Assembly (NCBI GenBank): GCA_030699455.1
Contig: JAUYMN010000010.1
Span: 1 to 40,195 of the forward strand
From: Nanobdellota archaeon
GTDB lineage: Archaea > Nanobdellota > Nanobdellia > SCGC-AAA011-G17 > UBA489
Length of the DNA stretch: 40,195 bases
Direction: 5' to 3'
Shown here: positions 1-40,195 of the stretch, in pieces
Numbering within the stretch: position 1 is the first letter of the stretch
How the letters are laid out: the number at the start of each line of letters is the position of its first letter
Translations under genes and position numbers: made by a program
Notes under the pieces: generated by a model
The model's input: only the letters and a program-made list of their open reading frames with translations
What the model was told of the DNA's origin: nothing
Databases searched by the model: none

Positions 1-360
1 CGGATCTAATTCAATAGCTTTATCTAAAGATTCTAAAGCTTCTTCATACCTACCACTCCTCTCAAGTGCAAATCCTTTATTGTTCCAAATAATCCCATTT
101 TCCGGATCTAATTCAATAGCTTTATCTAAAGATTCTAAAGCTTCTTCATACCTACCCATTTCCCCAAGTGTACGCCCTTTATTGTTCCAAATAATCCCAT
201 TTTCCGGATTTAATTCAATAGCTTTATCTAAAGATTCTAAAGCTTCTTCATACCTACCAATTTCCCAAAGTGTATGCCCTTTATTGTTCCAAATAATCCC
301 ATTTTCTGAATCTAATTCAATAGCTTTATCTAAAGATTCTAAAGCTTCTTCATATTTTTG
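1..360. repeat. 102-bp tandem repeats encoding TPR units
   Basis: Near-identical units recur with a period of 102 bp: the segment beginning CGGATCTAATTC occurs at about 1, 103, 205 and 307. On the minus strand each unit encodes one 34-residue tetratricopeptide repeat. Identity at the nucleotide level, third codon positions included, indicates recent unit duplication or gene conversion. The array continues past the left edge of the window. Confidence 0.9.
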
Positions 361-449
361 AGCCCCAAAATAAAAATCTGCTAAATCTACATGTGAATCT
401 ACATATGCTTTTTTATCCCTTCTAATTCCTTCAATCAATTCTTCTAAAT
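1..449 (-). CDS. TPR-repeat protein, partial (C-terminus beyond window)
   Basis: Reading leftward from a GTG at 449, the frame encodes a helical N-terminus (VGKNLEELIEG...) followed by 34-residue tetratricopeptide repeats. Each repeat has the consensus core YEEALESLDKAIEL and a WNNKG helix A, and at least four units are visible. TPR arrays form right-handed superhelices that bind partner proteins; no enzyme domain is visible here. GTG is chosen because the frame is closed by TAA at 471-473 with no ATG between, and GAGG lies about 12 nt upstream. The gene runs off the left edge, so its length and any C-terminal domain are unknown. It may be co-transcribed with the genes at 580 and 1302, which read the same way. 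Confidence 0.8.
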
Positions 450-475
450 TTTTTCCCACTTTGCTACATTCCTCG

Positions 476-580
476 TTAGATTACTCTTGTTTCACTCTCA
501 ATGGCCTTTTTCCTTTCCAATTCTCCTGACCTTCTACACTCTTCGCTCTCGTAAGGAGGGTTATGTCCAATGTTTCTCAT
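476..580 (-). CDS. Possible small ORF, 34 aa
   Basis: An ATG at 580 opens a 34-codon frame (MRNIGHNPPYESEECRRSG...) ending in TAA at 476-478. It fills the gap between the 616-1302 gene and the TPR gene on the same strand. The product is charged, with one cysteine. There is no strong ribosome-binding site, only GAAGAA about 10 nt upstream, and I recognise no family. The composition looks protein-like, but this could be untranslated spacer. Confidence 0.25.
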   Translation of the reverse strand: MRNIGHNPPYESEECRRSGELERKKAIESETRVI

Positions 581-615
581 TTTTGTTATTTCTTCATTAT
601 TTTTTATCCAATAAT

Positions 616-1302
616 CTATTTGTTAGTTATATTGGCCTCCTGCTCTAATACCCCAACTAAACGACCACCACCTTCCCCAGGACGGCCATAACCGTCAGCG
701 GAAGAATTGCCGTTGATGAAAATGGAGTTGACAACCCATGTCAGCATGATTGCTTGTTCTGGTGCATCATACACGTAGATTCCCATGTTTGTATAACTAT
801 TGAAACGTTCTTGTGCTTGTTTGAATGTTGCACCTACATATTCTTGCAATAAACCTTCATCTCTAGCAAGTGCCAACCAGATAGGATTTTGAGTTACTTC
901 TGCTTCTGTTAACGTCATATTGATAGCATATCTTTGAACATCATTTTTTGAAAATTCTGTTCCTTCTAAACTATCAAAAACACCATCTTCTAAAACCAAA
1001 CCACCATTGTTCAAACGGCTTTTAGGATTTATTCCTCTTAGTAATTCTGCATCAGTAACAACCTTAATTCTTCCATCAGGATGGTAAGCAATACCATCAC
1101 CTGTATCAAAGTAAATATTCCACCAAGAATCTTTCACTGCATCAGAACCAGAAAGCACTTGTAAACGTTTTTCCATTAAACCTTGTGCAGAAAGAGGAGT
1201 TCTTCCTTCTTTTATAAGCTCAGGCATAGTATCAATATTTCTACCTTCAAATGCCTTGTATGTTTCAGGAACAGGAACATAATTCAATACTAAATTAGTC
1301 AT
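616..1302 (-). CDS. Hypothetical protein, DGR-target-like (228 aa)
   Basis: A 228-residue soluble protein starting MTNLVLNYVPVPETYK, with no signal peptide or membrane segment. The ATG at 1302 is chosen over a longer in-frame start because GGGAGA lies about 10 nt upstream and the extension overlaps another small frame. The body is acidic and aromatic (WWNIYFDTGDGIAYHPDG, NPIWLALARDEGLL). The last ~45 residues change character: after TWVVNS comes a Gly/Ser/Asn-rich stretch ending GGGRLVGVLEQ. The DNA for this stretch is GC-richer and has 19 consecutive codons ending in C or T, unlike the A-ending codons elsewhere. From memory, proteins with this body and a variable tail before GRLVGV recur in DPANN genomes as retroelement-diversified targets; that is recollection, not a search result. 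Function otherwise unknown. Confidence 0.65.
   Translation of the reverse strand: MTNLVLNYVPVPETYKAFEGRNIDTMPELIKEGRTPLSAQGLMEKRLQVLSGSDAVKDSWWNIYFDTGDGIAYHPDGRIKVVTDAELLRGINPKSRLNNGGLVLEDGVFDSLEGTEFSKNDVQRYAINMTLTEAEVTQNPIWLALARDEGLLQEYVGATFKQAQERFNSYTNMGIYVYDAPEQAIMLTWVVNSIFINGNSSADGYGRPGEGGGRLVGVLEQEANITNK
661..735 (-). other. Putative DGR variable region (run of NNY codons)
   Basis: Codons from 735 down to 679 (19 in a row) all end in pyrimidine, in a genome where A-ending codons dominate. They encode small, polar and hydrophobic residues in no obvious pattern, followed by a Gly-rich segment and the motif GRLVGV. Adenine-specific mutagenesis of AAY template codons gives exactly this NNY signature. 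A stem CCAATA/TATTGG lies downstream around the stop codon (about 606-634). No template copy is visible in the window. Confidence 0.4.
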
Positions 1303-1381
1303 TTTTCTTATCTCCCTGTAAACTAGTTTTGCCTTCAAAGACACCCCTAATAACATCAAAGTTTTTTTCTTCTTTTGTCAT
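1295..1381 (-). CDS. Small ORF, 28 aa, coupled to the 1302 gene
   Basis: ATG at 1381, preceded by GGAG about 7 nt upstream, opens a 28-codon frame (MTKEEKNFDVIRGVFEGKTS...GDKKND). It ends in TAA at 1295-1297 and overlaps the start of the 228-aa gene by eight bases. A good ribosome-binding site and stop/start overlap suggest translational coupling. The product is hydrophilic and matches no family I know. It could be a leader peptide or a small partner of the downstream protein. Confidence 0.4.
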   Translation of the reverse strand: MTKEEKNFDVIRGVFEGKTSLQGDKKND

Positions 1382-1478
1382 TTTTTATTCTCCATTATTT
1401 TTCTTACTTTTTAGTAGCATAATAAGTAATAACAGTCCTTAATAAGAATTACTATAATTTTATCTTAATTTTATAAGA

Positions 1479-1498
1479 AAGATTTATATATTAATCTT
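1479..1498. promoter_or_regulatory. Palindrome over TATA box of the Lrp gene
   Basis: AAGATT and AATCTT, 8 nt apart, form an inverted repeat enclosing the TATA-like TTTATATA (about 1483-1490). The box centre is about 25 nt before the ATG at 1512, so the Lrp transcript is probably leaderless. A dyad overlapping TATA is a typical place for an archaeal repressor to block TBP, and Lrp-family proteins often repress their own gene. Autoregulation is inferred. Confidence 0.5.
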
Positions 1499-1511
1499 AA
1501 TTTATAAGATT

Positions 1512-1973
1512 ATGGATAAAAAAGACAAAAAACTACTAATGTTATTACAAGAAAGTGGAAGGGAATCATTGACAAAATTATCAAAGAAAATAAATCTCTC
1601 TATCGACTCAACGCATAAAAGACTAAAAAAACTAATTAATTCTGGCATTATAAATAGGTTTGGCATATTCATTGATCCTAAAGCTCTTAATTATGATTTA
1701 GTAGTTGATGTTAAAATTAAGCTACATAACGTCACAGATCAGGAACTTAGGAGCATTATCAACCACCTGGTGGCGCATCCTCACTGTATAGAACTCATAT
1801 CTATCAGTGGAGATTTTGATCTTACTTGTGTATTGATTGCAAAAAATTCAAAACACCTTAATCAAATATCATATGAAATAAGACAAAAATTTAAGGGAAT
1901 AATAGCAGACTGGAAAACAAGTTTTAATTTAGAAGTCTATAAGTTTGAATGGTATGACGTGGAAAGGTTATAG
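1512..1973 (+). CDS. Lrp/AsnC family transcriptional regulator
   Basis: The 153 residues match the usual Lrp/AsnC size and architecture. Residues about 4-60 form a winged helix-turn-helix (KKLLMLLQESGRESLTKLSKKINLSIDSTHKRLKKLINSGII). Residues about 65-150 form the RAM ligand/oligomerisation domain, with the conserved core ELISISGDFDLTCVLIAK. These proteins assemble as dimers to octamers, bind DNA and usually respond to amino acids. The ligand cannot be read from the sequence. The gene diverges from the 616-1381 minus-strand unit across a 130-bp AT-rich spacer, so it may control both. A hairpin terminator follows directly. Confidence 0.93.
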   Translation: MDKKDKKLLMLLQESGRESLTKLSKKINLSIDSTHKRLKKLINSGIINRFGIFIDPKALNYDLVVDVKIKLHNVTDQELRSIINHLVAHPHCIELISISGDFDLTCVLIAKNSKHLNQISYEIRQKFKGIIADWKTSFNLEVYKFEWYDVERL

Positions 1974-2000
1974 CAAATAACCCTTTGGTTATTTGTTTTT
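1974..2000 (+). terminator. Hairpin plus T-tract after Lrp gene
   Basis: CAAATAACC, loop CTTT, GGTTATTTG form a perfect 9-bp stem starting at the base after the TAG stop, followed by five T. This resembles a bacterial intrinsic terminator. Archaeal RNA polymerase can stop on the T-tract alone, so the stem's contribution is inferred. Confidence 0.7.
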
Positions 2001-2087
2001 ATAACACATATATTTTTCCCTTTTGAATTCAGAAATATCCCGATTCCGCATCAAAAGGCATAAAAATAACAATTTTCACACACCTTC

Positions 2088-2213
2088 ATGACACAATCAA
2101 AAATTATTCCAAACAAGGATATAATCAAAAAATGGGAAGAACTAGCAAAAAAGTACAATATATGCCCAAAAAAGCTCATTTATGGAGACAAGCCCTATAG
2201 AGTGGTTTTCTAA
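2088..2213 (+). CDS. Small ORF (41 aa), possible antitoxin remnant
   Basis: ATG at 2088 opens a 41-codon frame (MTQSKIIPNKDIIKKWEELA...YRVVF). An A/T box (ATAAAAATAA) is centred about 26 nt upstream, fitting a leaderless start. Its TAA overlaps the ATG of the PIN-like frame at 2213 (TAATG), the coupling seen in toxin-antitoxin pairs. The sequence is basic and helical but matches no antitoxin family I recognise. It may itself be truncated. Confidence 0.4.
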   Translation: MTQSKIIPNKDIIKKWEELAKKYNICPKKLIYGDKPYRVVF

Positions 2214-2347
2214 TGTGTTTGGATGCGAATTTCTTCGTGTTTTCTGTTGTAGTAGGAGCAAAACAGGGAAAAGTAGCAAGAGAGATAGCCAAAGAAATAG
2301 TAAATGGGAAAAAAGGAGTAATCATGGGTTGGCTATTCCTGAATTAG
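2213..2347 (+). pseudogene. PIN-domain (VapC-like) toxin, N-terminal remnant
   Basis: From the ATG at 2213 the frame encodes 44 residues (MCLDANFFVFSVVVGAKQGK... AREIAKEIVNGKKGV) and then TAG. The opening LDAN carries the first acidic metal ligand of PIN-domain endoribonucleases, and the KAREIxKEIVNGKKG-like helix matches PIN proteins. A full PIN domain is about 120-140 residues; the other acidic residues are absent, so the product should be inactive. The following ~100 nt still read open in another frame, consistent with a frameshifted, decayed gene. Confidence 0.55.
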
Positions 2348-2455
2348 AATTAGGAAAGAATAGATGGTTAGATCTGATTGAGGACAGCATGCTCACTTTT
2401 TCAATTAAGAAGAGGTCACCAAAATTGAATTTTAGCACTAGTTAACGCAACAATG

Positions 2456-2615
2456 AATTTTTCTTCAGAAACCTTTAAAAACCCAAATTCTACAATTCAA
2501 CTACCCTACTGATTAAAAAAACCGTTAAGTAAGCCTAAGTAAGTCGCTGATTCTAGAGAGCGGTTCATCGACCATAAGCATTAAAAACTAAAAATTGGAA
2601 AAATAAACAAGAAAA
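2456..2615 (+). promoter_or_regulatory. Promoter/leader of the ribosomal protein operon
   Basis: A TATA-like CATTAAAAAC is centred near 2583, about 33 nt before the L3 ATG at 2616, predicting a very short leader. A second box (CTTTAAAAAC, near 2475) would give a ~115-nt leader. That leader holds the direct repeat TAAGTAAGcc/TAAGTAAGtc and an AACCG...CGGTT pairing (2519-2566). Which promoter is used cannot be decided by eye. No gene lies in 2348-2615. Confidence 0.45.
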
Positions 2616-3569
2616 ATGGGTAAGGTCGAAAATAGTCCAAGGCGGGGAAGCAAACAGTTCTGGCCTAGAAAGAGGGCTAGTCGTGTAGTGCCTAGAATAA
2701 GGACTTATTCATTTAACAAAGATATTAAACCACTGGCATTCTTAGGATATAAGGCTGGAATGACACATATTCAGGTAAGAGATAATAACCCACATTCAAC
2801 ATCAAAGACAAAAATAATCACAATTCCAGCAACAATTATTGATTGTCCACCATTAAAACCACTTTCCTTACGTTTCTATAAAAAAACTATCACTGGCTCA
2901 AAACTTCTTTCAGAAATTTACTCTTCAAAGCGCGATAAATTCTTCAAAAACAAAAAATCAGGAAAAGAGCCAGAATCATTTGATAATATCAAATTAACAG
3001 TTCATTCAGAACCAAAGAAACTTTCAATAGGGAAGAAGAAACATGATATCTTTGAAATGGGCATTGGTGGAAAAGATATTAATGAAAAATTAGCAAAAGC
3101 AAAAGAGCTTCTGGAAAAAGACTTCCTCCCAGTCTCTGAAATATTCGACGATGGGCAATTAGTGGACGTTCACTCGGTTTCAAAAGGAAAAGGGACACAG
3201 GGTCCAGTAAAAAGATTTGGGGTTAAGATAAGACAGCACAAATCAGAAAAGACAAAGAGAGGTCCTGGAACATTAGGTGCATGGACTCCAAAGAGGGTTA
3301 TGGCAGGTCAACTTGCACATGCAGGTAAAATGGGATTCCACAGAAGAACCGAATACAACAGACTCTTAATAAGAATAGCAAAAGCAGAAGAGGTAAATCA
3401 AAAAGGTGGAATAAAGCACTACGGAAAAATAAATAATGATTCAATTTTAATAAAAGGTTCAGTTGCAGGATCTTCAAAACGTCCTGTAATAATAACTGCA
3501 CCACAAAGAGCAAAAAGAAAACCAGAATCTTATGAAGTAATAAAAATAAGCACAGAGAGCAAGCAATGA
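2616..3569 (+). CDS. rpl3: Large ribosomal subunit protein L3 (uL3)
   Basis: The 317-aa product is close to the 330-340 aa usual for archaeal/eukaryotic L3. Signatures include the N-terminal SPRRGSKQFWPRKRA, the LAFLGYKAGMTH segment, and the central loop SVSKGKGTQGPVKRFGVKI..HKS that reaches toward the peptidyl-transferase centre. GPGTLGAWTPKRVMAGQLAHAGKMG is the C-terminal hallmark. L3 is an early-assembly protein of the 50S subunit. It is first in the operon and overlaps L4 by four bases (ATGA). Confidence 0.98.
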   Translation: MGKVENSPRRGSKQFWPRKRASRVVPRIRTYSFNKDIKPLAFLGYKAGMTHIQVRDNNPHSTSKTKIITIPATIIDCPPLKPLSLRFYKKTITGSKLLSEIYSSKRDKFFKNKKSGKEPESFDNIKLTVHSEPKKLSIGKKKHDIFEMGIGGKDINEKLAKAKELLEKDFLPVSEIFDDGQLVDVHSVSKGKGTQGPVKRFGVKIRQHKSEKTKRGPGTLGAWTPKRVMAGQLAHAGKMGFHRRTEYNRLLIRIAKAEEVNQKGGIKHYGKINNDSILIKGSVAGSSKRPVIITAPQRAKRKPESYEVIKISTESKQ

Positions 3570-4459
3570 AAAAAGATATTTACAATTTGGATGGAAAAAA
3601 ATCAGGTTCATTGGAACTGCCAAAACAGTTTTCTGAAGCAATAAGGCCGGATTTAATAAAAAAGGTAAATAATGCAATAGAATCAAACAAAAGGCAGAAA
3701 TACGGAGCTTATCTTGGTGCTGGAATAAGAGCTGCAGCAGAACTTTCAAGAAGACGTAAAAGATTCAAAGGTTCATATGGTCACGGCATTTCAAGAGTTC
3801 CGCGTAAACACTCATGGAGAAGAGGAGTGCAGTTTGGTTTTGTTGGAGCATTTGCACCAGGAACAGTTTCTGGTAGACGTGCACACCCTCCAAGGTCGGA
3901 AAAGAACCTAAAGAAAAAGATAAACATTACAGAGAATAGGCTAGCAATCAGATCAGCAATATCATCAACAATAATGGAGAATCTTGTGAAAGAGAGAGGA
4001 CATCATTTCACAGAATTAATATCTATAATAGACAATGGTGTTGAATCAATAACAAAAACAAAAGAAATACAAAATTTGCTGATTAAATTAGATTTAAAAA
4101 AAGAACTGGAAAGAATTTCTCAAAAGAAAGTGCGTTCTGGAAGGGGAAAAATGAGAAACAGAAAATATAAAACAAGGAAGGGTCCGTTGTTCGTTGTTTC
4201 TGGAAAATGTCCAATAATGGAGAGCGGAATAAACATCCAGGGAATAGATGTTTGTGAAGTAAAAAATCTTAATGTTAACATTCTTGCACCGGGTGGAAAT
4301 CCTGGAAGACTCACAATATTTACAGAAAAGGCAATTAAAGAGATGACAGACAATAATCTTTTCTTTAAAAACACAGTTAAAAAAGCAGAAGTTAAAGAAA
4401 CAACTAAGGCAGTTAAAAAAGCAACAGTCAAGAAAACAAGTAAGGCAGTTAAGAAATGA
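3566..4459 (+). CDS. rpl4: Large ribosomal subunit protein L4 (uL4)
   Basis: Archaeal-type L4 of 297 aa. The body contains QKYGAYLGAGIRAAAELSRRRKRFKGSYG and the RRAHPP exit-tunnel loop. RNRKYKTRKGPLFVV and APGGNPGRLTIFTEKAI mark the C-terminal half. Residues from about 270 form a Lys/Ala/Thr tail built of imperfect KKATVKKTSKAVKK repeats, longer than in typical homologues and probably RNA-binding. The ATG overlaps the L3 stop, and the L4 stop overlaps the L23 start, so translation is likely coupled. Confidence 0.97.
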   Translation: MKKDIYNLDGKKSGSLELPKQFSEAIRPDLIKKVNNAIESNKRQKYGAYLGAGIRAAAELSRRRKRFKGSYGHGISRVPRKHSWRRGVQFGFVGAFAPGTVSGRRAHPPRSEKNLKKKINITENRLAIRSAISSTIMENLVKERGHHFTELISIIDNGVESITKTKEIQNLLIKLDLKKELERISQKKVRSGRGKMRNRKYKTRKGPLFVVSGKCPIMESGINIQGIDVCEVKNLNVNILAPGGNPGRLTIFTEKAIKEMTDNNLFFKNTVKKAEVKETTKAVKKATVKKTSKAVKK

Positions 4460-4719
4460 AAGACATATATAATATAATCCAATATCCTAAGCCAACAGAA
4501 AAGGCAGTACGCTTGATGGAAGCAGAAAACAAATTAGTGTTTGTGGTAGACAAAAAAGCAACAAAGAAAGATATTAAGGATTCGCTGGAAAAAATATTCA
4601 AGGTTAAAATTGAAGGCATAAACACAACAATTATGCCTACAGGAAAAAAGAAAGCATATGTAAAATTATCACAAAAAACTCCTGCAATAGATATTGCAAC
4701 ACAGATGGGAATGTTATAA
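4456..4719 (+). CDS. rpl23: Large ribosomal subunit protein L23 (uL23)
   Basis: 87 aa, normal for archaeal L23. It opens with the family motif YPKPTEKAVRLMEAENKLVFVVD, followed by KKDIKDSLEKIFKVKIEGINT and KKAYVKL. L23 lies at the polypeptide exit and docks SRP and chaperones. The start forms an ATGA overlap with L4. Confidence 0.97.
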   Translation: MKDIYNIIQYPKPTEKAVRLMEAENKLVFVVDKKATKKDIKDSLEKIFKVKIEGINTTIMPTGKKKAYVKLSQKTPAIDIATQMGML

Positions 4720-4720
4720 G

Positions 4721-5446
4721 ATGGGTAAAAGAATTATTTCACAGAGACGCGGAAGAGGAACTACCACATATAGGGCACACTCTCACAGATGGAATATTAA
4801 AGTAAAACACAGACCATATGACAAGACAGAAAGAGAAGGCTCAGTTTCAGGAATAATCACAAATTTAACGCACTGCAAGGGACATTCAGCTCCAATTGCA
4901 ATAATAAAATATGAAAATAATGAATATAATTATGTATTTGCACCAGTAGGAGTAAAAGTTGGAGATAAGGTGGAATCAGGATCAAAGGCAGCAGCAACAC
5001 TTGGAAGTACATTACCATTGGCAAACATACCAGAAGGAACAATTATATCAAATATAGAATCAAATCTTGCAGATGGTGGTGCACATGTGAGAGCATCAGG
5101 AGCAACAGCAAGACTACTTACAAAATCAGAAAAAGGTGTAATGGTTGAAATGCCATCAAAGAAAAAGAAATTATTTAATCCGCTTTGTCGTGCAACAATT
5201 GGAAAGATTGCAGGAGCCGGTAAAAGAGAAAAGCCAATGGTAAAGGCAGGTAAAAGATACCATATGATGAAAGCCAGGGGAAAATTATATCCTCGCACTT
5301 CAGGAGTGGCCATGAACGCTGTGGACCATCCATTTGGTTCAGGACGTGGACGCCATGCAGGAAAGCCACTTACTGCTCCAAGGTTTGCACCGCCAGGAAG
5401 AAATGTAGGTAAAATAAGAGCAAGGAGAACTGGAAAGAAAAGATAA
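4721..5446 (+). CDS. rpl2: Large ribosomal subunit protein L2 (uL2)
   Basis: 241 aa from the ATG at 4721, one base after the L23 stop. A longer in-frame start at 4694 would overlap L23 and add residues atypical of the family. MGKRIISQRRGRGTTTYRAHSHRW is the archaeal/eukaryotic N-terminus. NAVDHPFGSGRGRHAGKPLTAPRFAPPGRNVGKI is the universally conserved C-terminus, with the histidine near the peptidyl-transferase centre. Confidence 0.98.
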   Translation: MGKRIISQRRGRGTTTYRAHSHRWNIKVKHRPYDKTEREGSVSGIITNLTHCKGHSAPIAIIKYENNEYNYVFAPVGVKVGDKVESGSKAAATLGSTLPLANIPEGTIISNIESNLADGGAHVRASGATARLLTKSEKGVMVEMPSKKKKLFNPLCRATIGKIAGAGKREKPMVKAGKRYHMMKARGKLYPRTSGVAMNAVDHPFGSGRGRHAGKPLTAPRFAPPGRNVGKIRARRTGKKR

Positions 5447-5448
5447 AA

Positions 5449-5853
5449 ATGGCAGAAGAACAATTCAAACTCAGAGGAAAGACATTAGAAGAGCTGCAGA
5501 AGATGGATATAAATGAGTTCTCAAAACTTCTTATATCCAGAAAGAGAAGGTCATTATCAAAAACAATAATGCAAAGATCAGAACCATTGCTTAAAAAAAT
5601 AAGAGATGCAAATTCAGGAAAAAGAAAAAAACCAATCAAGACACATTTGAGAGATATGATTGTTCTTCCCGAGATGGTCGGACTAAAGATTTCAGTGCAC
5701 AATGGAAAAGAATTCAATGAAGTAAACATAACAGAGGAAATGGTTGGGCTTTTCCTCGGAGAATTATCACAAACAAGAAAGAGATTAACTCATGGAGCAG
5801 CAGGTGTAGGAGCTACAAAATCAAGTACAGCATCCGCATCAAAGGCTAAATAA
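5449..5853 (+). CDS. rps19: Small ribosomal subunit protein S19 (uS19)
   Basis: 134 aa, the archaeal size. The N-terminal part (FKLRGKTLEELQKMDINEFSKLL..RKRRSLSK) is the archaeal/eukaryotic extension. The core reads KTHLRDMIVLPEMVGLKISVHNGKEFNEVNITEEMVG and the tail TRKRLTHGAAGVGATKSS. S19 binds 16S rRNA in the head near the A and P sites. It starts three bases after the L2 stop. Confidence 0.97.
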   Translation: MAEEQFKLRGKTLEELQKMDINEFSKLLISRKRRSLSKTIMQRSEPLLKKIRDANSGKRKKPIKTHLRDMIVLPEMVGLKISVHNGKEFNEVNITEEMVGLFLGELSQTRKRLTHGAAGVGATKSSTASASKAK

Positions 5854-5855
5854 AA

Positions 5856-6359
5856 ATGAAAACAGATATGCATAGTGCAAGTGTAATGGGGAATAATTTA
5901 TCCATCTCAACAAAACATGCAATTGTAATAAGCAATTACATCAGGGGAAAAAGGCTTGCATGGGCAAAGCAAAAGTTAAACTTAGTCTTAAGCTTCAAAA
6001 ATGCAATACCATTTACAGTGCACAATAAAAAAATAGGCCATAGAAAAGGGCATATGGGCTCGGGAAGATACCCGATTAATGCAACAAAGGAAGTTTTGTC
6101 TTTGCTGAACTCTGCAGAGCATAATGCATCGGACAAAGGGCTGGATGTAGAATCACTGTACATCAGCTCAATAATACCTAATCAGGCAGCAAGGCCATGG
6201 CATGCAGGAAGACAGAGAAGAACAAAGATGAAAAGAACGCACCTAAAAATAATACTGGAAGAAAAGGTAAACGAAAAAAAATCTGACAAAAAGGAAATAG
6301 CAAAAGAGAGTGTTATTAAGAAAACAACAAAAAAAGTTGAGAAGAAGGAAGTAAAATGA
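5856..6359 (+). CDS. rpl22: Large ribosomal subunit protein L22 (uL22)
   Basis: 167 aa. The archaeal L22 signature is visible as STKHAIVISNYIRGKRLAWAKQKL, GHMGSGRYPINATKEVLSLLNSAEHNA and PWHAGRQRRTKMKRTHLKIIL, the last forming the exit-tunnel hairpin. About 35 C-terminal residues form a Lys-rich tail (KKSDKKEIAKESVIKKTTKK). It starts two bases after the S19 stop and overlaps S3 by four bases. Confidence 0.96.
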   Translation: MKTDMHSASVMGNNLSISTKHAIVISNYIRGKRLAWAKQKLNLVLSFKNAIPFTVHNKKIGHRKGHMGSGRYPINATKEVLSLLNSAEHNASDKGLDVESLYISSIIPNQAARPWHAGRQRRTKMKRTHLKIILEEKVNEKKSDKKEIAKESVIKKTTKKVEKKEVK

Positions 6360-7183
6360 TAGAAAGACAGTTTGTGATGAGAAAATTAAGAGAATTTCAA
6401 ATACAGGAACACATAGGTAAAATTTTCTCTAAAACAGGATACTCCCATATTGAGATAAAAAGAACTCCTCTCGGAGAGAATGTTATAGTTTACACAACAA
6501 GACCAGGAATAGTAGTTGGAAAGAAAGGAGAAAATATAAAGAAATTAACAGCGTTGCTAAAAAATAAATACAGGCTCGATAATCCCCAGCTAGAAATTGG
6601 TGAAATAGCAAATCCAATGCTTGATGTAAACTATGTTGCTGATAGAATTGCTGCAAGTTTGGAAAGATTCTCACAAAAAAGATTCAAGTCAATAGGATAC
6701 AGGGTGCTCCAGGACATAATGGATGCAGGTGCAATTGGTGCAGAAATTGTTCTATCAGGGCTAATTCCAAGCTCAAGGGCAAAATCATGGAGATTTTCAG
6801 CTGGTTATCTGAAAAAATCAGGGGATATAAACCAATCATTAATTCATAAGAAGAATATAGGATTCACAAACAAAAGAGGTACAATCGGGATAAGAGTCAG
6901 CATAATGACCCCTGATATCAAGCTCATAGACAAAACACTTACTGTCAAGGATGAATTTTTAAGACCGGCAATAGAAGAAGTAGCGCACGAGGAGATAAAA
7001 CCTGAAAAGACTGTAAAAGTTTCACAGGCAGAAGGGATTCCAGTAATTGAAGAAGTAAAAGTAACAGATAAAACTGAAGAAGTAAAAGTAACAGATAAAA
7101 CTGAAGAGATAAAATCAACAAATAAAACTGAAAAAGTAGCAAAGAAAACAGTAAAAAAGTCTGCTGAAAAGAAGGAAAAATAA
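6356..7183 (+). CDS. rps3: Small ribosomal subunit protein S3 (uS3)
   Basis: 275 aa. Residues about 1-110 hold the type II KH domain with TTRPGIVVGKKGENIKKL. The C-terminal S3 domain follows (RVLQDIMDAGAIGAEIVLSGLIPSSRAKSWRFSAGYLKKSGD, GTIGIRVSIM). S3 lines the mRNA entry. The last ~55 residues are a low-complexity tail with tandem KVTDKTEE units (two identical copies and one diverged), which lengthens the protein beyond the usual 210-240 aa. The ATG overlaps the L22 stop. Confidence 0.97.
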   Translation: MIERQFVMRKLREFQIQEHIGKIFSKTGYSHIEIKRTPLGENVIVYTTRPGIVVGKKGENIKKLTALLKNKYRLDNPQLEIGEIANPMLDVNYVADRIAASLERFSQKRFKSIGYRVLQDIMDAGAIGAEIVLSGLIPSSRAKSWRFSAGYLKKSGDINQSLIHKKNIGFTNKRGTIGIRVSIMTPDIKLIDKTLTVKDEFLRPAIEEVAHEEIKPEKTVKVSQAEGIPVIEEVKVTDKTEEVKVTDKTEEIKSTNKTEKVAKKTVKKSAEKKEK

Positions 7184-7471
7184 ATGGCGATTACAAAGAA
7201 AAAGGAAATTGCACTGATGACACCAGAGCAGCTGGATAGTAAATACGCAGAAATAAAAAAAGATTTAATGAAACTGAATATGCAGCGTTCAAGCGGAACA
7301 TCACCAGAAAATCCAGGCATGATTAAAGCATCAAGAAAGGCAATTGCAAGAATACTTACATACAAGGCACAGAATAAGAATAAAAAAGTGCCAGAGGTTA
7401 AGCAGGAAATAAAAACAGCAAAAAAATCAGGCTCAAGTCAATCAAAAAAGGAGGTTTCAAGAAAGAAATAA
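7184..7471 (+). CDS. rpl29: Large ribosomal subunit protein L29 (uL29)
   Basis: The first ~65 residues are the L29 helical hairpin (LMTPEQLDSKYAEIKKDLMKLNMQRSSGTSPENPGMIKASRKAIARILT). A ~30-residue basic tail (KSGSSQSKKEV) brings it to 95 aa, longer than the ~65-70 aa norm. L29 contacts 23S rRNA near the exit tunnel. It starts directly after the S3 stop. Confidence 0.93.
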   Translation: MAITKKKEIALMTPEQLDSKYAEIKKDLMKLNMQRSSGTSPENPGMIKASRKAIARILTYKAQNKNKKVPEVKQEIKTAKKSGSSQSKKEVSRKK

Positions 7472-7472
7472 T

Positions 7473-7775
7473 ATGGTTGAAAGAGATCCAATAACAGGAC
7501 TTCCAAAAGAACTAGATGTTTGGGAAAATATTGCCAAAAGTGAACAAAGAATTCAAGTTAAGCTTGAAAAAAGGAAGTTCGGAAAAATAATTACAGTTAT
7601 AGTCGGCTTGGATGCCAAGGCGATCGACATCAAAGATGTTGCAAAGCAGCTTAAGTCAAAGCTTGCATGTGGTGGTACAGTAAAAGGAAACAATGTCGAG
7701 CTTCAGGGAAACCATAAGACAAGAGCAAAGGAAGAACTTGTCAACATGGGCTTTGCGGAGGAGTCCATTGATTAA
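7473..7775 (+). CDS. Translation initiation factor aIF1 (SUI1)
   Basis: 100 aa matching SUI1/eIF1 in length and motifs: DPITGLPKELDVWENIAKSEQRIQVKLEKRKFGKIITVIVGLD, then LKSKLACGGTVKGNNVELQGNHK. The factor binds the 30S platform near the P site and enforces start-codon selection. Its place between L29 and Rpp29 is the standard archaeal order. Confidence 0.96.
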   Translation: MVERDPITGLPKELDVWENIAKSEQRIQVKLEKRKFGKIITVIVGLDAKAIDIKDVAKQLKSKLACGGTVKGNNVELQGNHKTRAKEELVNMGFAEESID

Positions 7776-7776
7776 G

Positions 7777-8055
7777 ATGCAATGGAAAGCAAGAGACATT
7801 CCAAGGGCTGAATTCATTGGCAGGACAATCGAAGTTGTGGGGGCAGAAAATCCATCCCTCATAGGGATAAAGGGAAAGATTGTCAATGACACAAAGAGCA
7901 CATTTGAAATAGAAAAGAAAGACGGACAAACAAAAAAGCTTGTAAAAAAACAGGTAACAATCAAGACAAAAATACAGGGAAAAACAGTAATAATTGAAGG
8001 AGAAATTCTTCAGGGAAAACCTGAAGAGCGTCTGAAGAAAAAAATCAAAATATAA
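7777..8055 (+). CDS. rnp1: RNase P protein component 1 (Rpp29/Pop4 homologue)
   Basis: 92 aa from ATG 7777, one base after the aIF1 stop; a longer frame from 7693 would lie inside aIF1 and is rejected. The Sm-like barrel of archaeal Rpp29 is visible in IPRAEFIGRTIEVVGAENPSLIGIKGKIVNDTKSTFEIE, with KKLVKKQVTIKT following. It partners Rpp21 on the RNase P specificity domain during tRNA 5' maturation. Position between aIF1 and S17 is canonical. Confidence 0.93.
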   Translation: MQWKARDIPRAEFIGRTIEVVGAENPSLIGIKGKIVNDTKSTFEIEKKDGQTKKLVKKQVTIKTKIQGKTVIIEGEILQGKPEERLKKKIKI

Positions 8056-8056
8056 A

Positions 8057-8317
8057 ATGAAAAAAACATTAAAAACACACGGAAGAACATTTGTTGGTAG
8101 AGTTATCTCTGAAATTTTTCATAAGACAACAACAATAGAGTTTGACAGAAGAGTATATAACTCAAAATATGAAAGATTCCAAAAGAGAAAAACAAGAATA
8201 AAAGTTCACATTCCAGAAAATTTTAAAGTAAAGAAAGGAGATTTTTTGAAAGTGGCAGAAACAAGACCAATTTCAAAAACCAAAAACTTCCTTGCAATGG
8301 AGGTTGTTAAGCAATGA
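8057..8317 (+). CDS. rps17: Small ribosomal subunit protein S17 (uS17)
   Basis: 86 aa with the OB-fold signature GRTFVGRVISEIFHKTTTIEFDRRVYNSKYERFQKRKTRIKVHIPENF..KKGDFLKVAETRPISKTKNF. It is a primary 16S rRNA binder of the 30S body. Shorter than many archaeal S17 (~105-110 aa) because the N-terminal extension is missing. ATGA overlap with L14. Confidence 0.96.
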   Translation: MKKTLKTHGRTFVGRVISEIFHKTTTIEFDRRVYNSKYERFQKRKTRIKVHIPENFKVKKGDFLKVAETRPISKTKNFLAMEVVKQ

Positions 8318-8715
8318 AATCGGTTGAGGCAAAGGTAACCAAATCACTGCCACATAGGTCAAAAGTTCCTACATGTGATAATTCTGGAGCAAAGGTAGTC
8401 AGGGTTATTTCAGTCAAAGGTGCAAAGACAGTAAAGGGACGTTTTCCAACTGCAAAGCTGGGTGATCTAGTCCTTGTTTCGGTGATAAAAGGAACGCCAG
8501 CAATGAGAAAGCAGGTTGTAAGCGCAATAATTGTTAGGCAAAAACAGCCATACAGACGTCCGGATGGAACACATGTTTGTTTTGAAAGCAATGCATGCAT
8601 TATTTTAAAGGATGATAAAGGAACCCCTAAGGGAACAATATTCAAAGGTCCGATAGCAAAAGAGGCTGCAGTCAGGTGGCCAAAAATATCAAAGGTGGCG
8701 AGCATAGTACTATGA
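8314..8715 (+). CDS. rpl14: Large ribosomal subunit protein L14 (uL14)
   Basis: 133 aa, full length. The core has CDNSGAKVVRVISVKGAKTVKGRFPTAKLGDLVLVSVIKG and the C-terminal FESNACIILKDDKGTPKGTIFKGPIAKEAAVRWPKISKVASIVL. L14 forms intersubunit bridges and interacts with aIF6. It overlaps S17 and L24 by four bases each. Confidence 0.97.
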   Translation: MKSVEAKVTKSLPHRSKVPTCDNSGAKVVRVISVKGAKTVKGRFPTAKLGDLVLVSVIKGTPAMRKQVVSAIIVRQKQPYRRPDGTHVCFESNACIILKDDKGTPKGTIFKGPIAKEAAVRWPKISKVASIVL

Positions 8716-9110
8716 AAAAAGACTTTTCAAAATCATGGAATTCAAGCAAGAACAGGAGAAAGCAGAGAAAGTACACAGCTAATGCACCACTGCACATAAA
8801 AGGAAAATTCCTATCTTCACATTTATCAAAACAGCTAATCCAAAAATATGGAACAAGATCAGTAAGAATAAGAAAAGGGGATAAAGTAAAAATTATGGCG
8901 GGTCAACACAAAGGAAAAACAGGAAGTCTTGAAAAAGTCAGTACAAGAAATACTAGGGTAACAATTGATTCATTGTTTACATCAAAGAAGGACGGGTCAA
9001 AATCATATTATCCAGTTCACCCATCAAATCTGCAGGTTCAGGAACTCAATCTTGAAGATAGAAAAAGGAAACAAAAAATTGAATCATTAACAAAAGGAAA
9101 CAAAAAATGA
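8712..9110 (+). CDS. rpl24: Large ribosomal subunit protein L24 (uL24)
   Basis: 132 aa from the ATG at 8712, which overlaps the L14 stop; an earlier in-frame ATG at 8676 lies inside L14 and is not used. The archaeal N-terminus is SKSWNSSKNRRKQRKYTANAPLHIKGKFLSSHLSK. The KOW motif is VRIRKGDKVKIMAGQHKGKTGSLEKV. An assembly initiator of the 50S subunit. Overlaps S4e by four bases. Confidence 0.95.
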   Translation: MKKDFSKSWNSSKNRRKQRKYTANAPLHIKGKFLSSHLSKQLIQKYGTRSVRIRKGDKVKIMAGQHKGKTGSLEKVSTRNTRVTIDSLFTSKKDGSKSYYPVHPSNLQVQELNLEDRKRKQKIESLTKGNKK

Positions 9111-9784
9111 CATATCAAAAAAGGCTATCAGCATCAAAAAGAACACCTCTTGAGAGAAAAGGAACAAAATACATAGCTGTTCAGTCACCAGGACCGCATA
9201 AAAAAGAAGAGTCAATGTCGCTGGTGGTGGTTATTAGAGACATATTAAAATTATCTGAAACAACAAGAGAAGCAAAAAAAATACTCAATGCAAAAAAGGT
9301 GATGGTTGATGGAATCCCAAGAAAAGACCACAGGTTCCCAATTGGTTTCTTGGATGAGATATCATTCACAGGTATTGAAGATAGGTACATTGGGGTATAC
9401 AACAAAGTTGGAAAGTTAGAATTTAAGAAAATAACAAAAACACTCCCAAAACCAATGATGATAACAGGCAAAAAAATATTGCAAAAAGGAAAAATACAGG
9501 TTAATTTGTTCAAGGGAATGAATATACTGCTGGATAAAAAAGCAGAATACAAGGTCGGTGACAGCCTGATAATTGAAAAAAACAAGGTAATCAAACATTT
9601 AAAATTTCAGAAAGGCGCAAATGTTTTTTTGATTGCAGGAAAGCACACTGGACAAAACGGCGTTATTGAAAATATCAAAGAACAAAAAGATTGGACACAA
9701 CCAACAATGATTACAGTAAAAACAAAAGCAGGGGTTTACGATACGCCAAAAGAATATGCTTATGTGACAGATGGAGAATTATGA
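9107..9784 (+). CDS. rps4e: Small ribosomal subunit protein S4e (eS4)
   Basis: 225 aa, near the archaeal norm of ~235-245. The S4-like RNA-binding segment covers residues about 40-85 (VVVIRDILKLSETTREAKKILNAKKVMVDGIPRKDHRFPIGFLD). The central eS4 domain follows, then a C-terminal KOW (KGANVFLIAGKHTGQNGVIENI). This protein occurs only in archaea and eukaryotes, which fixes the domain of life. Overlaps both neighbours (ATGA). Confidence 0.96.
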   Translation: MTYQKRLSASKRTPLERKGTKYIAVQSPGPHKKEESMSLVVVIRDILKLSETTREAKKILNAKKVMVDGIPRKDHRFPIGFLDEISFTGIEDRYIGVYNKVGKLEFKKITKTLPKPMMITGKKILQKGKIQVNLFKGMNILLDKKAEYKVGDSLIIEKNKVIKHLKFQKGANVFLIAGKHTGQNGVIENIKEQKDWTQPTMITVKTKAGVYDTPKEYAYVTDGEL

Positions 9785-10308
9785 TGCAGGAAACAATTCA
9801 GGAAAATAAGATGAGGGAAATTTCAGTTGAAAAGATTAGTTTGAACTGTGGCACAGGTGGTCCTGGACCAATGCTTGAAAAATCACTAAAGCTTCTTGAA
9901 AAACTCTCAGGAATGAAAGCAGTAAGCACAAAATCAAACAAAAGAATACCCACATGGAATGTGCGTCCTGGGTTGGAAATTGGGTGCAGAGTAACAGTTC
10001 GTGGAAAAAAAGCAATAGAATTGCTGAAGACGATACTGAAAGGAAGAAAAAATGAGCTGAAAGAATCATCATTTGATAACAACGGAAACGTGGCATTTGG
10101 AATCAAGGAGTACCTGGACATTCCTGGAATTGAATATGATCCAGACATAGGGATAATCGGTTTTGAGATTGCAATAACATTGCAGAGAAAAGGATTCAGA
10201 ATAAGAAGAAGAGCATATAGAAAAAAAAGAATTCCTGCTTCACATAAGATATTAAAAAAAGATGCAGTAGAATTTATGAAAGCAAAATTTGGAGTTAAGA
10301 TAATATGA
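9781..10308 (+). CDS. rpl5: Large ribosomal subunit protein L5 (uL5)
   Basis: 175 aa from ATG 9781; ATG 9784 is an equally possible start, and both overlap the S4e stop. Longer frames lie inside S4e. Signatures: REISVEKISLNCGTGGPGPMLEKSLKLLEKLSGMKAVSTKSNKRIPTWNVRPGLEIGCRVTVRG and FGIKEYLDIPGIEYDPDIGIIGFEIAITLQRKGFRIRRRAYRKKRI. L5 binds 5S rRNA in the central protuberance. Confidence 0.96.
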   Translation: MMQETIQENKMREISVEKISLNCGTGGPGPMLEKSLKLLEKLSGMKAVSTKSNKRIPTWNVRPGLEIGCRVTVRGKKAIELLKTILKGRKNELKESSFDNNGNVAFGIKEYLDIPGIEYDPDIGIIGFEIAITLQRKGFRIRRRAYRKKRIPASHKILKKDAVEFMKAKFGVKII

Positions 10309-10535
10309 CCAAAAGCACATACACAAAAATGTTCAAGCAGTTAAAGAGAAAGCCTGCAAAACTTGAAAAATTAAAGAAGCATAACGCACCAAAAAAACGC
10401 ACATGCGGAAAAGGAATAAAGAAGTGCAGGCGCTGTGGTTCAAATAGTGGATATATTCAAAAATATGATTTGAAGCTATGCAGGAAATGCTTCAGGGATA
10501 TTGCAACAAATATAGGATTCAAAAAATATAGCTAA
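10305..10535 (+). CDS. rps14: Small ribosomal subunit protein S14 (uS14, zinc type)
   Basis: 76 aa. The zinc-ribbon core is KKCRRCGSNSGYIQKYDLKLCRKCFRDIATNIGFKKYS, with four cysteines (CxxC...CxxC) and the archaeal terminal GFKKY. About 20-25 basic residues are added at the N-terminus compared with typical archaeal S14 of 50-56 aa. A shorter start at the internal Met of MFKQLKRKP is possible, but the upstream ATG makes the ATGA overlap with L5 seen throughout the operon. Confidence 0.95.
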   Translation: MTKSTYTKMFKQLKRKPAKLEKLKKHNAPKKRTCGKGIKKCRRCGSNSGYIQKYDLKLCRKCFRDIATNIGFKKYS

Positions 10536-10544
10536 GGAGAAAAA

Positions 10545-10934
10545 ATGTTAAACGACGTATTGGCAAACACACTAAACAATCTGTACATGGCTTCAAAAGA
10601 AGGAAAATCAGAATCTATAGCCAGGCCAGTGTCAAAGCTGATGATGACAGTCCTGCAGATAATGCATGATAATGGCTACATAGGGTCTTTTGAGGCTGTA
10701 GATGATGGAAAAGGAAAGTTTGTAAAAATTAACATAGCAGGTTCGTTGAATAAATGTGGTGTGGTAAAGCCACGTTTTCCGGTCAAGCTGGACGAATTTG
10801 AAAAATTTGAAAAAAGATACTTGCCGGCAAAGAACTTTGGAATTATAATTGTCTCAACATCAAACGGAATAATGACTCACATTGAGGCCAAAGAAAAGAA
10901 GCTTGGAGGAAGGCTTATTGCATACATATACTAA
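10545..10934 (+). CDS. rps8: Small ribosomal subunit protein S8 (uS8)
   Basis: 129 aa, full length: DVLANTLNNLYMASKEGK, then MTVLQIMHDNGYIGSFEAVDDGKGKFVKINIAGSLNKCGVVKPRFPV, ending SNGIMTHIEAKEKKLGGRLIAYIY. Unlike most genes here it has a real Shine-Dalgarno (AAGGAG, about 6 nt before ATG) after a 9-base gap. S8 organises the 16S central domain. Confidence 0.97.
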   Translation: MLNDVLANTLNNLYMASKEGKSESIARPVSKLMMTVLQIMHDNGYIGSFEAVDDGKGKFVKINIAGSLNKCGVVKPRFPVKLDEFEKFEKRYLPAKNFGIIIVSTSNGIMTHIEAKEKKLGGRLIAYIY

Positions 10935-11473
10935 TGAAAGAAAACAAAGGAATTAGCAACACTGTAAAAATGCCAGATGGAATTAAGGCATCATTGAATG
11001 AGTCAGTAGTTATCATAAATGGTCCGAACGGTGAAACATCAAGAGATCTTTTTTCACCACTCATAAAAATGGAACTGAAAGAAAATACCATCACACTTTC
11101 AACAGCTTCATCAAAGAGGAAATTCACAAGAATATTACAGACCATTACATCACACATAAACAACATGGTAACTGGGGCGACAGAGGGATTTACTTACAAG
11201 TTAAAAATATGTTCAGGTCATTTTCCAATGACGGTGAAAAAGGAAGGGTCAGAAGTTGTCATCTCTAATTTTCTGGGAGAAAAGATACCAAGAAGATCAA
11301 AAATACTTGAAGGGGCAGATGTGGAAATAAAAGGGGAAATGATTAATGTTAAATCAAAAGATATAGAATCTGCAGGACAGACAGCAGCTAATCTGGAGCG
11401 TGCAACTTTCATAAAGAAAAGAGATAGGCGTGTTTTCCAGGATGGATGTTACATAATAGAAAAACCACAATGA
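10934..11473 (+). CDS. rpl6: Large ribosomal subunit protein L6 (uL6)
   Basis: 179 aa with two tandem L6 domains. The first contains VKMPDGIKASLNESVVIINGPNGETSRDL; the second contains FPMTVKKEGSEVVISNFLGEKIPRRSKILEGADVEIKGEMINVKSKDIESAGQTAANLE. It sits near the GTPase-associated centre. The ATG shares one base with the S8 stop (TAATG). Confidence 0.97.
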   Translation: MKENKGISNTVKMPDGIKASLNESVVIINGPNGETSRDLFSPLIKMELKENTITLSTASSKRKFTRILQTITSHINNMVTGATEGFTYKLKICSGHFPMTVKKEGSEVVISNFLGEKIPRRSKILEGADVEIKGEMINVKSKDIESAGQTAANLERATFIKKRDRRVFQDGCYIIEKPQ

Positions 11474-12024
11474 AAGAATTATTGGAGATAAGGAACAAAG
11501 CAAAGGCAAAGAAGCCAACATTCCTGAAGCAGGATGCACATAGATTGAGCAAGCTTGAACAGAATTGGAGACAGCCAAAGGGAATGCACTCAAAGATGCG
11601 CATGAAGTTGAGAAGTTATAGGAAGCATCCATCAGTAGGATACTCATCTCCCAAAGAAGTAAGAGGGCTTACAAGAGAAGGTTATGAATTGATAATCATC
11701 AGGAATACAAAAGATCTGGATGACATAAAAACACCAGTTGTTATTGGTTCAACAGTTGGAGTAAGAAAGAGGCTCGAAATAATAAAAAAATGCGAAGAAA
11801 AGAAAATCAGGATACTAAACTTAAAAGATACAATAGAATATACTAAAAAAATAGAAGATTCAATGAAGGAAAGAAAAGAATTCCTTAAAAAAAGAACTGA
11901 AAAAAGAAAGAAGAAAGAAGAAGTAAAAAAAGAAACCAAGAAGAAGGAAGATTCAAAGAATGAAGAAGAAATAAAGAAAGCAAAAGAAGCCGAAAAAAGA
12001 AAAATATTGGAGAAGAAAGGATGA
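11470..12024 (+). CDS. rpl32e: Large ribosomal subunit protein L32e (eL32)
   Basis: 184 aa from ATG 11470 (ATGA overlap with L6); an upstream in-frame start at 11446 lies inside L6. The core reads KKPTFLKQDAHRLSKLEQNWRQPKGMHSKMRMKLRSYRKHPSVGYSSPKEVRGLTREGYELI. The C-terminal ~60 residues are an almost uninterrupted Lys/Glu helix (KKKEEVKKETKKKED), much longer than in typical archaeal L32e. Confidence 0.95.
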   Translation: MKELLEIRNKAKAKKPTFLKQDAHRLSKLEQNWRQPKGMHSKMRMKLRSYRKHPSVGYSSPKEVRGLTREGYELIIIRNTKDLDDIKTPVVIGSTVGVRKRLEIIKKCEEKKIRILNLKDTIEYTKKIEDSMKERKEFLKKRTEKRKKKEEVKKETKKKEDSKNEEEIKKAKEAEKRKILEKKG

Positions 12025-12485
12025 ATCTATCAAACAAAAAAAGAATTGCTGCACAGGTTATGAAATGTGGAGAAAGCAGAGTAAAGTTTGATGTAGATAA
12101 TTTGAAATCAATTAAGGAAGCAATCACAAAATCAGACATTCGCGCATTAATTAAGGATGACATAATAAAAAAGGAAAAGAAGAAGGGAGTATCCCGTGCA
12201 ACTGCAAGAAAGGTGCTAAAACAAAAAAGAAAGGGAAGAAGGTCAGGTCCAGGAAGAAAAAGTGGAACCCACAAGGCAAGAGAGCCAAGAAAAAAAGAAT
12301 GGATGAACAAGATAAGGGCGATTAGGAATTTAATAAGCACATTAAAAGAAAAAAAAGTCATTAGCCCAAAGGTTTACAGGACAATATACAATAAATCAAA
12401 AGGTGGCTTCTTCAGAAGCAGAAGGCACGTAAAATTATATTTAGAGGAGCACAAATTAATCAAAAATGAAAAACACAAAAGCTAG
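12021..12485 (+). CDS. rpl19e: Large ribosomal subunit protein L19e (eL19)
   Basis: 154 aa, standard. NLSNKKRIAAQVMKCGESRVKFD is the N-terminal signature. RKGRRSGPGRKSGTHKAREPRKKEWMNKIRAIRNLI is the basic middle, and the C-terminal helix is KGGFFRSRRHVKLYLEEH. It forms part of the exit-tunnel rim and an intersubunit bridge. The 3' end overlaps L18 by 20 bases. Confidence 0.97.
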   Translation: MNLSNKKRIAAQVMKCGESRVKFDVDNLKSIKEAITKSDIRALIKDDIIKKEKKKGVSRATARKVLKQKRKGRRSGPGRKSGTHKAREPRKKEWMNKIRAIRNLISTLKEKKVISPKVYRTIYNKSKGGFFRSRRHVKLYLEEHKLIKNEKHKS

Positions 12486-12978
12486 AAGGGGCATACCTTA
12501 TAAGAGAAAGCTCGAAGGAAGGACAGACTACAAAAAGAGGCTTAGTTTGCTCAAGTCAGGCAGGCCTAGGCTGATAATAAGAAAATCACTAAAGTACATA
12601 ACAATACAGTTTGTGGAATTCCATCCAAATGGTGATAAAATAATTTCAGCAACATCCTCAAGAGAGCTGGCAAAAAAATACAATCTAAAAGGATCGCTAA
12701 AAAACATACCTTCGGCATATCTTACTGGCTTGCTTGCTGGAAAGAAGGCAGGAGCAGGAAAAATTAAAGAAGTTATTCCAGATTTGGGAATAAGAAAACC
12801 ACACACCACAGGCTCAATTTTTTCAGCTTTAAAGGGAGTAATAGATTCAGGAATACATGTTACCCATAAAGAAGTTTCAAAAGAGCAGTCAGTATTCCCT
12901 GCTGAAGACAGAATAAATGGTAATCATTTAAAAAACAAGGAAAATTATGGAGAAATAAAAAATAAGATAATAAAATAA
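12466..12978 (+). CDS. rpl18: Large ribosomal subunit protein L18 (uL18)
   Basis: 170 aa. The archaeal signature GIPYKRKLEGRTDYKKRLSLLKSGRPRLIIRKS fixes the start at 12466, inside the end of L19e. YLTGLLAGKKAGAGKIKEVIPDLGIRKPHTTGSIFSALKGVIDSGI forms the 5S rRNA-binding body. A short polar tail (NHLKNKENYGEIKNK) ends the protein. Confidence 0.96.
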   Translation: MKNTKARRGIPYKRKLEGRTDYKKRLSLLKSGRPRLIIRKSLKYITIQFVEFHPNGDKIISATSSRELAKKYNLKGSLKNIPSAYLTGLLAGKKAGAGKIKEVIPDLGIRKPHTTGSIFSALKGVIDSGIHVTHKEVSKEQSVFPAEDRINGNHLKNKENYGEIKNKIIK

Positions 12979-12979
12979 A

Positions 12980-13747
12980 ATGGAAGACATAGTAACACCA
13001 AAGGAAGAGAAGATTGAATCAAACGTGCCAAGAGGGGTATCAAGAGAAAGGTCATTTGACATCGAATCATGGACACCAGCTACAAGGCTCGGCAAAGAAG
13101 TAAAGTCAGAAAAAATAACAAACATAGATGAAATATTAGACAAGGGATTAAACATACTTGAGGCAGAGATTGTTGATACATTGTTGAAAAACTTAAAGTC
13201 TGACTTGTTGTTAGTAGGACAGTCTAAAGGCAAGTTTGGTGGTGGAAAAAGAAGCATCTGGAGACAGACTCAAAAGAAAACAAAAGAAGGGAACAAAGCA
13301 AGCTTTTCGGCGCTGGCAGTTGTAGGCAATGGCGATGGTTATGTTGGTTTGGGCATTGGGAAATCAAAGGAAACCGTTCCAGCAAGAGAAAAAGCCACAA
13401 GACAGGCCAAGCTAAATATTATAAAAATAAGGCGTGGATGCGGTTCATGGGAAACAGCAGAGCCAAATCCAACATCAATACCATTTGCAGTTGAGGGAAA
13501 ATGCGGCTCTGTAAAAATAAAGCTCATGCCTGCTCCACAGGGTACAGGATTGGTTGTTGAAAAAGAATGCAGGAAGATATTGAGCATGGCAGGCATAGAA
13601 GACATATATTCAAAAACATCAGGTCATACAGGAACAAAACTTAATCTATTGACAGCATGCTTCAATGCACTAAAACAACTTTCAAGCATGAAGATTCAAC
13701 AAAAACATGAAAAGCAATTAGGAATGATATCAGGATCAAGATTATGA
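12980..13747 (+). CDS. rps5: Small ribosomal subunit protein S5 (uS5)
   Basis: 255 aa, slightly longer than the usual 210-235. Residues about 20-60 carry SFDIESWTPATRLGKEVKSEKITNIDEI. The S5 N-terminal dsRBD-like domain reads ASFSALAVVGNGDGYVGLGIGKSKETVPAREKATRQAKLNII. The C-terminal domain reads IKLMPAPQGTGLVVEKECRKILSMAGIEDIYSKTSGHT. S5 guards mRNA entry and decoding accuracy. ATGA overlap with L30. Confidence 0.97.
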   Translation: MEDIVTPKEEKIESNVPRGVSRERSFDIESWTPATRLGKEVKSEKITNIDEILDKGLNILEAEIVDTLLKNLKSDLLLVGQSKGKFGGGKRSIWRQTQKKTKEGNKASFSALAVVGNGDGYVGLGIGKSKETVPAREKATRQAKLNIIKIRRGCGSWETAEPNPTSIPFAVEGKCGSVKIKLMPAPQGTGLVVEKECRKILSMAGIEDIYSKTSGHTGTKLNLLTACFNALKQLSSMKIQQKHEKQLGMISGSRL

Positions 13748-14223
13748 CAGAAATGAAGAGAATAGCAGTAATCAGGATTAAGGGTAAGCCTGGACTTAGA
13801 CACGATATTAAGGAGACTTTCAATAAACTGAGATTATACAACAAGAATACATGTGTGATAATACCAAACACTGCTTCTTATGTAGGGATGCTTGAAAAAA
13901 TAAGGAATGATGCAACATGGGGAGAAGTTGATTTGATAACATGTCAAGAATTATTAACAAAGCGTGGAAAATTGCCAGGAAATAAAAAATTCACAGATGA
14001 ATATGCTAAAGAAAAAATAAATAAGGACATTAAATCTTTTACAGAAGAATTTATTAATTTCAAGAAAGAAATCAAAGATGTTCCAGGATTAAAAAACTTT
14101 TTTAAGTTAAGCCCTCCAAGGAAGGGATTTGAAAGAAAAGGGATTAAGGTGCCATTCTCACAGGGCGGTGTTCTTGGCTATAGAAAAGGCAAAATAAATG
14201 ATTTGCTTAAAAGGATGATATAA
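13744..14223 (+). CDS. rpl30: Large ribosomal subunit protein L30 (uL30)
   Basis: 159 aa, the archaeal long form. MKRIAVIRIKGKPGLRHDIKETFNKLRLYNKNTCVIIPNTASYVGMLEKIRNDATWGEV is the ferredoxin-like domain. The C-terminal half contains FKLSPPRKGFERKGIKVPFSQGGVLGYRKGKINDLLKRM. It overlaps S5 by four bases and shares one base with L15. Confidence 0.96.
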   Translation: MTEMKRIAVIRIKGKPGLRHDIKETFNKLRLYNKNTCVIIPNTASYVGMLEKIRNDATWGEVDLITCQELLTKRGKLPGNKKFTDEYAKEKINKDIKSFTEEFINFKKEIKDVPGLKNFFKLSPPRKGFERKGIKVPFSQGGVLGYRKGKINDLLKRMI

Positions 14224-14645
14224 TGACAGCACACAGGCAGAAAAAAGACAGGAAATATCGTGGAAGTTCTAGTCATGGAGGCGGATCAAGAAAAAAGAGA
14301 AGAGGTTCAGGCAACCGTGGTGGATTTGGAAATGCAGGCACAGGCAAGCGCGCAGACCAAAGAAAATTCTCCGTCCTAAAAAAATATGGATTATCTTATT
14401 TTGGAAAAAAAGGATTTAACAGAAAAAATTCAGTCAGTATAAAAACAATAAACATAAGAGACCTGCCGGAAACGCCAAAGATAAATCTAAAAGAAATGGG
14501 TTATGGCAAGCTATTGGCAAAGGGAAATCCAAAAATAAAATACACAATAGTTGTAGATTCATGTTCAGAAAGGGCCAAAGAAAAGATAGAAAAAAGCGGT
14601 GGAATAGTGACCATTCTTTCTGCAAAAGAAAAACCTTCAGAATAA
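14223..14645 (+). CDS. rpl15: Large ribosomal subunit protein L15 (uL15)
   Basis: 140 aa. The glycine/arginine-rich N-terminus (KYRGSSSHGGGSRKKRRGSGNRGGFGNAGTGKRADQ) threads into 23S rRNA. YGLSYFGKKGFNRKN and a C-terminal KIKYTIVVDSCSERAKEKIEKSGGIV complete the archaeal form. It immediately precedes secY, as in most prokaryotes. Confidence 0.95.
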   Translation: MTAHRQKKDRKYRGSSSHGGGSRKKRRGSGNRGGFGNAGTGKRADQRKFSVLKKYGLSYFGKKGFNRKNSVSIKTINIRDLPETPKINLKEMGYGKLLAKGNPKIKYTIVVDSCSERAKEKIEKSGGIVTILSAKEKPSE

Positions 14646-14649
14646 TAAA

Positions 14650-16056
14650 ATGAAAATTTTTGAAAGAATAGCAAATATATTTCCTGAAGTAAGGGGACCA
14701 GAGGAAAAAAGGCTTGCATTTAAAATAAAATTAAAATGGACTCTTTTAATATTAGTCTCATTCTTCATTCTTTCAGTTATCCCGTTATATGGGCTTGGTC
14801 AAAATGCATTATCACAATTTGAATCATTATCAATCATCTTAGGGGCAAGTTTTGGTTCTATAATGTCTCTTGGTATAGGTCCAATTGTAACAGCTTCAAT
14901 TGTATTGCAACTACTAACAGGTTCGGGAATTCTAAAAATAGATACAACAACACACGAAGGCAAGGCATTTTTTCAGGGATTGCAGAAAGTAATGACTATA
15001 TTTTTCATAATTTTTGAGGCATTCATATATGTATTTCTCGGCGGTTTAGCGCCACCAGTTGAACTTTTAGGCACACCTTCATTTTTATTAATGCAGCTAG
15101 TTTTGGTTTTCCAGTTAGTGCTTGGTGGCTTTATGGTGATGTACATGGATCAGGTCATAAATAAATATGGATTTGGCTCAGGTGTTTCATTGTTCATTGC
15201 AGCAGGAGTATCAAGTTCAATTGTTGTAAGGGCATTCTCACCGTTAAACAGTCTGGGAGTTTGGGCATTTGGCTCAGGGCAGGCGCCTGTCGGGCAGGTC
15301 TGGGTTTTCATACAATCATTGATAGGTAGAAATCCTTTAGGTGCAGGTTTGGCATTGGCAGCAATTTTGGCAACAATAATTGTTTTTGTAGTATCAGTAT
15401 ATGCACAAGCCATGAAAATAGAAATTCCATTATCATTTGGCCGTGTAAGAGGTCATGGAATGAGATGGCCATTGAAATTTTTGTATACATCCAATATCCC
15501 AGTAATTTTAACAGCAGCATTATTAGCAAACATCCAGTTGTGGGCAAGATTATTGGAAAATTGGGGCAGGCCGTGGTTGGGAACATTTGCAGGTAACACA
15601 CCATCATCTGGATTGGTGGCATGGATTTATCCGCCAAGTATAATACAGGGGATTATTACAAGCTCAATAAGAGGGATAGACATTGCGCATGCAGCAGCAT
15701 ACATGCTCTTGATGGTTGGAGGAGCAGTATTGTTCTCAATATTCTGGGTTCAGACTTCGGGAATGGATGCAGCATCGCAGGCAAAGCAAATGATGTCATC
15801 AGGATTGCAGATTCCAGGATTTAGAAGGGATCCAAGAGTATTAGAGGCAATCTTGAATAGGTACATCCCATCACTAACTGTATTGGGGGGCATAGCCATT
15901 GGTGTTTTGGCAGCATCTGCAGACCTGATGGGTGCATTGGCAAATGGAACAGGAATACTTTTAACAGTCATGATTATATACAAATTATATGAGGAGATTG
16001 CTCAGCAGCATATGATGGATATGCATCCTGCGCTAAGGAAGATGATGGAAGTATAA
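14650..16056 (+). CDS. secY: Preprotein translocase subunit SecY
   Basis: 468 aa with ten predicted membrane helices, the size of archaeal SecY/Sec61-alpha. The first helix is WTLLILVSFFILSVIPLYG. The plug region follows (LSIILGASFGSIMSLGIGPIVTASIVLQLLTGSG), and cytosolic loops include the ribosome-docking basic segment RVRGHGMRWPLKF. The C-terminal helix ends YKLYEEIAQQHMMDMHP. It forms the lateral-gate channel with SecE/SecG. The stop overlaps the next gene (TAATG). Confidence 0.97.
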   Translation: MKIFERIANIFPEVRGPEEKRLAFKIKLKWTLLILVSFFILSVIPLYGLGQNALSQFESLSIILGASFGSIMSLGIGPIVTASIVLQLLTGSGILKIDTTTHEGKAFFQGLQKVMTIFFIIFEAFIYVFLGGLAPPVELLGTPSFLLMQLVLVFQLVLGGFMVMYMDQVINKYGFGSGVSLFIAAGVSSSIVVRAFSPLNSLGVWAFGSGQAPVGQVWVFIQSLIGRNPLGAGLALAAILATIIVFVVSVYAQAMKIEIPLSFGRVRGHGMRWPLKFLYTSNIPVILTAALLANIQLWARLLENWGRPWLGTFAGNTPSSGLVAWIYPPSIIQGIITSSIRGIDIAHAAAYMLLMVGGAVLFSIFWVQTSGMDAASQAKQMMSSGLQIPGFRRDPRVLEAILNRYIPSLTVLGGIAIGVLAASADLMGALANGTGILLTVMIIYKLYEEIAQQHMMDMHPALRKMMEV

Positions 16057-16523
16057 TGGCGTTAGAAAAACTTTTTGACTGGCTGTTTCAGCCTTTCTTA
16101 ATCTGGGGGCCGGGATGGGGTGTAATAATAATTTCTCTGTTGTTGACGATAATGATTAACATATTCTATAAGTTATTTACAGATCAGGAGCTCATGAAGA
16201 ACCTAAAAAAAGAATTAAAAGATTTGCAAAAAGAGATGAAAACATTAAAGGACAATCCAGAAAAATTTATGAGCAAGCAAAAAGAGGCAATGACAAAAAA
16301 TCTGGAATACATGAAGCACTCCATGAAGCCAACATTAATAACATTTGTTCCACTAATACTTATTTTTGGATGGTTAAAGACAAGTTTTGCTGATGCAGGA
16401 GATATTGTTTCATGGGGGTTTAGTATACCATTATTCGGTGAAGGCTTAGGCTGGTTAGGAACATACTTCTTTTCAGCGATTATCTTTAGCATAATAATAA
16501 GAAAAGTTTTAAAGATTAGTTAA
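16056..16523 (+). CDS. EMC3/TMCO1-like (DUF106) membrane insertase
   Basis: 155 aa with three membrane helices (about 17-38, 90-110, 130-152). Between helices 1 and 2 is a cytosolic coiled coil (ELMKNLKKELKDLQKEMKTLKDNPEKFMSKQKEAMTKNLEYMKHSMKP). That topology is the archaeal DUF106/Ylp family, related to the Oxa1 superfamily members EMC3, TMCO1 and GET1. These act beside SecY to insert membrane proteins. The one-base overlap with secY supports a shared role. It is the last gene of the large operon. Confidence 0.88.
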   Translation: MALEKLFDWLFQPFLIWGPGWGVIIISLLLTIMINIFYKLFTDQELMKNLKKELKDLQKEMKTLKDNPEKFMSKQKEAMTKNLEYMKHSMKPTLITFVPLILIFGWLKTSFADAGDIVSWGFSIPLFGEGLGWLGTYFFSAIIFSIIIRKVLKIS

Positions 16524-16539
16524 GTGATATCATCAAGAT

Positions 16540-16846
16540 TTACTTCGTTTGGTTCAAACAAAAAATTGATTGTTATGCACATAAATTACTTTTTGATATT
16601 TAGAAAATTTTAACAGCACATCAATAAGACACTTTTGACTCCGTATTGGAAAAGCTTTTTTAAAGACAAATTAGCAGACACTAAGAATGTTCTTATTCAT
16701 AGATAGTAACATTTATAAGCATAAAGATATTAAATTTTTCATCAAAATGACTGCAGATTTTTCAGGATATATATTAACATTTGTTCTAAACAATAAAGTA
16801 TTTGTTCCATAAGAATAGTATTTTATAATCTCAAACCAACGAAGTC
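16540..16846. repeat. Inverted repeat bounding a ~300-bp island
   Basis: ACTTCGTTTGGTT near 16542 and AACCAACGAAGT near 16834 are inverted copies differing by one base. They enclose about 280 bp of AT-rich, non-coding DNA that contains the target-gene promoter remnant described next. The arrangement could be terminal repeats of a small non-autonomous element or a large stem. No target-site duplication was identified. Nothing else is coded in 16524-16896. Confidence 0.4.
16687..16812 (+). pseudogene. Promoter and start remnant of the variable-protein family
   Basis: The segment TAGTAACATTTATAA with its following AT-rich leader to ATCAAAATG is nearly the same as the promoter of the gene at 30273. 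The codons after the ATG at 16747 (MTADFSGYIL) match the start of the second paralogue at 31052. After ten codons the similarity stops, and the frame ends at 16812 after 21 residues. The fragment therefore combines the upstream region of paralogue 1 with the start of paralogue 2, as expected from deletion after duplication. It may still be transcribed. Confidence 0.6.
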
Positions 16847-16864
16847 TACTTCAAATCATCCAAA

Positions 16865-16877
16865 ACGCTTAAAAACC
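16865..16877 (+). promoter_or_regulatory. TATA box for the L34e operon
   Basis: CGCTTAAAAAC is centred about 26 nt before the ATG at 16897, predicting a leaderless transcript for L34e and the genes behind it. Confidence 0.5.
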
Positions 16878-16896
16878 TATTTTCTTAGCATTACCG

Positions 16897-17142
16897 ATGG
16901 CAGGATCATATAAATCATTAACCAGAAAAATAATAAAACGAACACTTCCAGGTGGAAATTCAAGAATATTTACACCAAAGAGACAAGCTTCAAGGGTTCT
17001 TCAGGGTGTTCCAAGAGCAAGGGGGATTTCAATGCAAAGAATTCCAAAATCTCAAAGAAGACCTAACCGCCCATATGGGGGAATGTTCAACACAAGAATT
17101 ACAAGGGCAATGATTATACAGAAAGCACGTGAAAAACAATGA
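16897..17142 (+). CDS. rpl34e: Large ribosomal subunit protein L34e (eL34), zinc-less
   Basis: 81 aa, normal length. SYKSLTRKIIKRTLPGGNSRIFTPKRQASRVLQGVPRAR and IPKSQRRPNRPYGGMFNTRITRAMIIQKAREKQ match archaeal L34e closely, including the invariant RRPNRPYGG. Typical homologues have two CxxC pairs, one before the GVPR motif and one after RPYGG. Here neither is present and the protein has no cysteine at all, so the zinc ribbon has been lost. It overlaps L14e by four bases. Confidence 0.92.
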   Translation: MAGSYKSLTRKIIKRTLPGGNSRIFTPKRQASRVLQGVPRARGISMQRIPKSQRRPNRPYGGMFNTRITRAMIIQKAREKQ

Positions 17143-17513
17143 TAGAAATAGGTAAGGTTTGTACAAAAATAGCTGGAAGGGATGCTGGAAGCAAATGTGT
17201 AGTAGTAGAAAGAATTAATGATTCTACAGTTTTAATAGATGGTCAGACAAGAAGAAGAAACTGCAATATTAAACATTTAGAACCCTCAGATTCAAAGTTA
17301 GATATAAAAAAAGGAGCTTCTCACGCAGACATAATTAAAGCATTCAAAAAAATCAATATAGAAATCAGAATAACAAAACCAAAACCTAGGAAGGAACGTC
17401 CAAGAAAAATAAGAAAATCATTATCAAAACAAAAAAAAGAAACAAAAGAAGAAAAACCAAAAAAGACAGTTAAGAAAGAAGAAAAACCAAAAAAGACAGT
17501 TAAGAAAAAATGA
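17139..17513 (+). CDS. rpl14e: Large ribosomal subunit protein L14e (eL14)
   Basis: 124 aa. The KOW/SH3 fold is visible in residues 1-50 (IEIGKVCTKIAGRDAGSKCVVVERINDSTVLIDGQTRRRNCNIKHLEP). The middle binds rRNA. The last ~35 residues are a Lys-rich tail with a duplicated unit EEKPKKTVKK. In other archaea this gene is close to cmk and cbf5; here those are absent and prefoldin follows with an ATGA overlap. Confidence 0.92.
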   Translation: MIEIGKVCTKIAGRDAGSKCVVVERINDSTVLIDGQTRRRNCNIKHLEPSDSKLDIKKGASHADIIKAFKKINIEIRITKPKPRKERPRKIRKSLSKQKKETKEEKPKKTVKKEEKPKKTVKKK

Positions 17514-17932
17514 GCGAAGAAAAGTTAAGAGAAAAATACATGGAACTCCAGATGTTTGAACAGGCAATGCAGCAGATTCAGCAAAGGAAAGCAATACTTG
17601 AAAATCAAAAGACAGAATTCTTAGCATTAAAAGAAAATCTTGAGGGCATATCAAAGCTAAAAAAAGATTCTCCAATGTATTCATCAGTTGGTTCTGGGGT
17701 TTTTATCAAGTCAGAATTAAAAGATCCAGACAATGTTTTGGTTAATATTGGTTCAGGCATAGCATTGGAAAAGACAGTGCCAGAATCAATAAGATTAGTT
17801 GAAAATCAGATATCAGAATTAAATAAAATAGAAAAACATATTGAAAAAGAGCTGGAAGATTACTCTAAAAAGGGTGCAATTTTAAACGAGGAAATGGCAA
17901 AGTTATCTGCACAGCATGAACACAAGCATTAA
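17510..17932 (+). CDS. pfdA: Prefoldin alpha subunit
   Basis: 140 aa with two long coiled-coil helices (about 1-45 and 95-135) flanking a short beta segment (SPMYSSVGSGVFIKSELKDPDNVLVNIGSGIALEKTVPE), the layout of class alpha prefoldin. It forms the alpha2-beta4 jellyfish hexamer that hands nascent chains to the thermosome. The end is histidine-rich (AQHEHKH). It overlaps the L14e stop and, by 17 bases, the next gene. Confidence 0.9.
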   Translation: MSEEKLREKYMELQMFEQAMQQIQQRKAILENQKTEFLALKENLEGISKLKKDSPMYSSVGSGVFIKSELKDPDNVLVNIGSGIALEKTVPESIRLVENQISELNKIEKHIEKELEDYSKKGAILNEEMAKLSAQHEHKH

Positions 17933-18425
17933 AGACAAACAAAAAAGTTCATTAGAAGAAATATTATTTTCTAAGGGCAGCAAAGAATATGCTGAAGCAG
18001 TAAATCTTCTAAAAAAATCTGAATATTCAATCAGAATAAAAGAGTTGCTTAAACATCCCGAAATGGGAGAATCAGTTCCTTTTCCAGGTGAGTATGGCAG
18101 GTCAAACTGCCACGGTACAACATTATTCATATTAAAAAAAGAAGAAGAACAAACAATTACAAGGCCGATATTCGTTGAAAAATCACGCATGGAATCATTT
18201 CTTGAAAATTCATGTGAGGTCGGAGATGGGACTATTGTTGCATTCAGAATAAAAGGCACAAGAATGCTTGCCCACACAGCTATAGTCATTGGAGAAATAA
18301 GCACTGGCGTGGCAGTATTCAATCAGCCAAATACAGGCATGAGATTTGGGCTAACAACAGTAGAAAGGTATATGGATGCCACAAGGTACGACTTAGTGCA
18401 CTACTTTTATAAGCACAAATCATAG
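17916..18425 (+). CDS. Possible papain/NlpC-fold protein, function unknown
   Basis: 169 aa, cytosolic. The order of motifs resembles NlpC/P60 or CHAP cysteine-peptidase folds: GRSNCHGTTLFIL (Cys at the head of a helix), then VGDGTIVAFRI and LAHTAIVIGEISTGVAVFNQP (His on a beta strand), then TTVERYMD. The Cys-His pairing is what I see; catalysis is inference, and a binding-only fold is possible. It starts within the end of the prefoldin gene, so it is part of that operon. Confidence 0.5.
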   Translation: MNTSIKDKQKSSLEEILFSKGSKEYAEAVNLLKKSEYSIRIKELLKHPEMGESVPFPGEYGRSNCHGTTLFILKKEEEQTITRPIFVEKSRMESFLENSCEVGDGTIVAFRIKGTRMLAHTAIVIGEISTGVAVFNQPNTGMRFGLTTVERYMDATRYDLVHYFYKHKS

Positions 18426-18441
18426 TTGCCGTTTAACTACA

Positions 18442-18456
18442 AAATTTATTTAAACA
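18442..18456 (+). promoter_or_regulatory. TATA box for the primase gene
   Basis: An AATTTATTTAAACAG element is centred about 28 nt upstream of the primase ATG at 18478, consistent with a leaderless transcript. Confidence 0.45.
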
Positions 18457-18477
18457 GCCTGCGGAACATATAAATTT

Positions 18478-19842
18478 ATGGCTAAAGATTTTGATAAACT
18501 GCTTAGATTCTACGCGAGAAGAGATATTCAGGATGCCATCATAGAGGTATCAAAAGATAGGGAAGTGGCAGTTTGTTACAATGGGGAGTCATTTGGAAAA
18601 AGACCAGATATTTTACAATACCCATCAGACGTACTAGAATTAGCAAGAAAAGGAGTAACATCCTTCCACATTTCAGAAGAAAGGTGGCAAAATCCATTAG
18701 AGATTATCACAGGAATGAGGAGAAAAGAATTAGACAGCTTAAGAATTGGATGGGATTGTGTTTTGGATATAGACTCCCCATATTTTGAATATTCACAGAT
18801 AACAACATATCTGTTATGCGAGGCATTAAAATTTTATGGAATAAAATCATATGGGGTTAAGTTTTCGGGAAGAAAGGGTTTCCACATAGTAATCCCATTC
18901 GAGGCATTTCCAAAAGAAGTTGCAGGAAAGTCAATCAAGGATATGTTTCCAGAGGGGTCAAGAAAAATTGCAGAATTTTTGGGAAATATAATATTTGAAA
19001 AACTTTCAGAAAGAATACTTTCAGAGCAAAAAATAGAAGAGATATCAAATGCAACAGGAAAGACTTTGGAAGAACTGCAAACACCTGAAGGAAAATTCAA
19101 TCCATTCTCAGTAGTTGATATCGACACAATATTAATTTCATCAAGGCATTTGTTCAGGTCGCTATATTCGGTAAATGAAAAATCATGGTTAATCAGCGTT
19201 CCAGTAGACAACAAAAGAATATTGGAATTTAAATTAGGTCAGGCAAAAATAGAAAATGTTAATATAGGAATAAAATTTTTAAAAAAACCAGAGACTGAAG
19301 AAGCAAGGTCATTAATAATACAGGCATTTGACGCACCAAGCAAGCCGTCTTTGATGAAAAGATCTACAATAATCATGGGTGGAAAAGATTACTTTGAAAA
19401 AGAAACTTCCGGAAGAGAGTTTAAAATGGAAGATATTGACAATACACTGCTAAGAGAAGAACACCTCCCGCCGTGCATAAAGTTGTTGCTAAATGGGCTT
19501 CAGGGAGACGGAAGGAAGAGGGCATTATTTATTTTGATGAATTTTTACAAGGGATTAAACTATTCCCAAGAAGAAATAATAAAAAAAATAAATGAATGGA
19601 ATAATAAAAATTATGAGCCATTAAGGGAGGGGTATGTGATATCACAGCTAAGCTCTCTTATGAAAAATCCAGCTTCATTTCTCCCGCCAAATTGTGCAAA
19701 TGAAGGATATTACAAGGATATTGGGGTATGCAAACCAGTGATGTTATGTCAAAAAATAAAAAACCCATTAAATTTTACACTGCTAAAAATGAAATCAGAA
19801 AAACAAAAGAAACCTAAAAAAATTCCTTCACCAAAGAAGTAA
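18478..19842 (+). CDS. priS: Single-chain DNA primase (PriS fused to PriL Fe-S domain)
   Basis: 454 aa. Residues 1-260 are the archaeo-eukaryotic primase catalytic subunit: VLDIDS (97-99 DID metal ligands), SGRKGFHI (130-137), a third acidic site in SVVDIDT, and SSRHLFRSLYS with the trailing KSWLISVPV. Residues about 325-430 are the PriL C-terminal domain: LPPCIKLLLNGLQGDGRKRAL, then PPNC, VC and LC before KNPLNF. Its four cysteines at about 333, 406, 418 and 424 fit the [4Fe-4S] cluster. Archaea normally encode PriS and PriL separately; a single-chain form is known in Nanoarchaeum equitans. The zinc knuckle usual in PriS and the N-terminal half of PriL are missing. The end overlaps the convergent kinase-like gene by 29 bp. 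Confidence 0.88.
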   Translation: MAKDFDKLLRFYARRDIQDAIIEVSKDREVAVCYNGESFGKRPDILQYPSDVLELARKGVTSFHISEERWQNPLEIITGMRRKELDSLRIGWDCVLDIDSPYFEYSQITTYLLCEALKFYGIKSYGVKFSGRKGFHIVIPFEAFPKEVAGKSIKDMFPEGSRKIAEFLGNIIFEKLSERILSEQKIEEISNATGKTLEELQTPEGKFNPFSVVDIDTILISSRHLFRSLYSVNEKSWLISVPVDNKRILEFKLGQAKIENVNIGIKFLKKPETEEARSLIIQAFDAPSKPSLMKRSTIIMGGKDYFEKETSGREFKMEDIDNTLLREEHLPPCIKLLLNGLQGDGRKRALFILMNFYKGLNYSQEEIIKKINEWNNKNYEPLREGYVISQLSSLMKNPASFLPPNCANEGYYKDIGVCKPVMLCQKIKNPLNFTLLKMKSEKQKKPKKIPSPKK

Positions 19843-20371
19843 ATGTCTCATCGCACATATTTTTTTTATATTTTTTCATACTGATTATAGCCTTGCTTTT
19901 ATCTTTGCAAAGCCCTTTTCTGATTAAAAACTGGCAAAATTGCGTTACATTTTTTGGCTCCAAAACTATTTTACACCTTTCAAAATCAATTAGAACAGGT
20001 TTATTTTTCACAACAATGGCATTTTTATTAATTTTATGCATTTCATATTTATTTACTTTCAGCTTGTCCATTGTTCTGCATTGCAGCAATATTTTTTTAA
20101 ATATGGCATTCCCGCCTCTAAACTTGCCAAGATGAACCCCTTCAAGATGCTCCATTATCAGAGTATTGTCAAAAGAACAGTAATATCTGGGTCCTATCCC
20201 ATGCTTATTCATAATCTTCAGCCATCGACTTTCATTTTCAATTCTTCCGATTGCAGTGCTTTTAGGATTTTTTACTTTAATAGCACAAATTTTTTCATTA
20301 AACTTGCCTGCATATACAATACCTCTTTTTCCTTTTCCAATTATTTTCCCAAACTCAATTTCTTTTGCCAT
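19814..20371 (-). CDS. Small Ser/Thr kinase-like protein (COG2112-like)
   Basis: 185 aa. The N-lobe is recognisable: glycine loop IIGKGKRGIVYAG, lysine in CAIKVK, and a helix glutamate in IENESRWLKIM. The linker is TLIMEHLEGVHL. The C-lobe has VLIDFERCK, which supplies the DFG-like aspartate. The HxD/HGQL-type catalytic loop is not evident; the matching region reads NKYEMHKINKNAIVV, so activity is doubtful. It resembles the minimal RIO/Bud32-like kinases of archaea. It is convergent with and overlaps the primase gene. Confidence 0.7.
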   Translation of the reverse strand: MAKEIEFGKIIGKGKRGIVYAGKFNEKICAIKVKNPKSTAIGRIENESRWLKIMNKHGIGPRYYCSFDNTLIMEHLEGVHLGKFRGGNAIFKKILLQCRTMDKLKVNKYEMHKINKNAIVVKNKPVLIDFERCKIVLEPKNVTQFCQFLIRKGLCKDKSKAIISMKKYKKNMCDETFTSLVKEFF

Positions 20372-20403
20372 CTTAAGCCATCTAAGCCACTATCATAGAA
20401 AGT

Positions 20404-20413
20404 TATTTAAATA
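20404..20413. promoter_or_regulatory. Palindromic TATA box between divergent genes
   Basis: TATTTAAATA is self-complementary and lies between the kinase-like gene (start 20371, minus) and the secreted protein (start 20453, plus). With initiation 26 nt away in each direction, leaders of about 11 and 18 nt would result, so one site may serve both. The plus-strand gene has GAGGT about 10 nt before its ATG, fitting a leadered transcript. Confidence 0.4.
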
Positions 20414-20452
20414 CTCTTCCCGAAACGATTATCTATAAAAGAGGTTATTTTC

Positions 20453-22279
20453 ATGAGGGGATATTTAATAATAACATCAATTTTTTTAGTAATCTTATCA
20501 CTTAATGTATCTGCCCAGACCAATAATTCTGATGACTTTGATCCAACAGATAGTTATATGTGGATGATTGAACACTGTGATGACGGATACTGCAGTAGCC
20601 CATCAACAACAGCATTTTGGGCAATGGCATTAAAACAAAGCGGATACACAAATACATACGGCGCGCAAGCGATAAAAACCATACAAAACAACATAAAAGA
20701 ATCTGAATCATGCTTTCCCAAAAATGGTTGTAATGTGAAGGACACCGCTCTTGCATATTGGGCTCTTTCAAATTATGGAGAGACCACAGCAGGTATTGAA
20801 GAATACATAGAAAGCAAATTGGGAGCCGGCTTAAATGAAAATTGGTGGCTGGAAATTATAACTTCGGCAGAAAATCAACAGTGCAAGATAGGTTATCCAC
20901 TGGACAATGAACTTCAGGAGATAGTTGTCAGGGTAGATGGTGGAAAATTTCCAGAGTGCAGTGCAGGCCAGGCAGAAACTTATTTTGACTTAAACAGATG
21001 TATCACACCAAACTTGGTAAACAACAATCCAGGATTAGAATTGACAGTTGATTGCTCATCAATAGGTCAAGGAACGATTATTTCTATTATATACAATGAT
21101 GGTTTTAATTATTATTTGACTGAACAGGCCACAACATCAAAATACCAGACAAAATTACAAAATGGTTGCCATACAAAAGGAGGTAGTTGCCATGAAGATA
21201 CAACACTATGGACTAACTGGGTGCTCGCACTTAAAAATTCTGACATAAACACAAATTTATACCTCCTGACAAATTATGATAATCTTGATCCTGTCAATGT
21301 CGCACTGCTTTATCTTTCAACAACAGATAACAAAAGAAAAGATGCTTATTTAAGTCAATTAAAAGGGTTGCAGAAGTTGGACGGAAGCTTTAACAAAGAT
21401 AATTATCAGACTGCAGTCGCATTGCTGGTATTAAAAGCATCAGGCTCAACAGAACAGGCAGAAAGAGCAATATCATATCTGGAATCTTCAGTTGATTCAG
21501 ATGCATCATGGAACGGAGAGGAGTCAACAACAGCCATGGTTTTGTATGCGGCATTTTCAGACGCTACTATAACACTTCCCCCGATGACGTCTTCAGGAGA
21601 TAATGATGATGATTTTGTTGGTGGATCCGGTCCAGTATGTGGTGATAATATTTGTGATCCGGAAGAAACAGCATTCAGTTGCCCAAGCGACTGTGAATCT
21701 TCAGGCAGTCAATCATGTGTTGAAAATGGTCTATGCGAAGTTGACTTTGGGGAAAATGCACAAAACTGTGCGGCAGATTGTTTTTGCGGAGATAATATAT
21801 GCGACCCATCAGAACAGTCGGCAAATACATGTGACATTGATTGTGAAGCAGCACCAAGTGTATTCTGCGGAAATAACATACGCGAAGGATCAGAGGAATG
21901 TGACGGTGCAGACAGTTCATTATGCTCACAGGATTACACCTGCAGTTCATCTTGCACTTGCGAATTAAATGTGCCTGTGGCACAGGAAAAGGGTGGTCTG
22001 AAATGGATGATACTGCCAGCCATAGTAGTGTTGCTGATAATTGCAGGATATATCTTATACTCAAACTACCACAAGGGAAAAAAACCAAAGAAGCATTATG
22101 GATCATCCCCATATGTTGAACCAAGGAATCACTCACCATTCAGCTCTTCCATGGAAAACACGCAAAGAAGACAGCAACCACAACTAAAATCACCATATGA
22201 AGACAGCACAAAGTCAAGATCAGAGATGGAATTGGAAAAATCATTGAAGGAAGCAAAAAAGCTTCTTGGCGGAAAGTAG
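20453..22279 (+). CDS. Secreted, membrane-anchored protein with toroid-like and Cys-rich repeats
   Basis: 608 aa. The signal peptide is MRGYLIITSIFLVILSLNVSAQ. Residues about 30-370 look like an alpha/alpha-toroid of the terpenoid-cyclase/prenyltransferase type (SPSTTAFWAMALKQSG, VKDTALAYWALSNYGE, LKGLQKLDGSFNKDNYQTAVALLVLKASG, STTAMVLYAAFSD). Residues about 395-510 hold at least four cysteine repeats of the CGDNICDPEE...CxxDC type. A membrane helix (WMILPAIVVLLIIAGYILY) and a basic cytosolic tail close the protein. It is extracellular; the ligand is unknown. It forms a two-gene operon with the next gene (8-nt gap). Confidence 0.75.
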   Translation: MRGYLIITSIFLVILSLNVSAQTNNSDDFDPTDSYMWMIEHCDDGYCSSPSTTAFWAMALKQSGYTNTYGAQAIKTIQNNIKESESCFPKNGCNVKDTALAYWALSNYGETTAGIEEYIESKLGAGLNENWWLEIITSAENQQCKIGYPLDNELQEIVVRVDGGKFPECSAGQAETYFDLNRCITPNLVNNNPGLELTVDCSSIGQGTIISIIYNDGFNYYLTEQATTSKYQTKLQNGCHTKGGSCHEDTTLWTNWVLALKNSDINTNLYLLTNYDNLDPVNVALLYLSTTDNKRKDAYLSQLKGLQKLDGSFNKDNYQTAVALLVLKASGSTEQAERAISYLESSVDSDASWNGEESTTAMVLYAAFSDATITLPPMTSSGDNDDDFVGGSGPVCGDNICDPEETAFSCPSDCESSGSQSCVENGLCEVDFGENAQNCAADCFCGDNICDPSEQSANTCDIDCEAAPSVFCGNNIREGSEECDGADSSLCSQDYTCSSSCTCELNVPVAQEKGGLKWMILPAIVVLLIIAGYILYSNYHKGKKPKKHYGSSPYVEPRNHSPFSSSMENTQRRQQPQLKSPYEDSTKSRSEMELEKSLKEAKKLLGGK

Positions 22280-22287
22280 GGGTTTAT

Positions 22288-23589
22288 ATGAAACCCAGAT
22301 TATTAACAATTTTAATTTTCCTGTTATTTATATTTCATGCACAGGTAGTATACCCTCAGGAGGATTTAATCACGATAACCCCATACAACTCAGAAATATC
22401 GCCAGGAGAAGTATATCAGGCGGAAATAACAATATCAAACCCTGTAGCAAAATTAAAAAAACAAAACATAAAGGTTTATTCCGCAGGCAATATCACTCAA
22501 GCAATATCTCCATTCCTTGGTGAAATTGAACAGAATCATTATTTTTTATATTTTGAAATTCCAGTATCAACGGAGGAAGGAGAATATTTTTTGAGAATAG
22601 AAGATCAGTCATTCATAATTGACAATGTTCTAAAGGTTATGGAAGAAGAAAGGCAGTTTACAGTATTGCATTCTGAGCCATCAGTATCGATAACGCCGGC
22701 ATATTTTAAACTATCATCAAAACAATCAGGGCAGATAACAGTCAATGCAGTTGCAAAAGACATCCAGACACAGATAGAATTTTCAATTCCCGATTATATG
22801 TCACATTCGTACATTACAAATCAGTATTTAAATCCAGATTCACTAAGAAAATTTAATTTTAATTACAATACGGAAAATGCGTCATTTGGTGAAATAGTAT
22901 TTTCATATAGCTCAAAAAAGTTTACAGTTCCAATATTTATAGAGCAGTCAACGGAAGAACATGAAAACACCACAGAGGAAAATAAGCCAGAAACAAACTC
23001 AATAGTATTTCTTGTGACGGATAATATTCTTGATAGAAAATTAAAGAACACAGAATCGCTTGAAGGGAATGTAAACATAAAAAACACATTGGAAAATTCC
23101 ATAGATTATCTGAATATGCAATTAACTGGAAATCTCAGCAGGGTAATCCTTCTTCCATCAGAAACAATATATAATATTACCCCATTAGTAACGTTTCCAA
23201 TATTTTTAAAGATTAATCCAGATAAAACGGCAGAAGAAGGCATTTACGACGGTTATTTGATTCTCTCTAATAATGATTATACCGCAAAACTTCAGGTCCA
23301 TATAGAAATATACAAAGAAGAAGAGACGCAGCAGAAAGAAGAAACAGAAATTATTGACACAAACATAGGGGTGCATGAAGAAATATCTGATGGAAATGAA
23401 GTTGTGGACAACATAATACCATGGAATTTATCAGGAGGTTTTGAAGATGAGGTAAAATCCTCAGCAAGCCCATTTATTTTCATAATAGTTTTATTCTTAG
23501 TGTTAAGCATAATAATATTCCTTTTATCCGGCAAAAAAAAGACACAGAAAAAATCATTCCAGCAATTAATGAAAGAGAATAAGAGATAG
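22288..23589 (+). CDS. Secreted beta-rich membrane-anchored protein, unknown function
   Basis: 433 aa. The signal peptide is MKPRLLTILIFLLFIFHAQ. The ectodomain reads as consecutive Ig-like/NEW3-type beta modules (TITPYNSEISPGEVYQAEITISNP; SVSITPAYFKLSSKQSGQITVN; NVNIKNTLENSIDYLNMQL...FPIFLKINPDKTAEEGIYDGYLIL). It is separated by a Glu/Thr-rich linker from a C-terminal membrane helix (FIFIIVLFLVLSIIIFLL) and a Lys tail. The TAGGGGT upstream of the ATG can act as ribosome-binding site. Together with the 608-aa protein it probably forms part of the cell surface. Confidence 0.7.
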   Translation: MKPRLLTILIFLLFIFHAQVVYPQEDLITITPYNSEISPGEVYQAEITISNPVAKLKKQNIKVYSAGNITQAISPFLGEIEQNHYFLYFEIPVSTEEGEYFLRIEDQSFIIDNVLKVMEEERQFTVLHSEPSVSITPAYFKLSSKQSGQITVNAVAKDIQTQIEFSIPDYMSHSYITNQYLNPDSLRKFNFNYNTENASFGEIVFSYSSKKFTVPIFIEQSTEEHENTTEENKPETNSIVFLVTDNILDRKLKNTESLEGNVNIKNTLENSIDYLNMQLTGNLSRVILLPSETIYNITPLVTFPIFLKINPDKTAEEGIYDGYLILSNNDYTAKLQVHIEIYKEEETQQKEETEIIDTNIGVHEEISDGNEVVDNIIPWNLSGGFEDEVKSSASPFIFIIVLFLVLSIIIFLLSGKKKTQKKSFQQLMKENKR

Positions 23590-23711
23590 CGATGTTAAGG
23601 AATCTGAAGCGTAGGACGAGGAATAACTGCAAGTGGTTTTTTACAAAGCAAAAAAATCCCGAAGAGTAAAAATTGTTTTTTAGGATGGGCTAATAACTAT
23701 AATGTGTGCGC

Positions 23712-23726
23712 AATAAATTTATAAGG
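23712..23726 (+). promoter_or_regulatory. TATA box for the C39-like peptidase gene
   Basis: AATTTATAAGGC is centred about 28 nt upstream of the ATG at 23748. This supports leaderless initiation there and argues against the longer in-frame start at 23706, which lies upstream of the box. Confidence 0.55.
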
Positions 23727-23747
23727 CTAAACCTTTTTCTTTTTATA

Positions 23748-24353
23748 ATGAGATTAGAAATTCCTTTTTACAAACAAACAAGTCCGCTAAATTGCGGACC
23801 AACTGCATTAAGAATGGTTCTTGCCTATTTTGGAAATGATGAAGAAGTAGAAGTTTTAGAGGCAAAAACAGGAATAAAAGAAGGAAAAGGAATTTCTACT
23901 ATCCAGATAGCGACTGCTGCTGCATCTTTAGGATATCGTGTAGATTTTTATTCAAAACAAATTTTATTTAATGAAGAAAATCTGAAACATGAATTTTATA
24001 AAAAATATAGCGATATGGATTTAGAGCAATCAAAAAGTTGGGTGGAAGATGCAAAAGCAGCAGGAGTGAATATTCAAGAAAGAACACTGTCATTAGAAGA
24101 ACTTCTGAGATTTGTAACAAAAGATAGTGTTCCAATAGTTCTTCTGAATTGGGATATTGTAACAGCAAGAAAAGAAAAAGGTTATCAGGGACATTTTGTC
24201 CCGATTGTTGGTTTTGATGAACAAAATGTCTATATACACAATCACGGATTAAATGACACGCAAGAATTTATGCCTGTTCCAAGAGAAACCTTTAATGAAG
24301 CGAGAAAGGCAGAAGGAACAGACGAAGATGTAGTGATGGTGTATGGCAAATAA
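23748..24353 (+). CDS. Peptidase C39-like family protein
   Basis: 201 aa from the ATG at 23748. The papain-like double-glycine peptidase layout is clear: PFYKQTSPLNCGPTALRMVLAYFG has the catalytic Cys in NCGPTA, and GHFVPIVGFDEQNVYIHNHG supplies the His and a downstream polar residue. There is no signal peptide or membrane segment, so it is a stand-alone cytosolic C39_2-type protein rather than part of an ABC exporter. Substrate unknown. It is monocistronic, between two unrelated units. Confidence 0.8.
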   Translation: MRLEIPFYKQTSPLNCGPTALRMVLAYFGNDEEVEVLEAKTGIKEGKGISTIQIATAAASLGYRVDFYSKQILFNEENLKHEFYKKYSDMDLEQSKSWVEDAKAAGVNIQERTLSLEELLRFVTKDSVPIVLLNWDIVTARKEKGYQGHFVPIVGFDEQNVYIHNHGLNDTQEFMPVPRETFNEARKAEGTDEDVVMVYGK

Positions 24354-24411
24354 TTCGGGAGTGCACACATAAATTTAGGGCTGGTAAAAAAGCAATTTTT
24401 ATTTACTTTAG

Positions 24412-24873
24412 CTATTTTTTATCTTCTTTCACAACATCACTCGGTTTAGGTTTAAATGGTTCACCACCAAGCTTGGATAACTGCTTTTTCATTATGACAT
24501 TTTCAGCATGTAAATTTTTTACCATCATGTCATATTCATGAAGTCTTGCAATGACATCATTCCATAAATTTTCCATAACAGTTTTATCATAATTAAAACT
24601 GAGAGGATGTAAGATTTCTATGGAACTTGGCATAAAATCTAGACAATAACCTATTATTAAATTTGGGCTGTCAAACTCCAATTCAACTTCAGCATAAATG
24701 CTCCAAAAAGGTCTGTCTTCAATTTTTGCAGTGTCTGCAATTTTATCAGAAATAAGTTTAAATTCAGGAGATTCTTTTAGCTTATCAATCACCATATTCA
24801 TGGTTTTTTTAACATGCTCTTCGGGAGCCCCCATGATTTCAAGTATAGATTTTATCTTTATTTTTTCTGCCAT
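24412..24873 (-). CDS. Hypothetical cytosolic protein, 153 aa
   Basis: 153 aa from the ATG at 24873; an in-frame TTG two codons earlier is less likely. It has helical ends and a central beta-rich part (FWSIYAEVELEFDSPNLIIGYCLDF). The C-terminal helix (ENLWNDVIARLHEYDMMVKNLHAENVIMKKQLSKLGG) looks like a short coiled coil. No known family or active-site pattern is visible. It follows the lamin-tail gene with only a few bases between them, so the two are probably co-transcribed. Confidence 0.6.
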   Translation of the reverse strand: MAEKIKIKSILEIMGAPEEHVKKTMNMVIDKLKESPEFKLISDKIADTAKIEDRPFWSIYAEVELEFDSPNLIIGYCLDFMPSSIEILHPLSFNYDKTVMENLWNDVIARLHEYDMMVKNLHAENVIMKKQLSKLGGEPFKPKPSDVVKEDKK

Positions 24874-24875
24874 TT

Positions 24876-25931
24876 TCAAACTTTAAAAAGCACATAATAT
24901 GCACCCAAACCACCAACAAGATACAAAAGATAAAGAGTCAAATCCCCAAAAGGAATAGTTCTTCTAGTCTCAAATGTCTCTTCAAGCGTTGTATCAACCT
25001 TAGAATCTTCATTTATATTGTTTTCTATAGGTTTATTTTTAACAGCAACACTATTATTTTCATAATGATCCTTGCCACCTATCCAAATTAGCTTCATATC
25101 CTTTTCTCCAAAGCCCTCGGCAACAACAACACGTTCACCCTCTTCCGGATGAGTAAATTCATTGCATGTAGCAACAGGAATTTCAACACTTTGTCCTTCC
25201 TGCGGATTTATTATCAGACTACTAGAAACATCAACACCCAAGACATAAATATTAACTTCTTCTTTTTTGTTTCTGTTATTCCATAAGCTAAGCCGAACAT
25301 TTAGATTGCTACATCCTTCATCCGAATTTTCTATACTCTCAATCCGGATATACCCATTATCACTTTCATTTATTTTTTCAGATTCATTGGCAGGATAATC
25401 AAAATAAGTTTTGTTTTCTTCATCTTTAAAATCATCAGAAGTTTCATCATTTTCCATTCCAGGACTTGGCACACAAGAATAATATCCTTCAGAATTAAAG
25501 CATAAAGCATTTCCATCTCCATTTGCCAAATCAGAAGAATAACTTGCACTATCAACAAGTTCATCGTCCAGATTATAAATCATAACTTCATCTCCCGAAT
25601 TGCTTAAGCCATTTCCTATTGCAGCCCCAACAGAATAAACACTAATCAAACTAAAATCCAAATCATTAAAATAATCTGCAGAATAAGCCTCTTCAACAAT
25701 TAAGTTTATTCTGCTGTTTCCATCTCCCTCTATAAGCAAAAGCAAATCTTGGTGTGTATGGTCTTTTATAGTCCACCCATCCATAGACATGCCTTCATCA
25801 AAAATAACCTCAACATATTCCCTATTGTTATCATTACCTTCAGGATTATACATAATCTCTGTAATTTCAGCATTGACAAAAATACTGCATAATAAAAAAA
25901 TAAACATTACTAATAAAACGCGATAAATCAT
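24876..25931 (-). CDS. Secreted lamin-tail-domain protein
   Basis: 351 aa. The signal peptide is MIYRVLLVMFIFLLCSIFVNA. It is followed by a lamin-tail domain (residues about 22-150): EITEIMYNPEGNDNNREYVEVI, GWTIKDHTHQDLLLL, GLSNSGDEVMIYNLDDELVDSASYSS. A second beta domain follows with SNLNVRLSLWNNRNKKEEVNIYVLGVDVSS. The protein ends in a membrane helix (LTLYLLYLVGGLGAYYVLF). Prokaryotic LTD proteins are extracellular and often sit with nucleases or surface proteins; none is adjacent here. Confidence 0.8.
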   Translation of the reverse strand: MIYRVLLVMFIFLLCSIFVNAEITEIMYNPEGNDNNREYVEVIFDEGMSMDGWTIKDHTHQDLLLLIEGDGNSRINLIVEEAYSADYFNDLDFSLISVYSVGAAIGNGLSNSGDEVMIYNLDDELVDSASYSSDLANGDGNALCFNSEGYYSCVPSPGMENDETSDDFKDEENKTYFDYPANESEKINESDNGYIRIESIENSDEGCSNLNVRLSLWNNRNKKEEVNIYVLGVDVSSSLIINPQEGQSVEIPVATCNEFTHPEEGERVVVAEGFGEKDMKLIWIGGKDHYENNSVAVKNKPIENNINEDSKVDTTLEETFETRRTIPFGDLTLYLLYLVGGLGAYYVLFKV

Positions 25932-25985
25932 AAACTTAAAATAAAGATTTTATTAAATAACCCTACTAAGAAAATCACGAAATAT

Positions 25986-26387
25986 TTACGAAATTAATTT
26001 CTCAAAACTAATTCCTTTCTTCTCAACAAGATCAACATCAATGTAATAATTATTGCCACCATTACTTTTACCCAGCTGATGAGGTTTAAGAAAAAACCAT
26101 TTCATCCCATCAAACCTAATTCCAATCCATGCCTCTGCACCAAAGCCTTTAGAAAATTCAATTAATTCATCTATTTGTTCTTTAGTAATATACCTTCTTT
26201 GTTTTCCCTTGCTACTTTTGCATTCAATTGCTAAAGTTCTTCCCTTTTTACCTGATAACAAATCGGGACAAGGTAAGGGCATGCTACCACTTCCAGCCAT
26301 ACGAATACAAAACCATTTATTATCCCAAAATAAATGTAACAACTCTCTTTCAGTACGACTCCCCTTTTTTTTTGAAATGTTTATCAA
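25986..26387 (-). CDS. hjc: Holliday junction resolvase Hjc
   Basis: 133 aa, normal for archaeal Hjc. The nuclease core is KKGSRTERELLHLF (Glu), RMAGSGSMPLPCPDLLSGKKGRTLAIECKSSKGK (PD...ExK ligands) and ITKEQIDELIEFSKGFGAEAWIGIRF. The enzyme cuts four-way junctions symmetrically in recombination. The start is TTG at 26387: an in-frame TAA lies just upstream and the next Met is beyond the essential RTERE motif. It stands downstream of the terminator of the histone-like gene. Confidence 0.92.
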   Translation of the reverse strand: MINISKKKGSRTERELLHLFWDNKWFCIRMAGSGSMPLPCPDLLSGKKGRTLAIECKSSKGKQRRYITKEQIDELIEFSKGFGAEAWIGIRFDGMKWFFLKPHQLGKSNGGNNYYIDVDLVEKKGISFEKLIS

Positions 26388-26439
26388 CTCTTTTTATTGA
26401 TTGTAATATCAAAAGAGAAGTAGTGTTTAAAAGATTTAT

Positions 26440-26477
26440 CAAAAAAGAAAAAAAACATAGAGACTTAAAGGTCTCTA
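26440..26477 (-). terminator. Hairpin plus T-tract overlapping the histone-like stop codon
   Basis: On the minus strand TAGAGAC, loop CTTTAA, GTCTCTA form a 7-bp stem. It is followed by about 17 nt made almost only of T. The gene's TAA stop lies in the loop, so the last codons form part of the stem. A second clear case of an intrinsic-like terminator in the window. Confidence 0.7.
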
Positions 26478-26635
26478 GCTTTAACGGTTGCTCTACCGTT
26501 GTCTTTAGCTCTTCTGCAAGCATCATTGACTAATGATTGTACTTTCTTGCTAAGCTCATCTGCAAAGTCTCCAGCAACGTTCATACCTTTTGCTGATTCC
26601 TTTACCTTACTTCTTACAACTAACATTTCTGCCAT
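26465..26635 (-). CDS. Small histone-fold protein
   Basis: 56 aa from the ATG at 26635, preceded by GAGGTG about 8 nt upstream. MAEMLVVRSKVKESAKGMNVAGDFADELSKKVQSLVNDACRRAKDNGRATVKARDL has the long central helix and closing RxTVKxxDL of a histone fold. It lacks most of helix 1, as in short DUF1931-like proteins of DPANN archaea. It is likely a DNA-binding dimer. An in-frame ATG at 26701 would add 22 residues and sits about 31 nt from the TATA box, so the longer form cannot be excluded; the strong ribosome-binding site favours the short one. Confidence 0.75.
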   Translation of the reverse strand: MAEMLVVRSKVKESAKGMNVAGDFADELSKKVQSLVNDACRRAKDNGRATVKARDL

Positions 26636-26726
26636 TTTTTGACACCTCACTATGTTTTTATTGTTAACATGAAAAAGCACTCCAGAGAGCCTCTGCTTCA
26701 TGATTTCAATAAAAAGAGCGGTTAAT

Positions 26727-26738
26727 AGTATATAAACA
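26727..26738 (-). promoter_or_regulatory. TATA box for the histone-like gene
   Basis: On the minus strand GTTTATATACTA at 26738-26727 predicts initiation near 26706, giving a ~70-nt leader with a Shine-Dalgarno before ATG 26635. The leader can form AGCA...TGCT pairing. A longer leader is unusual in this mostly leaderless genome and may be regulatory. Confidence 0.5.
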
Positions 26739-26755
26739 TTTCGCTGTTTAGGCCT

Positions 26756-28255
26756 TTATTTGCCGTTTTTTGGGGTTTTAGAAGCATCTTCAGGTTTCAT
26801 GAAGGGAAACAACAATACATCTCTAATTGAGGTAGAGCCAGTCATCAGCATAACCATACGGTCGATTCCAATGCCTAATCCACCTGTTGGAGGCATGCCA
26901 TATTCCAAAGACTCAAGAAAGTCTTCATCAAGTGGCACAGCTTCTTCATTACCTTCTTCCAGCTGTTTTGCCTCACGTTCAAATAACTTCCTCTGTAAAA
27001 TGGGGTCATTTAATTCAGAATAAGCATTGCCTATTTCCATCCCACAGCAAAATGGTTCAAATCTTTCAATCAATTTTGGATTTCCTCTTTTAGGCTTACA
27101 AAGTGCAGTAGACTCAATAGGGTGATCAATGATAAATGTTGGCTGAATCAACTTATCTTCTACAAGTTCTTCAAATAACAATTGCATTCCAAGACCGCTT
27201 GTAAATTCGCCTTCGTATTTAATATTATGTTTTTTCAGTTGTTCTTTTAATTGTTTATCATCTAATTTTTCAATATCAATATCTGCAAATTTTTTTATTG
27301 CTGCAACCATAGTGTAACGTGGCCATGGTTTTTTAAAATCAATTTTATTGCTACCATATTCAAATTTAGTGCTTCCAAAAACTTTCTTAGCAGCATAAAT
27401 ATAAAGGTCTTCAGTGAAGTTCATCATGTCTTCATAATCCCAATAAGCAGCATAACATTCCATCATAGTAAACTCAGGATTGTGGCTTCGATCTATACTT
27501 TCATTGCGAAAGTCTTTGCCCATTTCAAAAACACGTTCAAATCCACCAACAATCAATTTCTTCAAATATAATTCATCACTAATTCTCAAATAAACATCCA
27601 TCTTTAAATCATGCAAAAAAGAAGTAAATGGTCTTGCATTTGCACCACCATAAAGCGGCTGCAAGATTGGAGTTTCAACTTCCAGAAATCTATTCTGCTT
27701 CAGATATTCTTTGATAGCATCAATAATCTTGCTTCTTGTAAAAAATATCTCTTTGATTTTAGGATTACTAATTAAATCTAAATATCTTTTTCTATATCTG
27801 ATTTCAACATCTTTAAGCCCATGCCATTTTTCTGGAAGTGGTCTTATGCCCTTTGTTAAAAGTGTAAGTTCTTTTACCTTGACACTTATTTCACCTTTTT
27901 TTGTTTTGAAAACTAGACCACTAACACCAATTATATCCCCAACATCAAGCTTGCTGAATATATCAAAGTTTTCTTTTCCAACAATATCTTCCCTAACATA
28001 AATTTGTAGCCTGCCTTTTTCATCCTGTATATGAGCAAATCCAGCCTTCCCCATTGGGCGGAAAGTCATAAGTCTCCCAGCAACAGAAACAGAAATTTTG
28101 GATTCTTCACCATCATTAAGACTGGAATGTTTTTTCAAAATCTCATCAGAATGATTTTTTTGATTGAATGAGTATGGGAAGGGATTAACTCCTTTTTCAC
28201 GCAACTCATGGATTTTTTTTATTCTTTGCTCAACATACTCATTGCGCTCTGCCAT
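26756..28255 (-). CDS. lysS: Lysyl-tRNA synthetase, class II
   Basis: 499 aa, full length. The anticodon-binding OB fold covers residues about 55-145 (VSVAGRLMTFRPMGKAGFAHIQDEKGRLQIYV). The class II core has motif 1 (FLEVETPILQPLYGGANARPF), motif 2 (FRNESIDRSHNPEFTMMECYAAY) and motif 3 (GLGIGIDRMVMLMTGSTSIRDVLLFP). It charges tRNA-Lys. Many archaea use the class I enzyme, so a bacterial-type class II LysRS is informative but common in DPANN. The start lies 26.5 nt from the TATA box shared with the methyltransferase gene. Confidence 0.97.
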   Translation of the reverse strand: MAERNEYVEQRIKKIHELREKGVNPFPYSFNQKNHSDEILKKHSSLNDGEESKISVSVAGRLMTFRPMGKAGFAHIQDEKGRLQIYVREDIVGKENFDIFSKLDVGDIIGVSGLVFKTKKGEISVKVKELTLLTKGIRPLPEKWHGLKDVEIRYRKRYLDLISNPKIKEIFFTRSKIIDAIKEYLKQNRFLEVETPILQPLYGGANARPFTSFLHDLKMDVYLRISDELYLKKLIVGGFERVFEMGKDFRNESIDRSHNPEFTMMECYAAYWDYEDMMNFTEDLYIYAAKKVFGSTKFEYGSNKIDFKKPWPRYTMVAAIKKFADIDIEKLDDKQLKEQLKKHNIKYEGEFTSGLGMQLLFEELVEDKLIQPTFIIDHPIESTALCKPKRGNPKLIERFEPFCCGMEIGNAYSELNDPILQRKLFEREAKQLEEGNEEAVPLDEDFLESLEYGMPPTGGLGIGIDRMVMLMTGSTSIRDVLLFPFMKPEDASKTPKNGK

Positions 28256-28275
28256 ACGTCTGCTTCAAAAAAATA

Positions 28276-28287
28276 GGTTTATATAGC
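28276..28287. promoter_or_regulatory. Single TATA box shared by lysS and methyltransferase genes
   Basis: GGTTTATATAGC, core TTTATATA at 28278-28285, sits exactly midway between the two divergent start codons (28255 and 28308), 26.5 nt from each. Both starts fit leaderless transcription from this one near-symmetric box; no second box is visible in the 52-bp spacer. Confidence 0.65.
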
Positions 28288-28307
28288 TTTTGGGGTATTA
28301 AAGCAAC

Positions 28308-29423
28308 ATGAACCATATATTTCACTTGGGGAGGGATCCAGAATTAAGTGCTCTGGAAATAGTTTCCTTCCTTGACAGAACTAACAGGGGATATAAACTT
28401 CTAAAAATAACAAAAAAGATAATGTTAATATCATTAGATAAATTTGACCCAATATATGCAATTAAAGCATTGGGTGGAACAATCAAGATTTCTTCAGAAA
28501 TAGACAATCCGGAGAATTATATAACAAAAGAGTTATCATTAATCAAATCAAAAAAAATAAATTATGGCATTAATGAAATAGAATCCTCAAAAGAAGCATT
28601 TAACAATTTAACAGACATAATAAAAATAACTGCAAAAAAAGAAAAATTAAGAGCATTTCACAAGCAAAAAACAGAAAGAGAGATTCCCCCGTCTAAATCA
28701 AAAAATTTAGATTTAGAATTAACACTTTATAAAAATAACATTTACAAAGTATCTGCAGTATCAGATCCAAAATCTTATGAAAAAAGAGATGAAAAAAGAC
28801 CTTATTTTGATCCGCTAAAAGTTATTTCGGTAAGGTTAGCAAAAATACTGATTAATCTGGCGCAGCCAAAAAAGAACTCAGTATTATTAGATCCTTTTGC
28901 AGGATTAGGAACTATTTTACAAGAAGCATCATTGATAGAAATAAAATCTATGGGATTAGATAAAGATCCATTAACAGTTAAAAAATGTCAAAAGAATTTA
29001 ATATGGGCCAAAGATAAATTTAAATTTAAAGTTTTTCCAAAAGTAATAAGATTAGATGTAGGTAATATGTCAAAGAGCACAAAAAACATTGACTGCATTG
29101 CCACAGAACCATATTTAGGCCCATACTTAAGAAAGCTGCCAAAAGAGCAGGAAGCAAGAAAGATTGCAGAGGAGTTATCCAAATTATATGAAAAATTCCT
29201 TAGAGAATCCTCAAAAATGTTAAAGAAAGGCTCAAAAATAGCTGTAATAATTCCAACATTTAAAACAAGAGATAATAAGCTAATCCGTGTAGGTTTTCAA
29301 TCAATGATAAAAAAATACAATTTTGATATATTTCAGCCACTTAAAAATAACATAATACCATTGGATTACACTATGAAGGGAAGCAAATTAAGACGTAAAA
29401 TCTATGTGCTAGAAAAAGTTTAA
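28308..29423 (+). CDS. Trm11/Trm-G10-like tRNA (guanine-N2) methyltransferase
   Basis: 371 aa. The N-terminal half is THUMP-like (FHLGRDPELSALEIVSFLD, with the DPELSALE signature of COG1041). The C-terminal Rossmann methyltransferase has SAM motif LLDPFAGLGTILQEASLI and GLDKDPLTVKKCQKNL. The catalytic loop reads TEPYLGPYLRKLP where N-methyltransferases usually have (N/D)PPY; the TEPYLG form is typical of archaeal Trm-G10 enzymes. It is expected to make m2G/m2,2G at tRNA position 10. Its end overlaps the convergent small frame at 29420. Confidence 0.85.
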   Translation: MNHIFHLGRDPELSALEIVSFLDRTNRGYKLLKITKKIMLISLDKFDPIYAIKALGGTIKISSEIDNPENYITKELSLIKSKKINYGINEIESSKEAFNNLTDIIKITAKKEKLRAFHKQKTEREIPPSKSKNLDLELTLYKNNIYKVSAVSDPKSYEKRDEKRPYFDPLKVISVRLAKILINLAQPKKNSVLLDPFAGLGTILQEASLIEIKSMGLDKDPLTVKKCQKNLIWAKDKFKFKVFPKVIRLDVGNMSKSTKNIDCIATEPYLGPYLRKLPKEQEARKIAEELSKLYEKFLRESSKMLKKGSKIAVIIPTFKTRDNKLIRVGFQSMIKKYNFDIFQPLKNNIIPLDYTMKGSKLRRKIYVLEKV

Positions 29424-29557
29424 CTTAACATTATTGCTCTTGGAATATCTTTAAAATGTCTGTCTCCAGTTAAAATTTTTGCATCTTCTTTTATATTTCC
29501 CATACTTTTGCAAAGTTGATAGGTTTTTTCTAAATCATCAATTTTAGTTTTCATCAT
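29420..29557 (-). pseudogene. PIN-domain C-terminal fragment (45 aa)
   Basis: The frame starting ATGATG at 29557 overlaps the stop of the nucleotidyltransferase gene. It encodes MMKTKIDDLEKTYQLCKSMG, then NIKEDAKILTGDRHFKDIPRAIMLS. The DAKILTGDRHFKDI part is the typical C-terminal acidic end of PIN endonucleases, but the N-terminal two-thirds are missing. It is either a decayed VapC or a small coupled protein. It ends inside the last codons of the convergent methyltransferase gene. Confidence 0.5.
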
Positions 29558-30105
29558 TTAATATTTATAATATCTTGAATTTGACCTTTCACAACATATC
29601 CATTGATTATATTTTTTATTAATCCAGTTTTCATTTTTTTAATCTCTTTTTTATTCTCAAAGACATGTAGTTCTATATTCCTATTTAACCTGCATTCATA
29701 AGTGTTTTTATTAAAATCTGGAATATTTCCGAGAACAAACATATCAACATCTGAATTTTTGTACCAATCCCCTTTAATCATGCTTCCAAAAAGAATAATG
29801 GTTTTTACACTAGTTAATGATTCTAATTTAGGAAGCAATCCACTTTTATGGAGTTGCTCAAGAGCATAAATTTTTTTCAAGGAATAATAAACTGGATTAT
29901 TACTCCCAACAGTAAAAAATGGAAATTCTCCTTTTCGTTTTATTCTTTTTATTAATCCTCCTCTCACAAATTTTTTCAACCATTTGTTTGCAACAGCCTT
30001 ACTTACTTTTGCAACATTTACAACTTCTTCAAAATGCCACTCTTTCAGTGGACTATTTTCTAAAAGAATTTTTAATACATCATCTTCTTTGCTTTTACTA
30101 GCCAT
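29554..30105 (-). CDS. Winged-helix/MNT-type nucleotidyltransferase protein
   Basis: 183 aa. Residues about 8-65 form a winged helix (LKILLENSPLKEWHFEEVVNVAKVSKAVANKWLKKFVRGGLIKRIKRKG). Residues about 85-170 form a minimal nucleotidyltransferase domain with the GSxxxGxxxxxSDxD motif (ILFGSMIKGDWYKNSDVDMFVLG). Proteins with this pairing often act as antitoxin-like partners that AMPylate or nucleotidylate a target, or as regulators. It overlaps a PIN-like fragment downstream. A TATA box (ACTTAAATAGT) 27 nt upstream suggests a leaderless transcript. Confidence 0.8.
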   Translation of the reverse strand: MASKSKEDDVLKILLENSPLKEWHFEEVVNVAKVSKAVANKWLKKFVRGGLIKRIKRKGEFPFFTVGSNNPVYYSLKKIYALEQLHKSGLLPKLESLTSVKTIILFGSMIKGDWYKNSDVDMFVLGNIPDFNKNTYECRLNRNIELHVFENKKEIKKMKTGLIKNIINGYVVKGQIQDIINIK

Positions 30106-30178
30106 AAATTAGTATGTCTCAGTAATACTATTTAAGTCTCTTGGTTTAAAATAATGGTCATTCCGCCAGCAATATAGG

Positions 30179-30193
30179 AGATATTGCATATCT
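30179..30193. promoter_or_regulatory. Palindrome AGATAT-TGC-ATATCT, possible operator
   Basis: A perfect 6-bp inverted repeat with a 3-bp centre lies in the spacer between the divergent nucleotidyltransferase and variable-protein genes. A further half-site (GCATATATCTT) lies just downstream. The winged-helix protein encoded next door is the obvious candidate binder. Inference only. Confidence 0.35.
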
Positions 30194-30231
30194 CTGCATA
30201 TATCTTATAAAATGGTTCTTATTAATAAATA

Positions 30232-30272
30232 GTAACATTTATAATTTCAAAAATATCAAATTTTTCATCAAA
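30232..30272 (+). promoter_or_regulatory. Promoter of the variable-protein operon (duplicated at 16.7 kb)
   Basis: The TATA-like ACATTTATAA at about 30236-30245 lies about 32 nt before the ATG, followed by an AT-rich leader ending TTTTTCATCAAA. The same sequence and spacing occur at about 16708-16746, so both were copied together. Confidence 0.55.
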
Positions 30273-31055
30273 ATGGCTTCAAAAACTAAAACAGGGGATT
30301 TTTCAAGTTACAGGTTAGAAGGAAATCCAGTAGAAACAACACCCATAATTGGAAATTTAATAAACAATGAGTTAGGAGCATACATTCTTGAAAGATTAAA
30401 CTCGAAATTTAAAGGAACAAGATTAGCATATCCTCCAAATGAAATGCCTCAAGAAGGACAGCCAATAAAATTCTCAAATTTTCCAAGGATATTGGATATA
30501 AACCAAGAATTAAGACAATTACCTGATATAAACATCAGACCTTTAACAGCAAGAGAGGCAGTAACATATTTTAATGCTAAAACAAAAGAAGGAAAACTTG
30601 TAATCCCTGAAAGAGACAAAACATATGCAGATACTATCTCAGTTTTAATAGCACCAAAAGAAGGAAGAAATGAAGCCCACGAAAATAGAATAATGGGAAT
30701 ACTTGGAATTTCAAGATTAGAAGAACCATTAGTGGTAAACGGATTAGGAGTAGCTCCAGCAGATAATGGAGATGGTTTTATTTTTGAAGAAACAGATGGC
30801 ATAACAACAGAGCCTTATCAGGCAATTTTAGAATTAGCAAAATCAAAAGGTGTTGCAGTTCGGCAATCTTTAGAACAATCAGGTCTTCGCAGGCTTTTCC
30901 GTAACCAGGGTAGACTGAGTGCCAGGGATGATAGGCTCTTGATTGCTAAGGGGAGTGGCAGGGTGCAGGTTATTCAGGATCCGAAGGATCCGCGCACCGA
31001 TTTAGAACTAGTAGACAGAGTATTACAAGAAGTAAGAAGAGGATTCACAAAATGA
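30273..31055 (+). CDS. Variable-cassette protein, paralogue 1 (putative DGR target)
   Basis: 260 aa, soluble, no signal peptide. Shares with the next gene the segments LNSKFKGT(R/Q)LAYxPNEMPQEGQP, PERD(K/E)TYAD and SGLRRLFR...GRVQVIQDPKD. The cassette at residues about 205-240 differs from paralogue 2 at 11 of 20 codons between constant flanks. Codons in the cassette (CGC, CGT, AGG, CTC, GTG, CCG) are GC-rich compared with the AT-rich body. The body has no enzyme motif I recognise. The fold of the variable end is unknown; the pattern RLxR...LxA...GRV resembles tails I associate with DPANN/CPR retroelement targets. It overlaps paralogue 2 by four bases. Confidence 0.7.
   Translation: MASKTKTGDFSSYRLEGNPVETTPIIGNLINNELGAYILERLNSKFKGTRLAYPPNEMPQEGQPIKFSNFPRILDINQELRQLPDINIRPLTAREAVTYFNAKTKEGKLVIPERDKTYADTISVLIAPKEGRNEAHENRIMGILGISRLEEPLVVNGLGVAPADNGDGFIFEETDGITTEPYQAILELAKSKGVAVRQSLEQSGLRRLFRNQGRLSARDDRLLIAKGSGRVQVIQDPKDPRTDLELVDRVLQEVRRGFTK
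30876..30991 (+). other. Putative DGR variable repeat 1 with 3' hairpin
   Basis: The order is a 27-nt constant segment (30876-30902), a 60-nt variable core (30903-30962) and a 27-nt constant segment (30963-30989). The hairpin GGATCC-GAA-GGATCC (30977-30991) overlaps the end of the second constant segment. Against the copy at 31643 the core differs at 21 positions and the flanks at none. DGR variable repeats have this layout, with an IMH-like constant 3' end and a downstream hairpin. Confidence 0.55.
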
Positions 31056-31864
31056 CAGCAGATTTTTCAGGATATATATTACCAAGAGGAAGAACTTTAG
31101 CAGTAGTTGATAACCTAATCTACGACGAATTAGGTAAAGAAGCATTAGAAAAATTAAACTCAAAATTCAAAGGAACACAATTGGCATATTCTCCAAATGA
31201 AATGCCTCAAGAAGGACAGCCATTAAGATTCTCAAACATAAGATCATTATTCCTAGAGCAAGCAGTCGGAGAACTAACAAATAACAAAATAACACTATTA
31301 AGCCCTGAACAAATATTAGCTAACTGGAATAATATTCCAGAAAGAGATGAAACATACGCAGATTCTTCACTCGCAATTTATCCAAATGAAGGTCCAAACG
31401 AAACACACAGAAAAAGAGCACTAGGAATAATTAATATATCCAATCCAGCAGCACCAATCATAGTGTCAGGATTAACAATTGCCATAGCAGACAATGAAGA
31501 TGTTTTTACATTAGAACCAACAAACCACACAGCATACAAGGAAGCACCATGGTTAGAAAAGACACAAATGATAACGTACAATCCAAAAACAGGAGAAATA
31601 GAACCTTCAGAAGATGGAATCATGGTTCAAGTTCCAAATGACCAATCAGGTCTTCGCAGGCTTTTCCGTGTCAGGGATGGGCTCGATGCCAGGTATGTTA
31701 GGCTCTTGAATGCGGATGAGGATGGTCGGGTGCAGGTTATTCAGGATCCGAAGGATCATCAAAAAAATTTAGAGCTTATACTAAAAAGAGAAGCATCAGA
31801 AATGCAGGCGAGATTGATGGGAGCATTAGAATATTTAAAAACAGGAAGCATTCCTAACAAGTAG
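31052..31864 (+). CDS. Variable-cassette protein, paralogue 2 (putative DGR target)
   Basis: 270 aa. Starts MTADFSGYILPRGR, overlapping paralogue 1 by ATGA. Shared blocks: LNSKFKGTQLAYSPNEMPQEGQP, PERDETYAD and the cassette SGLRRLFRVRDGLDARYVRL...GRVQVIQDPKD at about residues 198-235. Outside these blocks the paralogues have diverged considerably. The C-terminal ~35 residues after the cassette are a charged helix (EMQARLMGALEYLK), unlike most known DGR targets where the variable part is at the very end. Function unknown. A reverse-transcriptase fragment follows directly. Confidence 0.7.
   Translation: MTADFSGYILPRGRTLAVVDNLIYDELGKEALEKLNSKFKGTQLAYSPNEMPQEGQPLRFSNIRSLFLEQAVGELTNNKITLLSPEQILANWNNIPERDETYADSSLAIYPNEGPNETHRKRALGIINISNPAAPIIVSGLTIAIADNEDVFTLEPTNHTAYKEAPWLEKTQMITYNPKTGEIEPSEDGIMVQVPNDQSGLRRLFRVRDGLDARYVRLLNADEDGRVQVIQDPKDHQKNLELILKREASEMQARLMGALEYLKTGSIPNK
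31643..31757 (+). other. Putative DGR variable repeat 2 with 3' hairpin
   Basis: Same layout as repeat 1: constant 31643-31669, core 31670-31729, constant 31730-31756, with hairpin GATCC-GAA-GGATC at 31745-31757. Of the 21 core differences, 16 have A in at least one copy, which is compatible with adenine-directed mutagenesis of a lost or distant template. Confidence 0.55.
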
Positions 31865-31901
31865 ATTTTTATATTCTTTATTTTTATTTTACGTATCCTA
31901 G

Positions 31902-32113
31902 CAATATCTAAAAAGCTTAAAATTAGAGCTGCATCTAGAAAAATACAAAACTGGTTCAATCTCTAGAGAAAATATCTCAAAAAGTATAAATGGATGGCTT
32001 GCCTATGCCGAAGGTTGAATACCCATAACCTAAGAAAAAAAGTAAGAAATCAATTAAATGCCTTAAAATTAACTATCCCTATGCAAAAGCAAACGAAGTT
32101 CAAATCACATTAG
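31902..32113 (+). pseudogene. Reverse transcriptase C-terminal remnant (DGR/retron type)
   Basis: The frame from 31902 encodes LELHLEKYKTGSISRENISK then SINGWLAYAEG and stops at 32018. A shift at about 32015 continues NTHNLRKKVRNQLNALKL to a stop at 32113. Joined, this reads like the C-terminal segment of DGR- and retron-like reverse transcriptases, whose usual form is ...G.IS...I..S...W.(G/A)(H/Y)A.HANT..LRKK(I/V). The catalytic YxDD domain is missing. The gene is therefore a truncated, frameshifted fragment directly downstream of the two variable genes, where a DGR RT would be expected. No other gene lies in 31865-32147. Confidence 0.5.
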
Positions 32114-32147
32114 AAAAGCTTAAATAACTAAATTCTAAGATTATACC

Positions 32148-32342
32148 ATGGGAAGAATCAAGACTCAGCTGATAAAACGTTCAACAGTAAAGCTATTAGA
32201 AGCTCAGAGAGAGCGATTTACGGACAATTTTGAAGAAAATAAAAAAACAGCACAAGAGATGTTAACCGATTCCAGTAAAAAACTAAGAAATATCATAGCA
32301 GGCTATGCCACAAGACTCGTAAAAAACGACAAAGACCTCTAA
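32148..32342 (+). CDS. rps17e: Small ribosomal subunit protein S17e (eS17)
   Basis: 64 aa, matching archaeal S17e: MGRIKTQLIKRSTVKLLEAQRERFTDNFEENKKTAQEML...SSKKLRNIIAGYATRLVK. It is a three-helix protein of the 30S head, found only in archaea and eukaryotes. A TATA element (GCTTAAATAAC) centred 26 nt before the ATG indicates a leaderless transcript. Confidence 0.95.
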   Translation: MGRIKTQLIKRSTVKLLEAQRERFTDNFEENKKTAQEMLTDSSKKLRNIIAGYATRLVKNDKDL

Positions 32343-32429
32343 TTCTGTTCTTATCTATTAAAGACAATAAAGATTAATAAATTAGGTAAATAACCCATAC
32401 CAGTATCATTAACCACATTGGAGGAGAAA

Positions 32430-32768
32430 ATGACAGAAAAAACAAAAGATAATGTTGCGGAAGACCAAACCGTATTTGTTGGCAACAAACCGTTCATGAA
32501 AATTCTATAGATCAAGTAGCTATGGATCATGTATTACGTAACGGGAGTGGTCATGCAGTTCACAACACAAAATGCAGGAAAATCAGTGGTAAAAGCAAGA
32601 GGGAAATTTATCAGCAAGGCAGTAGATATAGCTGAGGTAACTACAAAGAGATTTTTAGAAGGGCAGGTGGATATTTCAGACATATACACTAATAGCGAAG
32701 AATTCAGGAATTCCGAGGGAAAGAATGTTAGAGTCTCAACAATAGAAATCACACTAAAAAAGAAATAA
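32430..32768 (+). pseudogene. alba: Alba chromatin protein, interrupted by a 33-nt insert with two TAG codons
   Basis: ATG 32430, with GGAGGAG just upstream, begins MTEKTKDNVAEDQTVFVGNKPFM. The same frame resumes at 32529 with YVTGVVMQFTTQNAGKSVVKARGKFISKAVDIAEVTTKRFL and ends KKK at 32768, a complete Alba sequence. Between them lie ten extra codons including TAG at 32508 and TAG at 32517. Removing exactly 33 nt (about 32499-32531) restores FMNYVTG, the family sequence. The insert contains a 15-nt imperfect tandem repeat. Either the gene is dead, the intact part is translated from ATG 32529 (79 aa without strand 1), or the insert is removed from RNA. By eye no clear bulge-helix-bulge forms. 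Confidence 0.8.
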
Positions 32769-32816
32769 CCAAACATTTAAAATAAACAAATTTAGTTTAG
32801 GTTTAAGAGGTGAATG

Positions 32817-34508
32817 ATGGAGAGCATATTCTTTGAGCTGGGCATAGTAATAAGTGTGGCAGCGCTCTTGGCAATTTTCTTTCGCTTGTTAAAACAACCA
32901 CCATTATTGGCATATTTAGTAACAGGCATAATCATGGGGCCGGCAGTATTCAATTTAATCACTGCACAGAATGAATTTCAGACTTTTTCGCAGATAGGTG
33001 TTGCATTTTTGTTATTCATAGTTGGTCTAAATTTAAATATTAAAATTCTTAGGGAAGTCGGAAAAGTATCGCTTTACACAGGTTTAGGCCAGGTAATCTT
33101 TACATCACTGATAGGGTATTTTTTAATCATTTTTTTAGGGTTTACAAGAATAGAAGCAGTATACATATCACTTGCATTGGCATTTAGTAGCACAATTATT
33201 ATTGTAAAATTACTTTCTGACAAAAGAGATATGGAAAGCCTTTATGGTAAAATATCCATTGGATTTTTGTTAGTGCAGGATGCAATTGCAATATTTATCC
33301 TAATAACCCTTAAAAGTTTTAACACACTGCAGATAGTTCCATCGGTAGTAGAATCCATATTTAAGGCAGTTATTTTGTGCATTATTGCTTACGTAGCATC
33401 AAAATTTTTCCTAAAAAAATTCTTTGAGAAAGTTGCAAAATCAACAGAAATATTGTTTCTCACAGCAATATCATGGTGTTTTATATTGTCAATATTAGCT
33501 GTATTTCTCGGGTTCACGATAGAAATAGGGGCATTTATAGCAGGCATCAGCCTAGCGTCATTGCCTTATACGACGGAAATATCAAATAAAATCAAGCCAT
33601 TAAGAGATTTTTTTATAATACTTTTCTTTGTAGTAGTAGGATCATCTTTGTCTATATCAAACATAGCCTCCCATATCTGGATTATTTTTATTCTTTCAGT
33701 ATTTGTTTTGATAGGCAACCCACTGATTGTTATGGGGATAATGGGACTGATGGGGTTCAAAAGTAGGACAGGATTCCTAGCAGGCCTAACGGTGGCGCAG
33801 ATAAGCGAGTTTAGTCTTATTCTGGCAGCAGCAGGATTTAAGCTCGGGCATTTATCGACAGATGTTATTTCAATCATATCTGCAGTGGGAATAATAACAA
33901 TTGCAATTTCAACCTACATGATAACCAACAATGAAAAGTTGTATTTATATCTTTCACCATTCCTAAAAATATTTGAAAGAAAAAATATATATGAAAAAAA
34001 ACTGGCGCACCATAAAAATGCAAAGAAATACAACACTATCCTCATGGGAAGGCATAGGATAGGATACAGTGTCCTAAGAAATTTAAATAAAAAGAAAGAC
34101 AAATTTCTTGTTGTTGATTTCAATCCAGCAGTTATCAAAGAATTAATCAGTAAAAAAATACCGTGCATATACGGGGACATAGCAGATCCAGAAATATTGG
34201 AAGAGTTAAAAAAATTCAATCCAAAGCTAATCATCTCAACAATACATGTATATGAAGACAGTGTCTTAGTGACTGAAATGTTTAGAAAAATAAATAAAAA
34301 AATAACAATAGTTGTAACTGCAAATACTGTAAGGGAAGCATTAGATCTCTATGAGCTAGGTGCAAACTATGTTATTATACCACATATCCTTGGTGGAGAA
34401 AGGGTTTCAGAAATGCTAAGAACCACAATTCCAAACAAAAAAAGACTGGGAAAATTAAGGAACAAGCACATAAAATCCCTAATAAATGCAGACAATGCAC
34501 AGCAATAA
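32817..34508 (+). CDS. Kef/NhaP-type cation:proton antiporter with TrkA-N domain
   Basis: 563 aa from ATG 32817, placed 4 nt after GAGGTG; ATG 32814 is too close to that site. Residues 1-390 form about 12 membrane helices of the CPA2 fold (LLKQPPLLAYLVTGIIMGP, AFLLFIVGLNLN, SLALAFSSTIIIVKLLSDK, LVQDAIAIFILI, LTVAQISEFSLILAAAGF). Residues about 405-540 are a Rossmann RCK/TrkA-N domain (NTILMGRHRIGYSVLRNLNKKKDKFLVVDFNP, IYGDIADPEIL). It exchanges K+ or Na+ for protons, gated by nucleotide binding. The TAA is followed two bases later by the convergent tRNA. Confidence 0.93.
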   Translation: MESIFFELGIVISVAALLAIFFRLLKQPPLLAYLVTGIIMGPAVFNLITAQNEFQTFSQIGVAFLLFIVGLNLNIKILREVGKVSLYTGLGQVIFTSLIGYFLIIFLGFTRIEAVYISLALAFSSTIIIVKLLSDKRDMESLYGKISIGFLLVQDAIAIFILITLKSFNTLQIVPSVVESIFKAVILCIIAYVASKFFLKKFFEKVAKSTEILFLTAISWCFILSILAVFLGFTIEIGAFIAGISLASLPYTTEISNKIKPLRDFFIILFFVVVGSSLSISNIASHIWIIFILSVFVLIGNPLIVMGIMGLMGFKSRTGFLAGLTVAQISEFSLILAAAGFKLGHLSTDVISIISAVGIITIAISTYMITNNEKLYLYLSPFLKIFERKNIYEKKLAHHKNAKKYNTILMGRHRIGYSVLRNLNKKKDKFLVVDFNPAVIKELISKKIPCIYGDIADPEILEELKKFNPKLIISTIHVYEDSVLVTEMFRKINKKITIVVTANTVREALDLYELGANYVIIPHILGGERVSEMLRTTIPNKKRLGKLRNKHIKSLINADNAQQ

Positions 34509-34510
34509 GA

Positions 34511-34582
34511 TGACGCTGAAAGGATTTGAACCTTCGACCCCTGCCGCATGAAAGCAATGCTCTACCACTGAGCTACAGCGCC
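34511..34582 (-). tRNA. tRNA with CAU anticodon (elongator Met or Ile2)
   Basis: 72 nt folding as a standard cloverleaf: acceptor GGCGCTG/CAGCGTC, D arm GCTC-AGTGGTA-GAGC, anticodon loop TTCATGC with CAT at 34-36, T loop TTCAAAT, discriminator A. CCA is not encoded. The anticodon stem lacks the three G-C pairs of an initiator, so it is elongator Met, or Ile2 if C34 is modified with agmatidine. A TATA element (CCTTTTAAATTG) lies about 29 nt upstream on the minus strand. Confidence 0.92.
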
Positions 34583-34664
34583 ACAGAATTATCATTAAAA
34601 TACAATTTAAAAGGGTTTTGCAATCAATCAGCGCCGTCATAAACCATCCAGAATCTAATACTCA

Positions 34665-34785
34665 AATTGTAGGGGATTAGCCTGACAAAAACTTTGGCAT
34701 GTATGTTGCGTGCCTTAACACAGCTCACGCCACGGAACATTGCGCCATCCCCATTTCAGTCGTCGGGAGACATAACAGAAATTAG
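34665..34785 (-). ncRNA. Candidate structured RNA, possibly H/ACA-like
   Basis: Within the 392-bp gap 34583-34974, this stretch is clearly GC-richer than its surroundings and has no long frame. On the minus strand GGGGAT (34752) pairs with ATCCCC (34672), enclosing an inner stem GCGTG/CACGC. The outer stem is followed by TACA, as in H/ACA guide RNAs. A TATA-like AACTTATAGGC near 34810 would start transcription near 34784. Other structured RNA types are possible. The rest of the gap (34790-34974) is AT-rich and holds only the GNAT promoter. Confidence 0.3.
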
Positions 34786-34974
34786 TTTCAACTTTTGAGA
34801 ATGCCTATAAGTTAGAGTTCAAACAAGAAATAGGAAATAATATTTTTTGGGTGGGCTATGTATTAAAGAGACGCGCGCTTTTTTTGTTTCTTTTTTCTTA
34901 AAAAAAGAAAATGAGGATTTCCGTTATATGCTTAGAAAATAAAGGCTTATAAACTATTATTAAGTAGTGATATT

Positions 34975-35442
34975 ATGGAAATAGATAGAACTAATAAAAA
35001 AAATGAAGGAGAAATTGTTATTAGAGACCTCTCTCCACCAGAAACAGAAGAAGTTTATGAAATGGGGAGAAATGAACCTTATTTTTGCGGTTTTTGGGAT
35101 AGAGAAGTTATTGAAGCAATTCCAAATTCAAATGATTGTTATGCTCTAACGGCAAGAGTTGATGACGCTTTAGCAGGTTTTGCAATCGCACAATATTCTC
35201 CCACATTAAGAAAAGCTACTTGGGAAAATCTTTATGTTTCTCTAGAACACAGAAAAAGAGTTTATGATGGGACATCTGTTTCAAGAGCTTTAAGCGAAGC
35301 TATAATTAGAAAGATGCAATCTGTCGGAGCTACTTCTATAAATGGAATGACAGAAACAAAGAATTCTCAAATGAGAAGGCTATTTGAGAAATTAGATTTT
35401 GAAGAGATAGGGGAGTTTGTTTGGGAAAGAAAAGGGTTATAA
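34975..35442 (+). CDS. GNAT-family N-acetyltransferase
   Basis: 155 aa with the GNAT order. The N-terminal strand/helix is VIRDLSPPETEEVYEMGRNE. The beta4 region is AGFAIAQYSPTLRKATWENLYVSLEHRKR, followed by an acetyl-CoA-binding helix with a diverged R/Q-x-x-G loop (RVYDGTSVSRALSEAIIRKM). The C-terminal NSQMRRLFEKLDFEEIGEFVWERKG is typical of RimI-like enzymes. Substrate unknown. The TATA box TTATAAAC is centred 24 nt upstream (leaderless). It lies 25 bp before the next gene on the same strand. Confidence 0.8.
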   Translation: MEIDRTNKKNEGEIVIRDLSPPETEEVYEMGRNEPYFCGFWDREVIEAIPNSNDCYALTARVDDALAGFAIAQYSPTLRKATWENLYVSLEHRKRVYDGTSVSRALSEAIIRKMQSVGATSINGMTETKNSQMRRLFEKLDFEEIGEFVWERKGL

Positions 35443-35467
35443 ACATTTTAGTTCTTTTTTAATAGAA

Positions 35468-36217
35468 ATGGAAAAGAAAAAACAAATCCAAAAAAATGAA
35501 TTTTTTGATATAAACAAATTTCCTGCAAAGGAAGGGATGTTAATTTTTGGTATTTCTATGAGCAAAATTTCAAGTTTGCAAAATGCGAAAAAATGCTTTT
35601 CGTATATTGAAGAATTAACAAAAAAAGTAAAATATCCTTATGTTGGTTTGACATTTTTGTATTCAGATAACCTTTATTTTTATCAAAAAGGAGATGCAGT
35701 AAAGTTAAACAAAAAATTTCAGCAATTAATGATTTCGCATAAAAATGAATTTCAAAAAATTTTGAATAAGAATCTATGGTATATTAGGGATTCATTCGGG
35801 TTTATAACATGGAATCAAGCCCTTATTGAAATAAAAAATTTTATGAATTATTTTTCAGAATTAAAAGATATTTATAACAAAGATAAAACATTTCAGAAAT
35901 ATCTTGAAGAAGATATAAAAGAATCAAAGAAGAAGATTGACGAAGAAAATGTTTTATTTATTCTAGAGGAGATTTTAATTTTTTATCTCGCCTCAAAAGG
36001 AAAATTAAAATTTCAGAATAAATATCTCAATGGAAAAGAAAAATGGGTTTTGTGGTGTTATCCAGGGAAACCTTTGAAATCTGAAATTTATCTTTATCAA
36101 AAAAATTTCTTTGAACTTGAGAACAAAGAAAACAATTATGAAAATTGCTATTATGATTTAAGCGAAAAGAGATTATACAATTACTATAATGTTGATTTGG
36201 AAACGCTGAAATTATGA
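35468..36217 (+). CDS. Probable tRNA-dependent cyclodipeptide synthase (XYP type)
   Basis: 249 aa from ATG 35468; a longer in-frame start at 35417 overlaps the GNAT gene. The family elements appear in order. First is a strand ending LIFGISMSK, with the nucleophile Ser in GIS and Lys at the position that is Asn in the NYH group. Next is a helix (CFSYIEELTKK). Later comes YFSELKDIYNKDKTFQKYLEEDI. Then LFILEEILIFYLASKG supplies the conserved Glu, and finally WCYPG gives the Tyr-Pro pair. CDPSs are class I synthetase-like enzymes that join two aminoacyl-tRNAs into a diketopiperazine. Assignment rests on motif order only; substrate cannot be read. Confidence 0.5.
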   Translation: MEKKKQIQKNEFFDINKFPAKEGMLIFGISMSKISSLQNAKKCFSYIEELTKKVKYPYVGLTFLYSDNLYFYQKGDAVKLNKKFQQLMISHKNEFQKILNKNLWYIRDSFGFITWNQALIEIKNFMNYFSELKDIYNKDKTFQKYLEEDIKESKKKIDEENVLFILEEILIFYLASKGKLKFQNKYLNGKEKWVLWCYPGKPLKSEIYLYQKNFFELENKENNYENCYYDLSEKRLYNYYNVDLETLKL

Positions 36218-36312
36218 TATTTAGGAAATCTCCCTATAAATCCAAAAACGAAGTTTTTGCTGTCTATTTTTCTTGAAAAGAAAACTGTGCGCTCTCGTCT
36301 ATCGACTCGGCA

Positions 36313-36537
36313 CTATTTTAGTTTTGCGAACTCTTCGTAGGTTAGTCCTGCGTCTTTTATTATTCTAGAGAGCGTTCCTGATTTTAGCTCTTTGTGCATT
36401 GGAACTGTTAGTTTTCTTATGGTATCTTGTTCTTGTTTTTCAAGTCTGACATGTGATCCTAGGATACGTAGCAACAAGACAAATACTTTTTTTAATCGTT
36501 TGATTACGTCAATTCCAGAAATTCTAGGTAGTTTCAT
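36313..36537 (-). CDS. hicA: HicA-type mRNA interferase toxin
   Basis: 74 aa. MKLPRISGIDVIKRLKK, GSHVRLEK (catalytic His in a dsRBD-like fold) and TVPMHKELKSGTLSRIIKDAGLTYEEF match HicA/YcfA closely. The segment KKVFVLLLRILGSHV is one residue longer and lacks the usual Gly before Phe, so mild decay is possible. The ATG overlaps the HicB stop (ATGA). It is the last gene of the minus-strand unit starting at 38151. Confidence 0.88.
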   Translation of the reverse strand: MKLPRISGIDVIKRLKKVFVLLLRILGSHVRLEKQEQDTIRKLTVPMHKELKSGTLSRIIKDAGLTYEEFAKLK

Positions 36538-36734
36538 ACAGTTAGAGCTATTTTCTCTCCTGTAAATACGACAAGTTCGTTAGTATCAGGCTCGATATAC
36601 AGTTCCAATGCTTCCTTAATATTCGCTAAAGCTTCTTCACGAGTATCCCCCTCGGAGATACAACCATGTAATGAAGGGACATAAACAGTAAATCCCCCCT
36701 CTTTTGCAGGTTCCAAAATAACAGTTATCTTCAT
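36534..36734 (-). CDS. hicB: HicB-type antitoxin (short form)
   Basis: 66 aa from ATG 36734: MKITVILEPAKEGGFTVYVPSLHGCISEGDTREEALANIKEALELYIEP is the HicB RNase H-like domain. The DNA-binding C-terminal domain of long HicB proteins is missing, common in archaeal short HicB. Upstream in-frame starts (TTG 36821, ATG 36806) exist but add residues foreign to the family. It neutralises HicA, encoded next. Confidence 0.88.
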   Translation of the reverse strand: MKITVILEPAKEGGFTVYVPSLHGCISEGDTREEALANIKEALELYIEPDTNELVVFTGEKIALTV

Positions 36735-36817
36735 ACCAGTAACATAGAGTTCGCAGTTTATAAAATTGCCGATTCTCAACTCTGATTTTTCGTCTTCGCC
36801 GAACATTGCACTAAAAA

Positions 36818-37234
36818 TCAATTCATTTCAGAGATAATGTTCTTTAATTTATTGGCAATTTTATCCATATCATCTTCTGAGCCATATTTTCCAGACTTCC
36901 AAAATTGTAGCGTATCTGTTTCATACCGCGGAATCACATGAAAATGAACATGATCTACAGCTTGTCCTGCAGCTTTTTTATTATTCTGAACAATATTAAC
37001 TCCTTGTGATATCTTTCCTAAAACTTTAGCCATCTTTTTAACCCTGATAATTAACTCCTGCAGGGCATTGTCTGGAATGTCTTCTATATCTTGGTAATGC
37101 ATCTTTGGAACGACAAGCAAGTGTCCTGAGTTTGCAGGAGCAATATCCATAAAACTAACTACTCTCTCATCCTCATAGATTATCTTGGCAGGAATTTTTT
37201 TCTCTGCAATACTACAGAATAAGCAATCAATCAT
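36818..37234 (-). CDS. HIT-family nucleotide hydrolase
   Basis: 138 aa. CLFCSIAEKKIPAKIIYEDERVVSFMDIAPANSGHLLVVPKMHYQDI is the N-terminal Hint signature with a CxxC zinc site. AVDHVHFHVIPRY holds the histidine triad HxHxH with the catalytic central His. Such enzymes hydrolyse AMP-lysine or dinucleotide substrates. It overlaps the preceding basic-protein gene by eight bases. Confidence 0.95.
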   Translation of the reverse strand: MIDCLFCSIAEKKIPAKIIYEDERVVSFMDIAPANSGHLLVVPKMHYQDIEDIPDNALQELIIRVKKMAKVLGKISQGVNIVQNNKKAAGQAVDHVHFHVIPRYETDTLQFWKSGKYGSEDDMDKIANKLKNIISEMN

Positions 37235-37442
37235 TTAATCCTCCTCTTGCCATTTCCCTCATTCTTTTAATAAATGAGTTTCTTGTGACTTTAACAGTTT
37301 TTTTCAATATTACTGGTTTCTTCAGACTCTTTTTAGGAACATATTTTTTTGAAGCAGTGGATTCTCTGAATTTTCCTCTTATCTTATTCATCCTCTTCTT
37401 CTTAGAATACAAAAGCCTAGGACTTTTTGATTTTCTTCCCAT
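37227..37442 (-). CDS. Small basic protein, 71 aa, unknown
   Basis: 71 aa, about one-third Lys/Arg (MGRKSKSPRLLYSKKKRMNKIRGKFR, KKSLKKPVILKKTVKVTRNSFIKRMREMARGG). It has no cysteines and no membrane segment; a nucleic-acid-binding role is plausible but unproven. It starts one base after the stop of the SIMPL gene and overlaps the HIT gene by eight bases, so it is embedded in that operon and likely real. Confidence 0.6.
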   Translation of the reverse strand: MGRKSKSPRLLYSKKKRMNKIRGKFRESTASKKYVPKKSLKKPVILKKTVKVTRNSFIKRMREMARGGLND

Positions 37443-37443
37443 T

Positions 37444-38151
37444 TTATTCGATTATATATACAACGCTGACAGTTGTTTGAACATCAACGTCACTCGGAAA
37501 AAAAGAAGAATCTTCTCCAGTGGATTTTTCGGCATAAGCCATAAAGACAGGATAGGAATTGCTCTCAGTGCTTACGCTTTTTACTCCCTTAATTTTAACA
37601 CCAAGTGCATCTGCAAGAATATCTGCCTTAATTCTCGCATCATTCACAGCATCATCCAATGCCATCTTATAAAACTCTTTTTGTGCATTATCGCTCAAGG
37701 TAAAGCTAATTCCGTCAACACGGTTTGCTCCGGCACTAATTGCAGCATCAACATAATTGCCGGATTTTTCAATGTTGCTGCTTGTTATATGTAGCATATG
37801 TGATGCAGTATAACCTATTAGCCTCTGCCTGCCTATGTCTGAGTAATCGTATTGTGGGTATAAATTAAATGAACTCGTTTCAATGTCTTTTGATTTGATT
37901 CCAGCTTTTTTCAATGCTTCTTCAACATCATTAACCAGCTTAGCATTATTATCGCTGGCTTCTTCAGCATTTATTGATTGTGTCTCAACTGCAAAATTAA
38001 TTTCTATTTGGTCAGGGGAAGCAACAGCCTTTCCATTCCCGGAAACACTTAGCGTATCGACATCATTCACGCCAACAGATGCACTACCTGCAGAATAACA
38101 CCCGCTAAGCAAAAGGGATGCAAGTATAATCAAAACAATGTGTAATTTCAT
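37444..38151 (-). CDS. SIMPL (DUF541) domain lipoprotein
   Basis: 235 aa. A signal peptide with lipobox (IILASLLLSGC) predicts lipidation at Cys18. The DUF541/SIMPL domain follows (LSVSGNGKAVASPDQIEINFAVETQS; VEEALKKAGIKSKDIETSSFNLYPQYDY; RVDGISFTLSDNAQKEFYKMALDDAVNDARIKADILADALGVKIKGVKSVS; VQTTVSVVYII). In bacteria such proteins (BP26/YggE) form channel-like oligomers and help against oxidative stress. It heads the operon SIMPL-basic-HIT-HicB-HicA. Confidence 0.9.
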   Translation of the reverse strand: MKLHIVLIILASLLLSGCYSAGSASVGVNDVDTLSVSGNGKAVASPDQIEINFAVETQSINAEEASDNNAKLVNDVEEALKKAGIKSKDIETSSFNLYPQYDYSDIGRQRLIGYTASHMLHITSSNIEKSGNYVDAAISAGANRVDGISFTLSDNAQKEFYKMALDDAVNDARIKADILADALGVKIKGVKSVSTESNSYPVFMAYAEKSTGEDSSFFPSDVDVQTTVSVVYIIE

Positions 38152-38195
38152 ATATTATTAGCTTCAGTTGATATTATAAATATTTCTAAAAGATA

Positions 38196-38269
38196 TGGAC
38201 CCGTCGGGATTCGAACCCGAGGCATCGCCGCAGCCAGCGGCGCATTCTACCAGGCTGAATTACAGGCCC
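38196..38269 (-). tRNA. tRNA-Ala (GGC)
   Basis: 74 nt cloverleaf: acceptor GGGCCTG/CGGGTCC with the G3-U70 pair that identifies alanine tRNA, D arm ATTC...GAAT, anticodon stem CGCCG/CGGCG with loop CTGGCTG (GGC at 34-36), T arm TCGGG-TTCGAAT-CCCGA, discriminator A. CCA not encoded. The C32-G38 potential pair and U37 are unusual. A TATA element (TTTTTAAATTG) is about 27 nt upstream. Confidence 0.9.
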
Positions 38270-38306
38270 ATAAATAATAACAGATAAAATCAATTTAAAA
38301 ATCTAT

Positions 38307-38405
38307 TTAACAAATTCTAATTTTTCGCTTCAGAGATCCAAAATCTGCAGAAATATCCGCCTTTTTGAAAACATGAAGAATAATCCCCATTACTTCAATT
38401 GCCAT
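38307..38405 (-). CDS. Possible small leaderless ORF, 32 aa
   Basis: ATG at 38405 opens MAIEVMGIILHVFKKADISA and ends ...KRKIRIC before TAA at 38307-38309. The box ATTATATGC is centred about 28 nt upstream, the spacing of leaderless genes here. It lies between GlyRS and tRNA-Ala and matches no family I know. The box may instead drive an RNA. No other gene is seen in 38270-38491. Confidence 0.3.
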   Translation of the reverse strand: MAIEVMGIILHVFKKADISADFGSLKRKIRIC

Positions 38406-38491
38406 TTTAATTATACACAAGTATAACTAGCATATAATGATTTTTGTGAAATATTCAACAAATCAGCGAATTAGCATTTTTCAGGCAGTAA

Positions 38492-40027
38492 TCATAGCTT
38501 ACTAAAAGAAATAGAGCCATTAAGAAGTCTTCTAACAGTTTCATTTAAATCTTTAATCTTAATTCTTTTTTGTTTTTCAGAATCTCTATCTCTTAAAGTT
38601 ATATCATTCTTCTTCAAACTATCATGGTCAACAGTAACACAATAAGCAGTTCCAACTTCAGCAGCACGCAAATATCTTTTACCTATACTTCCAGAGTAAT
38701 CATACTCAACAACAAATTCTTTTTCTAACAACTTTTTAATTTCAATAGCTTTCTCAGGCAAACCATCTTTTTTTAATAATGGAAAAATTGCAACATCAAT
38801 AGGACTTAAATGGTAAGGTAATTTAAACATTGTTTTACCAGCATCCTTGCCTAATTTAGAATAAAATATATCTAACAATGCAAAAACAGGTCTGTCAATA
38901 CCAAATGCAATTTCTATTATATGCGGAAAAAAATCCTTATTGCTTTCATCCTTTGCAGTTAATTCTTCCTTAGAATGTTTAGAATGCTGCCTTAAATCAT
39001 AATCTGCCCTGTCATGTACCCCGCAAACCTCAGTCCAGCCAAAACTATTCAAGTTTATCTCAATATCCCATGCATCGTCAGCATAGAAAGCCTTCTCATC
39101 AGGATGGTGTTGTCTTATCCTTATTCTTTCAGAAGGAATGCCCATATTCAAAAACTGATTATAAGCTAGCCAGACACACCAAGCATAAGCTTTAGTTTTA
39201 AAATATTTCTTCTTAACAGCCTCATCAACGCTTGTAATTTCATGTTTTTTATTTGATTTTTGTAAATTATAATTCCATAATGGCAATTTATCTTTTTTCA
39301 CTTCATCAAATTTTTCCCAGTTATTTTTTTCTTTAGGGTCAACAAATATCTGCCCCTCTGCCTGTGTAAATTCCCTGCTTCTCAATAAGCTTTGTCTAGG
39401 ACTTATCTCATTCCTAAATGCTTTGCCAATTTGGAAAACACCAAAAGGTAGTTTCCTCCTGAAGTACTCATAATATCTTTTATACGGCAGATAAGTTACA
39501 GTTGCAGTTTCAGGTCTCAAAGAAGAATCTTCGCCAGCAACTTTGGTCTTCATCATCAGACTTTGTTTATTTATTTTATTCTCCAATTCACCGTTGCAGG
39601 AAGCACACTTTATTTTATTTTTGTTAATAAAATCTAATAATTCTTTATCACTAAAAGCATCAGCGCTAACATCATGTTCTTCTTCAATAAGCTTATCTGC
39701 TCTGAATGCAGACTTGCATTTAGTACACTTAATTATCCTGTCATCAAATGTATCCAGATGACCGGAAGCTTTCCAGACAATATCAGGCAAAACAATGGGA
39801 CACTCAACTTCCCACATCTGATGGCTTTGAAACGTTCTTCTCACAACACCTTCAACTTTGTCTTTCAATAATTTTCCAATTGGACCATAAGAATAAAATC
39901 CAGCCACACCACCATAAATTTCAGGAAAAGGCCCCCAGATAACCCCTTTGTTCTGCATAAACGAGGTTAACTCACTCAAGAATTCATCTCTTTTCTTTTT
40001 GTCTACCTTGACTGGCTTGTTAGGCAT
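38492..40027 (-). CDS. glyS: Glycyl-tRNA synthetase, class II (alpha2 type)
   Basis: 511 aa from ATG 40027. N-terminal QNKGVIWGPFPEIYGGVAGFYSYGPIG is the archaeal/eukaryotic GlyRS signature. A zinc-ribbon-like insert (CTKC...CASC) follows. Motif 2 is FQIGKAFRNEISPRQSLLRSREFTQAEGQIF and motif 3 includes HIIEIAFGIDRPVFALLD. The C-terminal Rossmann-like anticodon domain starts at LSPIDVAIFPLLKKDGLPEKA. The start is chosen because TTATAAAG lies about 26 nt upstream of ATG 40027; an in-frame GTG at 40102 would add 25 residues not typical of the family. Confidence 0.95.
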   Translation of the reverse strand: MPNKPVKVDKKKRDEFLSELTSFMQNKGVIWGPFPEIYGGVAGFYSYGPIGKLLKDKVEGVVRRTFQSHQMWEVECPIVLPDIVWKASGHLDTFDDRIIKCTKCKSAFRADKLIEEEHDVSADAFSDKELLDFINKNKIKCASCNGELENKINKQSLMMKTKVAGEDSSLRPETATVTYLPYKRYYEYFRRKLPFGVFQIGKAFRNEISPRQSLLRSREFTQAEGQIFVDPKEKNNWEKFDEVKKDKLPLWNYNLQKSNKKHEITSVDEAVKKKYFKTKAYAWCVWLAYNQFLNMGIPSERIRIRQHHPDEKAFYADDAWDIEINLNSFGWTEVCGVHDRADYDLRQHSKHSKEELTAKDESNKDFFPHIIEIAFGIDRPVFALLDIFYSKLGKDAGKTMFKLPYHLSPIDVAIFPLLKKDGLPEKAIEIKKLLEKEFVVEYDYSGSIGKRYLRAAEVGTAYCVTVDHDSLKKNDITLRDRDSEKQKRIKIKDLNETVRRLLNGSISFSKL

Positions 40028-40049
40028 AAATTTACTCACAAGATTTAGC

Positions 40050-40060
40050 TTTATAACCCT
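40050..40060 (-). promoter_or_regulatory. TATA box for glyS
   Basis: GGGTTATAAAGC on the minus strand is centred about 26 nt before the ATG at 40027, predicting a leaderless mRNA and supporting the shorter start. Confidence 0.5.
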
Positions 40061-40157
40061 TTCCTCAAAATTGTCCTCAAGCAAAGATGTTTTATTAATC
40101 ACTATACAAGGATGACAAATAAAAAGGCTTAAAAAGGCTTAACTATTTTAAATCTTT

Positions 40158-40195
40158 ATGACAATTCATATTCCAAGAAGAAAAATAGAAACTAA
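40158..40195 (+). CDS. Start of a divergent gene, partial
   Basis: ATG at 40158 opens MTIHIPRRKIET to the window end. GGCTTAAAAAGG is centred about 27 nt upstream, the leaderless spacing used elsewhere here, so this is probably a true start. Too short to identify. Confidence 0.4.
   Translation, partial: MTIHIPRRKIET

Follow-up and report, generated by a model that had tools for sequence, protein, structure and literature searches.

The question raised by two tandem genes of an archaeal genome is whether a short segment that they share, in which a hypervariable core is enclosed by identical flanks, was produced by a diversity-generating retroelement (DGR), and whether it is still being diversified. 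The window that was analysed is a stretch of 40,195 nucleotides. Gene 1 (30273–31055, forward strand) and gene 2 (31052–31864, forward strand) are intact open reading frames coding for proteins of 260 and 270 amino acids, and gene 2 has a 4-nt overlap with the stop of gene 1. Both are assigned by family alignment to the target (variable protein) genes of DGRs, and they are the only two family members in the assembly. The variable repeat of gene 1, VR1 (30876–30990, forward strand), is formed of a 27-nt constant block (30876–30902), the core (30903–30960), and a 30-nt constant 3′ block (30961–30990). VR2 of gene 2 (31643–31757, forward strand) has the same organization, with a 27-nt constant block at 31643–31669, the core at 31670–31727, and a 30-nt constant 3′ block at 31728–31757, and is offset from VR1 by exactly 767 nt. 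The 30-nt constant 3′ (IMH-like) block is translated as GRVQVIQDPKD. The repeat block has a G+C content of 49–52%, compared with 34% for the window.

There are no differences between VR1 and VR2 in either of the constant blocks (27 + 30 nt). The cores, measured from the outermost difference to the outermost, are both 58 nt long and differ at 21 sites, which alter the residue in 11 of 20 codons. The probability of all 21 differences falling within 60 of the 116 positions by chance is about 1e-7. The initial annotation had described this succession of identical flank, hypervariable core, and identical flank, and the comparison bears it out: 27 nt are followed by 58–60 nt with 21 differences and then again by identical nucleotides. 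The length given there for the 5′ flank is correct, but the 3′ constant block is 30 nt long, slightly more than the claimed 27 nt. A recount also reproduced the presence of A in one copy at 16 of the 21 differing core sites. The adenines are found in 15/16 differences at codon positions 1 and 2, but in only 1/5 at position 3 (Fisher p = 0.004). The four third-position differences that lack A are not well predicted by pure adenine mutagenesis. The remaining parts of the two genes were said to have diverged heavily, which holds for the proteins overall (about 50% identical); however, the divergence is not uniform, as an 89-nt block near the 5′ ends of the genes is 90% identical.

Homologues of the target proteins are encoded in 16 of the 103 genomes of the order, including the genome studied here, and at the profile level in 37 of the 378 genomes of the class. 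DGR-type reverse transcriptases (RTs) are present in 43 of the 103 genomes of the order. On contig G310:C30 (locus L138), a VR (2355–2443) and a template repeat (TR, 2836–2924) are located by a family member, with 14/16 mismatches at A; no RT is detectable within about 3 kb downstream of this pair, which is the rest of the 6-kb locus. A cassette resembling QSGLRRxYR...GRVQV is positioned near the C-terminus in nearly all of the homologues. The internal position of the cassette had been considered unusual in the initial annotation; internal VRs are, however, reported to be common in nanoarchaeal DGR proteins (PMC5006420).

In several relatives the cassette lies next to a TR and an RT. Contig G088:C3 contains two tandem homologues, downstream of which lie a TR and an intact RT, and the mismatches between TR and VRs are at TR adenines in 14/14 and 9/10 cases. 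In G073:C1 a homologue, a TR, and an intact RT are located together, and 13/13 mismatches are at TR adenines. These two intact DGR cassettes have homologous targets with the same VR motif as the window, and the targets of G088 are in tandem as well; in contrast to the window locus, both retain a TR and a full-length RT. In G040:C1 (L130) the homologue directly precedes an RT broken by stops or frameshifts, and 14/14 mismatches are at TR adenines, whereas in G043:C16 (L078) it directly precedes an RT with six stops. The G040 and G043 loci are intermediate stages of DGR decay. The TR-VR-RT cassettes of the relatives, together with the common QSGLRRxYR...GRVQV motif, therefore identify the family as a DGR target family. 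Adenines of the G088 TR coincide with 13 of the 21 sites that vary between the two window copies, but with only 8 of the 39 invariant ones (p = 0.002). This alignment has one codon gap placed by eye, and its final four codons come from the G088 VRs instead of the TR. The ungapped comparison (p = 0.53) is invalid, as the window copies are one codon short.

A relic of the C-terminus of a DGR RT is located directly downstream of gene 2 (31905–32068, forward strand). It was identified by a frameshift-aware RT profile built from 27 RTs of the order, by tblastn, and by HMM, and it reads YLKSLKLELHLEKYKTGSISRENISKSINGWLAYAE in one frame and then NTHNLRKKVRNQL in another. The relic is frameshifted and lacks about 40 codons internally, and the N-terminal approximately 250 codons are absent. 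Its score in the frameshift-aware search is 60.8 bits, compared with 23.2 bits for the next best place on either strand of the window and 21.9 bits for the best of 300 shuffles. The relic is also the top hit of a single-frame HMM search, albeit with a weak score (6.4 bits). The distance from the stop of the target gene to the equivalent RT codon is about 1.2 kb including the TR in G088, but only 41 nt in the window. Therefore, the TR and about 250 RT codons have been deleted from the window locus. No comparable RT relic was found beside the RT-less homologues of other genomes. The RTs of the relatives, including those of C5, a contig of the genome studied here, and of G088, carry LGNLTSQ or LGNMTSQ, which conform to [ILV]GxxxSQ in place of QGxxxSP; the part of the RT with this position is missing from the window relic. 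Among solved structures, the best match to the relatives' RT is 8ub7_A (E 1.7e-44), which we take to be the BPP-1 DGR RT.

The genome studied here is small and archaeal: its assembly of 770 kb in 28 contigs is 83% complete and encodes archaeal-type ribosomal proteins. Neither BLAST nor a pattern search allowing up to three mismatches detected a third copy of the window repeat, or a TR, in this assembly. The exact flank sequence has no match in the genome_contigs and viral_contigs collections, and no match was confirmed when the same collections were searched with the target proteins. The only intact DGR-type RT of the genome is part of a complete DGR with an unrelated target on contig C5 (L082, G000:C5), which has an RT at 6673–7746 (reverse strand), its own TR at about 7776–7866, and a VR at 8210–8300, with TR/VR mismatches at template adenines in 11/11 cases. 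The C5 TR has no sequence relation to the window repeat, and no intact DGR-type RT is present at the window locus, where only the C-terminal relic remains. Of the two checks proposed in the initial annotation, the search for a third copy of the flanks thus yielded nothing in the assembly, one of the two absences that were to count against a DGR. The search for an intact DGR-type RT found one, but it is that of C5, with unrelated TR and VR. The interpretation of the cassettes as variable repeats of a DGR, ending in a constant IMH-like 3′ segment, is partly supported: it is borne out by the homologues elsewhere, which adjoin a matching TR and RT and have mismatches almost only at template adenines, but not by a TR or intact RT at the locus itself.

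Taken together, a DGR origin of the two cassettes is well supported, and their present diversifying activity is unlikely. The window genes are most likely a DGR target pair, the TR and most of the RT of which were deleted, and the VRs of which are probably frozen. With nothing but a relic left of the local RT, "fossil" or "orphaned DGR target pair" describes the locus better than "DGR" does.

Against frozen VRs speaks the possibility of a TR elsewhere in the genome, since the assembly is only 83% complete. The VRs might then still be diversified in trans, either from a matching TR in the unassembled part, with or without an RT of its own, or with the help of the C5 RT. The presence of that intact DGR RT in the genome favors such an arrangement, as do the 57 constant nucleotides that are without a difference although the adjacent RT has decayed; identical flanks would fit recent or ongoing homing. 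However, the 770 kb contain no TR by either search, the TR on C5 does not resemble the window repeat in sequence, and the local RT and TR have been deleted, so that we regard diversification in trans as unlikely. The C5 RT might work in trans with a TR outside the assembly. There is a slim chance of one particular scenario, in which the tandem targets lost their own TR and RT and the C5 RT, using an unassembled template, keeps them diverse; if true, the C5 RT would drive distant targets after the decay of the local cassette. That no retroelement was ever involved, and that the flanks are homogenized by ordinary gene conversion, to which tandem paralogues are prone, and the core is altered by diversifying selection, would agree with the 90% identity of the 89-nt 5′ block and with A not being favored among third-position differences, but is highly improbable given the adenine rule followed by the relatives' homologous cassettes against their adjacent TRs, the RT relic directly downstream of gene 2, and the A contained in nearly all position 1 and 2 differences.

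In both window copies, the constant 3′ (IMH-like) segment is followed by a hairpin. The hairpin 3′ of VR1 (GGATCC-GAA-GGATCC, 30977–30991, forward strand) and that 3′ of VR2 (GATCC-GAA-GGATC, 31745–31757, forward strand) both begin about 20 nt past the first nucleotide of the GRVQ codons. Several relatives have a hairpin at the same offset, with a differing sequence. The mean stem score of the hairpins is 4.03, compared with 2.74 ± 0.22 in shuffles, none of which (0 of 500) scored as high. A hairpin 3′ of the VR has also been described in other DGRs, those of nanoarchaea among them (PMC5006420).

The whole cassette is part of a 2.7-kb insert (29424–32109) between a methyltransferase gene (28308–29420) and the eS17/Alba/antiporter block. 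In the congeners G092, G093, and G095 the site is empty, and the methyltransferase gene directly abuts the eS17/Alba/antiporter block. At the right edge of the insert, the 3′ terminus of the methyltransferase gene is repeated (TTAGAAAAGCTTAAATAA; 32110–32127, forward strand). The same insert contains an HTH/nucleotidyltransferase gene (29554–30105, reverse strand), for which the sister genomes have no clear equivalent at this site. Further downstream, the Alba-like gene (32430–32769, forward strand) has an in-frame extra stretch of 33 nt (32499–32531) with two TAG stops, which is lacking in the three sisters. No clear bulge-helix-bulge intron structure was found there; the stretch may be an intron, but it may equally represent a small insertion or an error of the assembly.

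The orphaned target pair can be explained by the following sequence of events. An RNA copy of a single TR beside the DGR RT would have been converted to cDNA, with random bases incorporated opposite the template adenines. The cDNA would have homed into each gene between the common 5′ segment and the constant 3′ segment with its hairpin. Homing from one template would therefore leave copies that agree wherever the template has no adenine and diverge where it has one. The deletion of the local TR and of approximately the first 250 RT codons, and the decay of what remained of the RT, would have come afterwards. This would leave both target genes intact, with variable regions that are probably frozen, and a stub of the RT. 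Thus, retrohoming presumably took place at the window locus in the past, and the diversification of its cassettes appears to have stopped.

The target proteins may have a binding role. The AlphaFold2 model of the gene 2 protein (270 residues) has a mean pLDDT of 89, and its order of elements, beta-alpha-alpha-sheet-beta, is compatible with a C-type lectin (CLec) fold; however, a Foldseek search with the model gave no significant fold match. The family profile has no match among PDB chains, and no significant family was found for the targets in Pfam and NCBIfam. In the model, the GRVQV of the constant 3′ segment forms a beta-strand (228–231). In the archaeal DGR variable protein AvpA, the VR is likewise internal and precedes a C-terminal extension, the hairpin falls within the coding sequence, and a beta-strand is encoded by the constant 3′ segment (Handa et al. 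2016, PMC5006420). In contrast to these shared features, there is no detectable sequence relation between AvpA and the window targets.

RT-less "partial DGRs" are known from DUSEL4 Nanoarchaeota (Paul et al. 2015, PMC4372165). Like them, the window locus has a target gene, a VR, and cis elements but no intact local RT, and the intact DGRs elsewhere in the DUSEL4 genome have their counterpart here in the one on C5. Archaeal RT-less DGR fragments have been read as fossils or as remote targets, and the choice was left open (PMC4372165). The series from intact cassettes (G088, G073) through broken RTs (G040, G043) to a stub only, together with the RT stub itself, favors loss in place. Target genes thus outlive the machinery that diversified them, and such genes are missed by surveys that demand a nearby RT. 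The window differs from the DUSEL4 partial DGRs (PMC4372165) in the RT relic beside its targets and in the tandem arrangement of the target pair. RT-less archaeal DGR fragments (PMC4372165) and internal VRs (PMC5006420) are already known; the present analysis adds the remnant of the RT and the stages of decay seen in the relatives.
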